In this document: positions 1 to 64,000 of the stretch, piece after piece
Layout: every line of letters starts with the position of its first letter
How positions within the stretch are numbered: position 1 is the stretch's first letter
Source of the DNA: Corythucha ciliata
Taxonomy: Eukaryota > Arthropoda > Insecta > Hemiptera > Tingidae
Reading direction: 5' to 3'
Assembly (NCBI GenBank): GCA_038030265.1
Contig: CM075938.1
Coordinates: 6,239,009 to 6,303,008 of the forward strand
Length of the DNA stretch: 64,000 nucleotides
Made by a program: the position numbers and the translations under genes
The notes under the pieces: model-generated
The model's input: the letters and a program-made list of their open reading frames with translations, nothing else
What the model was told of the DNA's origin: nothing
The model's database searches: none

Positions 1-96
1 CTGGCTTTTCCAACTCGAAAAATGGCGGGTCACCGGAAACAGGTCATTTTTATTTAATTTCCAAACTGTAATTCTTTGAAAAACGATGAATGACAG

Positions 97-3000
97 GTGT
101 CCTCACCATACGAATTACCATATTTTCTACTACTTTTACGACGGTTTGAAAGCTAAGGGTGAGCTCGAAAAATACAAGTTGGATCCCAACCGGCAATACT
201 GTTACCTAAGACGTGACATCGATGACGCTGACAAAGACCCCAAGGTATTCAACGCCAGCGTGGCGGTTGTGGGGGGGGGGGAGGGAGTGTAAGTCATTTT
301 TAAATGTAAAATTTTTAGGTTTCTCCAGGCCCCCGTGAAGACCCGGAAGGAAATGTAGAATGGTTTGAAAGAATCAATAAAACGTTGACAGATTTGGAGT
401 TCACCGAGAGTGACACTGAGTTCGTGTGGAAAGTTCTGGCAGCTGTTATTCTTCTGGGTGAAGTCGAGTACAAAGAAAATGACGACGGTAATGCTGACAT
501 CAAAGACGTCGATATTGTTGAGAGAAGTAGGACGAAAAACGACTTAAACTATTTTGATACGAATGAATGTAGTTTTCCCAATTATTTTTATTTTTTAAAA
601 AAAGTTGCGCATCTTTTGAGCGTCGATAGCAAGCGCCTCGCTTGGGGCCTCTGCAACTACTGCGTCGTCGAAAATGATACGGCGGCACGTCGAAAACACT
701 CTCGACCCGAAGCGCTTCAAGCTCGTAACGTTTTAGCTCAAACGATGTACGCCAGACTGGTTGACTGGCTCATAAATAACATCAACGTAAAATTATCAAT
801 CACAAGGGCCGTATTGTAAGATTCCCCCCCCCCCTCTTGAATATAACGTTTTTTTTCTCTTCCTAATTTCATTTATTTCTATCAAAGCGGCGATCCGCAT
901 GTGGTCAATATTTTGGACATGTTTGGTTTCGAGTGTTACTCATCTAACGGGGTTGAACAACTGTTTGTAAATTCCTTGAATGAACAACTTCATTACTTCT
1001 ACAACCAGAAAATATTCATATCAGAAATGGTTTGTGCTCCCCCTTCCCTTAGCAAGGTTTCAATTCTTCTGGGGAAAAATTGGTTAAACATGTCTGCAGC
1101 AAGATGAAGAGGAGGATGACATCGAACCCGTTCAATTATCATTTTACAATAATCGTGACACAATGGATGAAATTCTAAACAAACCCAACGGGTTAATGCA
1201 CATACTGGACGAGGCAAATAAAATGAATCTGGAGGCTGACTACGTTCTCGGTGAGAAATTCAACTGTCTCAAGCCACACACAAAATTATCATCTACTTCT
1301 TCTCTCTCCCCTGACCTTTCCTCGTTCATTTTATTTTAAAAGGCAAACTGCAAAAAAAGTCGGAGAGTCACCATGTGAAAAGAGAGGACGATGAACACTT
1401 TTCAGTGGCACATTACACCGGTAAGGTGACCTACGAAGCGGACACGGTTTGCTCCAAGAATCGTGATTTCCTACCGCCTGAACTGACGGAAGTTTTGAGA
1501 CAGTCGGAAAACACGGAAATTAAAACTTTGTTCACCAACAAATTGTCAAGGTATAATCAAGAGTTGTTGAAAGAAAACTGAGTATAGAAAGGAGTGGGCG
1601 GGGGGAGAGATAAAAATGACTCGGTTTACAGGTCGGGAAATGTGACGATCACCATGGAAAAAGTCGCCCCTATGAAGGCCAAGGGGAAAAAGAAATGGGG
1701 CGCTGCATTGCTTGCCGATTCCAGCAAATTGAGGGTATGTTGCAGAGTCAATTTGTTACATTTGGGAGGGTGCAGGGATGGGCAGTTCTCTCTCTCCTAT
1801 AGATCCGAAAGCGCAGCCGTAGTGAGGCAGCGTATTCACAATCCCCCTACCACCGGAATCACGTAGATATTTTTTGAGACAGTCGGAAAACACAAAAATT
1901 AAAACTTTGTTCACCAACAAGTTGTCAAGGTATAATCCAGAAAATATCAAATTTCGTAGGCATTCGTCAGGATTTTGGCGCTGTTTCATGATACCGTTTA
2001 GCCTGGGTTTAGCCGCGCCACAAAATAGGCCCAGAAACTGACAATTTTGCTTGAAATGTGACCGTGGAGGCGTGAACTGACGAACTCACTTGAAATTTCC
2101 ATTCCATATTCACCTTCATTTAGCTCCGAATCGGTCGTTCATAAAACAATGGGCGATCTCGATCCGGCTGGAACGTGGAGGAAGCTGTTCACACATTAAA
2201 ACAGTTATCAATACTTGCAGTTTCTCAAAAATCAAGATCCAAATATTGTAATGTCACTGCAGTTAAGACCCCAAACTTCCTGTTCCTTTGAAATTAGGCC
2301 GCGAAACTTGCCATTTCACAAAAAATAAGAACGACATTTTTGTGATTTCGACGGAATTTAGACCCCAAACAATTGGAAAAACAGAATAATAGTCGCGTTT
2401 GCACACTCAAAAAACGGTATATTCTTTATTATTCAACGGACAGTGTCTTCCATTTGTTATCGTACATCCTACTTCAAAACTCGTCAGTTTCACAAAGCCC
2501 CCGATAGGGTTCCCTCTGACGTCACAAGTCCAATTTTACATATTTATTTTGTATTGCTTTCAACACCCTCCCTCAATAAAAATAAAAAATCAAAATTTAA
2601 AAGAAAATCAATTTAACCCCAATTTTTGACGACATTTTTCAAACAGAGTCTTGTTTAAAGGTTTAGTGAAGATGTCGCCGACCTGTTCGTTTGAGACTAG
2701 GTATTCCAGATGGATAGTCCGATCCTCTATCTTTTCCCTTGTGAAGTGGTGTCGTATTTCCACGTGTTTCATTCTCCGGTGGCTTTCTGGATTTCTAGCC
2801 ACACGAATCGTCGATTGATTGTCCTCGTAGATTGTCGTTGGACTCTGTTGAGGACAGTCCAAATCACCCAACACTCGACGAATCCAGCAGGCTTCACTGG
2901 TTGCCAAACTCAAGGCTATGTATTCGGCCTCTGTGGAAGACAAAGCCACAGTCGGCTGCTTCTTCGAGGCCCATGATACGCAGTTGCCACCGACCATGAA

Positions 3001-6000
3001 AACATACCCCGATGTAGACTTCCGTTCCTTCTGATCTCCTCCCCAGTCTGAATCTGAATACCCCTCTAGAGCTGGCGAGTCAAGGGTTTGTCGGTAGGTA
3101 AGTTTGAGAGTCACGGTTCCTTTGTCATACCTCAGAACACGTTTCAAAGCTTTCCATAAGTCTTCGCTGGCTTCACTTTGAAATCGACTCAAGTAAGAGA
3201 GGCTGGAACATAAATCTGGCCTTGTGCCTAGCATGGCGTACATCAGCGATCCGATGAGCTGTCGACAGTTGGTCTCAACCGTTTTATCTGGATTCTTTTC
3301 TGTTTCTATCACAACGTTGGACTCTAATGGCGTGCTGGAAACAGGCTTACAGTCTTCCATTGCGAACTTCCTCAATACTTCTCTGAGATAATCGGTCTGA
3401 TTTATGGTTAGGATGCCATCTTTTACATTTTGTTCGATCTGGATTCCCAAAAAGTTTGCCGCTAAGCCGAGATCTTTCATTTTAAAGTATTTCTTCAGTA
3501 TTGATTTCAACTGGTTTACTTCCGCTTCATCCGTTCCGCAAATTAATAAGTCGTCAACGTAGAGTACGATGTATATGCGACTGGTTTCTGACCTTCTGGC
3601 GTAGAGGCAATAATCATTTTTTGATCTTGAAAATCCCTCTCTTGTCATGACGGAGTTGAATTTTTCGTTCCAACATCTTGGTGAACCTTTTAGACCATAA
3701 ATCGACTTGTTCAGCCTAACTACTCGATTTTTGTCGACATTCAAGCCTTCAGGCAACTCCATGAAGACTTCGTCTTTAATTTCTCCGTGCAGAAAAGCGC
3801 TTTTCGGCTTCGGCATTCCCACTTGATTCACTACGGCAAGTAGAATCCTCATTGTTGTAGATCTCTGACACATCTTGTTTTTCATAGTGCTGCTGAAATC
3901 CTTTTGCTACGAGACGTGCCTTGAAAGTATCGCCGTTCGAGTCCTTTTTTCGTCGAAATACCCATCTACAGCCAACGACACGGGCATTTTTTGGACGATC
4001 TATTTCCTCCCACGTGTTATTTTCCAGTAGGCTTTTCAATTCAGCTGAAATAGCCTCCTTCCAGTTTTCAGCATTGTCTCCATTCATTGCTTCGCAGTAA
4101 TTTACTGGGTCGTTTACATCGGCGACTAGAGAAAGCTCGTACTCATTGAATCTGCTTGGTGGTTTTATTTGACGTCTGTCTCTTAGGGTCACACCATCCG
4201 AACGTCGAGGCTGGTTTCTGGATGGGTCATCAGACACACTTTACTCATTGACGCCATCATCTTCCGGGTTAATTTCATCAGCGATTTGATTTCCTCCGCA
4301 ATCGTCCGTTCCGTCAACCTCTTCGTCTAGATCCGAGTTTTCTTCCAGCAAAATTCCTCGGCTGCATTGTTGTGTATTGTCGGTTTCCTTGGATTAATTT
4401 TCTGTTTCTTTTTCTTGGATAAATAGCAAATCACGAGACACCTCAATCTTCTGATCCAAAAGTACTCGATAGGCTTTCGTATTTTCCGCGTAACCTACAA
4501 AAATTCCTTGTTTACTCTTCGGGTCCCATTTTTGTCTTTTTTGATCGTGCACACGTACCATTACAGGTGATCCAAAGACTCGAAGCAAGCGGGAGTCGAA
4601 GTTTTTCTTGAACCACAATTGATAAGGCGTTTTCCCTTCTTCTGGACTAGGACCAGTGCGATTTAAGACAAAGACAGCGGTGTTCACTGCCTCTGCCTAC
4701 AAAACTTTCGATAAGCTTTTGGCGTGCAACATCGTGTGCGCGGCTTCAACCACAGTCCTCATTTCACGTTCTATTCGACCATTCTGTTGGGGTGTGTATG
4801 GGATTGATGTTTGATGTCGAATACCCTTCCTCTCGAATGCCGATTTGAGCTCACAGTTAACGAATTCGGTTCCACAGTCTGACCTGAAGATTTTTGTCTT
4901 ATTTCCGGTCAGGTTGATAAAGCTTAAAATTTTATCTTTGGCTTCCGATTTGTTTTTCAAGAAATAAACGGCACGATACTTTGAGAAATCATCCTTGAGA
5001 AGTAGAAAATATCTTGAACCACCGATGGACATTTCTTCCATAGGTCCACAGAGATCAGCATGGATGAGTTCTCCAGCATAACTCGCTCTTGACGAACTTT
5101 CACTGAATGGGCGTTTGGCGTGCTTCCCCACGAAACAAGCTTTGCAATTAATCTCCAAATGACTCGGGATGTTGAGGTCATTGGCCTTCAGCCAATTTTT
5201 AACGTGACGTGCGTTTTGGTGTGCCAGCTTTTCGTGCCAAAGCTGCAAATCGGATATCTCAGCAATAGTACTTAATGATTCACACTCGGTCGCTTCCGCT
5301 TTCACTGTTCTGTGAATTATTTTGTACAGCTGTTTATCTCTTACAGCTTCCAGAGACACCTATCCGTTTTTGTTTTTCAGCACGCATGATTTGTGGTCAG
5401 AAGACAACGTATACCCTTTGTCCAATGCCGTGCCTACGGAAAACAAGTTTACTTTTAAATCAGGAACGTACAGTACATCATCATGTCTGATGGATTTCCA
5501 TTCCGGTCCCACTTTGACTTCTAGTGATACGGATCCTCGTCCCACGGCTTCAATTTCCGTTCCGTCCCCAACTTTTACTTTGATCGGATCATACAGTGAG
5601 GTCAGATTTGAGAAGAAATTCGATTGACATGACATGTGTTGGCTGACTCCAGTGTCGACGTACCAGTCGTTACATTTTGTTTCCCCGTGAAACAACGCGA
5701 GAGTAATGAAAGCCTCGCCTTTCTGGTTTTCTTTTAACTTCCGAAATCGGCAGTCTCGCTGGAGATGTCCAACCTTTTTACAATAGTGACACGTTTTTGG
5801 CTTGACCGAAAAGTTCGAACGTTTACACTCTGCTTTCTAGTGGCCCTTCGGGCCACATCCGAAGCACACTCCCTTTTCTTTGTTTTCTCCTTTGAAACCT
5901 CTCGCAGCCAAGGCCGTCTCTTGCGTCGACGTTCCCTCACAACCTTTTCTTTCTTCTTCTATCAATAGGCGGGCCGTAAGATTGTTGAGACTTTGTTTTT

Positions 6001-9000
6001 CGATCGGAACAGATTCCCAGGCCGAGACAAAATGCTTGAATGATTCAGGCAAACTCATAATGATTTTCGTTATTATCATTTGTTCCGACAGTTTTTCCCC
6101 TAACATCTTCAATTGGGAAACGTTGTCATTCACTTTTGATGTGAAAGAAGCTACTCCCTCGCCATCGTACTTTAAATTGAAGAACTTTTGTTGGAGTAAG
6201 TGCGTACTCACCTCAGACTTGTGTTCATATACGGACAAGAGCTTTTCCCACATACCCGCTGAAGTTTCGCAATTTAGCAGGTGGCTCATTGGTCCCACCT
6301 CCAATCGTGACACAATGATTTCCTGAGCCTTCACGTCTTTTCGAACCCACTCCTTGCCTTCGTTACTTTCCACATCCTCGGGTTTCAAGTCCACACCGGT
6401 AACTACACCGTATAGCGTATACACCTTTCGACTTTAGAGCGATCCCGACTTGGAACTTCCACAAGCCCCAATTGCTCGGTCCAATTAACTTTACCACTTG
6501 AGTGGGCTGTTCCATTATTAACACCACTGACAATTCCGATCCCGCTTTTTTGTTTATTCGACTGTCCTTCCTTACCGCGACTACCACTTAACAACTTAAT
6601 CCGCCGCTGGGCCCATAACCAATTGGAAAAACAGAATAATAGTCGCGTTTGCACACTCAAAAAACGGTATATTCTTTATTATTCAACGGACAGTGTCTTC
6701 CATTTGTTATCGTACATCCTACTTCAAAACTCGTCGGTTTCACAAAGCCACCGATAGGGTTCCCTCTGACGTCACAAGTCCAATTTTACATATTTATTTT
6801 GTATTGCTTTCAACACAAACCACCTATTTCGTTAAAATTAAGCCCTGAAATTTACATTTTCACCGGAATCAAACATGCATTTTCGCATAATGTGAGGGGG
6901 GGGGGCACGGATTTTTTCAAGCTTAAAGAGCTCGGTCACTTTTGAAAAAGGCCCTGAAACTTCCTGTTCCATTGAAATTAAGCCTCTAAACATGAATTTT
7001 GCAAGAATTAAGACTTGAAAGTCACTTTGCCGCGGATATTCGGCCGTGGAACTTCCATTTCCTGCGTATTAGCTAGGCAACAAGCTCTGTTAGGGCTGGA
7101 CAGCTTGTTAAATCCACCACTATACGAGAAAAAAAAGAAAAAAAAAAGCCCTTCTCAAGCCCTGCCCACACGATGGAATATTTGAAGCTAAACTGCATGC
7201 TGGATATTTAAAAACTTCCGGTCACTACCAAGGAGCATATGTCTTCAAAAAACCAGCATGCAATATAACTTTAAAAATTGCATCGTGTGATCAGGGCTTA
7301 AGACCCTGAACTTGCAATTTGAGTACTAATATCCAAAGCCCCGAAACAATAACTTTTTCCGGGTTGCAATTACACTGCTATTCTTCAGGGTATGGGAGGA
7401 GTCAAGGGCCTTGGGAGCCGACCGAAAAATATAGGTCAAGGAACTTGCAATTTCACCGAAATTAGGACCTGAAACTTGCAATTCAGCGAAAAATGTGCCT
7501 GGAAACATCTATAATTTCACAGATACTTACTTACAAAATGTTTCGAATTTGTTGGGGTAACGGCTCGGCAGAGTCTTGGCCTCGTCAACTCACGACGCGA
7601 TTGGTCGTGGCCGGCTAGTATAGAGTCCGAGATGTCAAAAAAATTGAAAGTTGCAATTTCAAGGATATTTTAGCATTGAAACTTTTAAAATTAAACGGTC
7701 CGTAACTTACAATTTTGATTACATTTAAGACCCGAAACTTGCATTTTCGCAAGAATCAAGACTCAAAGAACCAAAACTATTGATTTAACATATTTTATTC
7801 AGCCAGGAAACTTGAAATACCGCTCAAATTAGGATACAAACATGCAAACTCATTCAATTTTGAACTGTCAAATGAATTAAAATTCAAATTCCAAGCTAAG
7901 GGCACAGTCCGGGACTGGTTTGCCCAGGGATCACGACCATACATACAGTTTCGTTGAAATTAGGACGTAAAAATTACAAAATCGCAAGTATCCAGTCAGA
8001 AAAAGTCCAACTCCGCGGCAATTTTCCTTTAAAATTGTGCGGTTATGCGTAAGAAAATCTGCCCTGACGTGACCATCTAGCCCGGGTTCCACGTTCACTA
8101 TACGAAAGACCTCCGAAACTTGAAATTCCGCAAAAACAAATACGAGAAACAGCCAATTTAACGAGAATAAATACCGAAAACTAGAAATTTCAACCCAAAA
8201 CTGGCAAACTGACAGATGTTTAGCTCAGAGTGCTGTAATAATTTATTGGCAATATTTGCCAGGCTTTGGGTTCTGGTCGCAGCTGGCAAGCCGTAGATCC
8301 ATGAGCTCTAAAAAAAAACCCGAAACTTCAATTTATCGCAAGGGGTATGCCTATAAACTTGCGATTTGCAGGATATTTAAACCCGAAACTTAACACTGCA
8401 ATTGAATGAAATTATACATTTAGCGCCGTATAATGTTATTTTGTGGGTATTCCACTCCAATTGACTGCAAAAGCAGGTAAGATTGGAAATGGATATAATA
8501 AATATTTCTGTCCCCGGTATTTTTAATTAATAAATTAATTAAACTGATGTTATCCGGACGACGATGGAAGGGCATAGCCCAACACAATTGGAGTTTCGAG
8601 AAAAAATGGCTCCCCGGCGGGATTTGAACCCGCAACCTCTGGATTACCTCCTGGAGTCCCCTCGGAGTACGACTCCCAAAGGCGTCTCCGTGGCGCAATT
8701 GGCAGCGTGCTGGACTGGTAATCAAGAGGTTGCGGGTTCAAATCCCGCCGGGGAGCCATTTTTTCTTGAAACTCCAATTGTGTTGGGCTATGCCCTTCCA
8801 TCGTCGTCCGGATAACATCAGTTTAATTAATTTATTAATTAAAATTGAAAAATTTGTCATCAATTTTAGCTGTGATTATCGATTTTCACAATTATAGCTG
8901 CGAATTGTTGGTTTTTCATCTATTAACGTTGAATTAGCGGGTTTTCTTAATTTTAGCCTCGCACTCCACTCAAGAACAGGATGTTAGCGTTTTTCAAAAT

Positions 9001-12000
9001 ATCAGCCGCGAATTTGCAATTTTTATTCCAATTTTAGCCGTGTAATTCATGATTGTCTCTACGTTCGCCAATGCCTTAAAACAAAAATTCTCCCCTCCCT
9101 CAAAATTTCCTCCAGAAACCGAGAATCAGGGGCGGATACAGGGGGAGGGCGATCGGGCTGAGCCCGTAGGGCCGGAGGCCCCGAGGGCCAGTGCGGCCGG
9201 AGGGCCGATGCCTGCCCCCCCCCCACCCTTCAACTCATTGACGGATCCTAGTCCTCCTGAGAAAACTGGTAACTACAGATTAATTTTTCTCGGTAATGGT
9301 CCTTAAGGTAAACCTACAGAATCCCGGAACTGGCCTATTATAGGTACAATGAGACAAATGAGAAAACCTATCAAGTAGGGTTTTCTTAAAACCGGGACAA
9401 CCTTCAACCCATGACTCAAGACACAAGGCTGTTTTATAGCGTATAGCTTAGCAGTTGGTTCAAAATTCACTCATTGAGAACATCCGAATACACGTACTCT
9501 AAAGGACTGCCGCAGCAGTTTGTGCCTCACCGTCATATGCTGCATACATTTTCCCCATAATTTGCTGTCTTATATCTGCACCGATACCGATTTTATGGTC
9601 CCGTTGCAATCTTCAGGGAACTGGGCGTTAGGACTTGATCGGGGACTTAGACATACTTTCTCGTTAGATTCAGCTCAGCAAAGCAGATTGTAATCTTTGT
9701 GTGTAGTTTTTTCTCTTCCACCCAGGGGCGCCGTGTCCTTAGGAGCGCGTCTAGCAAAATGAGCAGGGGAGAAGGAAGGTGGACGAGAAAAAATGACCTA
9801 AGAAGCCCATTTGACTTATGAATATTTCAAAACTATAAAATAGCCGAAAATTGAAGTTTTTTTTTTTCAATTTTAGCCGTGGATTAACGAGCTTTTCCTC
9901 TACACTTTGTCCACGAATAGGCGATTTTCCTTAATCTTAGCTGCGAAGAAGCATTTTTATCCCATGTTAGCGATTTTTCTCAATTTTTTCAATGAATTGA
10001 AGTTTTCCTAGATTTTTGCAGGAAATTAGCGATTTTTTACCTTTTCAGCAGTGAATTAACACTTTGAGCTGCAAGTATAGCGATTGTCGTTGATTTCAGC
10101 CGCGCTAATTAATTAGTTAATTTCTCAATAGTGGCCGCAACTTTTTTTTTTCAACTTTTAGCTAGAGACTAGCGCTTTTCCCAGGTATACGTCCGAAGTT
10201 GCCTTCAGAAGCAACCGATTATTGTCTTTTGCTGAATTTTAGCCCCGAGTCAGCGTTATTACTAAATTTTAGTCGTGAATTGGCGTTTTCTCTAATATAG
10301 CCGTGAATTAGCCGACTTTTTTCATTTGAATCCGCGAACGAACGTTTTTTCTAGACTATCCGCCAATTATCGGACTTTTTACAAATTTTAGCTGCCAATT
10401 AATTATCTATTCTTTTCAATTAAGTCCGCGACATTGGATTGTTCCAAGTTTAGCCGCTAAGTAGCGCTTTTTGTCAAACTTCATTAGAGAAGCTATTTTT
10501 CTCAATTTTTGCCGTGGATTAGCGTATGTCCCAATTTTAGCAGCTAATTAGCCATTCTTCTCAATTTCAGCAGTGAATTGTGGCTTTCCACTTTTTTATC
10601 CGCGAACAGGCAATTTTTTTGCAATTTCAGATGCGAACTTGTCATTTTTCTCGATTTTAGCCCCGAATTAGCGTGTTTTTTTCTATCGTATAGCCTTGGC
10701 GTTTTTTTTTTTGCCTTTTAGCGCTTGCAGAGAAGCAAAAACTGCCTCACGTCTCAATTTTACCAACAGCAAATTAGCTTATTTTCTTCTGCTGAAAGGC
10801 TGAAAGGTATTTTAGGCATTAAGTGGCATCTATACACTGCGAATCAGCTATTTTTTCTCAATTTCGGTCTGGATGTTTCATCGAGATTCCGCGAATGAAG
10901 GCTTTTGAACAGTTTTTTCCACAAATACTAGTGATTTTTCCCAACTTTTTGCAGCCGTTGGTACTTGCCTGCAAGAATAGCATATTAGTACGCCTTTTCA
11001 TCTTTATCCGCTTACGGACCTAAGAAAAACAAACTGGGGAGCAGCGTATTCTCTCTATTTTAGCCGCGAAGTTACCCCCAGAAGGCTGCGTTTTCTCTCA
11101 ATTTGAGCCTTCAGAATAAGCGCTTTTGTGGGCTAAATGGATTATTCAGCTACACTCCTTGCTTATCACCTGCAGGCACTCCATCCTGGGTTGGATGGAT
11201 TGAAAATCGTCGAAAGGAGCCAATATCGCTGTCAAACTGCACGCCAAAAACTCGTTTTCACGTGTACCTACAAACATGAACATAAGCTATGTCATCACTA
11301 GTGCCTTTTCGCGTGTGTCAGAGCCATGCGTCATAGCAGGCGGTGTGTTGAACGTGAGGAATGCGCTATTGCATGCCTCAAAAAGCTGGAAGGATATCAG
11401 AATTTGCGGGCATAGCTTGGACGCATGCGTTGTTGAAAGTTGAAAAGGCGTGTTGAAAAGACGAAAGCGCACAAGTAGAGACATAGTTATACATCCTTAA
11501 TATTCACCTTTTTAGGTCCACATAGGGTGCTCGCGGCGATCCGGCCCCCTCACCCCTGTCTCGGTACGCTACTAATTCACGGACAAAAGTAAGAAAAAGC
11601 GCTTCTTCGTGGCTCATATTTCCTTAAAGCTTCCGCGAATAAATTACAGAAAAAGCGCTAGTTCATGAATGAAATTGAAAAAAATGGCTCATTAGCGGTT
11701 AAGATCAAGAAAAATACGAACTCACCGCAAAAACTCAGAAAAAACGCTAATTCACCGCTAAAATGGCGAAAAATCGCTAATCCACCGATAAAATTGAGAA
11801 GCGCTCAAGTGAGGAAAAACGCTAATTTGCTATTTAAATGGACAAAACGTCAAATTCGCAGCTTCTAAAGGTAGCTTTGTGCCAGAAAGTGAAAACATCG
11901 CTAATTCACAGCCAAATTCAGAAAAAGCTTTACGTAGTTCGCGACGCAAATTGGGTAAAAACTCTAATTCGTGGCTGAAAGGTATAAAAATCTATAATTT

Positions 12001-15000
12001 TAGCGGCTAAAATGAGGAAAAACGCTAATGTTGTGTGGTTATATCATTAGGATAAATGGCTAATTGGGGTTTTAATTGAGAAAATTTGCTAATTCACAGA
12101 AAATTGAGAAAATGGCAAGCCGAGGCTTCCGGAGGCAACTTTGCAGCAAATTAGCTAAAAGCGCTAATTTACATCAAAAATTGAGAAAATCGCGGCTAAA
12201 ATGGAAATGTATCGTTTATTCGTGGTTGGAATGGGGGAAATATCGAATTCACTGATGAAATTGAGAAGAACCTCTTAAGTGTTGAAAAAAGTGTGAAAAA
12301 AAAACGTTTTTCGACAAGACGGGAGGGTGGATAGCGCTGGCTAGTGGGTAACTAAAGCATTTTCGGCTATGCGTCCACATAACGTTTTTGTACGTCCAGG
12401 TACGCACTGTCACCAGTGCAAGTGTGTCACGTTCCTCCTGAATCACTCCTGTATAAATGTATATTGGGCCGATATTTTCCCAGTGCCCCGGGCCGGACAA
12501 ATCTGTGTATCCGCCCCTGCCGAGAATTAACGTTTGCACGAGAGCCGCGTGTGGATGAAACGAGCCTTAAATTTTTTCCACTAAACGACTAGTTTATTGG
12601 TTGGGAAACGCGAAAATATTGAGCTCTGAACTAGTAGGGGGAATGTGGCAGTTCGGGTGGGGCCGCGCGGCTTTTGACTATACAAACCCCATGCTAGTTC
12701 AGGGCGGGCTCTGAAATCGTAGGGGAATTGTAAATACACTCCCTGAATACATTCGGAAAGTACAAATTCTACACGGAGTCACCGCATTTTGCTTCTTCAA
12801 CTATCACAAACACATCATTTCTCAGATTTCGCTCACTAAAACACCAATTTCACGGATGTTTCTAGCCAAAAAACTAGTTTTGCATGGTTGCCTTACACAA
12901 AAACAATTTTTAAGGATTTTGCACGCTCCTCCCCCCCTCACCCATACCAAGATACTTTAGTGTCTTCACCCCCCCCCCCCACACCGAAGATAGCCCTATC
13001 CGTGAAACTGGATTTGGATTTGGATAAGGTTTTGAAGTTTGGTCTCCATTACTAGTCTGCCAATGTAGAAAAATAAAATATTGTTGAATTTTAACTCAAT
13101 TAATACCATTTTCATAAATCCATTCAGAAGTTTTCATGCTTCCGAAACTTCAGTCGATGGATCTATGAGCCCCCCTCCGCCTGTCGCAACAAGCGTTGCA
13201 TGCTCGTCTGTTTAGAGAATTTAAATTTATTTTTTTTATTCTTTTCAGAGGTGCAACACGACCTCTAAGGGAGAATTCTCACAAACCAAAGGGATTCGCA
13301 CGGCTTCGACCACTTTCCGCGCCACGAGCCTTGAAATCCTTAAAATGCTCGCCAATGGCAGTTCCGTGTTTGTTCGTTGCATTCGAACTCGTCTCAACGC
13401 CGCGTCAACACCCGGCGCCGAGACTCAGTTTCACAAGAGTATCATTCGTCAACAAATCCGCGCCCTGGGTATCACCGACACGTCTAAATCGAGGAAAAAT
13501 GGATTCTCACACAGAATTCCATTCGAGAAATTTCTCGAAAGGTACGGGGAATGCGCGAATCTTATTTTCCTTTATTTTTTTTTCTCAGCGTATAAACTAT
13601 CGATGTTTAAATATGCGCAGCTATCAATTTCTGGCTTTTGAATTCGACGAAAACGTTGAAAAGACGAAAGACAACTGTCGTCTCCTGCTAATTCGACTGA
13701 AAATGGAGGGATGGGCTATGGGTAAAACTAAAGTGTTCTTAAAGTACTACAATGAAGAGTTTCTGTCCAGGTAGACGCTTAAGCCATTCATTCGAATTAG
13801 GTGAATACAATATTTAATCTTTCACAGGCTCTATGAAACTCAAGTCAAAAAAATTGTCAAAGTACAAAGCATGCTAAGACAATTCCTGGCAAGAAGAAAC
13901 GTCGCTAAGAAAAAAGAACTGTCCAGGGAGCCTTCATTGACCGGTAATGACGAAACAATCCCAGAAGAATAGAAAATAGTTTATAATCTGTTATGCATGA
14001 CATTTTATTGTGTGTACTATCACAATTTATAGCTTTTACTGTATTTCAACAAAATAAAATTTGTTTTTAAAATACACCTACAGTTTCTTTTTTTTTTTAA
14101 ATCCGCTTTTTGGTTACCAATCGACCTTTTTTGTATTCCAGCCGTCCCAAAACAAAGGAAAACTCGTGACATAATGTCGGAAAGTGAAGCAGCTACAACG
14201 ATTCAAAGACGTAAGTCCTTACGGTTGAATTGAAGCCTGAAAATTAAGACTGTACCAATTTACAGATATGAAAGGGTTCTGCGTGCGCAGGAAATATGGT
14301 CCTCTGGTTAACAGTTCAAGTACGTTTTTTTTGACACACTTATACCCCGTACGATCACGGGATGATCGTACGGAATTACGCGTACGGGATTACGCGTAAT
14401 ACGCGTTTTGTTGTGCAAAATACAGATATGCTGGACAATACTACGGCTGGGTTCATTCGGGAATATTTCGATAAATGGAGAACCAAAACTATTTTCCAAG
14501 TTTTGGTTTTATACAGAGCATCAAAATATCTGGAAATGGTCTACTTTTGCCAGCAGGTATAACTACCAGTGAAGGCGGTGACATGAAGAAAATCTAGGGT
14601 GCGTTTGAAAATGTTAACCACAGTAATTATCACCACAAAATTGCCTGATTTGATTTCTAAAGCAACTTAATTACTTATAGCCTTTAGCAACCGAAAAAAG
14701 AAACAAAAACAAAAAAAAACGGTAATTGATTGCAGAGGTTAGCGTTTCCGAGCGCACCCGATGTCAAAAACAGTTGACGGGATGTAGAAAAAAAATCACA
14801 GCTAGGCAGAGGCTATTTCTTTCTTTTTATTTTTCCATCACAGGTTCATTTGTACAATCAAAACTTAGTGAGCGAGACCTCTGCAAACGAAGTTACGGTA
14901 GTATTACACGGCATTCGAGAGGATGTGGATCGTAAAGAATTTCTGGGAACGCCAAAACTGTCCGTGAGTAAAATGCCGTTCAGGTTGAATGATCTTCCTT

Positions 15001-16096
15001 TCTGCGATACGGCACACATGTGTGGCTCAGTTTATGAAAGGTATAATTAAGCTGAATAAATCTGCAATTCAGTTGTACTTTCTACCGCTCGGTGCTTGCT
15101 TACAGAGTCAAGGCACCAGACGAGCCAAGATGGGATGAGCCTTTTATTTCTTTGGGTATAACCACTTTGGGTGAATTGTCTTTAAATGAAACATGTTAAA
15201 CAACGGCCTACATATTCTGCAGACAAATCCTGTCAGACGCAAAGTTTCGATGAGCTGAGAGAGAGTGTGACTGAGACTCAACAGAACAGAAAGTATGACA
15301 ACCTAGTTAATACGCGATACACCCGAGATTTAAAGGATGTGGACAAATTGTACGACACACGCTCCTTCACCAACTTTGTGGGTCCACACTTGACGCCCAA
15401 CTTCTGAAGCCGACGAGAAATAACTTTCTGTTAGGTTGAACAGGAATCTGAAAGCCCAGTAAGAAGAAAAAAAGAAACTTCTCGCGAAGAGAAGAACTCT
15501 AACAAGGCAAGATCCCCCGGGTATTCATCAGCAAACCTACAACCGACGCGTGGAAAATTGAATGGAAGCAATTCGCAGTCTCTAATTTTAGTGACGCCAT
15601 CCGAAAACGGAATAATTGACTTTAGGTGAAACCAGAAAGTTGGACATAATTCACGACATTACTGTCATTGATACAATTTTTCCACGCAGGAAAAATTTAA
15701 GACCATCCCGCCCAATCGCAATGCAAGATCCAATTTTAGTAGAAATGGAAATGAAGGGCAAGCTTAGAGCCAAGGACGACATTCAAAACGAAGATGACCC
15801 ACCATACAACTTTCAGGTTTTTTTTTTTTTTTAACGAAACAAAAAATGCATTTATGTTTATCAACTCGTATAATTTGCCTAATTGTTTTTGTTTCAAGGC
15901 GATGCTTCGTAAAACAAATCATCAACGATACACGGTAGTAAAGGCCCCTAAGGCTATTTTGAATGAAAATAATGATGTTGACGTAATGAATAATAATCAA
16001 CGAATGGAATCAAAAAGGGCAGATAATTGTAGAAAGGAAGTTCGAACAGAAATCCTTCCTGGAGTATTCGTTACTGGACATATTACGGATTTGTAA
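97..16096 (+). CDS. ninaC: Myosin III (ninaC-like), partial: distal motor domain, IQ motifs and tail
   Basis: Actin-based motor of the myosin III class; in flies NINAC works in photoreceptor microvilli. The N-terminal kinase and ATP-binding half lie upstream of the window. Inferred exons: 97-244, 319-815 (possibly with a small in-frame intron near 532-608), 888-1029, 1100-1250, 1343-1550, 1632-1734, then an 11.5-kb intron, 13249-13541, 13621-13770, 13828-13943, 14142-14210, 14266-14319, 14426-14556, 14844-15040, 15106-15155, 15223-15377, 15435-15627, 15691-15814 and 15899-16096. Motor landmarks are NYHIFYYFYDGL, the relay-helix region ILDMFGFE, a lysine-rich actin-binding loop at 1632-1734, FVRCI, and a converter ending MGKTKVFLKYY. 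IQ-type motifs follow at 13828-13900 (VQSMLRQFLARR) and 14190-14300 (IQRHMKGFCVRRKYG). The tail contains VKAPDEPRWDEPF and ends HITDL. Splice phases agree at most junctions. The class III assignment rests on remembered family similarity; unconventional myosin is certain. Confidence 0.88.
1872..1938 (+). pseudogene. Duplicated fragment of a myosin III exon inside the intron
   Basis: This ~67-bp stretch repeats the end of the upstream coding exon (about 1493-1559), including its donor site region, with a few substitutions. It lies in the large intron, 138 bp after exon 1632-1734. It is not needed for a continuous frame and looks like a small local duplication. Its donor-like sequence is kept, but no matching acceptor was recognised before it. 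Confidence 0.7.
1990..2370 (+). repeat. Degenerate minisatellite, family a (left part)
   Basis: Loose ~30-bp repeats built on the phrase GAAACTTGCAATTTCAC followed by AAATTAGGCC. The same family resumes at 6821 on the other side of the Copia element, so the element landed inside the array. No coding signal was seen. Confidence 0.55.
2371..2565 (-). repeat. Copia 3' LTR
   Basis: 195-bp direct repeat matching 6621-6815 with two substitutions. It is the 3' LTR because the element is transcribed on the minus strand and the polypurine tract adjoins its inner edge at 2566-2575. Confidence 0.93.
2608..4237 (-). pseudogene. Copia reverse transcriptase and RNase H (frameshifted)
   Basis: RVT_2-type reverse transcriptase beginning WKEAISAELKSL and CRWVFRRKKDSNG, a frameshift with apparent loss near 3850, then the catalytic YVDD box in IYIVLYVDDLLICG and RNase H motifs (GYSDSDWGGD, ALSSTEAEYIAL, YEDNQSTI). 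The frame ends at 2608 near the 3' LTR. This copies element RNA into DNA in intact relatives. Confidence 0.93.
4394..5695 (-). pseudogene. Copia protease and integrase (broken)
   Basis: The protease active site reads WYVDTGVSQHM (D-T-G; Copia elements commonly have D-S-G). A TAG at about 5360 separates it from the integrase, which has the H-H/C-C pre-zinc finger (LWHEKLAHQN, then CKACFVGKH), catalytic Asp in HADLCGP and SDCGTEFVN, and Glu in QQNGRIERE. A TAG at 4697-4699 replaces the usual Trp in the LWAEAV region, and a TAA ends the block near 4394. Confidence 0.9.
5700..6516 (-). pseudogene. Copia gag with zinc knuckles (broken)
   Basis: Gag-like polyprotein start near MEQPTQVVKLIGPSNW, a frameshift around 6420, then a UBN2-like Copia gag region containing LLNCETSAGMWEKL and SLPESFKHFVSAW. 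Two CCHC knuckles follow; the first (CFGCGPKGH) is cut by a TAG at 5837-5839 where Trp is usual, and the second is CHYCKKVGHLQRDC. Gag packages the element RNA into virus-like particles. Not functional as read. Confidence 0.85.
6621..6815 (-). repeat. Copia 5' LTR
   Basis: 195-bp direct repeat; its inner edge adjoins the tRNA primer-binding site at about 6604-6620. The outer edge is followed by the CAAAC target duplication. Confidence 0.93.
6821..8400 (+). repeat. Degenerate minisatellite, family a (right part)
   Basis: Continuation of the array interrupted by the Copia element. Irregular units of roughly 30 bp contain GAAACTTGCAATTTC-like cores and AAATTAGGACC-like linkers. Units vary strongly in sequence and spacing. 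No gene recognised in this stretch. Confidence 0.55.
8523..8844. mobile_element. tRNA-containing foldback element
   Basis: Two ~120-bp inverted arms (about 8523-8640 and 8725-8844) flank an 84-bp loop. Each arm carries the 3' half of a tRNA-Thr-like sequence plus an outer flank containing GGAGTTTCGAGAAAAAATGG. The loop carries a 5' tRNA half on the plus strand. The whole unit could fold into a long hairpin. It sits in the myosin III intron. It may be a tRNA-derived MITE/SINE hybrid or a rearranged tRNA gene. Confidence 0.75.
8684..8755 (+). tRNA. tRNA-Thr(GGT)-like sequence, probably part of the foldback
   Basis: 72-nt cloverleaf-like sequence with A box TGGCGCAATTGG and B box GGTTCAAATCC. 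The anticodon loop CTGGTAA gives anticodon GGT, which reads Thr. The first acceptor pair is G-G and one anticodon-stem pair is mismatched, so function is doubtful. It overlaps an inverted arm, so it may be an element component rather than a working gene. Confidence 0.5.
9127..12519. mobile_element. Non-autonomous hAT-like DNA transposon with minisatellite core
   Basis: The ends are inverted repeats starting CAGGGGCGGATACA (left 9127, right end 12519), flanked by a perfect 8-bp duplication CCGAGAAT (9119-9126 and 12520-12527). Termini beginning CAGGG and an 8-bp target duplication are hallmarks of hAT elements. No transposase frame is present in the 3.4 kb. The core is degenerate ~30-bp repeats (AATTTTAGCCGCGAATTAGCG-type) that point one way from about 9840 to 11100 and the opposite way from about 11590 to 12270. 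Confidence 0.85.
9840..12270. repeat. Degenerate minisatellite, family b, in two opposing blocks
   Basis: Units of about 28-32 bp contain GCTAATTCACGGCTAAAATTGAG in one orientation. From 9840 to about 11100 they read as the reverse complement; from about 11590 to 12270 they read forward. The same family fills 36150-38217 and a short piece at 55190-55440. The region has no gene. Confidence 0.65.
12528..13248 (+). other. Remaining intron sequence of myosin III
   Basis: No gene or mobile element recognised. It contains short C and G runs and ends with a pyrimidine-rich tract and AG acceptor at 13247-13248. Confidence 0.5.
13828..14058 (+). other. ninaC: Alternative 3' terminal exon of myosin III (short isoform)
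   Basis: The exon starting at 13828 can be spliced at a GT donor after 13943 into the long tail. If it is read through, it stays open to a TAG at 13970-13972, giving a C-terminus ending GNDETIPEE. An AATAAA signal follows at 14053-14058. This predicts a short protein truncated after the first IQ motif and a long protein with the full tail. Drosophila ninaC makes two proteins (p132 and p174) with different 3' ends, so the arrangement fits the family. Transcript evidence is not available here. Confidence 0.6.
14053..14058 (+). terminator. Poly(A) signal AATAAA, short myosin III isoform
   Basis: An AATAAA hexamer lies 81 bases after the read-through stop at 13970-13972 and before the next exon at 14142, so it would serve a transcript that ends without splicing the 13943 donor. 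Confidence 0.5.
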
Positions 16097-16135
16097 AAAC
16101 AACAATTTAGAGCAAAGATCATCGAACTATTTAAT

Positions 16136-16141
16136 TTTATT
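16136..16141 (-). terminator. Poly(A) signal AATAAA of the chitin-binding gene
   Basis: A minus-strand AATAAA lies about 125 bases past the TAA stop at 16267-16269. It lies upstream of the plus-strand signal at 16206 when each gene is read in its own direction, giving overlapping tails. Confidence 0.5.
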
Positions 16142-16205
16142 GTTTTTTAAAAAAAAACGTTTACAATAGTTTTACGAGTCGAGGGTCCTGCTTTGGTCTG
16201 AAATC

Positions 16206-16211
16206 AATAAA
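16206..16211 (+). terminator. Poly(A) signal AATAAA, long myosin III isoform
   Basis: An AATAAA hexamer lies about 110 bases after the TAA stop of the long isoform. It falls beyond the minus-strand AATAAA of the convergent chitin-binding gene, so the two 3' UTRs probably overlap. Confidence 0.5.
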
Positions 16212-16266
16212 TCAGTAGCCAACCCGCAAATAATTGTTTAAATAAAAACGGTAGTTTTTCGGTGAT

Positions 16267-17157
16267 TTACCTGCAAGTAGCCACAGCGCCTTCTTTACAC
16301 GCTTTGCTTTCCGGATTGAAGACCTGACCTTCCCCGCATTTTCCAATCTTAACATCTCCCTTATCGCATATTATATAAAAATTACAGTTCCCTGGAAACG
16401 GATGAAGGGAACTGCTTTCGCCGACGTTTGTCGATTCATTCTGCTCGGGACAGCGATACCAATAACACGACGTGTGATGGCCATCGGGCCCTGAAAAATG
16501 TATAAAACACAATTTGACCTCTCGAAACGGGATTTTTTTTTAAATCTTTCAAACCTTTGTCGCAACCTAAAAAGGCTGGCTTATTGCAACGCGCCAGCTC
16601 ATCTTCAGTACCCTCGCGGCACGTCTTGGCTTTGTCATCGTACAAAAATCCGGACGCACACTTTTCGTAGGTTGGCACGCCGTTGATGCACTTGATGTAT
16701 CGACCGCAGCCTTTGGGATCGTTGAAAATTCCGTTTGACCGAGGGCATTCCTTGGTGTGGGTTTTCGGTGGTTCTTGTAAAAAAAACAAGAATACAATAA
16801 ATTTATAAAGAAAATTGCAAGGAGACAGAATTAATTACGGAGTAAAGGCCTAGTCGAGCAGTCAACAAGGTGGAGCAATTTACAACCTCGACAAGGAATG
16901 TAGGCAAAGCCGTCTTCACACTGAAACGAGTGAGCCTTACCGCCGCGGCAGGAGTAGAATCGATCGCAGTAAATATTATGTTGGACCATGTAGTCTTCCG
17001 AAGGATCACATACCGGTGGAGCTATTTACATTATTGTCTTAGGTAAGTAGGAAACAAATAAATTTAGGAAGTGAAGGGAATTACTTACTATCAGAATTGC
17101 CGTTAGTTGCAATGAAAAAAGTTGACAAACAATTAAAATGACAAACGATTTGAACAT
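16267..17157 (-). CDS. Secreted chitin-binding protein with three type-2 domains (CPAP3/obstructor-like)
   Basis: Four inferred exons: 17157-17085 (signal peptide), 17021-16839, 16773-16555 and 16490-16267; the joined frame is about 232 residues. The N-terminus MFKSFVILIVCQLFSLQLTA is a hydrophobic signal peptide. Each later exon carries one six-cysteine peritrophin-A/ChtBD2 domain: CDRFYSC in exon 2, CGRYIKC in exon 3 and CNFYIIC in exon 4. A signal peptide plus three such domains in ~230 residues fits arthropod CPAP3/obstructor proteins, which bind chitin in cuticle or other extracellular matrix. The start is the only ATG before the signal sequence. The gene is convergent with myosin III. 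The exon 1 donor is ambiguous (17085 or 17089); the frame favours 17085. Confidence 0.85.
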
Positions 17158-20100
17158 GATGTCTCCGCGATGGCAACTGGTCTGAAGAATGAGCAAATTA
17201 TCGCTATCGCTCTTAGCAGACGAGTTAATTTGTGAACAAACTAATTTAGTTGGAAGCTATTAACTAATAGGATTCTCCAAGATTTGAGCTTTATCTAATG
17301 GAACATCATTCAACCGTCGGTGTTAATGTGGTCCGAAGTGAGGAAAGGAGTAAAATTTTGAACTAATTGTAAGCAATGGATTCCAAGATCACCGGTTAGA
17401 AAATAAATACCAAAGTGAATAAAAAACTGTAAAGAAAATGTTTGACAGGTTATCGCAAATTATCCCTCGGCCAACCTAGAACGCTTTATTAGCTTATTAC
17501 TATAACGTTGGAAGAGAAACCCCTCACTCCCCCAGTCAGTTAGGACTGTAAACAGTTTTTAGCCGCGAAGTAGGCTCCAGGGATCTCTTTTGTCTTATTT
17601 TAAGCCGCAAAATGTATTCAGTAATCACGAATCAGCAAAGTGTCAGGCCTGAGCCTTTTTTTGGAGGAGAACCCTGACGGGCTAGCCATCCACAACTTAT
17701 ATATGGCTTGAATTGTGAGAGTAGGCTCATTATGTGCCGCTACCCCCCCCCCCCACAATTTTCAATATTCAAAATGGAATGTGGGAAAGAGTAGAAGTTC
17801 TTTTATACCGAACAGTTGAGTTCGGTGGCCAATTTTCTGTTTCGTGGCTGAAGTTCTGGTTTCAGTTTGTGTGAAATAACTAGGTTTTGGGTCGAAAAAG
17901 GCACAGTTATGGGTCAATTGACTGTCTCATGGATCAAATGGCATCATGGTTTTGCTGCCAATCACAGCAATGCCTGATGGTTAAGTTACATTTTATTCAG
18001 TTGAATATTCGGTTTTATCGGGTGAAAAATTGAACTTTCGAGGGAGACCTATTTGTGCGTCACTCCTCGGGGGGAAAACTCTCAGGATCCGCGCCAGACG
18101 CAAATAGTAAGTTAAGTAAGTCATTTACAAGGCATGAGTCGTCAGTTACTCCATCTAAAGGACATGGGGACGGGGGTTTTCCCTGTGATTCCGGTGTTTT
18201 TTTCTGCTTTGACCCATTTTCAGAGGTCTCACGAATTTTCCTGTGACACCAGAGAATGAAGCATCGACTGGATGAGAATGAAAAAAGCGGTGAATATGAG
18301 GGGGGCTTGAGAGAAAAAGCAAGGGATCCGGTATTCCGGGAAACGTTGTTTAGTTAGGAAGTAGGAACTTGGTAAAGAGAAGTGGGAAGTGCTGGGCGGC
18401 TGCCTTTCCCTTTATTGTTTGGATGCGTTGTCGGTCAATTTACCTACATGTAAGTTGGTTCGAACTGGGGGATTCAGATTGGCGAGTGCGGTCCCTGTTG
18501 CGACCTTTGACCGTTTGGCTTGGCGGGACTCGCTCCCTCTCAGACCTGTCAACGGACCCCCTCTTCATCATAATCGTTGTTTTTTCGGTTGAGCTTCTTT
18601 CCAGCGCATTCTGTTTATGTCAGGATTTTGCTCCTTTTTTTGCTTGTAGTAGTTGTAGTCCTCCTAGCTCCCTCTCCCACCCTTTTTTCCTTTAGTTCAT
18701 ATCATACGTTTTCGTGTCCTTGCCCATGCTCGTGCAAGTGACTACGATCGCCAAGTTTCTCTATTTGAGTTTACTTTTTATTAGGATTCATCATTCTTTC
18801 TCAATTTTCATTGGGTTCAAGCGCTTTTAGTTTCGCGTTTTCTGACCCGTTTTGTTGTCACTTTTCGGTCTCAGTGATGTTTTTATTTACAGTGGAACTT
18901 TTCATGTAGTGTGCGAAGCGTTTTCACACCCGTGTCCATCGCCCAGACTACGGGACTTCGCTCCACGTAAACCAGGTGCCTCAACCTCTATTTCAATTTA
19001 ATTTTAATTTGGGTGTTGTTCGAACTTAGGACACGCACATGTATCAAGATTGGTTTGGTCTGCTGGTAATAATAATAATACTACTACTAATGATAATAGC
19101 TCTGTAAAGGAAATAAGGTGTCTACGAACTTAGAATAGACAGACATTTAAATGAGAAAAAAGGGAACCAGGAAATTGTTAATATTCACAACACGTGAGGG
19201 AAGCACGACACTCGCAAATTGCGTTTGGTGAACGAGGCATTAACGCTGAGTTCGCTAATCAGAATTAGGATGAGTGCGTTAAGACGTTCTTTACGAGTTC
19301 GAACGCTATTTTTCGCTTGACCGACCAAAAAAATATAATAATTACTATGTCGCTTCACCTTGAACATCACCGAACAACAGCGGGGAATTTTTCCAATTTG
19401 GCGATGTCTAGTAGTGGCAAAACAGCGTGAAGGGTTTGTATCATCTTTAGGCTCATATTATTTTACCAGCCAGTAGATCGGGACCATATTAGGAAGGATA
19501 ATTAAAATTATTGCGTCAACGGCTGAATCACGTTGATGTAGGATTAGTAGTACGCGTAAATTTTCAGGTATCGAAGAGATGCATGGCTATTAGTATTTCA
19601 TGACTTAGTCAGTTCTTGGACAACTTGATGCTGGGTCCTAAATACAAAATTACCAAGATAAAAATTATCATTGTGCACAACGTAATTAGGGATGCCATCA
19701 TTTACTACATTTTATTCACTTTATGTCGCGTTTTCGCAAAAATGTGCCATATTTTAGCGTTCTAAAACTTCACACATTCGGATTACCGACAGATTCATAT
19801 TTTGGATATGAGTGCATAAATGTTTTTCTTCCTTTCTCGTTACTGTAATCGCCACGAGTGCCAGCAAAATGGAAGTAAAACGCTTGTTTAGCCCTTTAAC
19901 GCTTTGTAGTCACATCTGTTGACCAACCCAAGAAGTACCTCGAGTGGGCAGGCTCTGGATGCCGTGTGTTGCTCTAAATGCTTTGTGGTCAGTTAACCAC
20001 TTACATACGTCGATGTTTAAAAAAGAAGAGGAATTACTCGAAGAAACGGGGACGCCAACTGCTTTTGACAGGAATGAACACATTGGCGTGCCCATGGGGA

Positions 20101-20320
20101 GAGTTTTAAGGGTCAGAACCCCTGGTAGAGTGCTTCAGCTAGCATAGTTAAGAAATAGCAAACAAAAATAATGAAAACGTGGAAACTAAATAAATAACTA
20201 TAAAAAACATAAAAAAAAACGGATTTGTTTAGCCCCGCTAAGGAGCGGTATTTATGTACCAATGACCAGGCGATGATTCAGGATTTGCTCAGGACCGGGG
20301 AAGAGGCTTGAGAACTTGTG
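17158..20320. other. Intergenic region without recognised genes
   Basis: No conserved frame, RNA gene or element ends recognised. It holds a small AT-rich trinucleotide tract near 19066-19100 and one isolated fragment with family-b-like words at about 17555-17620. Sequence just above 17157 would contain the promoter of the chitin-binding gene; no clear TATA box was identified. Confidence 0.4.
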
Positions 20321-20329
20321 TGCTTCGCT

Positions 20330-20820
20330 GAACTAAAAATGACTTGACAAGCCTTCGCTGCCTAAAAATAGCTAAACTAGCTATTCCTACATGAAGCATG
20401 AAGTGATGATTCCTGAACTGTCCGCTCGGACCCTAAAATGGCAAAACGAACGATTCATGCCCTGAAAATATCACACTGACTATTCACACCACTAACTAAC
20501 GACAGTTATTACCGCTGTAAAAATGGCCCAGCTGGCTATTTACGCCCTGAGATTGGCAAAAATTACTCTTAAATCGGATACACACATGCGGTACTTGCCA
20601 AATATTCAATAAATTTCTAGCAATTGTCTACAAACCAACCAGCTGAGAATTTCAAAAATGTGTTGCTCGTTACTTGGCAAGTACCGCATGTGTGTATCCG
20701 GCTTTATACTGGCCCATAAATAGTTGAACTGACGACTTGCACCTCGAAAAGGCCTAAACAGATGATTTCTGTCCTGAAAACCGACCATTCACGGGTCCCG
20801 GGAAAAACGAGCCATTCAAA
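20330..20820 (+). repeat. Degenerate minisatellite, family d
   Basis: Irregular units of about 35-40 bp contain CCCTGAAAATGGCAAAACTGACTATTCAC-like text in shorter variants. A small inverted-repeat element (20576-20700) lies within it. No coding content seen. Confidence 0.5.
20576..20700. mobile_element. MITE-like element with 27-bp perfect terminal inverted repeats
   Basis: Ends are 20576-20602 and 20674-20700, exact reverse complements starting CGGATACACACATGCGG. The whole unit is 125 bp with a 71-bp interior and no coding capacity. No clear target duplication was found. Confidence 0.7.
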
Positions 20821-20897
20821 AGGGGTGCCTCATCGCGACGGCTCCATATATTTGGCCACTTGCTCATATGTTTCTAGGGGCAGCACGAATTTTCCCG

Positions 20898-21456
20898 GGG
20901 TATGGTGGCCCCTCAATTGACAGCCCACCAAAGTCCGAGTGTGTCGAATTTTTTGCGGGCCCAGTGAACATCCGGGCATGTATTGCTTGGCGGTGCGCCC
21001 GCGCCGTGACAATAGGTGAGGGTATTTTAATTCTTATGGGTGCCCGCCTGTACCTCGGTGACATACTCTTGAATCCCGCTTTAAATACTTGCGCATCTTA
21101 GAAAGAAAATGCCCTTCCTTTATTTATTTTTTTAAAACTAAAGTTATAGGTATTTAGGTTGAAAAAATACAATATAATTATTTTAATTTGAAAACCCCTC
21201 CCAAGAAAAAGTCCTGGGGGCCTGTTCTATAACTTTTAACTGTCACTATCACTTTCTCTTTCCACCCGTCCTCCCAATCAACATGTGATTTAATTATGGG
21301 TGGACGGGTGGAAAAGGATAGTCCTAGGAATACTGAAATCTTACAGAACAGGCCCCCTGGTCACGCCACTGAATTAACAAATATATATAAGAATATCAGG
21401 CCCCTCATTTCCACAGTTTTCTGGAGTGGGACCCAACGAATTGTACGGAACTGCAG
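20898..21456 (+). repeat. Left copy of the long direct repeat flanking the BEL element
   Basis: 559 bp from GGGTATGGTGG to ACTGCAG, matching 28964-29525 with a handful of substitutions and small indels. Its right end abuts the BEL LTR. It contains a 142-bp inverted-repeat unit at 21216-21357. Its direct partner starts right after the other LTR, as a target duplication would, but is far longer than the usual 4-6 bp. Confidence 0.85.
21216..21357. mobile_element. Short MITE-like inverted repeat (left copy)
   Basis: Termini GGGGGCCTGTTCT and AGAACAGGCCCCC are inverted around a 142-bp unit with imperfect inner symmetry (CCACCCGTCC / GGACGGGTGG). A second copy lies at 29280-29428 because it is part of the long direct repeat. 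Confidence 0.65.
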
Positions 21457-21641
21457 TGTTTTGTCGTGAATTAGGGATTAATTGAATATTTTAAATAGAG
21501 AGAATAAAAGTAGACTGTAATCCTTATCGCATCACAAAAAACAAGTGAATTCCTTTTATTGATTATTAAATCTTCCCAGGTAGGTTACAAAAACTATTCT
21601 TTTTATATTTTATTTTATTTTTTTTGCGTTGTGTGCAAACA
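21457..21641 (-). repeat. BEL 3' LTR
   Basis: 185-bp LTR; its inner edge meets the polypurine tract. Its outer edge directly adjoins the left long direct repeat at 21456. Confidence 0.9.
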
Positions 21642-21781
21642 TTTTCTCCCCACCTTGAAATAACGATTTCAAAATTAAACCCCAAAATTGAACGTTAATG
21701 AAGAAATTGAATTTTTCATCCGAAAGAAAAACAAAGTTAGTCAATTGTCCAAAATTGGGCATAGCTTCACAACAGGTCGCT

Positions 21782-22924
21782 TCAGCTCATGTCCATTTCC
21801 GATGTGAAGCGTGGCAACTCTTGCCACTCCATCGTTGCCAACGTGAAGCTCTTTGATACGAGCCAATTTCCATTGAGTTGGCTTTGTGTTTTCGTTTTGA
21901 TAGTTACAAGTGTCCCAACAGGAAGATTACTTCGAGGAAACCTCCATTTATTTCTTTTCTGAAGAGCTGAGAGGTATTCAGAGCTCCATCTTTTCCAAAA
22001 TTGTTGAAATAGTTGTTGTACTCGATTCCATCTGTGTACGAGAGGTTTCTCATCCGACAAGTCCGTTTCCGTAGGCAGATTAATAGGTCCACCGATGAGG
22101 AAGTGCGCTGGCGTCAATGCAGCTGGGTCACTTGGGTCGTCCGAAATTGGCGTGATGGGGCGTGAATTGATGCACGCCTCTATCCCTGTGAGTAGTGTCA
22201 TGGCTTCTTCAAACGTGCAGATTATTCCGTTCATAGTCTTGGCCATATGACGTTTGACAATTTTCACTGAGGCCTCCCATAGACCTCCAAAATGTGGCGC
22301 GCCGGGAGGAATGAAATGCCACGTCATCCCGAGATCAGCACATTCTTTGTGAATCATTTGGTCTGTGACTAGCGGTCTTAATTCCTTTTTAGCGGCGACA
22401 AAATTTGTCCCGTTGTCCGAGAATATAGCTCTGGAGACTCCTCTTCGAGCAAAGAACCTTCGTAAGGCTGCTAAGAATGCTTTCCCACTCATATCTGTTA
22501 CCAGTTCCAAATGAACAGCCTTAACCGCGAAACACACAAAAACTGCAATGTAAGCCTTTTGTCTCACCGATTTCCTTGTGCCGACTTTTATCCAAATTGG
22601 TCCACAGAAGTCAACACCTGTGTTTTCAAAGCATCGACCCATCGATACTCTTTCCTTGGGTAATGGCGCCATATACGGATGTATGGCGTTAGGCACCGCC
22701 CTCCTGCAGATTACACATCCGTGAACAACAGCTTTCGCTGCGCTTTTACCGTTAATAGGCCAAAACTCAGCTCTAACCAAACTTAGTAAGGCTTGGGGAC
22801 CAACGTGAAAATATTTTTTATGATAGTCCGATAGAATTAGCTGTGTTATTTTGTGTTTATATGGTAGGAGAACGGGATGCTTCCTCGCTTCCGAAATGTT
22901 AGCGTTGTTTAGCCGCCCACCCAC
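21782..22924 (-). pseudogene. BEL integrase, main part
   Basis: Zinc-binding region (HGCVICRRA), then catalytic Asp in NTGVDFCGP, Asp in FSDNGTNFV, and Glu in HFGGLWEASVK. The C-terminal chromo-like tail shifts frame near 21880: text resembling RPVVKLCPL appears in another frame before the LTR. The fragment starts at a repeat of the N-terminal part because of the array insertion. Confidence 0.92.
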
Positions 22925-22927
22925 TCT
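22758..22927 (-). repeat. Direct repeat flanking the tRNA array, left copy
   Basis: 170 bp of BEL integrase sequence identical to 24280-24448 apart from a one-base T-run difference and possible end bases. Its right end is exactly where the tRNA-unit array starts. Confidence 0.88.
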
Positions 22928-23120
22928 CTCACCGCACCACCCTAGTCACAACTGTGAATTCGAGGGAGTGGGGAGGTTCTTAGGGGAATACTCCCCTCCT
23001 CACCGCACCACCCTAGTCACAACCGTGAATTCGAGGGAGTGGGGAGGCTGAAAATAAAGAAATAAATCTTTAAATTAAATACCTACTGCTTTACTTGTTT
23101 TGAGTTCCGAGAAAAAATTG

Positions 23121-23196
23121 CTCCCCAGGTGGGCTTCGAACCCACGACCTCCTGGTTTCGCGCCAGATGCTCTTGCCACCTAAGCTATCTGGGGAG
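23121..23196 (-). tRNA. tRNA-like sequence, array unit 1
   Basis: 76-nt tRNA-like sequence; the acceptor ends CTCCCCA / TGGGGAG pair, the B box is GGTTCGAAGCC and the A box TAGCTTAGGTGG. The putative anticodon loop CGCGAAA has G at position 33 where T is expected, so a working tRNA is doubtful. Confidence 0.5.
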
Positions 23197-23555
23197 TCCA
23201 CGCAAAGAGCGAATCCACCCAGGAGAAATCCCCTCTCGGAACTCAAACTGCACCTAACGGGTCAGTGCATGTCATACGTCATTTCTAATGTGTCCGGCAA
23301 TTAATTGAATAATTGAGCTTTAGATGACCCTATCTACGGACATTTAGGGGAATACTCCCCTCCTCACCGCACCACCCTAGTCACAACTGTGAATTCGAGG
23401 GAGTGGGGAGGTTCTTAGGGGAATACTCCCCTCCTCACCGCACCACCCTAGTCACAACCGTGAATTCGAGGGAGTGGGGAGGCTGAAAATAAAGAAATAA
23501 ATCTTTAAATTAAATACCTACTGCTTTACTTGTTTTGAGTTCCGAGAAAAAATTG

Positions 23556-23631
23556 CTCCCCAGGTGGGCTTCGAACCCACGACCTCCTGGTTTCGCGCCG
23601 GATGCTCTTGCCACCTAAGCTATCTGGGGAG
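23556..23631 (-). tRNA. tRNA-like sequence, array unit 2
   Basis: Same as the unit 1 sequence with one change in the anticodon stem (plus-strand GCCGGATG in place of GCCAGATG), which alters a stem pair. Confidence 0.5.
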
Positions 23632-23990
23632 TCCACGCAAAGAGCGAATCCACCCAGGAGAAATCCCCTCTCGGAACTCAAACTGCACCTAACGGGTCAG
23701 TGCATGTCATACGTCATTTCTAATGTGTCCGGCAATTAATTGAATAATTGAGCTTTAGATGACCCTATCTACGGACATTTAGGGGAATACTCCCCTCCTC
23801 ACCGCACCACCCTAGTCACAACTGTGAATTCGAGGGAGTGGGGAGGTTCTTAGGGGAATACTCCCCTCCTCACCGCACCACCCTAGTCACAACCGTGAAT
23901 TCGAGGGAGTGGGGAGGCTGAAAATAAAGAAATAAATCTTTAAATTAAATACCTACTGCTTTACTTGTTTTGAGTTCCGAGAAAAAATTG

Positions 23991-24066
23991 CTCCCCAGGT
24001 GGGCTTCGAACCCACGACCTCCTGGTTTCGCGCCAGATGCTCTTGCCACCTAAGCTATCTGGGGAG
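23991..24066 (-). tRNA. tRNA-like sequence, array unit 3
   Basis: Matches unit 1 across the tRNA-like region, including the non-T base at position 33. Confidence 0.5.
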
Positions 24067-24279
24067 TCCACGCAAAGAGCGAATCCACCCAGGAGAAATC
24101 CCCTCTCGGAACTCAAACTGCACCTAACGAGTCAGTGCATGTCATACGTCATTTCTAATGTGTCCGGCAATTAATTGAATAATTGAGCTTTAGATGACCC
24201 TATCTACGGACATTTAGGGGAATACTCCCCTCCTCACCGCACCACCCTAGTCACAACTGTGAATTCGAGGGAGTGGGGA

Positions 24280-24448
24280 GGCCAAAACTCAGCTCTAACC
24301 AAACTTAGTAAGGCTTGGGGACCAACGTGAAAATATTTTTATGATAGTCCGATAGAATTAGCTGTGTTATTTTGTGTTTATATGGTAGGAGAACGGGATG
24401 CTTCCTCGCTTCCGAAATGTTAGCGTTGTTTAGCCGCCCACCCACTCT
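24280..24448 (-). repeat. Direct repeat flanking the tRNA array, right copy
   Basis: Partner of 22758-22927; its left end is exactly where the array ends. Together they look like a ~169-bp target duplication around the array. Confidence 0.88.
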
Positions 24449-24784
24449 TAAAATTCCGTTTTCATCAGAGAATGCAGCTATCGGCAAGAGCTTACTGTCT
24501 TTAGATAGTAACTTTCCCTTCGCCAACCGAGAAACCTCTTTTGGGAATGCTTCTGCTTGAACGAGCTTCAAAACTGCAAACTTCGCTTCTTTCAATTCTT
24601 CTGACGATAAAAATCCGAGCCGTTTTGTAACAGTCATCCGAGCTTTGCAATTATGGCTAAATCTTAAAATGTAAGCCACAATTCGTAAAAGAGTTGACCA
24701 ATTAGAATAACGCGTCGTAACGCCCATTTCATCGGTTTGGACTGGGAGAGAATAAGTGAGTTTTTTTGTCTCAGGACAATTCAA
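24305..24784 (-). pseudogene. BEL integrase, N-terminal fragment
   Basis: Pre-integrase segment with VGGRLNNANI and the HPVLLPYKHKITQLIL motif typical of BEL/Pao, cut off where the tandem array begins. Its last ~169 bp (24280-24448) are repeated at 22758-22927 on the far side of the array. Confidence 0.85.
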
Positions 24785-24844
24785 AAGTGTCCTCTTCCAG
24801 GTTGGCCAGTCTCGTTGATTTGATTTTAAAAATTGTGGTCCTTC

Positions 24845-25933
24845 TCACCAAAGTTGATTTTTTGTAAATTCCGTCGTCACTTCTCCCCTTGAAGCGATGT
24901 CAGCAGGATTTTCGCGCGAAGCTACGTGATGCCACTGTTTCGGGTTTGTCGATTCTTGTATGATTGAAACCCTGTTGCCAACAAACGTCTTCCATTGTTT
25001 AGGACAACCATTTATCCACGAGAGAACTATTTCCGAATCCGTCCAGCAATGAAAATCAAGACCAGAATGTACCTTTAATTCCTTCAAATGGCTCAAGAGT
25101 TTGACTAGAAGAACTGCAGCCAAAAGTTCACACCGAGGCAGCGTAACCAAGTTTAGAGGGCATACTCTTGCTTTAGCCATCAACAGTCGTGACGAAAATT
25201 CTTTCTTCATGTCATCCCAGGACCGAATATAAATGCACGCTCCATATGCCTTTTCTGAACTGTCACAAAATCCATGAACTTCAGCGTATGTGAAATGACG
25301 TGTCACAACGCTACGAGGAATTCGAATTGGACCCATCTCTTCGAATCGTTTTCGAAAAACTAACCATTTTTCTTTCAGTGAATCCGGTAGTTGGTCGTCC
25401 CACGAGATAGACTCTCTCCACAGTTCTTGAAGATACATTTTTCCCCGAATCAATAATGGCGCCAACAATCCCAGCGGGTCCCAATACCCGTTAATGTCTG
25501 ACAAAATCGACCGTTTCGTGACTGAAGATCGCTTCCAACTCGATATTTCGAAAATTAATTGATCAGCTGAGGGATTCCAGGTGATTCCCAAAGCTCTAAT
25601 AGGCTCGTCACCACCGAGGTTAACACAGAAGTGTTCAATGGGAGCTCCCGACAACGCTCCAGATTCGCTCATCTTAGCCATGAACTCGGGGGAGTTGGAA
25701 CACCATTTCCTGAGAATAAAATTCTTTTCAGCCAGGATTTTGTAGAGTTTCTGCTGGGTCGTTAGTAAGTCGTCTAGTGAATCACACCCGGTTACCAAAT
25801 CGTCCATAAAAAATTGTTTCTTAATGATTCGAGACATCTCTGGTTCCTTTTCTTGAATTTCGTCCGCAATATAATGCAGGCACCTTATAGCTAAATAAGG
25901 AGCAGGAGCTGTTCCGTACGTTACCGTATTCAA
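24845..25933 (-). pseudogene. BEL reverse transcriptase palm and RNase H, 3' part
   Basis: Continues the polymerase in another frame, beginning LNTVTYGTAPAPYLAIR. The catalytic box reads FMDDLVTG. Connection and RNase H motifs follow (LSDINGYWDPLGLLAP, FCDSSEKAYGACIY, LPRCELLAA, WTDSEIVLSWI, RENPADIASRG). It ends at a TGA at about 24845 where this family normally has a second Trp. Confidence 0.92.
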
Positions 25934-28500
25934 TTTGTAATGCCGATCAATTTATTAGGATCCTCTCTCCAAAGAATTCGTTGGAAGTGCCGATCTGACT
26001 CCGATACCCAAATTTGCCGAAACAATTTCGCAACATCTGCGGTTAATCCGAAACGTGAAAACCGAAATGGAACCAATACATCTGAAATATCGTTTTGTAA
26101 CACCGATCCGACCATAAGAGCATCATTCAGACTTAAGTTTTTGTCTCCTCTGAACGAAGCATTGAAAACGACTCTGAGACTCGTGGTGGAGCTCTCCCTC
26201 AAAACTGCATGATGTGGCAGGTAGTAATTAGGCCTTTCTATCTCTTCAATTGGTAGTCTCTCCATGTGACCGAGTTCTATGTACTCATTTATGAACGCAA
26301 GGTACCTTTTCTTTAGTTCCGGATTTTTCTTAAAACGTGCTTCAAGAGCAAAAATTTGTTTCCGCGCACCGAACATGGAATTTCCGAGTTCCTCCGGGGA
26401 AATTTTAAATGGAAGTGAAATAATGAACCTTTGATCATGGTGAAATTGAACCGTATTTTTAAAATGATACTCACACTGTAGGTTTTCTTCCGTTCGCCTA
26501 GACGATTGAGAAGGCAGAGTCTTAGCCTCCGATGAAAACTCTAGCTCATCGCTGTCAGAGCCAGACCCGATGGTAAAAGAATTGACCGCCCGCGTGGATT
26601 TTTGTATTTCACCGACAAACACCCAACCGAAACTAGTTTTTATAAAATAACAATCCTTGTTGTCTGAATCCGGATAGAATTTTCCTTCTTTGAGAGTCTC
26701 GAAGAACATTTTACTGCCTATAATACCGTCAATATCGTCAGCTGATAACGAGAAAATTGTTGGATCAGCAATATTTTCCCGTACATGAGTGGGCAGATTC
26801 CACGATTCCATTTTTAAATGCTGAGCTGGGAGCCTTCCCCCAACAATTTTGGGCAGAACAAAGAATTCAATGTGTCTTGAGAAATCCGAAATTATTGATT
26901 TTATTTTTGCCGAAACATAACCTGGGGAATGAGTTTTCACACTGCCAATGCCGTTTACATCCATTTTACTGTTAATTATTTTCAAATTTAACCTGTTGAC
27001 GAATTGTTCCGAAATGAAATTTAGTTCCGAAATGAAATTTAGTTCCGAAGCCGAGTCCAGTAGGAAACGTCCAAAATGGGAACGACCGTCGCTAGATGGA
27101 AATTCGATTAGAGCAGTAGGGAAGATAACCTCACCCTTAATATTCGATGACAAAGCCGTGGAAATGCAAAATGAGTTTGATGAAACTGATTCCTCAATTT
27201 TTGTGAGGGGCCGTGATGAATTATTTGAGGGGCCGTTTGAGGTAGATGACGGGGACTGGTTGCATAGCAGGTAATTGTGTTTTTTGTTACACTTGGAACA
27301 CAGTCGACCCTTGCAATTCGCTGCTTTGTGCGAATAGCCCAAACATTGCCAACAACATCCGATTTTACTGACCATTTCCCTCCGATTGTCAACTGATTCC
27401 TTGAGAAATTTCCCACATTTGAAAACAGGGTGATCAGAAGATCCACATATTTTACATTTAGACCCATCAGGCTCGTTACTTTGAGACACCAAAGCCGTTG
27501 ACACTCCCCGCTTGGATGAATGAAGTTTCCCAGGTATTTCCTTTTCATTTTTCCTCTCAAATGCTTCCAAATAGTTGTACTGCCCGATTATAAATTCTTC
27601 AAGCTCTGAGTACTTCGGCATTTCTTTAGATGCTGCTGATTTTTGCTCCCAAGCCCTGAGCGTCCCTTTGTCGAGTTTGGACGTAAATAGATACGTCAAG
27701 AATGGGTCACCTGATTCTATTGATATGCCCATTTTCTTTAGAGCATTTAAGTTTTTGACAAAAACCCCATGTAATGACCGAAGGTCTTTGGCTGATTGGC
27801 TCTCCAGCCGCTTGCAATTAAACAAATTCCCCAAATGTGACTCCGTGAGTAATTTATTATTTTTGTAGTGTTGAAGCAATTTATCCCAAGCGAATTCATA
27901 ATTTTCGTCCGCCAAGCCGATACCGTCAATGACTTGAAGTGCTTCGTTTTCCAGGGTGCTCAACAAATAATGAAACTTTTGGATGTTTTTCAGCTGTTTG
28001 TTATCATGTATAATCGCTTTAAAGGTGTCATAAAAACGAAGCCAGTCTTCATTATTACCGGAAAATCTTTCAATGTTAACTTTAGGAATTTTAACTCCGA
28101 TATCCCCCGCGTCTGGTGTGGATCCCACACATTTAAGGTTGTCTGTTTTGTCAGAATCCGATTTTGTTAATTTGGCTGACAAAATGGCCCGAGCTTCATA
28201 AAATAGGTCTTGTACCTCCGTGTATTCGTCCCCCGTTAGATTAGTTGTTTGAGCAGTGTCTAATAACTCAAAATAGCACTCCTCGTATTTCGTGAAAAGA
28301 TCCCCCAAATTAGTCAATTTTGATTCCAAAATTAGTTGATCCGATGAAGTTACGTCCGTGTTGACTGCAAAGTCATAAATCCGCCGAATGTTTACCTCAA
28401 GCAATCCAAGCTTCGAATGTGATTTTTGAACATTTGAGTTCGTTTCCCCCGTGTCCGATTTTGATTTGGTTATCTTATTGGATTTTTTTCCAGAACGCAT
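25930..28500 (-). pseudogene. BEL gag-protease-reverse transcriptase, 5' part
   Basis: An 856-codon open frame starting MRSGKKSNKITKS. It carries a DUF1759-type gag region (KIPKVNIERFSGNNEDWL), zinc fingers (CKICGSSDHPVFKC, CWQCLGYSHKAANC), a retropepsin-like site (FLLDSASELNFIS) and the start of reverse transcriptase (SLRVVFNASFRGDKNLSLND, TADVAKLFRQI). A 15-nt in-frame tandem duplication near 27010-27045 repeats ELNFIS beside the protease site. The frame ends at TGA near 25931, where a frameshift separates it from the rest of the polymerase. Confidence 0.93.
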
Positions 28501-28773
28501 TTTGGAAAAGCCGAGCCGATTGAATTACCAGTATTTTAAGTATAAAAATGGAACGAACTCACCGCCGTAGTTATTGTTGTCCGATTAATTATTAGCCCTC
28601 GTGCTAATAATAATAAAATTGTAATTTTTGTCAAGTCCAGGAAATTCACACGAAATCATGTCCGGAGTGCATGGCACACAAATTCAGTCCGAGAACATAA
28701 AAACTGTCCGAGCCCGTGTTACCATTTACTACTAATTGTTATTTTCACATAAAAATCCGGTCCGTGAGGCCAA

Positions 28774-28962
28774 TGTTTTGTCGTGAATTAGGGATTAATT
28801 GAATATTTTAAATAGAGAGAATAAAAGTAGACTGTAATCCATATCGCATCACAAAAAACAAGTGAATTCCTTTTATTGATTATTAAATCTTCCCAGGTAG
28901 GTTACAAAAACTATTCTTTTTATATTTTATTTTATTTTTTTTTTTTGCGTTGTGTGCAAACA
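28774..28962 (-). repeat. BEL 5' LTR
   Basis: 189-bp LTR, the extra length being a longer T-run. The primer-binding region lies just inside it. The outer edge adjoins the right long direct repeat beginning at 28964. Confidence 0.9.
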
Positions 28963-28963
28963 T

Positions 28964-29525
28964 GGGTATGGTGGCCCCTCAATTGACAGCCCGCCAAAGT
29001 CCGAGTGTGTCGAATTTTTTGCGGGCCCAGTGAACATCCGGGCATGTATTGCTTGGCGGTGCGCCCGCGCCGTGACAATAGGTGAGGGTATTTTAATTCT
29101 TATGGGTGCCCGCCTGTACCTCGGTGACATACTCTTGAATCCCGCTTTAAATACTTGCGCATCTTAGAAAGAAAATGCCCTTCCTTTATTTATTTTTTAA
29201 ACTAAAGTTATAGGTATTTAGGTTGAAAAAATACAATATAATTATTTTAATTTGAAAACCCCTCCCAAGAAAAAGTCCTGGGGGCCTGTTCTATAACTTT
29301 TAACTGTCACTATCACTTTCTCTTTCCACCCGTCCTCCCAATCAACATGTGATTTAATTATGGGTGGACGGGTGGAAAAGGATATTCCTAGGAAATAGGA
29401 ATACTGAAATCTTACAGAACAGGCCCCCTGGTCACGCCAATGAATTAACAAATATATAAGAATATCAGGCCCCTCATTTCCACAGTTTTCTGGAGTGGAA
29501 CCCAACGAATTGTACGAAACTGCAG
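28964..29525 (+). repeat. Right copy of the long direct repeat flanking the BEL element
   Basis: 562 bp matching 20898-21456; it begins one base after the BEL LTR end and continues to ACTGCAG. Differences from the left copy are of the same order (about 1-2%) as the difference between the two LTRs. Confidence 0.85.
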
Positions 29526-29610
29526 GATCGGCCAATTAACTGGAACAAATCAAATCACTCCTGCCTCCTAGTAATAAACAAATTGTATTTTTACTTTTAG
29601 TATAGTAAAA

Positions 29611-30318
29611 GAAAGGTAGTAGATTGAACCAGCTGGTAACTCCAAAGTTGTGATTGAGATTTGTTCGGAGGGGTCTGGAGATGGTGTACTCAAAAGTCCC
29701 CGCCTTTAGCCCACGAGCTAGCTGCTGGACGTAGCAAAACGTACATCATTTTTCACTTTATTACTTGTAGTTCGTAAACTCTAGGTCCCACCCAAACACA
29801 CATGGGATAACAAAACAAAGTTGACAAAATTCCTCAAAAATTAGTCTTCGACAAGATTTTTGTAGCTTCAACCGCTTAAGAGATAATAGCGTTAAAAGTG
29901 ACACTATTCTCGAACCCCTTCACTGCTTTTTATGAACAATGCGTTGTAGCGTCCTCGCCGTTGACGTTACGACATTGGTGCATAGCAAAGAAGTTAATCA
30001 TCATGAAATTCTCTTTACAAAAAACAAAAATGATACTCGCTTATCTCCGATAGGTGTCGAGATACACGCAGTAGGAGAAAATTCCCTAACAACAAAAACT
30101 GTTATTTTTAAGGGGTGTCCTGTTAATTTGATGAAAACGGCTATCAGATAAACTAGTTTTGTTAACTTATCACAGGTAATTTGAAAAATAGCTTGAACTA
30201 ATGTGTCTTTAACCGTTTTAAGGCTCATTTTACGTCAAAGTTAGCTGTAGATGAGGATATTCGGCCTGTCCGTTCCGAGAACTGTAATGTTCGCGGGGAC
30301 ATGGAAACAAGCATTCTT
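29611..30318 (+). repeat. Left arm of a ~707-bp inverted repeat
   Basis: Reverse complement of 34243-34949 at very high identity. It contains ~70-codon open frames on both strands, mirrored in the other arm, with no recognised domain. Long open stretches on both strands of a repeat are weak evidence of coding. Confidence 0.88.
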
Positions 30319-30417
30319 TGGACTAGACTCACGGCTCCAAGGGTAGCACAATAGGCTACCTATAGGCTTCCTTGCTAAGGGGAAATTGCCCCCGCCCTTC
30401 AGATGAGATTGACCAGA

Positions 30418-30785
30418 CGTAGACTTGAGCTTTTTGATGGAAAGAGGTAATCTCTCCATGTTTAAAGAGTCTTTATTTCTTAATTTGTCACCGTAGTTTC
30501 GGTCGACTATACCATCTTCAGATAAGGTTTAGGGCGTAAAAACCACTCTCGCCACACGACTTTTACTAAAACGAGCCGTGATCACAGGCTACACATGAGC
30601 CTGTCGGATTAGCCTGTGATCATTGCTCGTTTTACTGAAAGTCGTGTGAAGAGGGTGGTTCTTACGCCCTAAACTTTGTCTGAAGATGGTCTAGCTTCAA
30701 TGAACCGAAACGATGGTCATGAATTAATAAAGACACTTCAAACGTGGAGAGATTAGCCTTTTTCACCAAAAAACTTGAGTCATCC
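30418..30785. mobile_element. Foldback MITE-like element
   Basis: Arms of about 170 bp (30418-30590 and 30602-30785) are imperfect reverse complements around a short centre containing GATCACAGGCTA / TAGCCTGTGATC. Arms include GGTAATCTCTCCATG and its complement. Non-coding. Confidence 0.75.
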
Positions 30786-30809
30786 AAACTGCACTATCTC
30801 ACCTCGCAT

Positions 30810-32800
30810 CAATACAATGAGACGATCAATGAGATTAAAAAACGCTCGTCTCCAGGAAATTCCGCACTCGCGTATGATCTTGCTTTCCTACATAAGTCGT
30901 CGAAAAAGCGAGAATTTTCAATAATGATGAGCAAAAATGGTCTTGGTCTTCTCGCGAGACTCTTGCAGCAAGACCAAGACCAAGACCCTCTAACAGCTGC
31001 AAGACCAAGACTTGAAATGCAAGACCAAGACTTTCTACAAGGCCTTACGAACGAGTCTTGCGCAAGACCAAGACTGTGTTGCAAGAGTCTTGCGAGTCTT
31101 GCAAAAAGAAGTTCTGCTTTTAAAAACCGAATTTTGTGGGTTTTGCTCTTCCAAGAACACATTTTGCTGATTTGGCTCCATTAAAACCTAGTTTTGGCGA
31201 TTTTTGCATCATCAAAAACACATTTTCGTGGCTTTAGCTCTTCATTTGTTCTAGGAAGAATTAGAAGGAATGAAGGGGGGAGAAGGTTTTCGGTTGGTTC
31301 CAAAAAGAACGACATTTTGTGATTTTGGATTTTTCTAACCCCAATTTCACCGGAAATTTTCAGTCTGCCATAACAAAAGTCTCAGAATTGGCACCTTCAA
31401 AATCCAATTTCACAGATTCTTGCCATTTTGGACCCCGCAATTTCGCGAATTTACCCGTTATTAAATACCAAATTACGCAGTTTTAGCTCTTATTGAAATC
31501 AGTTTTTTACAGATTTGGCTCTTCAGAAAACTTATTTCGCTCTTTTCAAACCCCAAGTCCTGGATTTGGCTCAATTCAAACCCAAATATAAATGCCCCAA
31601 TTTTTGTATATTATTTAAACTCTTTCAAAACGTAATTTCGTGAATTTGGCTCCTTCAAAAACTCACAGATGTTTGCCATATAAAAACAAACGTGAGTTTA
31701 GCTCTTTCTGAAATCTGTTCCACGGTTTCGGCCATTTATAAAAACTAAATAGTCGAAAAACGAAAAAAACAAATTTCGTGATTTTGGCGCTCAACCATAT
31801 TTTCGCTCTTCCACAACCAAATGTCACCGATTTTGCCCCTTTGATACCAAACTTCACGGATTTTAACCATTTAAATTTCCAGCCATTCTAATTTCGCGCA
31901 TTTTCATTATTTTTAAAAAAAAATGTGGCCCTTGTTCTTTCTGGAATCAGTTATACAGATTTCGCTGTTTCGAAAACCAAATGTTGCTCTTTCAAAAAAG
32001 AAATTCACGGATTTGGCTGGTTCAAATACCAAATTTTGTCATTTCGGCCATCGGCTCTCATAAACGTCAGTTTCATGGATGTCCGCTCTTTCATAGTCAA
32101 ATTTTGCGAATTTGGCTCCTAAAAACTGCAGTTTTTGGAAGTTTTGCTATTTCAAAAGCCAAATTCACATCCGCGCGTTAAAACCCAATTTCTTGGATTT
32201 GGCACCTTGAAAACCAATTTCGGGGATTTACGCTTTATTAAAATCAGCTGTTCCTTACCAGATGGACAGGTTTGGTTCGTTGAAAAAAGTAATTCAGCTT
32301 ATTTGAAACTCAAATTTCGTTATTTTGGCCTTCTCAAACCACACATGGTTGCAGAAGGGTGGGGCAGCTTACATTTTTTTCAGTATACGGCGAGATATGA
32401 AGGAAAAATACGAAGAACATCCAAAAATATCGGAGGTGGGGATAAATGAATAAAACTGAAAAAAAGAAATTTTTTATTTCATAAGTCCCAAACTAGGTTG
32501 TATTTGAGTTTTTTTTGATATGCAATGCAATTGTTTTCTTCAAAAAGAACAAAAAAAACAAAAAACGAAAGACAGACCACTCGAAGTAAATACGAAAAAA
32601 ATTAAATCAACAAAGCAAGACCAGCAAGACTCTTGCAGCAAGATCAAGACCCTCGAGTCTTGGTCTTGGTCTTGCTTTGCTCATTACTAATTTTCAAGAT
32701 AAAAGTTTATGTGGGTTTTACAGTTATTTCAGGGGTGAGACATGAAAAAAGATCGTACGCACGTGCAGAATCTCCTGGAGATTTAAATGAGGCCTTGATA
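30810..32800. mobile_element. Element with degenerate inverted ends and CAAGACC repeats
   Basis: Sequence at 30822-30890 is a diverged reverse complement of 32725-32800 (CTCCAGGA and GTATGATCTT / AAGATCGTAC). Just inside both ends are runs of CAAGACCAAGAC (30950-31105 and, opposite strand sense, 32610-32685). The core is a degenerate ~30-bp minisatellite. No protein-coding gene is visible. Confidence 0.5.
31110..32360 (+). repeat. Degenerate minisatellite, family c
   Basis: Irregular ~30-bp units contain TTTGGCTCTTTCAAAAACC followed by AAATTTCG. It fills the core of the 30810-32800 element. Confidence 0.6.
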
Positions 32801-33169
32801 TCCAGGATTGGTGCAGAAATACGGAATAATTTACGTAATGCCGAGTAGGCGACGTATGCTTGGAGGGGGTCCAGGAAACACATGTACAAGCCTCCCTTAA
32901 CCGCGTAAAGTTGAACAATTAACAGTGAATTTTGCGTCCTGTTCCTCCACAAAGACTGACAGCACAAACGACAGACTCACTTACGAGGTATCACGCCTTA
33001 GCCGACGATATTCATAATGGTATAGTAAGTGAAGGTAGGACAAAAAAGAGGACAGAAAGAGGACGAGTTGACGTGAGGTAATGACCGACAAACGTGGTGG
33101 TGGGGGGGGGGTTGCAAAATATTTCAAATATCTATGTCGGACACTCGCTTTTGGCTGTTTTATATTTTT

Positions 33170-33295
33170 TCTAATTTTTATTTCGGGTCGAAGTCGGGCC
33201 GGGCCGAGTCGGGCTTCAGCTCTCAGCCCGGCCCGGCCCGAAAAATCTGCGGCCTTACCCGAAGCCCGGCCCGAGCCCGAGGCCATCCCTAGTTC
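33170..33295 (+). repeat. GC-rich hairpin repeat
   Basis: GGGCCGGGCC and GGCCCGGCCC runs form an inverted arrangement in otherwise AT-rich DNA. It resembles simple-sequence cores of non-autonomous elements; no gene assigned. Confidence 0.45.
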
Positions 33296-33420
33296 CGAGA
33301 ACTGTAATGATCGCGGGGACATGGAAACAAGCGTTCTCATAGCGAAAATTGCTCCCAGGAAGGTCCCAGGCAACTAAGAAATTCCAGCGGAACCTTTTTT
33401 CCCCTCGGGTTACTGAAGCA
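33296..33420 (+). repeat. Third copy of the inverted-repeat edge sequence
   Basis: Contains the edge words of the ~707-bp arms (GCGGGGACATGGAAACAAGC) and further sequence that is the reverse complement of about 34178-34283. This makes three copies of the edge segment (30275-30318, here, and 34178-34283). Confidence 0.65.
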
Positions 33421-34242
33421 AGCCGAAAACCTAACCGTGTTGAGGGGTGTATAGAGCATTGAGGGCAGAAAAACGGCTCTGAATAACTGAGTTTTTGGGA
33501 GTTCATGGCGAGTTTCTCTCTTCTACTCATTATTTGATAGCTCTATGAGTTTGAGCCAAAAAATTTGAATAAAAAAGCCGATGAATCAAGCCAAGTATAT
33601 CCCATTTTGCTCATTCCTCCCACTTTTTTTTGATGCTGAGGTCGATATCTCCATGAAAAATGAATCGATTTCATTTTATGACTAGGTCACTCGATCTTAT
33701 GAAATGAGGAGTTTCGGCCTGAAACTAAAAGAGCTACCTTCACTTCAAGAAATCGGCGATAACTTCGTCCGAACTTTATTAGGATATTTCTTAGGCACGT
33801 TTTCTATTACAGATCGAGAATTTTTTTCGACTTATTTGATATTGGACTTCTATGTGAAATAACACGTCAGAAAGGTAATTTCGTACATTTTCCAACCCAC
33901 TCCTCAGTTGTAGCGTGGAGACAAATAATTGGCCTACAACAGTAGTTTTTAAATAGATTAACAACTAACGGCATCATATCATACTATCGTCATATCGGGG
34001 CATGGTTAGTAGTAGGCGCAGGTAAAAGTGAGTTAGTGTTCTAGGGTTAAAGAGATTAACAACTATAACAAAAAAACAGCAAAGAACTGTAATTATCTGT
34101 ACGACTGAAGTCGCATTGCAGGTAAATCACGTTGTCTACCACGCAAGCAAAAGTTCTGCAGTACGTTTTCCGGCGGTAAACCGAGGGGAAAAAAGGAATT
34201 TCTTAGTTGTCTGGGACCTTTTCATGAGCAATTTTCGATATG

Positions 34243-34949
34243 AGAATGCTTGTTTCCATGTCCCCGCGAACATTACAGTTCTCGGAACGGACAGGCCGAA
34301 TATCCTCATCTACAGCTAACTTTGACGTAAAATGAGCCTTAAAACGGTTAAAGACACATTAGTTCAAGCTATTTTTCAAATTACCTGTGATAAGTTAACA
34401 AAACTAGTTTATCTGATAGCCGTTTTCATCAAATTAACAGGACACCCCTTAAAAATAACAGTTTTTGTTGTTAGGGAATTTTCTCCTACTGCGTGTATCT
34501 CGACACCTATCGGAGATAAGCGAGTATCATTTTTGTTTTTTGTAAAGAGAATTTCATGATGATTAACTTCTTTGCTATGCACCAATGTCGTAACGTCAAC
34601 GGCGAGGACGCTACAACGCATTGTTCATAAAAAGCAGTGAAGGGGTTCGAGAATAGTGTCACTTTTAACGCTATTATCTCTTAAGCGGTTGAAGCTACAA
34701 AAATCTTGTCGAAGACTAATTTTTGAGGAATTTTGTCAACTTTGTTTTGTTATCCCATGTGTGTTTGGGTGGGACCTAGAGTTTACGAACTACAGGTAAT
34801 AAAGTGAAAAATTATGTACGTTTTGCTACGTCCAGCAGCTAGCTCGTGGGCTAGAGGCGGGGACTTTTGAGTCCACCATCTCCAGACCCCTCCGAACAAA
34901 TCCCAATCACTACTTTAGAGTTACCAGCTGGTTCAATCTATGCCTTTCC
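34243..34949 (-). repeat. Right arm of the ~707-bp inverted repeat
   Basis: Reverse complement of 29611-30318. The arms are separated by 3.9 kb containing smaller repeats. Confidence 0.88.
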
Positions 34950-36149
34950 AAAAAGCATTCGTTTACTAGACTATTTAGAAAAACATTAAATTGCACAGAT
35001 TTTTCGCCCTCCCCCCTTCCCACAAAAAGCCTCGGCCTGCATGGCCATAGGTGTTCAAACCTCATCTTTGTAATCAGACTGGCGATTTATATAATAAATC
35101 AGAGTCAATTTTCATAGCCGTTAATTCCTAAAATTTCAAGTTCGGCGTGTTCTTGTACTTGACACAGTAATAGTTTTCTGGAAATCATCAGTCATCGCCC
35201 CTCTTCAATGTGGAGCTTCTATGGACTTCAAATCATCGTGAGACAAACATAATTTACCTCCTCACTAACACAGAGCAAATTAAGCTCGTGCTCGCGCAAG
35301 AAATTAAAATGAGTACGAATTGGATCAAAAAGTGACTTTCCTGTGTTTTGAAATTGCGCCACCATGTGTGCGTGAAAGCAGCACCTGCCGGTCTCATGAT
35401 GAGAGAGAAAATAGAACAAATTAAAATAAATGTAATTGCCAGAACCTTTTGAAATTAATAAAAGCTAACTTTTTGTTCATTTTCGCCGCCCAAATCATCA
35501 TATTTTTTGTCTGGTCTAAGAAACTGTATTTTAGAGATGGGTCGACGGTATATTATTAGGCCGTGGCCGGTTTAATTCGAGTCATAAGAGACGGTATAGC
35601 GCAATTCCACAAATTTGTGACCCCGACTTAAGTTTTTGTATAAAATCCAGCTGAATCGGACGTCTTACACCCTAAGATTTTGGCTTATAAAAGAGAGCAC
35701 CAAGCACTCCTCGAGGGGCATATTACCGAGCGTCAAATTCTCTATTTTGAGACGTTTGATTTCGCTAAATTTTATACAAAAAGTTAAGTTGACTTCTTGT
35801 GGAGTCTCATTTTTAAGTGGAGTCCCAAGTGAATTGTGGAGTCCCATTTTTCCATCCTTTTGGACATTAATTAAGCCGGCTAAACATCAATAAACCAACA
35901 CCCACCCGAAAAAACAAATGTTCCTGCTTTAGACAAAAATAGGATTAACTGGACGACGCAAATGAACAAAAAGTTAACTTTTTATTTATTTTACGAGGTT
36001 CCGGGAAAGAATTCTCAATTAGACGTTTCCCTCTTTACTAATTAAATTCTGTTTATCCTCAGTTATTTTATTATTGGAGAGCTCTAGTATAAAATATGAC
36101 AAAGAAACACAACAAACCGCTCTCCGACATCCTTTAGCGCGTACTGAGG
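34950..36149. other. Intergenic stretch without recognised genes
   Basis: No conserved frame or element ends recognised. Short repeats of GTGGAGTC occur near 35800-35850. Confidence 0.35.
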
Positions 36150-38217
36150 CAGTGGCGAGGGGGGCGGACCGCCCCGGGAAACATGAAAAAATTGGGCTTT
36201 TTAAGTAGAAAGAATGGCTAAAATCGCTTGTACAATTGAGAAAAACGCTGATTCGCGGCTGAAATTGAGAAAAATTTCTATAAAAGCGGTTGTTAATATT
36301 GAGAAAAAGTGCTAATTCACAGCTGAAATTGAGAAAACGCGTATTTTTAAAACATTTTATTCCATTTGCCGACTAGTTTCTTCGACTATAGTAACTTCGC
36401 AATGCAATGAGACAAACGGTAATTCGATGGGTAGAATAAGAGAGAAAAATTAGTTAAGAAACGCGAATTTGTGGAAAGAATACACAAAAAGTGCTAGTTC
36501 ACAGCTGAAATTGAAGGGGAAAAACGCTAAAATTGAGAAAAATTCCTGAAATTTTGAAAACTAGTTCTTTCGGCCAAAAATGGAGAAAAAACCGCTAATT
36601 CTTGGCTAGAATTGTGATTAAGCGCAACAACATGGGGCTTTAAAACTTAAGAAACATCCCTAGTTCACAGCTGTAATTGAGGCAACGCAAAATCACGAAT
36701 TCTTGGGGCAAACTCGGAACTGAAATTGGGAAAAACCCATTATTCACGCGGCTAAAACTGAGAAAAGCGCTAATTCAAGGACAAAAAAAGAAAAAAAAGC
36801 GAATTCACGTCTTAAAAATGAAGAAACAAGCTATAATTCATAGCTAAAATTATTAGTGCAACAATTAGGAGCTATAAACATTGAGAAAAAAAGGGAATTC
36901 ACAGCTCTGGGGAGAAATGCCAACTCATGGTATCTCGGGGCAACATTGGGACTGAAATTGAGAAAAAGCGGTAATTCACTAGTGAAATGGACAAAAACGC
37001 GAATTCGCGTCTAAAAGAAGAGGAAAACAATAGTTCATGTCCGTAAAATTACGATTTTTCGGATAAAATCGAGAAAAAGTGCTATAATTCGCAGCTAAAA
37101 TTAAGAAATGTGCTACTTCACTGCTAAAATTAAAGAAAAAACGCTTATTCACAGCTTGAAAATGAGAAAACGCCAACTCGCCCGATTCTTGGGGCAATTT
37201 CGGGGCTGACACGGAGAAATGCGCTCTTTTCACGCGGCTAAAACTGAGAAAAACGCTAATTCACGGATAAAAAAATGAACAACGCGAATTTGAGTCTAAA
37301 AATAGAGGAAGACGCTATTGTGATAAAGTGTTACAATTTGGCAGCTTCAAAATTTGAGAAAAAGCGCAAATTCACACCTAAAATTGAAATAACGCCAACT
37401 CACGGATTCTCAGGGATGAGACTGACATTGAGAAAAAGCGCTGATTCACGGCGTGAAACAGAGAAAGATGCGAATTCGCGTCTAAAAATGGAGGAAAACT
37501 CTAATTCCCAGCTAAGGTACCTTTGAAAAATTGCGATTTTACGGATAAAATCGAGAAAAAGTGCTATAATTAGCAGTTAAAATTAAGAAATGTGCTCATT
37601 CGCTGCTGAAATTGATGGTAAAAAAAGACGAATTCACAGCTGAAATTGAGAGAACACCACTCGCGGATTCCTGAGGCAACTTGGGAATAAAATTGAGAAA
37701 AAGTGCTAATTCAAGCGGCTAAAACTATGAAAAAGTGCTAATTCGCGGGTAACAAAGACAGAAAAACACGAATTGGCGTTTAAAACGGGAAAAAAGCGCC
37801 AATTCGCGGATTAAATTTAGAAAACTTGCTAATTTGCGGATAAAATTGGGAAAGAGCACTCAAACGTTACCCAATTTGCAGATTCTTGAGGCAAACTTCG
37901 GGACTAAGAGCTTATAAAAAGCGCCGATTCGCGTCTAAAAATGAGAAAATTAGCTAATTCGCGGATAAAATTGAAAAAAGCTATAATTCGCAGTATTATA
38001 GCTATGAAAGTATGCTAGTAGAATTGAGAAAAAACGCTCATTCGCTGTTTAAATTGAGAAAACGCTCGTATACGGTTTTCGGAGGCAATTTCGTAGCTAA
38101 AATTGAGAAAAAATATGTACTTCAACGCTACTAAAAAGTATTTCTAGTTTAATTAGAGACTGAAGGGCCTCCTAAAGGTTTCCGTCCCGGGCCCCGATTG
38201 GTGTTGTTCCGCCACTG
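36150..38217. mobile_element. hAT-like non-autonomous element filled with family b minisatellite
   Basis: The ends CAGTGGCG (36150) and CGCCACTG (ending 38217) are inverted, and next to them lie GC-rich CCCGGG words. Short CAGTGGCG termini are common in hAT-like elements. The interior is nearly all degenerate ~30-bp units of the GCTAATTCACGGCTAAAATTGAGAAA type in one orientation. No 8-bp target duplication could be recognised, so the class is inferred. Confidence 0.55.
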
Positions 38218-39023
38218 CGACATCTACGTTACAGGTGAATTTTTTTCGGAAGGTGCATACGACAAACATGCTTAAATGACCTAAAACTTCAAAAGTCGCG
38301 TATTTATTAACTGTTGGATTATTTTATGAACGGATCACGATTTATGCTCTATTTTGCCATAAATAAACCTCAAAAAATAGATTTATGAGTAAGTTCTGAC
38401 CCATGAAACTTCCGGTGTTCTACGGTTGATGCAGTGAGTTACTAATGGATCGAATTATGGTATTACGGGTTGTAGGGTCGTAATTATTCTTTGGACTAAT
38501 TAGGTACGAGTTCAATAGCGGTGGAAAAGCAGGAAAACTCGTATCATGTAATATATTATGAGTTAGTACCGTTCACCATCTCAAACCAACCATCCCTTTT
38601 GGAATTGTGACCTGATTTATGGACTAATATCTAATATCCCAATAAACTATTTAACAAGTAGGTACTATTTTCCTAAAACTGTCCGTCACCCAAGCAAAAA
38701 TACGACCCCAATGCTTTCGTGTCGTGATGGATAGCCGACGCCGCTAGAAGTTAGGAAATTGATTGGGACCACTACCTAATACTACGAAAGCCAGAGCCTT
38801 ATTCACCCTTCTCCCCTCCTCACGCACTTTAATTGCTAGTAACAAGTGCATTTTGCATGTAAGAAACTCTAAAAACGCTATATTTCTCAGATTTCCTCTC
38901 AGTTTCGACTCGCTTCAAGAGTGCGAGGCACTAATATTTCCATCTTCTTCGATTATTTTAGTTAACAGTTTATTCATTTGTAAAAATTATTAGTAATAAA
39001 TTAACGAAAACTTGAAAAATTTT
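38218..39023. other. Region downstream of unc80
   Basis: No gene recognised. It includes the unc80 3' UTR with a minus-strand AATAAA at 38969-38974. Confidence 0.45.
38969..38974 (-). terminator. Poly(A) signal AATAAA of unc80
   Basis: A minus-strand AATAAA lies 50 bases after the TAG stop at 39024-39026, a typical distance for a compact 3' UTR. Confidence 0.55.
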
Positions 39024-41562
39024 CTAAATTAAAGTATCTTCGTCGAAGACCATGAGAAGTGAATGTTGAGACGTCGTCGTGTCCGGTGACAGACTCTCGT
39101 GTCCTCCTCCAGCCCCTCCGTCACTGCCACCTCTCGGTAGAGTGGAACCACCTCCGCATGACGACGACAGTGTCGAAGCGTTGTCCAGTGGGACCATCAC
39201 CAGGGAGCTATTGTTCTCGCGGTAGCCCGATGTCGACGACGTTTGCGACATGTCGTCTTCCCAGGAGGGGTTATTGTCACCGACGCTGCCTCGCGCCAGG
39301 GTTCGTCCTCGCCAGGTTCCCTCTGCTTTTAATCGTTGAAAAAAATTATTAAAACGCGAGAGTTTTCAAAATGGATCTTCACCTTTGGGACCACTGCTGT
39401 TGCTGCCACTGCCATTTGAATCGTGAGAAGAGGGAACTGGCGTTGGAGCTGTGACAGTCGGTGCGGCCATGGGTGTGGGCAGTGGAGGACTCGTCGGTTT
39501 GAAGGAAGCGTCCTGGCTTGACGATGGAGGGGACTTTTGACTGTTACCATTTTCTTGGTCTTTGAAAATTGATGGCTCTGACTTGTGGGTCTTCAATTAA
39601 TACACACGGGATAAGAGTTATTATCCGAATTATATTGATGACGATCAAAACTTGAAATAAGGGATGTACCTCGATGCGACTTTTTCTTAGTCGGAACGTC
39701 TTTCTGCTCTGGGCTTTTGAACGTTGAAGGCGAGGTCGCGACGGCCTTCCAGATCCATTATTGTTGAGGTGTTCATCTTCTTGATTCAAAATTTCACTAC
39801 CTGTTGTTTTAAAAACAAAACAAACGTTTATGTTCTACGTATGAGCATCGTGTTCAATGCTTTTCACTTACTGGCCGCTTGCTTTGCTAATGGTGGTGGC
39901 TCGTGGCTCTGAACAGGAACTGACGGCACTGAAGAAACAGATTCTTTGCAAAGAAAAAGTGGATTTTAGTTTTTCTCGAGATTAGTTGGAATAATATCGC
40001 ATTGTCAGCTGTGTTGTGAATACCTCGATGAACTGGAAGATGAGGTCCGTGTTGATTCGACCCAGTCAATAAATCGATTAAAGACGGCCTGTGTTTTCCA
40101 GTTGCTGCCGGATGAGATACCGGTGGATCTGGTGCTTCTAGTTTTGTCTGTTGCTCTTCTAGAAAAAATTATTACGTTTTTACGTACACATGAGCTCGAA
40201 CCGTATAGTGTAACTTGGGTCATATGTAACTAAGAGTGATGGCTCTCATGCACTAATACCCAGCTCTCATCCCATCTAGGAATCCACGAGCTTTCAATGT
40301 TTACTTACTCAATTTTCCGTTGTCCAATTCTTCATTCACCAACTTCATTTCTCTCATGAGATCCGCTAGTAACGCTCCACGGCATTTCGGTCCTGAAAGG
40401 CACCCTCCGGACATTCGTTCTCGAACTATGAAATGTATGTGGCGCTCGACTTCACTCAATGGTGTCATGTTCAGCTGAAAATTATAAGTCAGTAGTGACA
40501 CTATAAACTAAGTTTTATTCATTTCTATTTCACCGTCCGGTTACCTTTATTTTGATAAAAGGTTGCATTAGGACAAATAAAGGCGGCCTTTGCGTGACAA
40601 CAAACTCGATGAAGCTCCAAAAATACTGTCTAGCGTCTGTCACTTTTGACAGTTCTTGAACTGTTCGGGCTATCCTGGGCCAGTCTTTCTCCAGCTCGCT
40701 CTCGAAGCACGTTATTAAAATTTTAAGCGCTGGAAAATGAGTTCGACTATTTATAATCTTGAAAAATGGCACACCCTGATCTTTTACAAACCTAGAAAGG
40801 AGACTTGGTACAGTGTTTTTGTGACTGCCCTTGGTGGCTTGGTGAAAGAGAATGACCCTCCTCTCAAATCGACGGTAGCTTTGAAATTAGGCACGGTCAC
40901 AGGGCTTCGAGCCGACGGTGGGTACATGGCGTACAGTACGGTCGTGAGTGTGTACTGAATGTCTTGCTCTCGCATGATGTGCACATCTAGCAATTATAAT
41001 AAGTAGAAAATCGAAAATTGTGCTCGTTTCAAGGTGCTCAGCGCCTATACCTTTTCTTCCGCTTCCAACTCTCAGACACAAAGGCATCAGTAGATTCATG
41101 AGCATGCACTCAGTTTTTTCGTGAGTTGGAAACAACGTGCTTCCTCCACAAACCTGTTCCAGAGTGTAGGATTCCTAGAAGAAGAAAAAACTTCAACTGT
41201 AGCGGTTCATTATTGATTTTTTGTGTAAACTTCGCCTAGCTAACCCCAACAGCTAAGATTTGAAGAGCTATCAAACGAACGACCATGTCGCAGAAATTCG
41301 GTGGCGGTACTTGACTCATGAGAGCGACAGTCGCTGATGATATATTCTCGCATAGGCCTGACGCTGTGTCTCCGATAATGAGGGACTGCGAAGAATAATT
41401 TTGTTGACAGTAAAGCGGGGTGGAAAAAGTATAAAAAGTGGCCGTTTTACTTGGCACGTATTGACGAGGGTCTTCAAATGTTGCATATGGACAATGTACG
41501 GGTACTTTGACATTGTTTCGTAGACTCCTCGAATCAACCCGCTGGCAGCCTCCCAATCGACG
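39024..41562 (-). other. unc80: unc80 exon group 2 (11 exons, C-terminus)
   Basis: Inferred exons: 41562-41451, 41385-41245, 41174-41051, 40985-40792, 40729-40545, 40474-40309, 40158-40024, 39946-39872, 39801-39669, 39592-39382 and 39327-39024 with stop TAG at 39024-39026. The first exons encode conserved helical segments (VDWEAASGLIRGVYETMSK, PPLFVLMQPFIKIK); the last four encode a low-complexity Ser/Pro/Gly-rich tail before a short conserved acidic terminus. Confidence 0.75.
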
Positions 41563-44500
41563 CTTTTCTATTAATTTAAATATGAATCATTAATTCAATT
41601 TGGTCCAATAGCTATACATATAACTTATATCCAATAAACCTCTTACCCGATGAAATATAATAACTGTTCATAATAAAACTCTTTATCCTCCACCCTCCTC
41701 TCTCCTTGCAAAAAACTAACAGACAAGCAGCACGCCTAAATTGAAATCGAATATTCTTCTTCCACTTCTTCCCTTTTAATTGTATAAAAAGCCTCCGAGA
41801 GCTCGACCTTTTGCTTAGTAGTTGTTATCGTGAAGTAACGTTCAGTTGTGTTCCATTAATAAACTTTTTTTCTTTTTTTAAAAACGAGTTTTTCGGTCTC
41901 GCGGATTTATTTGGCGCAGTCGGTAGGACAGTCTTCGCGGTTCATTGTGAAACGTTCGTTTTAACGACAGTGGAAGACATCCTCACCTATAAAGGAACCA
42001 ACGCCAGTGAACGATAAAACCACGGTTCACTACTCGAAGCCACAGAAAAAAAAAGACGGCATCAAAAAGGCCATACCCGAAATCAGCAAAGAGGAATGCT
42101 CTACCTCCTACTGTGAGTAGTAGTTATTTTGATTGCTTAGAGAACATTGTGTTCCCCTGCCAATCACCGCCCGATTTCGAAAAATTAAAAATGAATCATC
42201 AACAACAACAAGAAGTTCAACCCCAAGGCCAGGGCGTTAACTTCGGCCCCGAAACGCTCAGGGCTTTGCAAAGGCAACTCCGCGCCTTAGAGCCACCTCA
42301 AATAAAAAAATGTCATCTCGACATGGTCCCCGAATTTCAAGGGGAACCTGAAATTCTTCAAAAATTTATAGAAAATAGTGAAATCCTTCTCGAAAACTTC
42401 ACAAACCCAGAAGATCCAACCAACATTCAAACCGCTTCGTTTTGAATGGGATCATCGCAAAAATCAGAGGCCCCGCGGCCCAGAAAATAAACTCCCACCC
42501 CTTTTCAACGTGGGCGGAAGTGAAGAACGCTCTACTCGCTTCATTCAACGACAAAAGGGACGTCTACACCCTTTTAAGTCAGCTATCAACGCTAAAACAA
42601 AACTCCAAGTCCGACTTCGAATATTTTGACGAAGTACAAAAAACCCTCCACTTAATAATTGCTCAAATTCGTAATAATCCCTTAGAATACTCCCCCACGC
42701 TAATTCCTTTTATGGAAAAATATGCTCTAAGGTGTTTGTTAAATGGGATGAATGGGTTTGTGGGGAATATTTTAAAAACTAAGTCGCCGAAAGACTTAAA
42801 TGAAGCCGTCTCCCTCCTAACAAATGAATATCAATTTTCCAGGCGGGGAAACTCTTCCAACACCCAAAATCAAAAACCCCGCACAAGCCAAATCCAAACA
42901 CGCAATATCAGAAACCACCCCCAAAATATACTAGCAATAATTCTTACTTTACTCCCGCTCATCCAACCTTTTCGAAACCCCGTTATAACCAGCCTTTCAA
43001 TAAAACTCAGAACTATAATTTCCGGAAAAACGATTACACACCTGAACCAATGAGTGTTCAGACAACTTTAAATAATTGTGAAACTCAGGAACCATACGAA
43101 ACTTCTGATTCCGGAGACCATTTTTTAGGGGAAACTGCTGTGACGCCAGACGCATAAACCTTATGCACCTGGAAAAGTCACAGCAGCTACCTTTTATTAC
43201 CTCACCCTCAAACTTAAAAATCCTCATTGACACCGGAAGTTCGAGCAGTTTTATCAAAGCCTCTATCAGCGAAAAGATTCGAGAGGATAACTTTTCTGTA
43301 AAAACCGCCCATAGCGAGAGCTCTGGGACACACAGCATTGTGCTGAGCAGTAAAGAATTTTTCGGGAAAACTAAAGTCCCATGTAAACTTTTCATTTTTA
43401 ATTTCCACGATTCCTTCGACATCCTTCTCGGGTTAGACACCCTTAGGAGGCTAAAAGCCACGTTGCAGTTAGGAACGGGAACAAATACATTGAAATTGGG
43501 GAAAACAAGTATACCCCTGGAAATGCACTCCGTCCCTCAAGTTGAGGGAAAATTCCCTATTAAAGGACGATCTGGTAGGCAAATTGAACTCCATTTGCAA
43601 GGAGTGAAAAATGGTACAGCCCTAGTTCACTACAGTCGTGCCGGAAATATCGAAATCCCCGAATGCCTTGTGAACGTAGAGGATCACAAAGCCTACTGTC
43701 TTGCAATTAACTTGGGAAATGAAGAAAGAAAAATCGCCCTCAAAAGGTCTGAACAATCTAGAAGCGGAACCCTGCTGCATTGAGCAGACAGAGTCCAAAA
43801 TTGCCTGGGAAACAGAGGAAGTACCAAATAATAGAGGAAGAAACAAAACAAAAATATCAGAACTCATTGGTAAAATGAGATTAGACCATCTCAACAGGGA
43901 GGAAAAAAGAGAAGTGATAAAAGTCATCACCGAATTTTCAGATATACTTTATGACGAAAATCAAAAATTGAGTACCACAACAGGTGCCAAACGCGTCATC
44001 CGTACCACAGACGAAATACCCGTGTATTCCAAATCTTACAGATATCCAGAAATCTTTAAAACAGAAATCAAATCTCAAATTAAGAAACTCTTAGAAGACG
44101 AAATAATTCAACCGTCGAACTCCCCTTATAACGCCCCTATTTGGATCGTCCCTAAAAAGAAGGACGCCTCCGAAATTCCAAAATACAGAATGGTAATTGA
44201 CTACAGGGCGTTGAATAAAAAAACCATCGACGATAAGTACGATCTGCCTAATATTGAAGATATACTGTCAAAGTTGGGAAATTGTAATTATTTTATAACC
44301 ATAGATCTTGTATCTGGCTTCCACCAAGTCGAAATGGAAAGATCGAGCGTCCCCAAAACGGCGTTTAGAACGGAAACAGGAAAATGGGAGTTTCGAAAAA
44401 TGCCGTTCGGATTAAAGAACGCCCCATCTACTTTTCAAAGACTTATGGATAATTGCCTTCGAGGACTCCAAAACGAAATATGCGCCTGTTTCATGGACGA

Positions 44501-47500
44501 CATAATCGTTTTTAGCACGAGCCTCCAAGAACATTTAGTCCGCCTCAGACAAATCTTTGAGCGGCTTAGGCGGGCGCGTTTAAAGATTCAGTTGGATAAG
44601 ACAGAATTCCTCAGAAAGAACTGTGTTATCTTGGTCACGTCATAACATCAAACGGTATAAAACCAAACCCCCAAAAGGTGGAAGCAATCACAAAATTTCC
44701 AATTCCAAAAACGCCCAAAGAATTAAAAGGTTTCTTAGGACTCCTCAGCTATTACAGGCGATTTATAAAGGACTTGGCAAAAATATCGAAGCCTCTCAAA
44801 TAAACCCCATTGACGCAGACTATATCGAAAGCTTTGAAGCCTGCAAGAAACTTTTAATCGACGACCCCGTATTAAAGTATCCAGACTTCAAAAAACCTTT
44901 TATATTGACAACCGATGCGTCCGGAGTGTCACTTGGCGCCGTATTATCCAAAACTCCGTTATCTCCCATAGAAAGATTCCACTCGACGATAATTGAAACC
45001 ATCCGTGCTCTGAACGATAGCAAAGAGTTTAAAAGTTGTAGTATCAGCGAAAAAATGAAATATGCCGTACTATCATACAATAACAGCATTCACAGCACAA
45101 CCAAACTAACCCCTTTCGAAATTCTGAACGGTCATATCGGGAACGACCACCCTCTAACAGTCGATTTGGAAGAGAAAATAACAAATTTGTACGTGGATGA
45201 CCACAAAGAAAAAACTAAACAACTTTACGAATTGATTAAGACAAGGGAAAGCACCAAAAATAACTTAGTCATATCCTCTACCGAACCTCTCAGAACCTCT
45301 ACCGAAATTTCCCGACAACGTGTACGTTGAACGTGTACGTACGTTCAAATGCCGACCTGAAACGCTAACAGATATTGAAAAAAATTCAAAACGGCCCTTA
45401 TACAACCTCAACACCATAACACCCGACCTAAAATCCACACTTCCAAAATAAAACGCCCTCGACAAACAATCCCTCCTGGCATAGTTTCCAAGTTAAACGA
45501 CGCCCAGAACGAAAACTTACCTAAGAATCAGACTATAAAAACAGGATTTAATTTAGTCCTTACTCGGGAAGATTTCCTATCACTTAAATACCCAAATTGG
45601 CTTAACGATAATATAATAAATTATTACATGGAATTGATACAAGCCAGAAGCAATAGTGACCACAGTTTCCCCAGATTACTCCGTGATCTGGAAAACTCTC
45701 TCGCCTTTTGTAAATTGGGAATAATGCACCCCAGTATAGTCCCTTCCGACGAACTGCAAACCGAAATTAAAAACATTTCGACTAAATATTAGTCCAGTAA
45801 AATTATGAAAAATAGGGGAAAGTTTTGGAGTAGTTTTGAAATTTGGTACTATTAGGTATTTTGGGGTGCTGAACACGAATATGAGGTTTGGTAACAAAAT
45901 TTTTTAACGGAAATATGTTTTTCCCCCCCAAAACTACAAAATTTCGGGTTTTGCCCTGTCGTTTTGAAAATAACTCCTAAGCTATGCAGTTTGGCTAGAA
46001 AACTCCTAATGTTTAATAAAAGAGCATTAAATTTCCTACATTTCACGTCTTTGAAATTTTTTCGTGCGATCAATTGTTTAGCCGTCACGCTTGATTATCG
46101 TCCGACGAAATAAAAACAGGAATCACTTCTTTTTTTATATACTCAAGGAATCAATCTCTCCTTTTACTAAAATGAACTCAATGAGACGTTTTTGTTGGTC
46201 AATGTCAGTGTTGGTCTATGGTCTAAATTTAGAATTTACTAGCTAGTAATATTTATGGGATGAAGATAGTTGTTGGTGGGGGGGGGGGATACACTGAAGG
46301 TGCGAGTAGACTACAGATGGATTTGTGAGGTTCGTCTCGTGGCCTGGAGATGGATGACGTTGCAAACCCATGGGGGCCCTAGTGATGAGTGATGAACTGA
46401 TGACCATGCAGTAAAGATGGCCTTGGGCAGGAGTGGAGGAGAAGCGGGGCGCTCTCCGGTGGGGTACCTCACTCCGAGTCCTGTCCTCTAGTCAAAGCAT
46501 CGAAATCGCTGAATGGTTTGTCCATCGTTTAGTTATAACGCGTCTCGTTTTCAGTGTTTGTAAAGTGAATGATTTTACAAGTTTTTTTTTTCGCACTATG
46601 GTACTGTGTTTCATATGTGACTCGTCTTAGAAGGTGGAACGCATGTGACTATACTGTGAAAAGTCGAGGTATTAAATCGCTTATAGCGTCAAGCATGAAA
46701 AGAAAAGACGGAAAGCATGTATTTCTTGGGGGGAAAACAAACATTGATGTGCATGAAAAATGTCGAACAGCATACAACAATGAACGGATGATCCTAGCAT
46801 TTGCCAAAAGGGCTCAGGAACAAGGTGCTTCCACATCTCAAACAGTTTTAAGGTCTTCGGTGCCCCAGTTCACTTTTAAAAATCATTGTTTTCTATGCGG
46901 AGAATGAATTTCGAGAGAGTTTCTTGCCGCTGAAGCTAAACGGCCTGTTCACTTACGCAATACAGTTTATGTTGTCCGTCATCTTGGCTTAAGAGCGACA
47001 GTGCTGGAGGCAGCGCGAGCTCGTGATGACGACTATGGACGGGCTATCGTTCAACGAATAGAGACAGAAAATGATTTGGTTGCTGCTGACGCTCAATACC
47101 ACATCAAGTGCCATAAAAAGCTGTATCAAAGATCAAAATCTCAGGTACAGAAGAAACGGGGCCCTTTTGCTGAAGAAGTGGACAAAGCCATGCAGTGTGT
47201 ATATGAATACCTGGAGAACCAAGATGAAGAGTGCCAGTTCTCATTGAAGAGTTGATCGCTCAGATTAATGGACCTTTCCAACCTGATCTGAAAACTGTCA
47301 AGGCACGGTTGAAAGAGAAGTACGAGGACGACATACTCTTCGCGAGCAACAAGAAGCACAAAACTGTTTTATGCTTCAGGAACATTGGAGAAAAAATATT
47401 GAATGAAGCTTGGTACCAGCAGACATGCGAATCACCGCAAGATGAGAGACTTCGAGTTGTTCAAGCTGCAGCAAAAATTATTTGCGAAGACATTCGGTCA

Positions 47501-50500
47501 AAAGTATATGATACCAACGAGTACCCTTCCCCAGACCGTTTCATGGAAGAAAGTGAAAATGCCATTCCTGCGACGCTCAGCTGTTTTCTGGAAACTGCAA
47601 TTACTTACCGTAGAAAAGGGGAAACTTCTGATAAAATTTTAAAAAAAATGCACTGCTATTGCCCACACTATAATTGCCGCTGCAAGGCCCAGGTCATTTG
47701 TGTCAAATATATTAGTCGGACTTGGCGCGTTTATCTACAGGAAGAGTGGATCCCGAAAGTTGGTTGATGTTCTGAGTGCCATGGGATTTTGCAGTTCGTA
47801 CAGTGAAACAACACGTTTTGAGATCTCTGCTGCCATTCAGCCTCCAAAGAAAGTCAATCCAGAAGGATTTGTCCAATTCATTTTCGACAATGCTGATTTC
47901 AACACACAAACAATTGACGGATACAATACATTCCATGTGATGGGTGGGATCTGTGCTGTGAGCCCATCTTCTGCTGTTCCCTCTGGTGACCCTATACCAA
48001 GAATGAAAGCCACTCCACATTCAGAAGTGGTTGGACGTTTTGGGGCAGTTCCTGTAAAACACTTTGAGTTTTCAGAGGGTGGTCGTGGACTCAAGGGTAT
48101 TACTATTCGAAACCTATCTGATGAATTCGCATGCTCCGAGAACGTTCCCCTCAGCACACCTGAAATTGTTTGGTTGTACAGAAAAGAAAAAAATATTACT
48201 AGTGTTCCAGGGTGGAATAAGTTTATGGAACAACTGACAGCGGACTTAACTTATCAGAGCACATTCACTGCGTATTTGTCATTCTTAATGGCCCTTCCAT
48301 CTGACTACGACACCATATACACTGCATTGCTGATGGCTGCAGAGAAGTGTAAAGAAAGTGGCCAAAATACGTGCATGGTGACCTTCGATCAGCCCCTATA
48401 CTTAAAAGCCCGACGGATTATAGCTCATTCCACTGACCCGAGGCTGGAACATGTCGTTCCAAGGTTGGGCGGTTTTCATTTGCTCATGTCGTTCCTCGGC
48501 GCCATTGGGTTCATCATGGAGGGTAGTGGTCTCACGGAGCTGTTCAACACCGTTTATGCCATGAATTCAATTAACAAGATTATGTCTGGCCACGCATACT
48601 ATAGGGCTGTACGAGCTCACTTTTTAGCTCACTCAGCCCTCATTAAAATCGTTATGGATATGATAGAACTCAGTCCAGAAGCCGAAGTACAGTTGGACGA
48701 AATTCTGTACAGCTTCGATAAATCGGTTATATTTGCTCCAAACCCTGAGGAATGCCGTGAAGTGAGAGAGAAGGTCGAGCAGCAACTTAAGATGTTAATG
48801 GAACGTGGAGCCACAGCACAGCTATGGGTACAGTAAATTGAACTCGTGAATCTCGTCAAAATGTTCATCGTTTCTGAAAGAATGGGTAACTGGTCACAGC
48901 ATCTTAAAACAGTGTGGCAGATGATTCCGTACTTTCATGCGTCAGGCCACTTTTTGTACGCTAAATGCGCCTATTTATATTTACAAGATATGATAAACTT
49001 GGAGCAAGCGATGTCCATAAAAGAATATGACCAATTCATAACGCAGGGTTTCTTTACGATTCGACGTGCACCAAAATTCTGGTGTGGCACATGGACTGAT
49101 ATGGTCATAGAACAGTTTCTTATGAAGAACATGAAAGTCCAAGGAGGCCTCACCCATGGAAGGGGTGTGGGGGGAAGGCGTATTGACAAGGTGGACAATG
49201 GGTATGACTTCAGTGCAGCACGTCTCAGAACAAATCGAAACATTCTGTGGTGTTACAATCCATACGTCAGACCAGCATGTAGCCCTAAAAGACTCAACCG
49301 TCACAAGGGATCAAAAGGATTCGAAAAAAATGCACGAATGGTTGATGCAGCATCTCCCCTTCCCAAACAACTCCTCTTTGTACTCAATTTAGTTCGGGCG
49401 TTGTGGCTGACGAACGTGTCAATTGTCATCAGGCAAGAGCGGTGGGCGTTTCAGGCATCAACAATATTGTTGGTGACAACTTCGAAGATGTGAAATTCAA
49501 GCGAAAAGATCGAGTCCAGTCCCTTGCCACAATGAACAGTGCGATACGAATTGAAAACAACGAATTGATTCCTGTCAATCCCACAACATTCTTCCAGCGT
49601 ATTTCCGTCGCCAAACATTCAGAAGATGACCTCAAGGAGTTCATGACCTATGATTTAGGACCGTACTCCATGTCCTTATTTGACAAAGGAACTATGAGGA
49701 AAGGCACGAAATCAACATTATACAAACAGCTCAAGCCCAGACTCAATAACCAGTTGACAGGTTCAGTAAGATACATAATTGACGGGGGTTTCTTACTACA
49801 TCGAGTTGGGTGGCCAACAAATGAGTCGTTCTCCGCCATCTGCGAGCGATACGTCGAGTATATCCAACAAAAATACCCAGAGGCAGTCGTCGTCTTTGAT
49901 GGCTACCCCGACTACCGTCAAGGGGGAACAAAGACGGCTGAGCGGATGAGGCGGTCAAGAAAATACGCTTCAGCTGACATGATTTTTGATGAATCAATAA
50001 TACCAACTGTGTCCAAGGATAACTTCCTAGCTAATCCCAGCAACAAGAGCAGGTTGATCGCATTGCTGTGCAACAGGTTCTCCTCAGCTGGACTGGACTT
50101 CGAGCAAGCGGAAGAAGACGCTGATACTCTCATCGTTGAGGTAGCTTTAAGCTTTGCGCCGTCCACTGATACGGTGGTTGTCGTGGGCGAAGACATTGAT
50201 CTCCTGGTAATTTTGATTGGGCGGTGCAGGGCAGACAATGTGGTGTTTCTCAAACCCGGCAAAGACAAGGTCCCAACAACTACATACTCACCTCTTCTTG
50301 CTGCCACGTCACCACTAAGAGACCACATTCTTTTCATCCATGCTATGAGTGGTTGTGATACGACGTCGGCGCTCTTCCGTCAGGGAAAAAATAAATTCGT
50401 CAAAACCCTAGAGAAGAAACCAAGCCTGGGAAACTTGGTGGCAGTATTTAAAAACGCTAATGCCTCTCAAGGCGACATTGCTTCTGCAGGAGAACGCTTC

Positions 50501-53500
50501 CTCGTTTCTCCCTACGGGTATGGCGGACCATCAGCTCCTACTCTCAACTACCTGAGGTATCTTGCCTACAGCAAGTCAGCATATAAATACACCACCAACA
50601 TCGCAGCGTTACCACCATCCTCGGAGGCAGCCCGTCAACACTCTCTGCGCGTGTATTTCCAAGTCCAGCAATGGCTTGGGGTCCACAAGAACCCGGAAGA
50701 ATGGGGATGGAAGCCGACTCCTTCGGGACTGGAGCCCATTGCGACTCTCCTTCCTCCGGCACCCCCAGCGTTGCTCAAGTTGGTCTCGTGCAGATGTACA
50801 AAGACCTGCCATCGCAACTGTGGCTGCAAGAAGGCAGGGCTGCCTTGCTCGGCTCTGTGTATTAACTGCGAAGGAACCTGCAGTAATGCTCCGGTGGACG
50901 ATGAGGACCGCGAGGACGAGGAAGGTCTTCAGGAGGAGGCTTTTTTCCCCCAAGAGCAACAACAGGAGTCTGCCCAAGTTTCGGAAGAAGAGAGCGAACT
51001 ATCTGAATGTACGTAATAATAATATTCATAATCTATATAATAGTGTTTTAATAGGAAACATCACTCTAATTGTATGCATCTATGTTCTGATTTCCAGATG
51101 AATGAGGGTGGAATTACTCAAGGACCAACAATTACCGTCGCATCTCGAATTCGTACTCTTTTTTAATTTCTACTACTCTGCCCTAATTTTTGAGAATAAA
51201 CTCTGTAAATGGCTCATTGATATGTTTCCAAAAAGTCCATTATACCATTGAAACATCATATTGAGTCAGTTATTATAGTGCAAGAATGCCCCCCCCCTCC
51301 ACATCCTCCTTACATCAACCCATGGTACTAACTCGTGAATTCCAGATGTATACCAAATACCAATATGCAATATAAAACACAATATTGAGTCACCTTTAGC
51401 GAAAGAAGGTTGAATGCAGCGTAAAAAGATGAAAAAATGAATTTTTATTTTTAGTTTGTCGGACGAGAAACAAGCGTGACGGCTAAACGGTTGATCGTAT
51501 ACTAAAAAACTTGAAAGACATAAAATGTAGGAAATTTAATGCTCTTTTATTAAATATGAGGAGTTTTTCTACCCAAAATGCAAAGGTTAGGAGTTTTTCT
51601 CAAAATAACAGGACAACTCCCGAAATTTCGTTGTTTTTTGGTGAAAAAACATATTTCCGTTGCAAATTTTTGTTACCAAACCTCAGATTCGTGTTCAGCA
51701 CCCCAAAATACGTAATAGTACCAAATTTCAAAACTACTCCAAAACTTTCCGCTATTTCCCTTTAATCCGTCTAATTTTACCGTGGACTATATCCCCGAGA
51801 ATCCATCCAACCTTTTGACAGCACCTTAGACTACGAACTTAACATCAATATTCATTGCTCCATTAAACAAGACGTAATTTTGTATATCCTTCAGTTACCC
51901 ATTTTTAGTAACACCCCCTTTGAATTTTATAGCTTTTATTCTGTACCCATCAAATTAGATTCAAACCCCGATTTTGTTACAATTATACCCCATTCGAAAT
52001 GGGCAGCAACGGACAAGAACTTAACCATTCAATTCACATTCAATCAACCCTGTTACAAATTAAATAAAAAATTCTACTGCCAAACAAATAATGTAATCGA
52101 TAAGAATGTGTCTTGTGAACAACTAAACTTAAGAGAAAATTCTAATAAGCAATGTACATATTCTAGGATACTCTTAAATAGGCCCTACTTTAAAAGAATC
52201 CCTGAAGCTAACCAGTTAATCATAGTTCTCCCCCAACCTACCAAACTAGAGATAAAAAATAACCAGCAGACTAAGTTCCTTCAATTAAAAGGATCCTTCC
52301 TCGTCCAACCGCTTAAAGAGGTAATTTTTCTAAACAAAACTCTTCTTACCAGCTTCCAGGAATCCATCGGAAAACCGAGAATCCCATTCATAGAACATGA
52401 CACAATTTACCAAAAATCCCAATAACGCTGAAAGACTTTGAAACTCTACCTACGGAAGACCTCTTATGGCCTACAAACCTCGAACGATCCCTACAATATC
52501 TTCCACAAACCGAAGATGATATCCACTTAATTGTAAGCCCTTTGTATGCTCTAACTTTAATCGTATCATTAATCCTTATTGTGCGGTATTTAATAAATAG
52601 AATAAGAGCTCTCCGGAAACCCAAAAGTGATCCCCCTAGCATTAACATTGAAAACCTCGACACCGTCCATGTCGAACCCCCTTCACAAAAAACTCCTTCG
52701 CCAGACACGGCTCCTATCATTTTGCCTTCCCGATCCGTGTCCGCTCGTAAGATGGGAGGACTTATATCCAATAAACCTCTTACCCGATGAAATATAATAA
52801 CTGTTCATAATAAAACTCTTTATCCTCCACCCTCCTCTCTCCTTGCAAAAAACTAACAGACAAGCAGCACGCGTAAATTGAAATCGAATATTCTTCTTCC
52901 ACTTCTTCCCGTTTAATTGTATAAAAAGCCTCCGAGAGCTCGACCTTTTGCTTAGTAGTTGTTATCGTGAAGTAACGTTCAGTTGTGTTCCATTAATAAA
53001 CTTTTTTTCTTTTTTTAAAAACGAGATTTTCGGTCTCGCGGATTGATTTTATGTTTATTGCGATGCCAGACATTTTAATGGGAGGCAGGAAGGCAGGATC
53101 CCGAAAACTCAGTATCACTAGAAATTCATTTTGTACTCACACGTATGCTGGCCTTTTTGTATATTTTGGAGAATGTCTTGTCCAACCTTCTGAGCAGCAT
53201 GATCAACGAAGGTCTCATCGACTCGTTATTCCAGTCAGTGAAGTGCATCAATTGCGTCATGTAGAGTTGAAGCCCTTTGCAAGACATTGTGTCTGGGTCG
53301 TACGGCGACGCTTTGAGAAGGCTGTGGGCCACGTCTGCGAGCCTCTTTCATTGTTCAAAAAAATAAAAAGTGAAAATTATGAGCTGCAAGGTGGGGGTTA
53401 GAGTGAAGCTGGAAAACGTTGAAACTTCTAACTGCAACTGTGGACGAGGGTTTTCTCCACTGGTAAGAGTTCAAAATAAGACTTAACCACTATAGAAGTT

Positions 53501-56500
53501 TTGCTCGGATTGTGGCGAAACTGAATCGAAACGTCAAGATAATGAGAAAAAAAAAACGTAAAACTTGACTTTACGACTAATGACTTGGAAAAGTGTCACA
53601 AAATGCACACTCGAAGTGACGAGCCAATTTGAAAAATAGCAACCATTAACTCACAATTTGTGATCTCATCTCTAAAATCTCGATGGGTTTCCCGTCTTGG
53701 GGGAATTTTTTGTTCAACTCAATTAGTCGAGCTGATGACTTTGAAGCGAATTCTGTCACTAGAGACAAAAGTACGTCTCTTGGACGCCGAAACTCCGCCT
53801 GAGTATCGAGAGAAAGACGTAGATAGGAAACTTTGTTCAAAAAAATAAAAAAAAAAATAGTAGTGGTAAGTGACAAACCTCGCTGTCATCACTATCGGCG
53901 TAATTTGTTCTGGTTTTCGTGGCGCGATCAGTTATATATTTAGTGTGAACGCCGTCGAACTCGTACGCCGGGCTGTATGGCGCCCGATTGAAGTTACGCT
54001 GACTGGAGCCTTTGTGCTCGGGGCTCGTTCTTTGGGGTCCGTTGTAGTTTCTGTGAGTCAAAATATGAAGGTCAACTCGCGAATAATGATGCAAAGTCAC
54101 ACAATGCTCAATTATACTTGGATAACGCTTCGCAATTAGTGACTAAAGTATTTATGGCGACGGCCACTTGAGCGATTATGTCACGCTCGGTCTTACCCTC
54201 CTTTCTGTAATTAGGTTGCTGAATTTGTTGCAAATAGCACGGTACGATTGCTTCTAAAATAATCTGAGGTAGAAGAGAAAAATTAAACAAAAGCTAAAGA
54301 TCTTGGTATTGATGCTACCTTACCAGCATTTGGTAAGCACGAACTGAGTCGGCGGCATATGCGACCACCATTACACACAATGAGATGCAGTCCAAGACTG
54401 TAACCATTTCAGAATCGTCATGATAGCAAAAATCGATCGCTTGCAAAGGTTTCTCCTCTTTTACGAGTTCACCAATGTTCAAAGGATCCGGTGATGGTGT
54501 CTCAAGACTAAGCAAAATTCTGAATAGGCACAAAGCTGGCACCTAAAAAAACAATGTTCATGTTTCAAAAATGAGCATTTGCTGGCAAATAGAGTACCTA
54601 CTTTGCGAGCGTCCCCAAATTGTGACGTCGTGTCAATGTCCAAAATTGCCGAGGCCGCTCCGAACATTTGAAGGATAAACGGTTTTCTATTCATTAGGTA
54701 GAATTGCTTGACGACGTACTCAACGGTGCGCGACACGAGCTTGTTTGTTTGATGAGTCGCGTAGAGTTGTAGAAGAGTCGGTATTATCATTAGGTACCTT
54801 TGGAATTACAGAGTATACGATCAAATAAAGACCAAAAATCTGTCAACGGAATATTTTTACCCGTTAATAGAGAAAATATTTTTAAAATTGTGAGCCGCGT
54901 TAATGTAGGTGGCCATGACATAGCGAAGAATCGTAGCGTCCTGGCTGTGCAGTGTGACAGCACCGTTGAGAACGTTTAGAAAGAGGTGAATGTCGCCGGA
55001 GTAAGCGAAATTTCCGGCCATGGCTTCGAACATTCGAGCGATAAGACGAACCCACATAAATTTATGAAGGACGTCGAGGCCTAGTAATTCCTGTGAAATA
55101 CACGAAGCCGAGAAATGAGCTAAAAGTGAGTTATGACTCAATAGTCGGATTAAAAGCGGTGGCGATCTGTTAGGGAGAGGCCGTATACCGTGAGCAGCTT
55201 AAATTGAGAAAAAACGCTAATTCGAGGCTCGTCTGTTACTAAAAGGGATGATGACCGCTAATTCGTGGCATATATTGAGGAAAAGCGATCATTCGTTTTG
55301 ACACCGTTAAAATTGAGAAAACGTCAGTTCTCGGTTTCTGGAGGTGACTTCGAGCAAGTGAGCAAGACAGTTCTATTTCATGGCTAAACGTCTAAAAAAA
55401 ATCTTCCCAATTTGAGTACCTCTAGTTTGCGGCTAGCCCCTTGTTTCGGAAAAAGTGATAATTCGTCATTTTTGCGACATGTTGCCACAATAATATTCTG
55501 GCCATATTTTTATCTCTCACCTTCCCCATTTCTCCACCTTTGTACAGATCCAAATCGGCTTCCAAAGCTTTCCTAGGGAAAGACGGGAGTTTCATGAGCT
55601 CTTCGTGAAGAAAAACCACACGTTGCACCACCTTTGATATTAAGCAAGAAATCATTTAACAAATTAGGCTCTTTCTCACTTCTTTAAAGAGATTTTTACC
55701 ATGTCGACGTTCTTTAGAATGGCCCAGGTGAGTAAAACTTTGCCAATTTCAACCGATTTATGCGTGAACTCTTGACGCTGAAGAGCGTTGAAAGCCTCTT
55801 GCGGGTGCATGTGCACTAGTTCCAGTTGAGGATACTGCGACCGTTTGAAGAAATAGAAATCCCTGACGTAGGAATTAGGGTTGTGGATTTGATCTGTAAC
55901 GTTAACAGCTTACAACATAGCTGTGGGGGCGGGGTCTGGAAGGGTGACGCTATTTACGTGTTTTGTGGTCAATCAGAAAGAATTCACGGTGTTGCTCTTC
56001 GTCAATACCGAAAAAATCGAGAGACTCGCGTAGAATTTGGCAGAACTGAGTGTCTTCTTGGACTGGAAACTGAGATGGAATTCCACAGGAGGATTGTTCT
56101 GTAATATTACACGACGATTACTCGTAGTGGATTAGCGCCTCCATTAAGGGATTAAAACAGCGAACCTTGAGGACCGTGAACTATAATTTTCTTCGTAGAT
56201 GGGACGTTGGCTGTCAGCAAGATAGAGGCATCGCACTGTTCTTTCCTCAAAATCTGTTTCAGATCCTTGAACATAATTCCATGGACGCTGTGTACGACCT
56301 GTGGAATTAAAATAATGCCTTCACATCGCAAGAATCGTTTCTTCAATTATTATTTTTACCATCCACAAAATGGAAAGTGCTGCTCCGATAAGTTTTTGTC
56401 CCCCTTCATGAGGAGTTCTCACGTAGAACATAACGTAACCGATAATATAGTTGTAAAGGGTGAATGCTGCCTGTTGAGGAAGGCGAGGCACAAAACGGAT

Positions 56501-59500
56501 TAAATGACGAAGGACTTTAAACATTAGCTCCTGATTGTCGCGAGTGAGTCGCTCAAGAATATATCTGAGAAACAGGGCGGAATCTTCTACGAGGCAGTTC
56601 CAAATCACCTGAATAGATATATTTTTTTATAGTCGGATCAGGGACGTATGTTGGACAAAAGCTCCAGTTTTTACCTGGTAAGCAACATCGTACACAGCGC
56701 AGCCGTCACTAGAGACAGCCGCGTCATCCAAGAGGTTAATAATTTGAATGACCGCGCTGCAAAGGCAAGAGGGAAACAAGGAGTGTGCTGAGTGTATGTG
56801 ATGTGAAGTATTTCGGCCACCACCGTCGGTGATTTCTTCATCGCCGCCAGCTGTAGGCCAGAAATTGAATTAAACCGTGGTCGAAAAGCTATGTGCTCAG
56901 TGGAATTACCTTCGTCGTGGTCATCTCCGACGGCGTGGTGTAAACTAGGCTCGTATGCAGCTTGAATAGTGACTGGAATAGTTGTCACCATGAAATTTTC
57001 TCTTTCGAGCCTTTTCTTGTCTTCTCTGGCTTGTAGGGCCATTTTAATCAACTCAGTCTGCTGTTTCTTTCTGGTTTTTGTCGCCGTGACGAGTGAACGC
57101 TGTGATAGTAATAAAATTAACATTTCCTGCGGGGACTTTGTTCGTTTCAGACCACCTTAGAACTTTCATTCGTTGACTTACGTGACTTTCTTGAGAAATG
57201 GCTGTCACTTCTTCCACTTTGGTCTTTACATGCGGCATCCACGGTGGGTCAACTACCGGAAGAGATTCAATGCCAATTTTGGGCGATGGCAGGGTGAATT
57301 CAATTCCCGGTGGAGGTACTTTGAATGTAACTTGAGCTCCGTCTTCCATTCGACACCAGACTTGGTGCCGCATTTTCCAAAGCACCTTAAATCTACAGGG
57401 CTTATTGTATTAAATGCTTCTGTAGGAGTTTCGGTGGCGAGGGGGGGGGGGGTAATAAGGATTCTCGTCTCGAGGGGTTTTATACCTTAAAACAGCGTTG
57501 ATTCTAACACTGGGATGAGGATGTCGTAGTGCCGCGTCCATGATTTGAGCGGCTTGCGTCGGCGCCTTAACCGATGCTAAAATCATCAGCGCCGACGCGG
57601 CAGCGGCGACTTGTTGCGAAGGTTCGAGGAGGAGTTGCCAGGCGGCTGGGAGACAATCGGAGAGAACATCTGAACTGAGAACGACTCCTCCTTTGATTAT
57701 GGCTCCAATTGCGCAATGTGTTACTTCTCCAACCTGTGAAAGGGTTTCCACTGTTTTTTATCGACAACGACTAGGAGGAAGCCAATTCATGATGAAAACC
57801 TGAGATTTTATGTATTTCAGCATAGGTGACTGATCCTTCGGCTTGTCCTCTTTCCCGGGCGTTTTATTCTTGCCAGGACCCTTGTCTTCAGGATCAAGTA
57901 ATTTCTTCATTTTGTTGAAATCTCCGCTCTTGTAGCATCTTTCAACAAACATTTTAAGAGTTTATTCGTTATGGCTAACTTGATTGTAATATTCATACAA
58001 AAATATTTACTTGTCTTTCTCTTTTTCCTTCTTCGAATCTTTCGTCTTGATGGGTGACACCTGTTCAGATACTTTTCGACTCCGCTTACCGTCGGGTTTT
58101 TTTATTTCCTCGGTCGGGGTTGCCTTTTCGTCGTTGTTGTTCGGCAGGCCGAACTCTTCGCCGTACACCTGTCGTACAGCTTTGATAAGTCGCGATGCTC
58201 CTCGCATGTGACGCCGATAGCAAAATGGATGACAGAAGCCTTGATGCGAGCAGTAATAGTTGTACGAATTCAACATTTGGACGATCACCTGATACATTTG
58301 CGTTAAGGTTTAACGAGTGTATAAGGTGGGTGTGGAAATAATAACCTTAAGCCACGGCATAGTCGTTGTCTCTTCAGTGTCATTCGTGTCTGTTGGACTT
58401 TCAGGTGGTTGGTCATCGCTCAAAACTCCAGGGCTCTCTTCACCGGATATCTCTTGTCCTGGTTCTGACGTGTCACTTCGATCGGACAGTGACGAAACTT
58501 TTCTTTTATTCTGAAGTGATTCCGCTCTACGAACTTCAAAAAATTGAATTTTTAAGATTTAAATTTACATAATGCTGTGACTGGCAAATTATGACAGATA
58601 CTGGTACGACTCACAATCCGCTTCGAGAACCGTTTCTTTTTGTCGCTCGATAGTTTCTTTTCCGCGTCGAAGTTTCAAACTTCTTCTTTTGAATGAACCC
58701 GAAGTGCACGCCGACGTGGCTGTGCCTCTGCGCAAGAGAAGTGGTCTCCTACATCTTGTCTTTTTTTCATCACCTAGAGGACCGTCTTCGCCCTAAATTT
58801 ACAAATATTACGTTCGTATTGTTATATTTTATTCGATTCGAATCACACAGTTAAAGCGTTGAGCCTAATGAAGCAGTGTGACACATCGCACGGGTCATGC
58901 TCAAAGAATGATAAAAGTTTGGCGTTCGTGTTAAAAACTTGTAAATGAGAGCAGACAAGCCAGCGTACCTGCAGCGTAATCGTAGTGTTGCTACTTGCCT
59001 CAGACTCATCCGGCTCTTGCAAGACGAAACTAATTTTTCTCTCTGTATGGTTTCCACCAACGAAAACTTACAGAACGATTTGGATGAAAAGTGTCATTTT
59101 AACGGAAAGAAACGTATAAATAGGAATCGTAATTAATTACTGATAAAATGAGCTCACCTTCGCCTCTTTCCCCTACAATACTCTGCAAGCTCTGCGCCGA
59201 CGCCTGAGATTGGCCCATTGACGACAAAGCCATGCTCCATCGTCGATTGGCTTCTTTCGAGTAGACTTGCTGGGGACATCAATTGAATTGTGTTAGTTTT
59301 TAACTCAGTTTTTCAGCACCTTCATTCATTTTGCTTACTCTTTCCCCCCAAGAAGGTTGTGGCTTCTCCTTGATGCCCACTATCGAGACCTTTGGCAGAC
59401 TCTGATAGGTTTCTCGAAGGAATGCAGTGATCTCCAGAAGAAGAACGCAGGCGACTAGGCGCAGAGCCATAGGACACGAAGCTCCGTACAGGCTTTTCGA

Positions 59501-59502
59501 CG
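39024..59502 (-). CDS. unc80: UNC80, NALCN sodium-leak channel complex subunit (C-terminal part)
   Basis: Very large scaffold protein of the NALCN complex, which sets neuronal resting excitability; the 5' part lies beyond the window's right end. About 35 inferred exons, two groups: 59502-53141 and 41562-39024. Diagnostic text: MALRLVACVLLLEITAFLR (59502-59339), CSHQGFCHPFCYRRHMR (58288-58011), VPPPGIEFTLPSPKIGIE and VVDPPWMPHVKTKVEEVT (57392-57182), SLVTATKTRKKQQTELIK (57099-56910), LVEDSALFLRYILERLTRD (56608-56360), and the last residues SLLMVFDEDTLI. The protein is mostly helical-repeat-like, with a Ser/Pro-rich C-terminal region. Most introns are 55-80 bp; one is expanded to 11.6 kb by nested transposons (41563-53140). 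One inferred exon (about 57952-57765) has an in-frame TAA just upstream of its first conserved Met, so that boundary is uncertain. Coding exons otherwise look intact. Confidence 0.92.
41623..41911 (+). repeat. Gypsy-like 5' LTR
   Basis: 289-bp LTR with a TATA-like TGTATAAAAA near 41781-41790 followed by a likely transcription start region, and AATAAA-like words near its end. Adjoins the tRNA primer-binding site at 41912. Confidence 0.92.
42191..43053 (+). pseudogene. Gypsy-like gag (frameshifted)
   Basis: Starts MNHQQQQEVQPQG and contains a retrotransposon gag core (HLDMVPEFQGEPEIL; then TWAEVKNALLASFNDKRD in another frame). A frameshift lies near 42440. No CCHC knuckle is visible, which is normal for errantivirus gag. 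Confidence 0.8.
43163..45330 (+). pseudogene. Gypsy-like pol: protease, RT, RNase H start, integrase end
   Basis: The protease site is LIDTGSSSSFI (about 43227). Reverse transcriptase runs to about 44640 with YRMVIDYRALNKKT, TIDLVSGFHQVEM and the catalytic box FMDD (Phe in place of the usual first Tyr). A frameshift near 44630 leads to the thumb and RNase H start (TTDASGVSLGAVLS). The sequence then jumps to the end of integrase (YNNSIHSTTKLTPFEIL), so most of RNase H and the integrase catalytic core are deleted. Confidence 0.92.
45535..45660 (+). pseudogene. ULP1/C48-peptidase-like fragment in the Gypsy-like element
   Basis: An open stretch with LTREDFLSLKYPNWLNDN followed by IINYYMELI resembles the conserved start of ULP1/SENP cysteine proteases, where W-L-N-D-x-x-I/V-N is a signature. 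The catalytic His, Asp and Cys region is absent. It lies between the integrase remnant and env-like sequence. It could be a captured gene fragment or coincidence in a short region. Confidence 0.5.
45661..45786 (+). pseudogene. Env-like remnant, 5' piece
   Basis: Short env-like stretch recognised by general resemblance to errantivirus envelope proteins. It is cut by the 6-kb element at 45790. Its reading frame would continue in the piece after 51792. Confidence 0.55.
45790..46120 (+). repeat. Left terminal inverted repeat of the 6-kb element
   Basis: Reverse complement of 51455-51789 with substitutions and small indels; includes TTTTGGAGTAGTTTTGAAAT and TTTAGCCGTCACGCTTG. Confidence 0.88.
46598..51016 (+). 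pseudogene. Zinc-finger / FEN1-PIN-like nuclease / CXC protein of the 6-kb element (broken)
   Basis: About 1,450 residues in several frames. N-terminus: CFIC and a later C..C-containing finger (HCFLCGE), with a VHEKCR motif between. Centre: FIFDNADFNTQTIDG (47878-47922), TFDQPLY (about 48382), RLGGFHLLMSFLGAIG and GSGLTELFNTVYA, then FWCGTWTDMVIEQFLM and LTHGRG. Nuclease block (about 49771-50390): YIIDGGFLLH, VVVFDGYPDYR, EEDADTLIVEVAL, VVGEDIDLLVIL, MSGCDTTSALFRQGK, matching the order of FEN1/XPG-like acidic motifs. C-terminus (about 50785-50890): CXC cluster CRCTKTCHRNCGCKKAGLPC, then C-x3-C-x2-C-x4-C. Breaks: shift near 46630, TGA 46905, shifts near 47241, 47648 (A-run), 49170 (G-run), 49395, and TAA near 48835. 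Functions are inferred from motifs. Confidence 0.8.
51455..51789 (-). repeat. Right terminal inverted repeat of the 6-kb element
   Basis: Partner of 45790-46120. Best matched at the inner edge (CAAGCGTGACGGCTAAA) and the outer 150 bp. Confidence 0.88.
51793..52790 (+). pseudogene. Env-like remnant, 3' piece with transmembrane anchor
   Basis: Cysteine-containing env-like ectodomain segment (to about 52425), a frameshift near 52415, then a hydrophobic membrane segment (about 52535-52600) and a short basic/proline-rich tail that reaches into the 3' LTR. This fits the membrane-proximal part of an errantivirus envelope protein. Interrupted and deleted; not functional. Confidence 0.65.
52760..53048 (+). 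repeat. Gypsy-like 3' LTR
   Basis: 289-bp LTR, about 98.6% identical to the 5' copy, preceded by the polypurine tract. Confidence 0.92.
53141..59502 (-). other. unc80: unc80 exon group 1 (24 exons)
   Basis: Inferred exons in transcription order: 59502-59339, 59269-59158, 59015-58969, 58792-58615, 58524-58346, 58288-58011, 57952-57765 (uncertain), 57733-57486, 57392-57182, 57099-56910, 56852-56826, 56761-56675, 56608-56360, 56298-56166, 56098-55958, 55893-55700, 55631-55521, 55090-54861, 54797-54602, 54542-54324, 54263-54118, 54050-53879, 53830-53655 and 53342-53141. Nearly all have a recognisable GT donor and AG acceptor. The 55091-55520 intron contains a family b minisatellite fragment. Confidence 0.75.
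55190..55440 (-). repeat. Family b minisatellite fragment in an unc80 intron
   Basis: Contains AAATTGAGAAAAAACGCTAA-type units as in 36150-38217. It enlarges an unc80 intron (55091-55520) to 430 bp. Confidence 0.55.
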
Positions 59503-60460
59503 CTGTAAACGTAAAAAAACCGTCTTATTTATAAACTGTCTCCTTCATGGCTTGAAAATGGCATAATGGGGATTTGTAGGTTTCGAATTCGGGTTCTATT
59601 TGTGGGCTTTTGGGAACAATCCATGCCACATGGTTAGCCCAGGTACCACACAAGGTTGTATCCAACGAGTCTTAAAGAGATCAACGCCCAGGGCTACTTT
59701 TGAGAGTGCCAAGGACTTAGCCAAGGCCAAAGGCTTAGGAAGAACGACGCAACCTCAGAGGAGGTGGAATCCTTTCAAAGGCTCATAGTCCAGTCAACGA
59801 ATGCCAAAAATGGGGGTCTAGGCGGAAAGTCAAAACGTACAAAAACTAACTGCGGTACGTTGTTTAGTGTGCCTAGTGGTATGACATATTAAAAGTCCTT
59901 GGCCCTAGGGGTGGCGCAAGGGAGGGAGAGGGAGGGTTAAAGGTATCTTTTTTAGGTTTGAGGACTTTATCACGGAAGGGGTTGGTTTTTTACAACATGT
60001 ATGCGTATAAAAAATTATAGCTCACACAATTTCATACATTTTTAATTCATACGGGTTTTTACCATCTGTAACCGTTAGTAAGATATAGTACTGGAAACAA
60101 GTGATTTTCTAGAAAAAAACTTTTTGCATCACATTTTATGGGAAACTTTTGTATTCATCGTCTCTGATGTTAATTCCATCGAATGTTTATCGAAGATAAA
60201 GTTTTAGAGAATTCAATTTTCTTCAGAACTTGCAATGGGCCACCAAAGGGGGGGGGGGCATAACTCTCAAGAAGAAAAAATTGGAAAAAATAAATTACTG
60301 TTGAAATACCATAGTGGAGGTCTGAGAAGGGACGTAGTATGGACTCAAAAACAAGTGATTCGGCGTATAGCTTCAGCTGATGCCTAATTTTCTACTCCAA
60401 ATTTTTAGTTGTAATCGTTGTTTCGTATTTTCCACTCGCCATTAGTATTGCAGAGTAGTG
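59503..60460. other. unc80 intron sequence and 5' flank of the second nuclease-element gene
   Basis: No exon recognised. From about 59870 on, sequence probably belongs to the second element (purine-rich start, long AT-rich flank before the gene), but its inverted-repeat partner would lie beyond the window. Confidence 0.4.
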
Positions 60461-61308
60461 ATGTCGATGGAAAAGTGTTTTGTTTGCGACAAGGACTTGA
60501 ACGAAAGTGACGAGAAAGTTTCTTGCGTGGGTACGAAAGGAATAGCTTCTTTGGTAAGTGCTAGTTTACGAAGAAATGACTTAAAAAGCTCCAAATTTTG
60601 CGGTTTGACATCTCTTAAAGTTCATGCCACATGTAGAAAGCATTATACGAGGCCGGAAAGCATTGCAGCTTATGTGAAGAAACAATCTCATTCGACAACA
60701 GTGAAGCCCACGGGTGAAGCCCATGGTTTGAGGTCTTCTGGCCCTACATTCGATTTCAAGGCCCGATGTCTCTTTTGCCAAAAATCGGTTGTGAGCGAGG
60801 GTAAGAGAGAGGTACGTAGGTGAAAGAAGGTTTATGCCGTTAAAGACCTGGACACTTTTAAGAACAACTGCATAAGTGCTGCAGCAGCAAGACAAGACAA
60901 ATGGGGAGAAGGGGTTCTCAGTCGCCTCACCCTAGGCGTTAATTTGGCTGTCGAAGATACGCTATATCACGAGCGATGCCGGAAGGATTTTTTGCTGCCC
61001 ATTTATTCATCTGAAGCTGCACCAGCAGATAAGCAAGTCAACAAAGCAATGGATGAAATATTTGATTTCATAGAATCTAACAAGGACTGTCAGTTTTCGT
61101 TTGAGGAACTTCGAGCTGCTGTGTCAGGGCAACCCCCTGAAGACAAAACAATAAAAACAAGATTGCTACAAAAATATGCAAACCGTGTAGTAATAACTCC
61201 AGGAGTTAATCGACACAGCCTTGCCACGATATGCTTCTCAGACACGACTCACAAATTGCTGACAAATGCATGGTATGAGAATAAGGCCAGTAAGGTGATT
61301 GATGAGCG

Positions 61309-61617
61309 CGCCTCGATGGTGTAATGGATACAATGCTCGCTTCGTAACCCAGCGGGCCTGGGTTCGAATCCAGCTATTGCCCATTACACTATAAGGCTGC
61401 GGCGAGCTGTGACACGGCTCACTCGGCTTCGTGTGGGCGTTCACGGCGGTGTGCGTATGACAAACCGCGCATGGACCGAAACGCCCGCGTAGTACGGGTG
61501 TGAAGTGCACAGCTGATGGAGTCACAGGGTATGGCGTAAGGGCCACAAGAGCTTAGGCGCCAGCGGGCTCGGTAGATCCGAGTCCGCACCCTCAAAAAAA
61601 AAGAAAAAAAAAAAGGA
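61309..61617 (+). mobile_element. tRNA-derived SINE inserted in the second nuclease gene
   Basis: 309 bp with a tRNA-like head (A box TGGTGTAATGG, B box GGTTCGAATCC), a GC-rich body and an A-rich tail (AAAAAAAAAGAAAAAAAAAAA-like). Flanking 12-bp repeats GATTGATGAGCG (61297-61308) and GATTGATGAACG (61618-61629) match at 11 of 12 positions and are the target duplication. The host gene's frame resumes after it. Confidence 0.9.
61310..61383 (+). tRNA. tRNA-like head of the SINE
   Basis: Pol III A and B boxes are well preserved, but acceptor and anticodon stems pair poorly. It is a SINE promoter rather than a tRNA gene. The parent tRNA was not assigned with certainty. Confidence 0.5.
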
Positions 61618-64000
61618 GATTGATGAACGAATGAGAATCGTGGAGAAGGCAGCCGAGATCATAAGACAGGACATACAACGTGAAGTGTACAATGTTTGCG
61701 CATACCCACCGGCTGATGAATTCTTGAAGGGTGCTGCGGATGTCCCCAAAACCCTACAAACATTTTTAGAGTCCGTCACAATGAAAAAAACAACAAGAGT
61801 ATCCGAAACAAAGAGGAAATGTATTGCGATCGCACACTGCATAATATCTATCGTTCGACCAAGAACATTCATGTCATCTGTAATGAACAGCCTTGCTCTT
61901 TTTGTCTACAGAAGATTAGGTTCAAAGACTTTGGTAAACATACTTGCTAGTTTGGGGTTCTCAGCATCATATCACGATGCTCAAACTTTGGAGCTATCCG
62001 CGATCGCCTAAGCCCAGCCAACTTTTAGAACTGGAATCTTCACCCAATTTGTGTTCGATAACGCAGATTTTAACACGAGTACTATCGACGGACTGAACAC
62101 ATTTCATGCTATGGGTGGCATTAAATGTGTTACGTCGGCAAATTTTTACGAAAAAAGCAATGAAATATCCAAACTGAAAGAACTACCAAAATCTCAAGAC
62201 GTTGGAGAACTTGGAGTCATTCCCAGACAGACATATATTGCACCAATGGAAAATGGGTTGGACAGGGTTATAGCACAACACATAAACGTGACGCCTCAGT
62301 TGTCGGTACCTCGAACTCATGATTTGCTATGGTTTTACGCTCAATCCCAGAAAATGACAATTCCAGAGTGGAAAGGATTTATGATAGCCTTAACTAGAGG
62401 GTATAAAAGTGTCAAAACGAAGGTGATTCCCGTTCCATTTATCATTCCCCCCCCCCTTCAGATTACAGCACTGTCTTTACTTCCTTACATTATGCTGCAG
62501 AACAGTGCAGGAAAATGAAACAAAGCAGCCTAATAGTGACTTTTGACCAGCCGCTGTACTGGAAAGCGAGGGAAATTGTCGCTGCCGCACCTCCACAATC
62601 TGTAATTTCAAGAGCTATCATACGTCTCGGAGGATTCCATCTTCTCATGTCATTCTTAGGGTGTATCGGCTACCTGATGAATGGCAGTGGCCTGAAAGAA
62701 GTACTGAGTGTGGTGTACGCCGCAAAGTCCGTTGAAAAGATGCTTCAGGGTCATGCATTTGCAAGAGCAGTCCGTGGACATTCACTAGTACAAACGGCTT
62801 TGTCAAAAATTATCATTGACCATTTAGTCATTCCAGAATACCAGCGCACAACACTCCAGAAAATTGTACAAAATTTCATGGATGAGACTCCATCATTGAA
62901 CGATTTGACAAGAAATGAGGCTCTTGAAACGATATCAAAATCATTCGGTCAAGAAATTGAGCATCTACGCGCGTTAGGGCCTACATCTCAGCTTTGGATT
63001 CAATATTTCCAAATGGTTCAGCTTGTGAAAGATTACATTCATGCAGAAAGATCAGGAGATTGGATGTCTCACCTTGAGTGCATAAGAAGTATGATCCCAC
63101 ACTTTCATGCTGCTGGACATTTCCCTTATGCCAAATCTTGCCACCTTTACCTGCAAGATATTATGGGCCTTCGATCTCAAATGGAAGAAATGGAATATAA
63201 CAAATTTGTGAGTGACGGTTATTTTACAATGAGGAGAAGTGATAGATTTTGGGCTGGAGTATGGTCAGACATGACTATTGAACAGACGCTGATGCGAGGG
63301 TTTCAAACTAATCTTACTCGTGGTAGAGGAATCACTGATAGTGTACTAAGCAAGTGGGTTGTGGGTATGAGTGCAACCAACGACATTTGTACATCACTCG
63401 AACTATTCTGCGATACTTTTTTTACGTCTTCAGAACAGCATGTCGACTTTGGTCATGCGATTCAAAGTAGAAACATGAAAGATATGACGAAAATAGCAGC
63501 GTGGTTTGAAATACATCATCCTTTTCCCTCAATGTCAATAGCTACTGGGCTCATCGGGAACTCTTCCATAAACTGCTTTGAAGCGGTTCGAGTTGGCCCA
63601 CTCACACTCTTCCAAAGAATTTTAATTAGTAAAAAAAATGAAGAAGACCTGCAGAAGTATTTAAAATACGAGTTGGCACCATTTCCTTTGGCCCTGTTTA
63701 ATGAAAATGGCATGAGAAAAACTAATAAATCAACCCTTTATGATTATCTCTCGGTCACCAAAAAAGCTTGCCAATTTTCTAGATGTGATATCATCGTCGA
63801 CGGAGGATTTCTACTTCATAAAGTAGTGTGGAATAAAGGATCCTCAATTGGAAGTATATGCCATTCAATGGTAACATTCGTGAAGGATCACTACGCAGGA
63901 AAAAGTTGCACAGTTGTGTTCGATGGCTACCGCAATTCCATTAATAACATAAAACAAGCAGAACATGAGCGTCGATATCGACTGAAAAAGTGTGTTGACA

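Follow-up and report, generated by a model that had tools for sequence, protein, structure and literature searches.

The question raised by this locus was whether a DNA transposon encoding a FEN1/XPG-like nuclease, which a preliminary description had called undescribed, belongs to a kind of element that is already catalogued. The window, a stretch of 64,000 nucleotides from Corythucha ciliata, was analysed together with related copies in the same genome and relatives in other species. We consider it highly probable (roughly 0.88) that the element is a decayed autonomous Academ transposon of the AcademX lineage, matched to AcademX by description, which lies in a Gypsy-like retroelement and combines a predicted DDE core, a predicted FEN1/EXO1-like nuclease, the domain roles proposed below, and a 3-bp (sometimes 4-bp) target-site duplication (TSD).

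Element boundaries and insertion site

The element occupied positions 45790 to 51789 of the window, exactly 6,000 bp. Local alignment of its ends paired 45790-46136 (left terminal inverted repeat, forward strand, starting TAGTCCAG) with the reverse complement of 51432-51789 (right terminal inverted repeat, reverse strand), giving inverted ends of about 350 bp, both of which read TAGTCCA inward (TAGTCCA...TGGACTA). The inverted ends of about 330 bp given in the preliminary description were confirmed: identity over the outermost 330 bp was 88.6% (279 of the 315 columns without gaps), and the end-to-end local score was 435, while 200 shuffles of the left arm reached 32 at most.

The trinucleotide TAT directly flanked the element on both sides (45787-45789 and 51790-51792). 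An empty site was found in all three fetched paralogous stretches of the surrounding Gypsy-like retroelement, which is direct evidence of the insertion of the window element. In each of them, the left-flank match stopped at 45789 and the right-flank match started at 51789, so that the two matches overlapped by four bases, ATAT. This overlap consisted of TAT and one A, the same A being the terminal base of the element; since this A is shared with the element terminus and the ends are symmetric (TAG...CTA), the duplication was assigned as 3 bp, TAT, as had been claimed previously. A 4-bp duplication with a right end one base shorter is compatible with the flanks alone. For the window element, the top candidate of an automatic end-finder was a false inner TAG; the second candidate was taken because the flank matches of the paralogous stretches fix the ends. 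The last 111 left-flank bases also matched other copies of the host retroelement.

The host retroelement contained RT and env-like ORFs (43701-45330 and 51880-52425; names from a reading of the translations). Its left flank split at approximately 45679, where two paralogous copies carried 1,117 extra bases, and the host copy in the window thus seems to be internally deleted. Elsewhere in the window, translations were read as BEL/Pao-like retroelement ORFs (21782-28500, reverse strand) and a Copia-like polyprotein fragment (2608-3885, reverse strand).

Interior gene of the window copy

In a tblastn search, residues 22-1448 of the 1,463-aa protein of genomic copy L011 mapped collinearly to 46653-50941, passing through frames 1-3-1-2-3, and an in-frame TAA was present at 48834-48836. 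By this mapping, one long protein of about 1,470 aa was originally encoded, and the window copy of its gene is now a frame-shifted pseudogene. The single interior gene reported earlier is therefore a single gene by origin, although it is now broken.

All recognizable parts lay on the forward strand. The N-terminal part (46653-47249; L011 residues 22-217), for which a Cys/His pattern was seen in the A1 consensus, is a probable zinc- and DNA-binding region, and was followed in a different frame by a second N-terminal part (47243-47623; residues 216-342). The predicted DDE transposase core, with an RNase H-like fold and a helical insertion (47685-49202; located by tblastn, structure prediction, and conservation), included the TAA and was followed by a linker part in a different frame (49177-49464; residues 860-965). 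An ORF at 49403-51016, identified by tblastn and motifs, encoded the predicted FEN1/EXO1/XPG-like nuclease and a C-terminal CXC cysteine cluster. The motifs quoted in the preliminary description (IIDGG, VVFDG, EEDADTL, GEDIDLL, and SGCDTT) and the cysteine cluster were all found inside this ORF.

Predicted catalytic domains

For the middle region, a DDE transposase core with an RNase H-like fold was predicted. In the numbering of the core segment, D68, D235, D472, and E476 were invariant and D71 nearly so; in that of the relative P0003, D84, D250, and E492 were kept in all 76 alignment rows. Foldseek with the core model yielded no significant match (best E value 0.4); VIA-align, applied to the same candidates, placed transposases or RAG1 in the top 17 rows. 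The region had been suspected of forming a second catalytic centre; the preferred reading, given the predicted DDE core, is that it forms the primary one. Its predicted kinship with P-element and hAT transposases offers a structural lead for placing Academ.

Pfam family DUF6589 matched the core in four of the six relatives scanned (P0059, P0063, P0081, and P0102), two of them above its cut-off, which suggests that at least part of DUF6589 may be an RNase H-like transposase core. The literature searched contained no match for DUF6589.

The C-terminal domain was predicted, on relative P0003 rather than on the window ORF, to fold like FEN1/EXO1/XPG nucleases, in agreement with the PIN/FEN1-like assignment made earlier. 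Its Asp residues (D713, D852, D854, and D909 in P0003 numbering) were near-invariant (74-76 of 76 rows), so both the fold (as predicted) and the conserved acidic cluster of the FEN1/XPG superfamily were present. When the A1 profile was compared with the PDB, the nuclease part matched EXO1 weakly (E value 0.042), and the best match was to an unrelated protein, 4m0m_A, over the N-terminal part (E value 0.0011). Pfam 5_3_exonuc_N matched P0003 under its cut-off (E value 0.03). No Pfam family exceeded its cut-off in six window segments or in four intact proteins, and PDB sequence searches with the nuclease ORF and the L020 protein returned only weak, unrelated matches. As these matches were weak, the nuclease assignment rests mainly on predicted structure and conserved residues. 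The CXC cysteine tail would bind zinc.

Copies in the Corythucha ciliata genome

A genome search returned at least 83 nuclease matches and at least 112 core matches. Among the matches listed, a core lay on the same strand no more than 3.5 kb upstream of 54 of the 83 nuclease matches, and 54 of the 112 core matches had a nuclease downstream; that 29 nuclease and 58 core matches were unpaired among those listed does not show that the other domain is absent, since a nuclease was found downstream in four of five checked core matches without a listed partner. In the fifth (L038), the 3 kb fetched contained a match only as far as P0003 residue 660. Single unbroken ORFs of 1,463-1,538 aa joined core and nuclease in six copies (L011, L020, L022, L023, L024, and L025), and L013 contained an uninterrupted ORF of 1,326 aa. 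The fusion of a FEN1/XPG-like nuclease to the protein of a DNA transposon, as proposed in the preliminary description, was thus corroborated, with the fold as predicted.

Twenty-three copies were examined, comprising 20 from the best matches, L029, L030, and the window copy. Both ends of the TAG(T/G)NCAG type, that is TAGTCCAG or close variants, were resolved in 17 of them; these spanned 5.9 to 7.4 kb, excluding the deleted L030 (3.7 kb). A 3-bp TSD was present in 13 (TAT, ACT, TAA, AGT, GAT, TTT, TAT, GTA, TCA, CGG, TTT, AAA, and CTA), a 4-bp TSD in two (L018 and L022), and none in two (L015 and L020, the latter with two candidate end pairs, neither with a TSD), where a 3-bp match would be expected by chance in about 1/64. 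Duplications of 3 bp were therefore present in most resolved copies but not in all. Six copies (L012, L017, L019, L024, L027, and L029) were left out of this tally. Two of these had TAG/CTA candidates without a TSD, L024 with TAGAAGG ends and L029 with an inner TAG, its outer left end being lost; they were omitted because their ends either departed from the TAGNNCAG type or did not lie at the termini.

Four copies (L022, L023, L025, and L026) were 99.5-99.7% identical over about 7.3 kb and carried four different duplications, and the first three had uninterrupted ORFs of 1,500-1,538 aa. Such identity between copies with different duplications indicates that these four form a recently mobile subfamily. 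A further five copies (L010, L011, L013, L014, and L015) were 99.1-99.6% identical, which likewise points to recent mobility.

L029 was a near-full copy, 98.3% identical to the window element, that lacked the outermost 33 bp at its left end. L030 was a 3.7-kb internal-deletion derivative of the same family with a CTA duplication; as it lacks a full homologue, the ends do not always flank one. The right flanks of L029 and L030 were alike (global alignment score 230 over 233 bases) whereas their left flanks differed (66/273 ungapped), and the two are therefore probably not independent insertions; the flanks suggest a duplication taking in the right part of the element. L029 and L030 sit on a single contig with about 80 kb between them. 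With the left repeat as query, at least 44 matches were returned from the genome, many of them without a partner among the matches listed.

Relatives in other species and alternative readings

A protein search yielded 139 relatives, and the best 120 of these mostly covered nearly the entire query region; their named hosts included beetles, moths and butterflies, wasps, ants, whitefly, and a soft coral. Several relatives were annotated only as 'Tesmin/TSO1-like CXC domain-containing'. Long proteins of other species aligned over the core and the nuclease alike.

This alignment across both parts, together with the six unbroken ORFs joining them, contradicts the idea that the nuclease block arose by capture of a host gene between the ends of an unrelated element, which we regard as hardly credible even though frame changes interrupt the window copy. 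That the nuclease alone mobilises the element as a FEN1-like transposase, the middle region being merely structural, would suit the near-invariance of the nuclease Asp residues, but it is very unlikely: the middle region has a predicted DDE-like fold with D84, D250, and E492 conserved throughout the alignment, and no FEN1-fold transposase is known to us.

A separate superfamily, not Academ, might also have combined a DDE core, a FEN1-like nuclease, and 3-4 bp TSDs convergently. The link to Academ rests on description rather than on aligned reference proteins, and the domains are unnamed in Pfam, the core of some relatives matching only the uncharacterised DUF6589. Nevertheless, we hold a convergent origin to be improbable, because coding content and TSD length both fit AcademX as outlined in a passage of PMC10045372, and because the long relatives in insects and coral include Bemisia tabaci, for which 1,097 Academ copies are given in an excerpt of PMC9143410, a link at species level only.

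Proposed mechanism

In the preferred reading, that of an AcademX-type transposon, the N-terminal Cys/His region would bind the element ends, and the P-element/hAT-like DDE core of predicted RNase H fold would cut and join them with a 3-bp stagger. The FEN1/EXO1-like domain probably acts on flapped or branched DNA, trimming or resolving it at the ends or at the target. Insertion leaves a 3-bp, sometimes 4-bp, duplication. More tentatively, and with the odds against it, the FEN1/EXO1-like domain might perform an obligate second catalytic step: after the P-element-like core nicks and joins the ends, it would trim 5' strands or flaps and thereby set the 3-4 bp TSD by which AcademX differs from AcademH, the lineage with a helicase and 9-10 bp TSDs. 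If so, a single polypeptide would bring two unrelated nuclease folds to transposition.

The claim that a new kind of element has been discovered does not stand. The analysis gives a well-documented family, with long open, nearly identical copies and predicted models of both catalytic domains, and raises the question of the role of a repair-type flap nuclease inside a transposase.

Comparison with known systems

P elements make 8-bp TSDs, unlike the 3-4 bp found here, and were rejected; their transposase, to our knowledge, has neither a FEN1-like domain nor a CXC tail, and identity to 6p5a_A was 9%. EnSpm/CACTA elements also make 3-bp TSDs, but their CACTR ends differ from TAGTCCAG and its close variants. 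PIF/Harbinger prefers a TWA target, which fits only one of the 13 3-bp TSDs, and hAT was dropped by its ends or TSD. The nuclease of AcademX is XPG-like. EXO1, FEN1, and XPG nucleases share the predicted fold and acidic residues with the C-terminal domain of the element; that domain (13% identity to 5v09_Z) is set apart from them by its attachment to a transposase and by the CXC cysteine cluster that follows it. KolobokE, KolobokP, and KolobokD are likewise DDE transposons with an encoded nuclease, but of other folds, described in part of PMC9587614 as PD-D/ExK, His-Me finger, and DEDDh.

Academ is counted among the DDD/E superfamilies in the same part of that source, and a mean length of 5,565 bp in bivalves appears in an excerpt of PMC10294476. 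The passage of PMC10045372 that cites Kojima (2020) describes two lineages, AcademX with an encoded nuclease and a TSD of 3 or 4 bp, and AcademH with an encoded helicase and a TSD of 9 or 10 bp, and suggests a link between the encoded enzyme and the difference in TSD length. In the literature searched, AcademX was named in a single paper, and no paper mentioned Academ alongside both transposase and flap endonuclease, or alongside transposase, DDE, and a nuclease domain. AcademH, although of the same superfamily by the literature, was rejected since Pfam scans of four intact proteins (E value up to 1) revealed no helicase family and the TSDs were 3-4 bp. By that same passage of PMC10045372, the superfamily is very probably already catalogued, and 'undescribed' was an overstatement; the copies very probably represent an AcademX-type family in Corythucha ciliata, matched by description, rather than an undescribed superfamily. 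Set side by side with AcademX by published description, the element showed no difference and shared the DDD/E transposase and the encoded nuclease (both folds predicted) as well as the 3 or 4 bp TSD (15 of 17 resolved copies and all three empty sites); as coding content and TSD length agree, it is best filed as an AcademX family.
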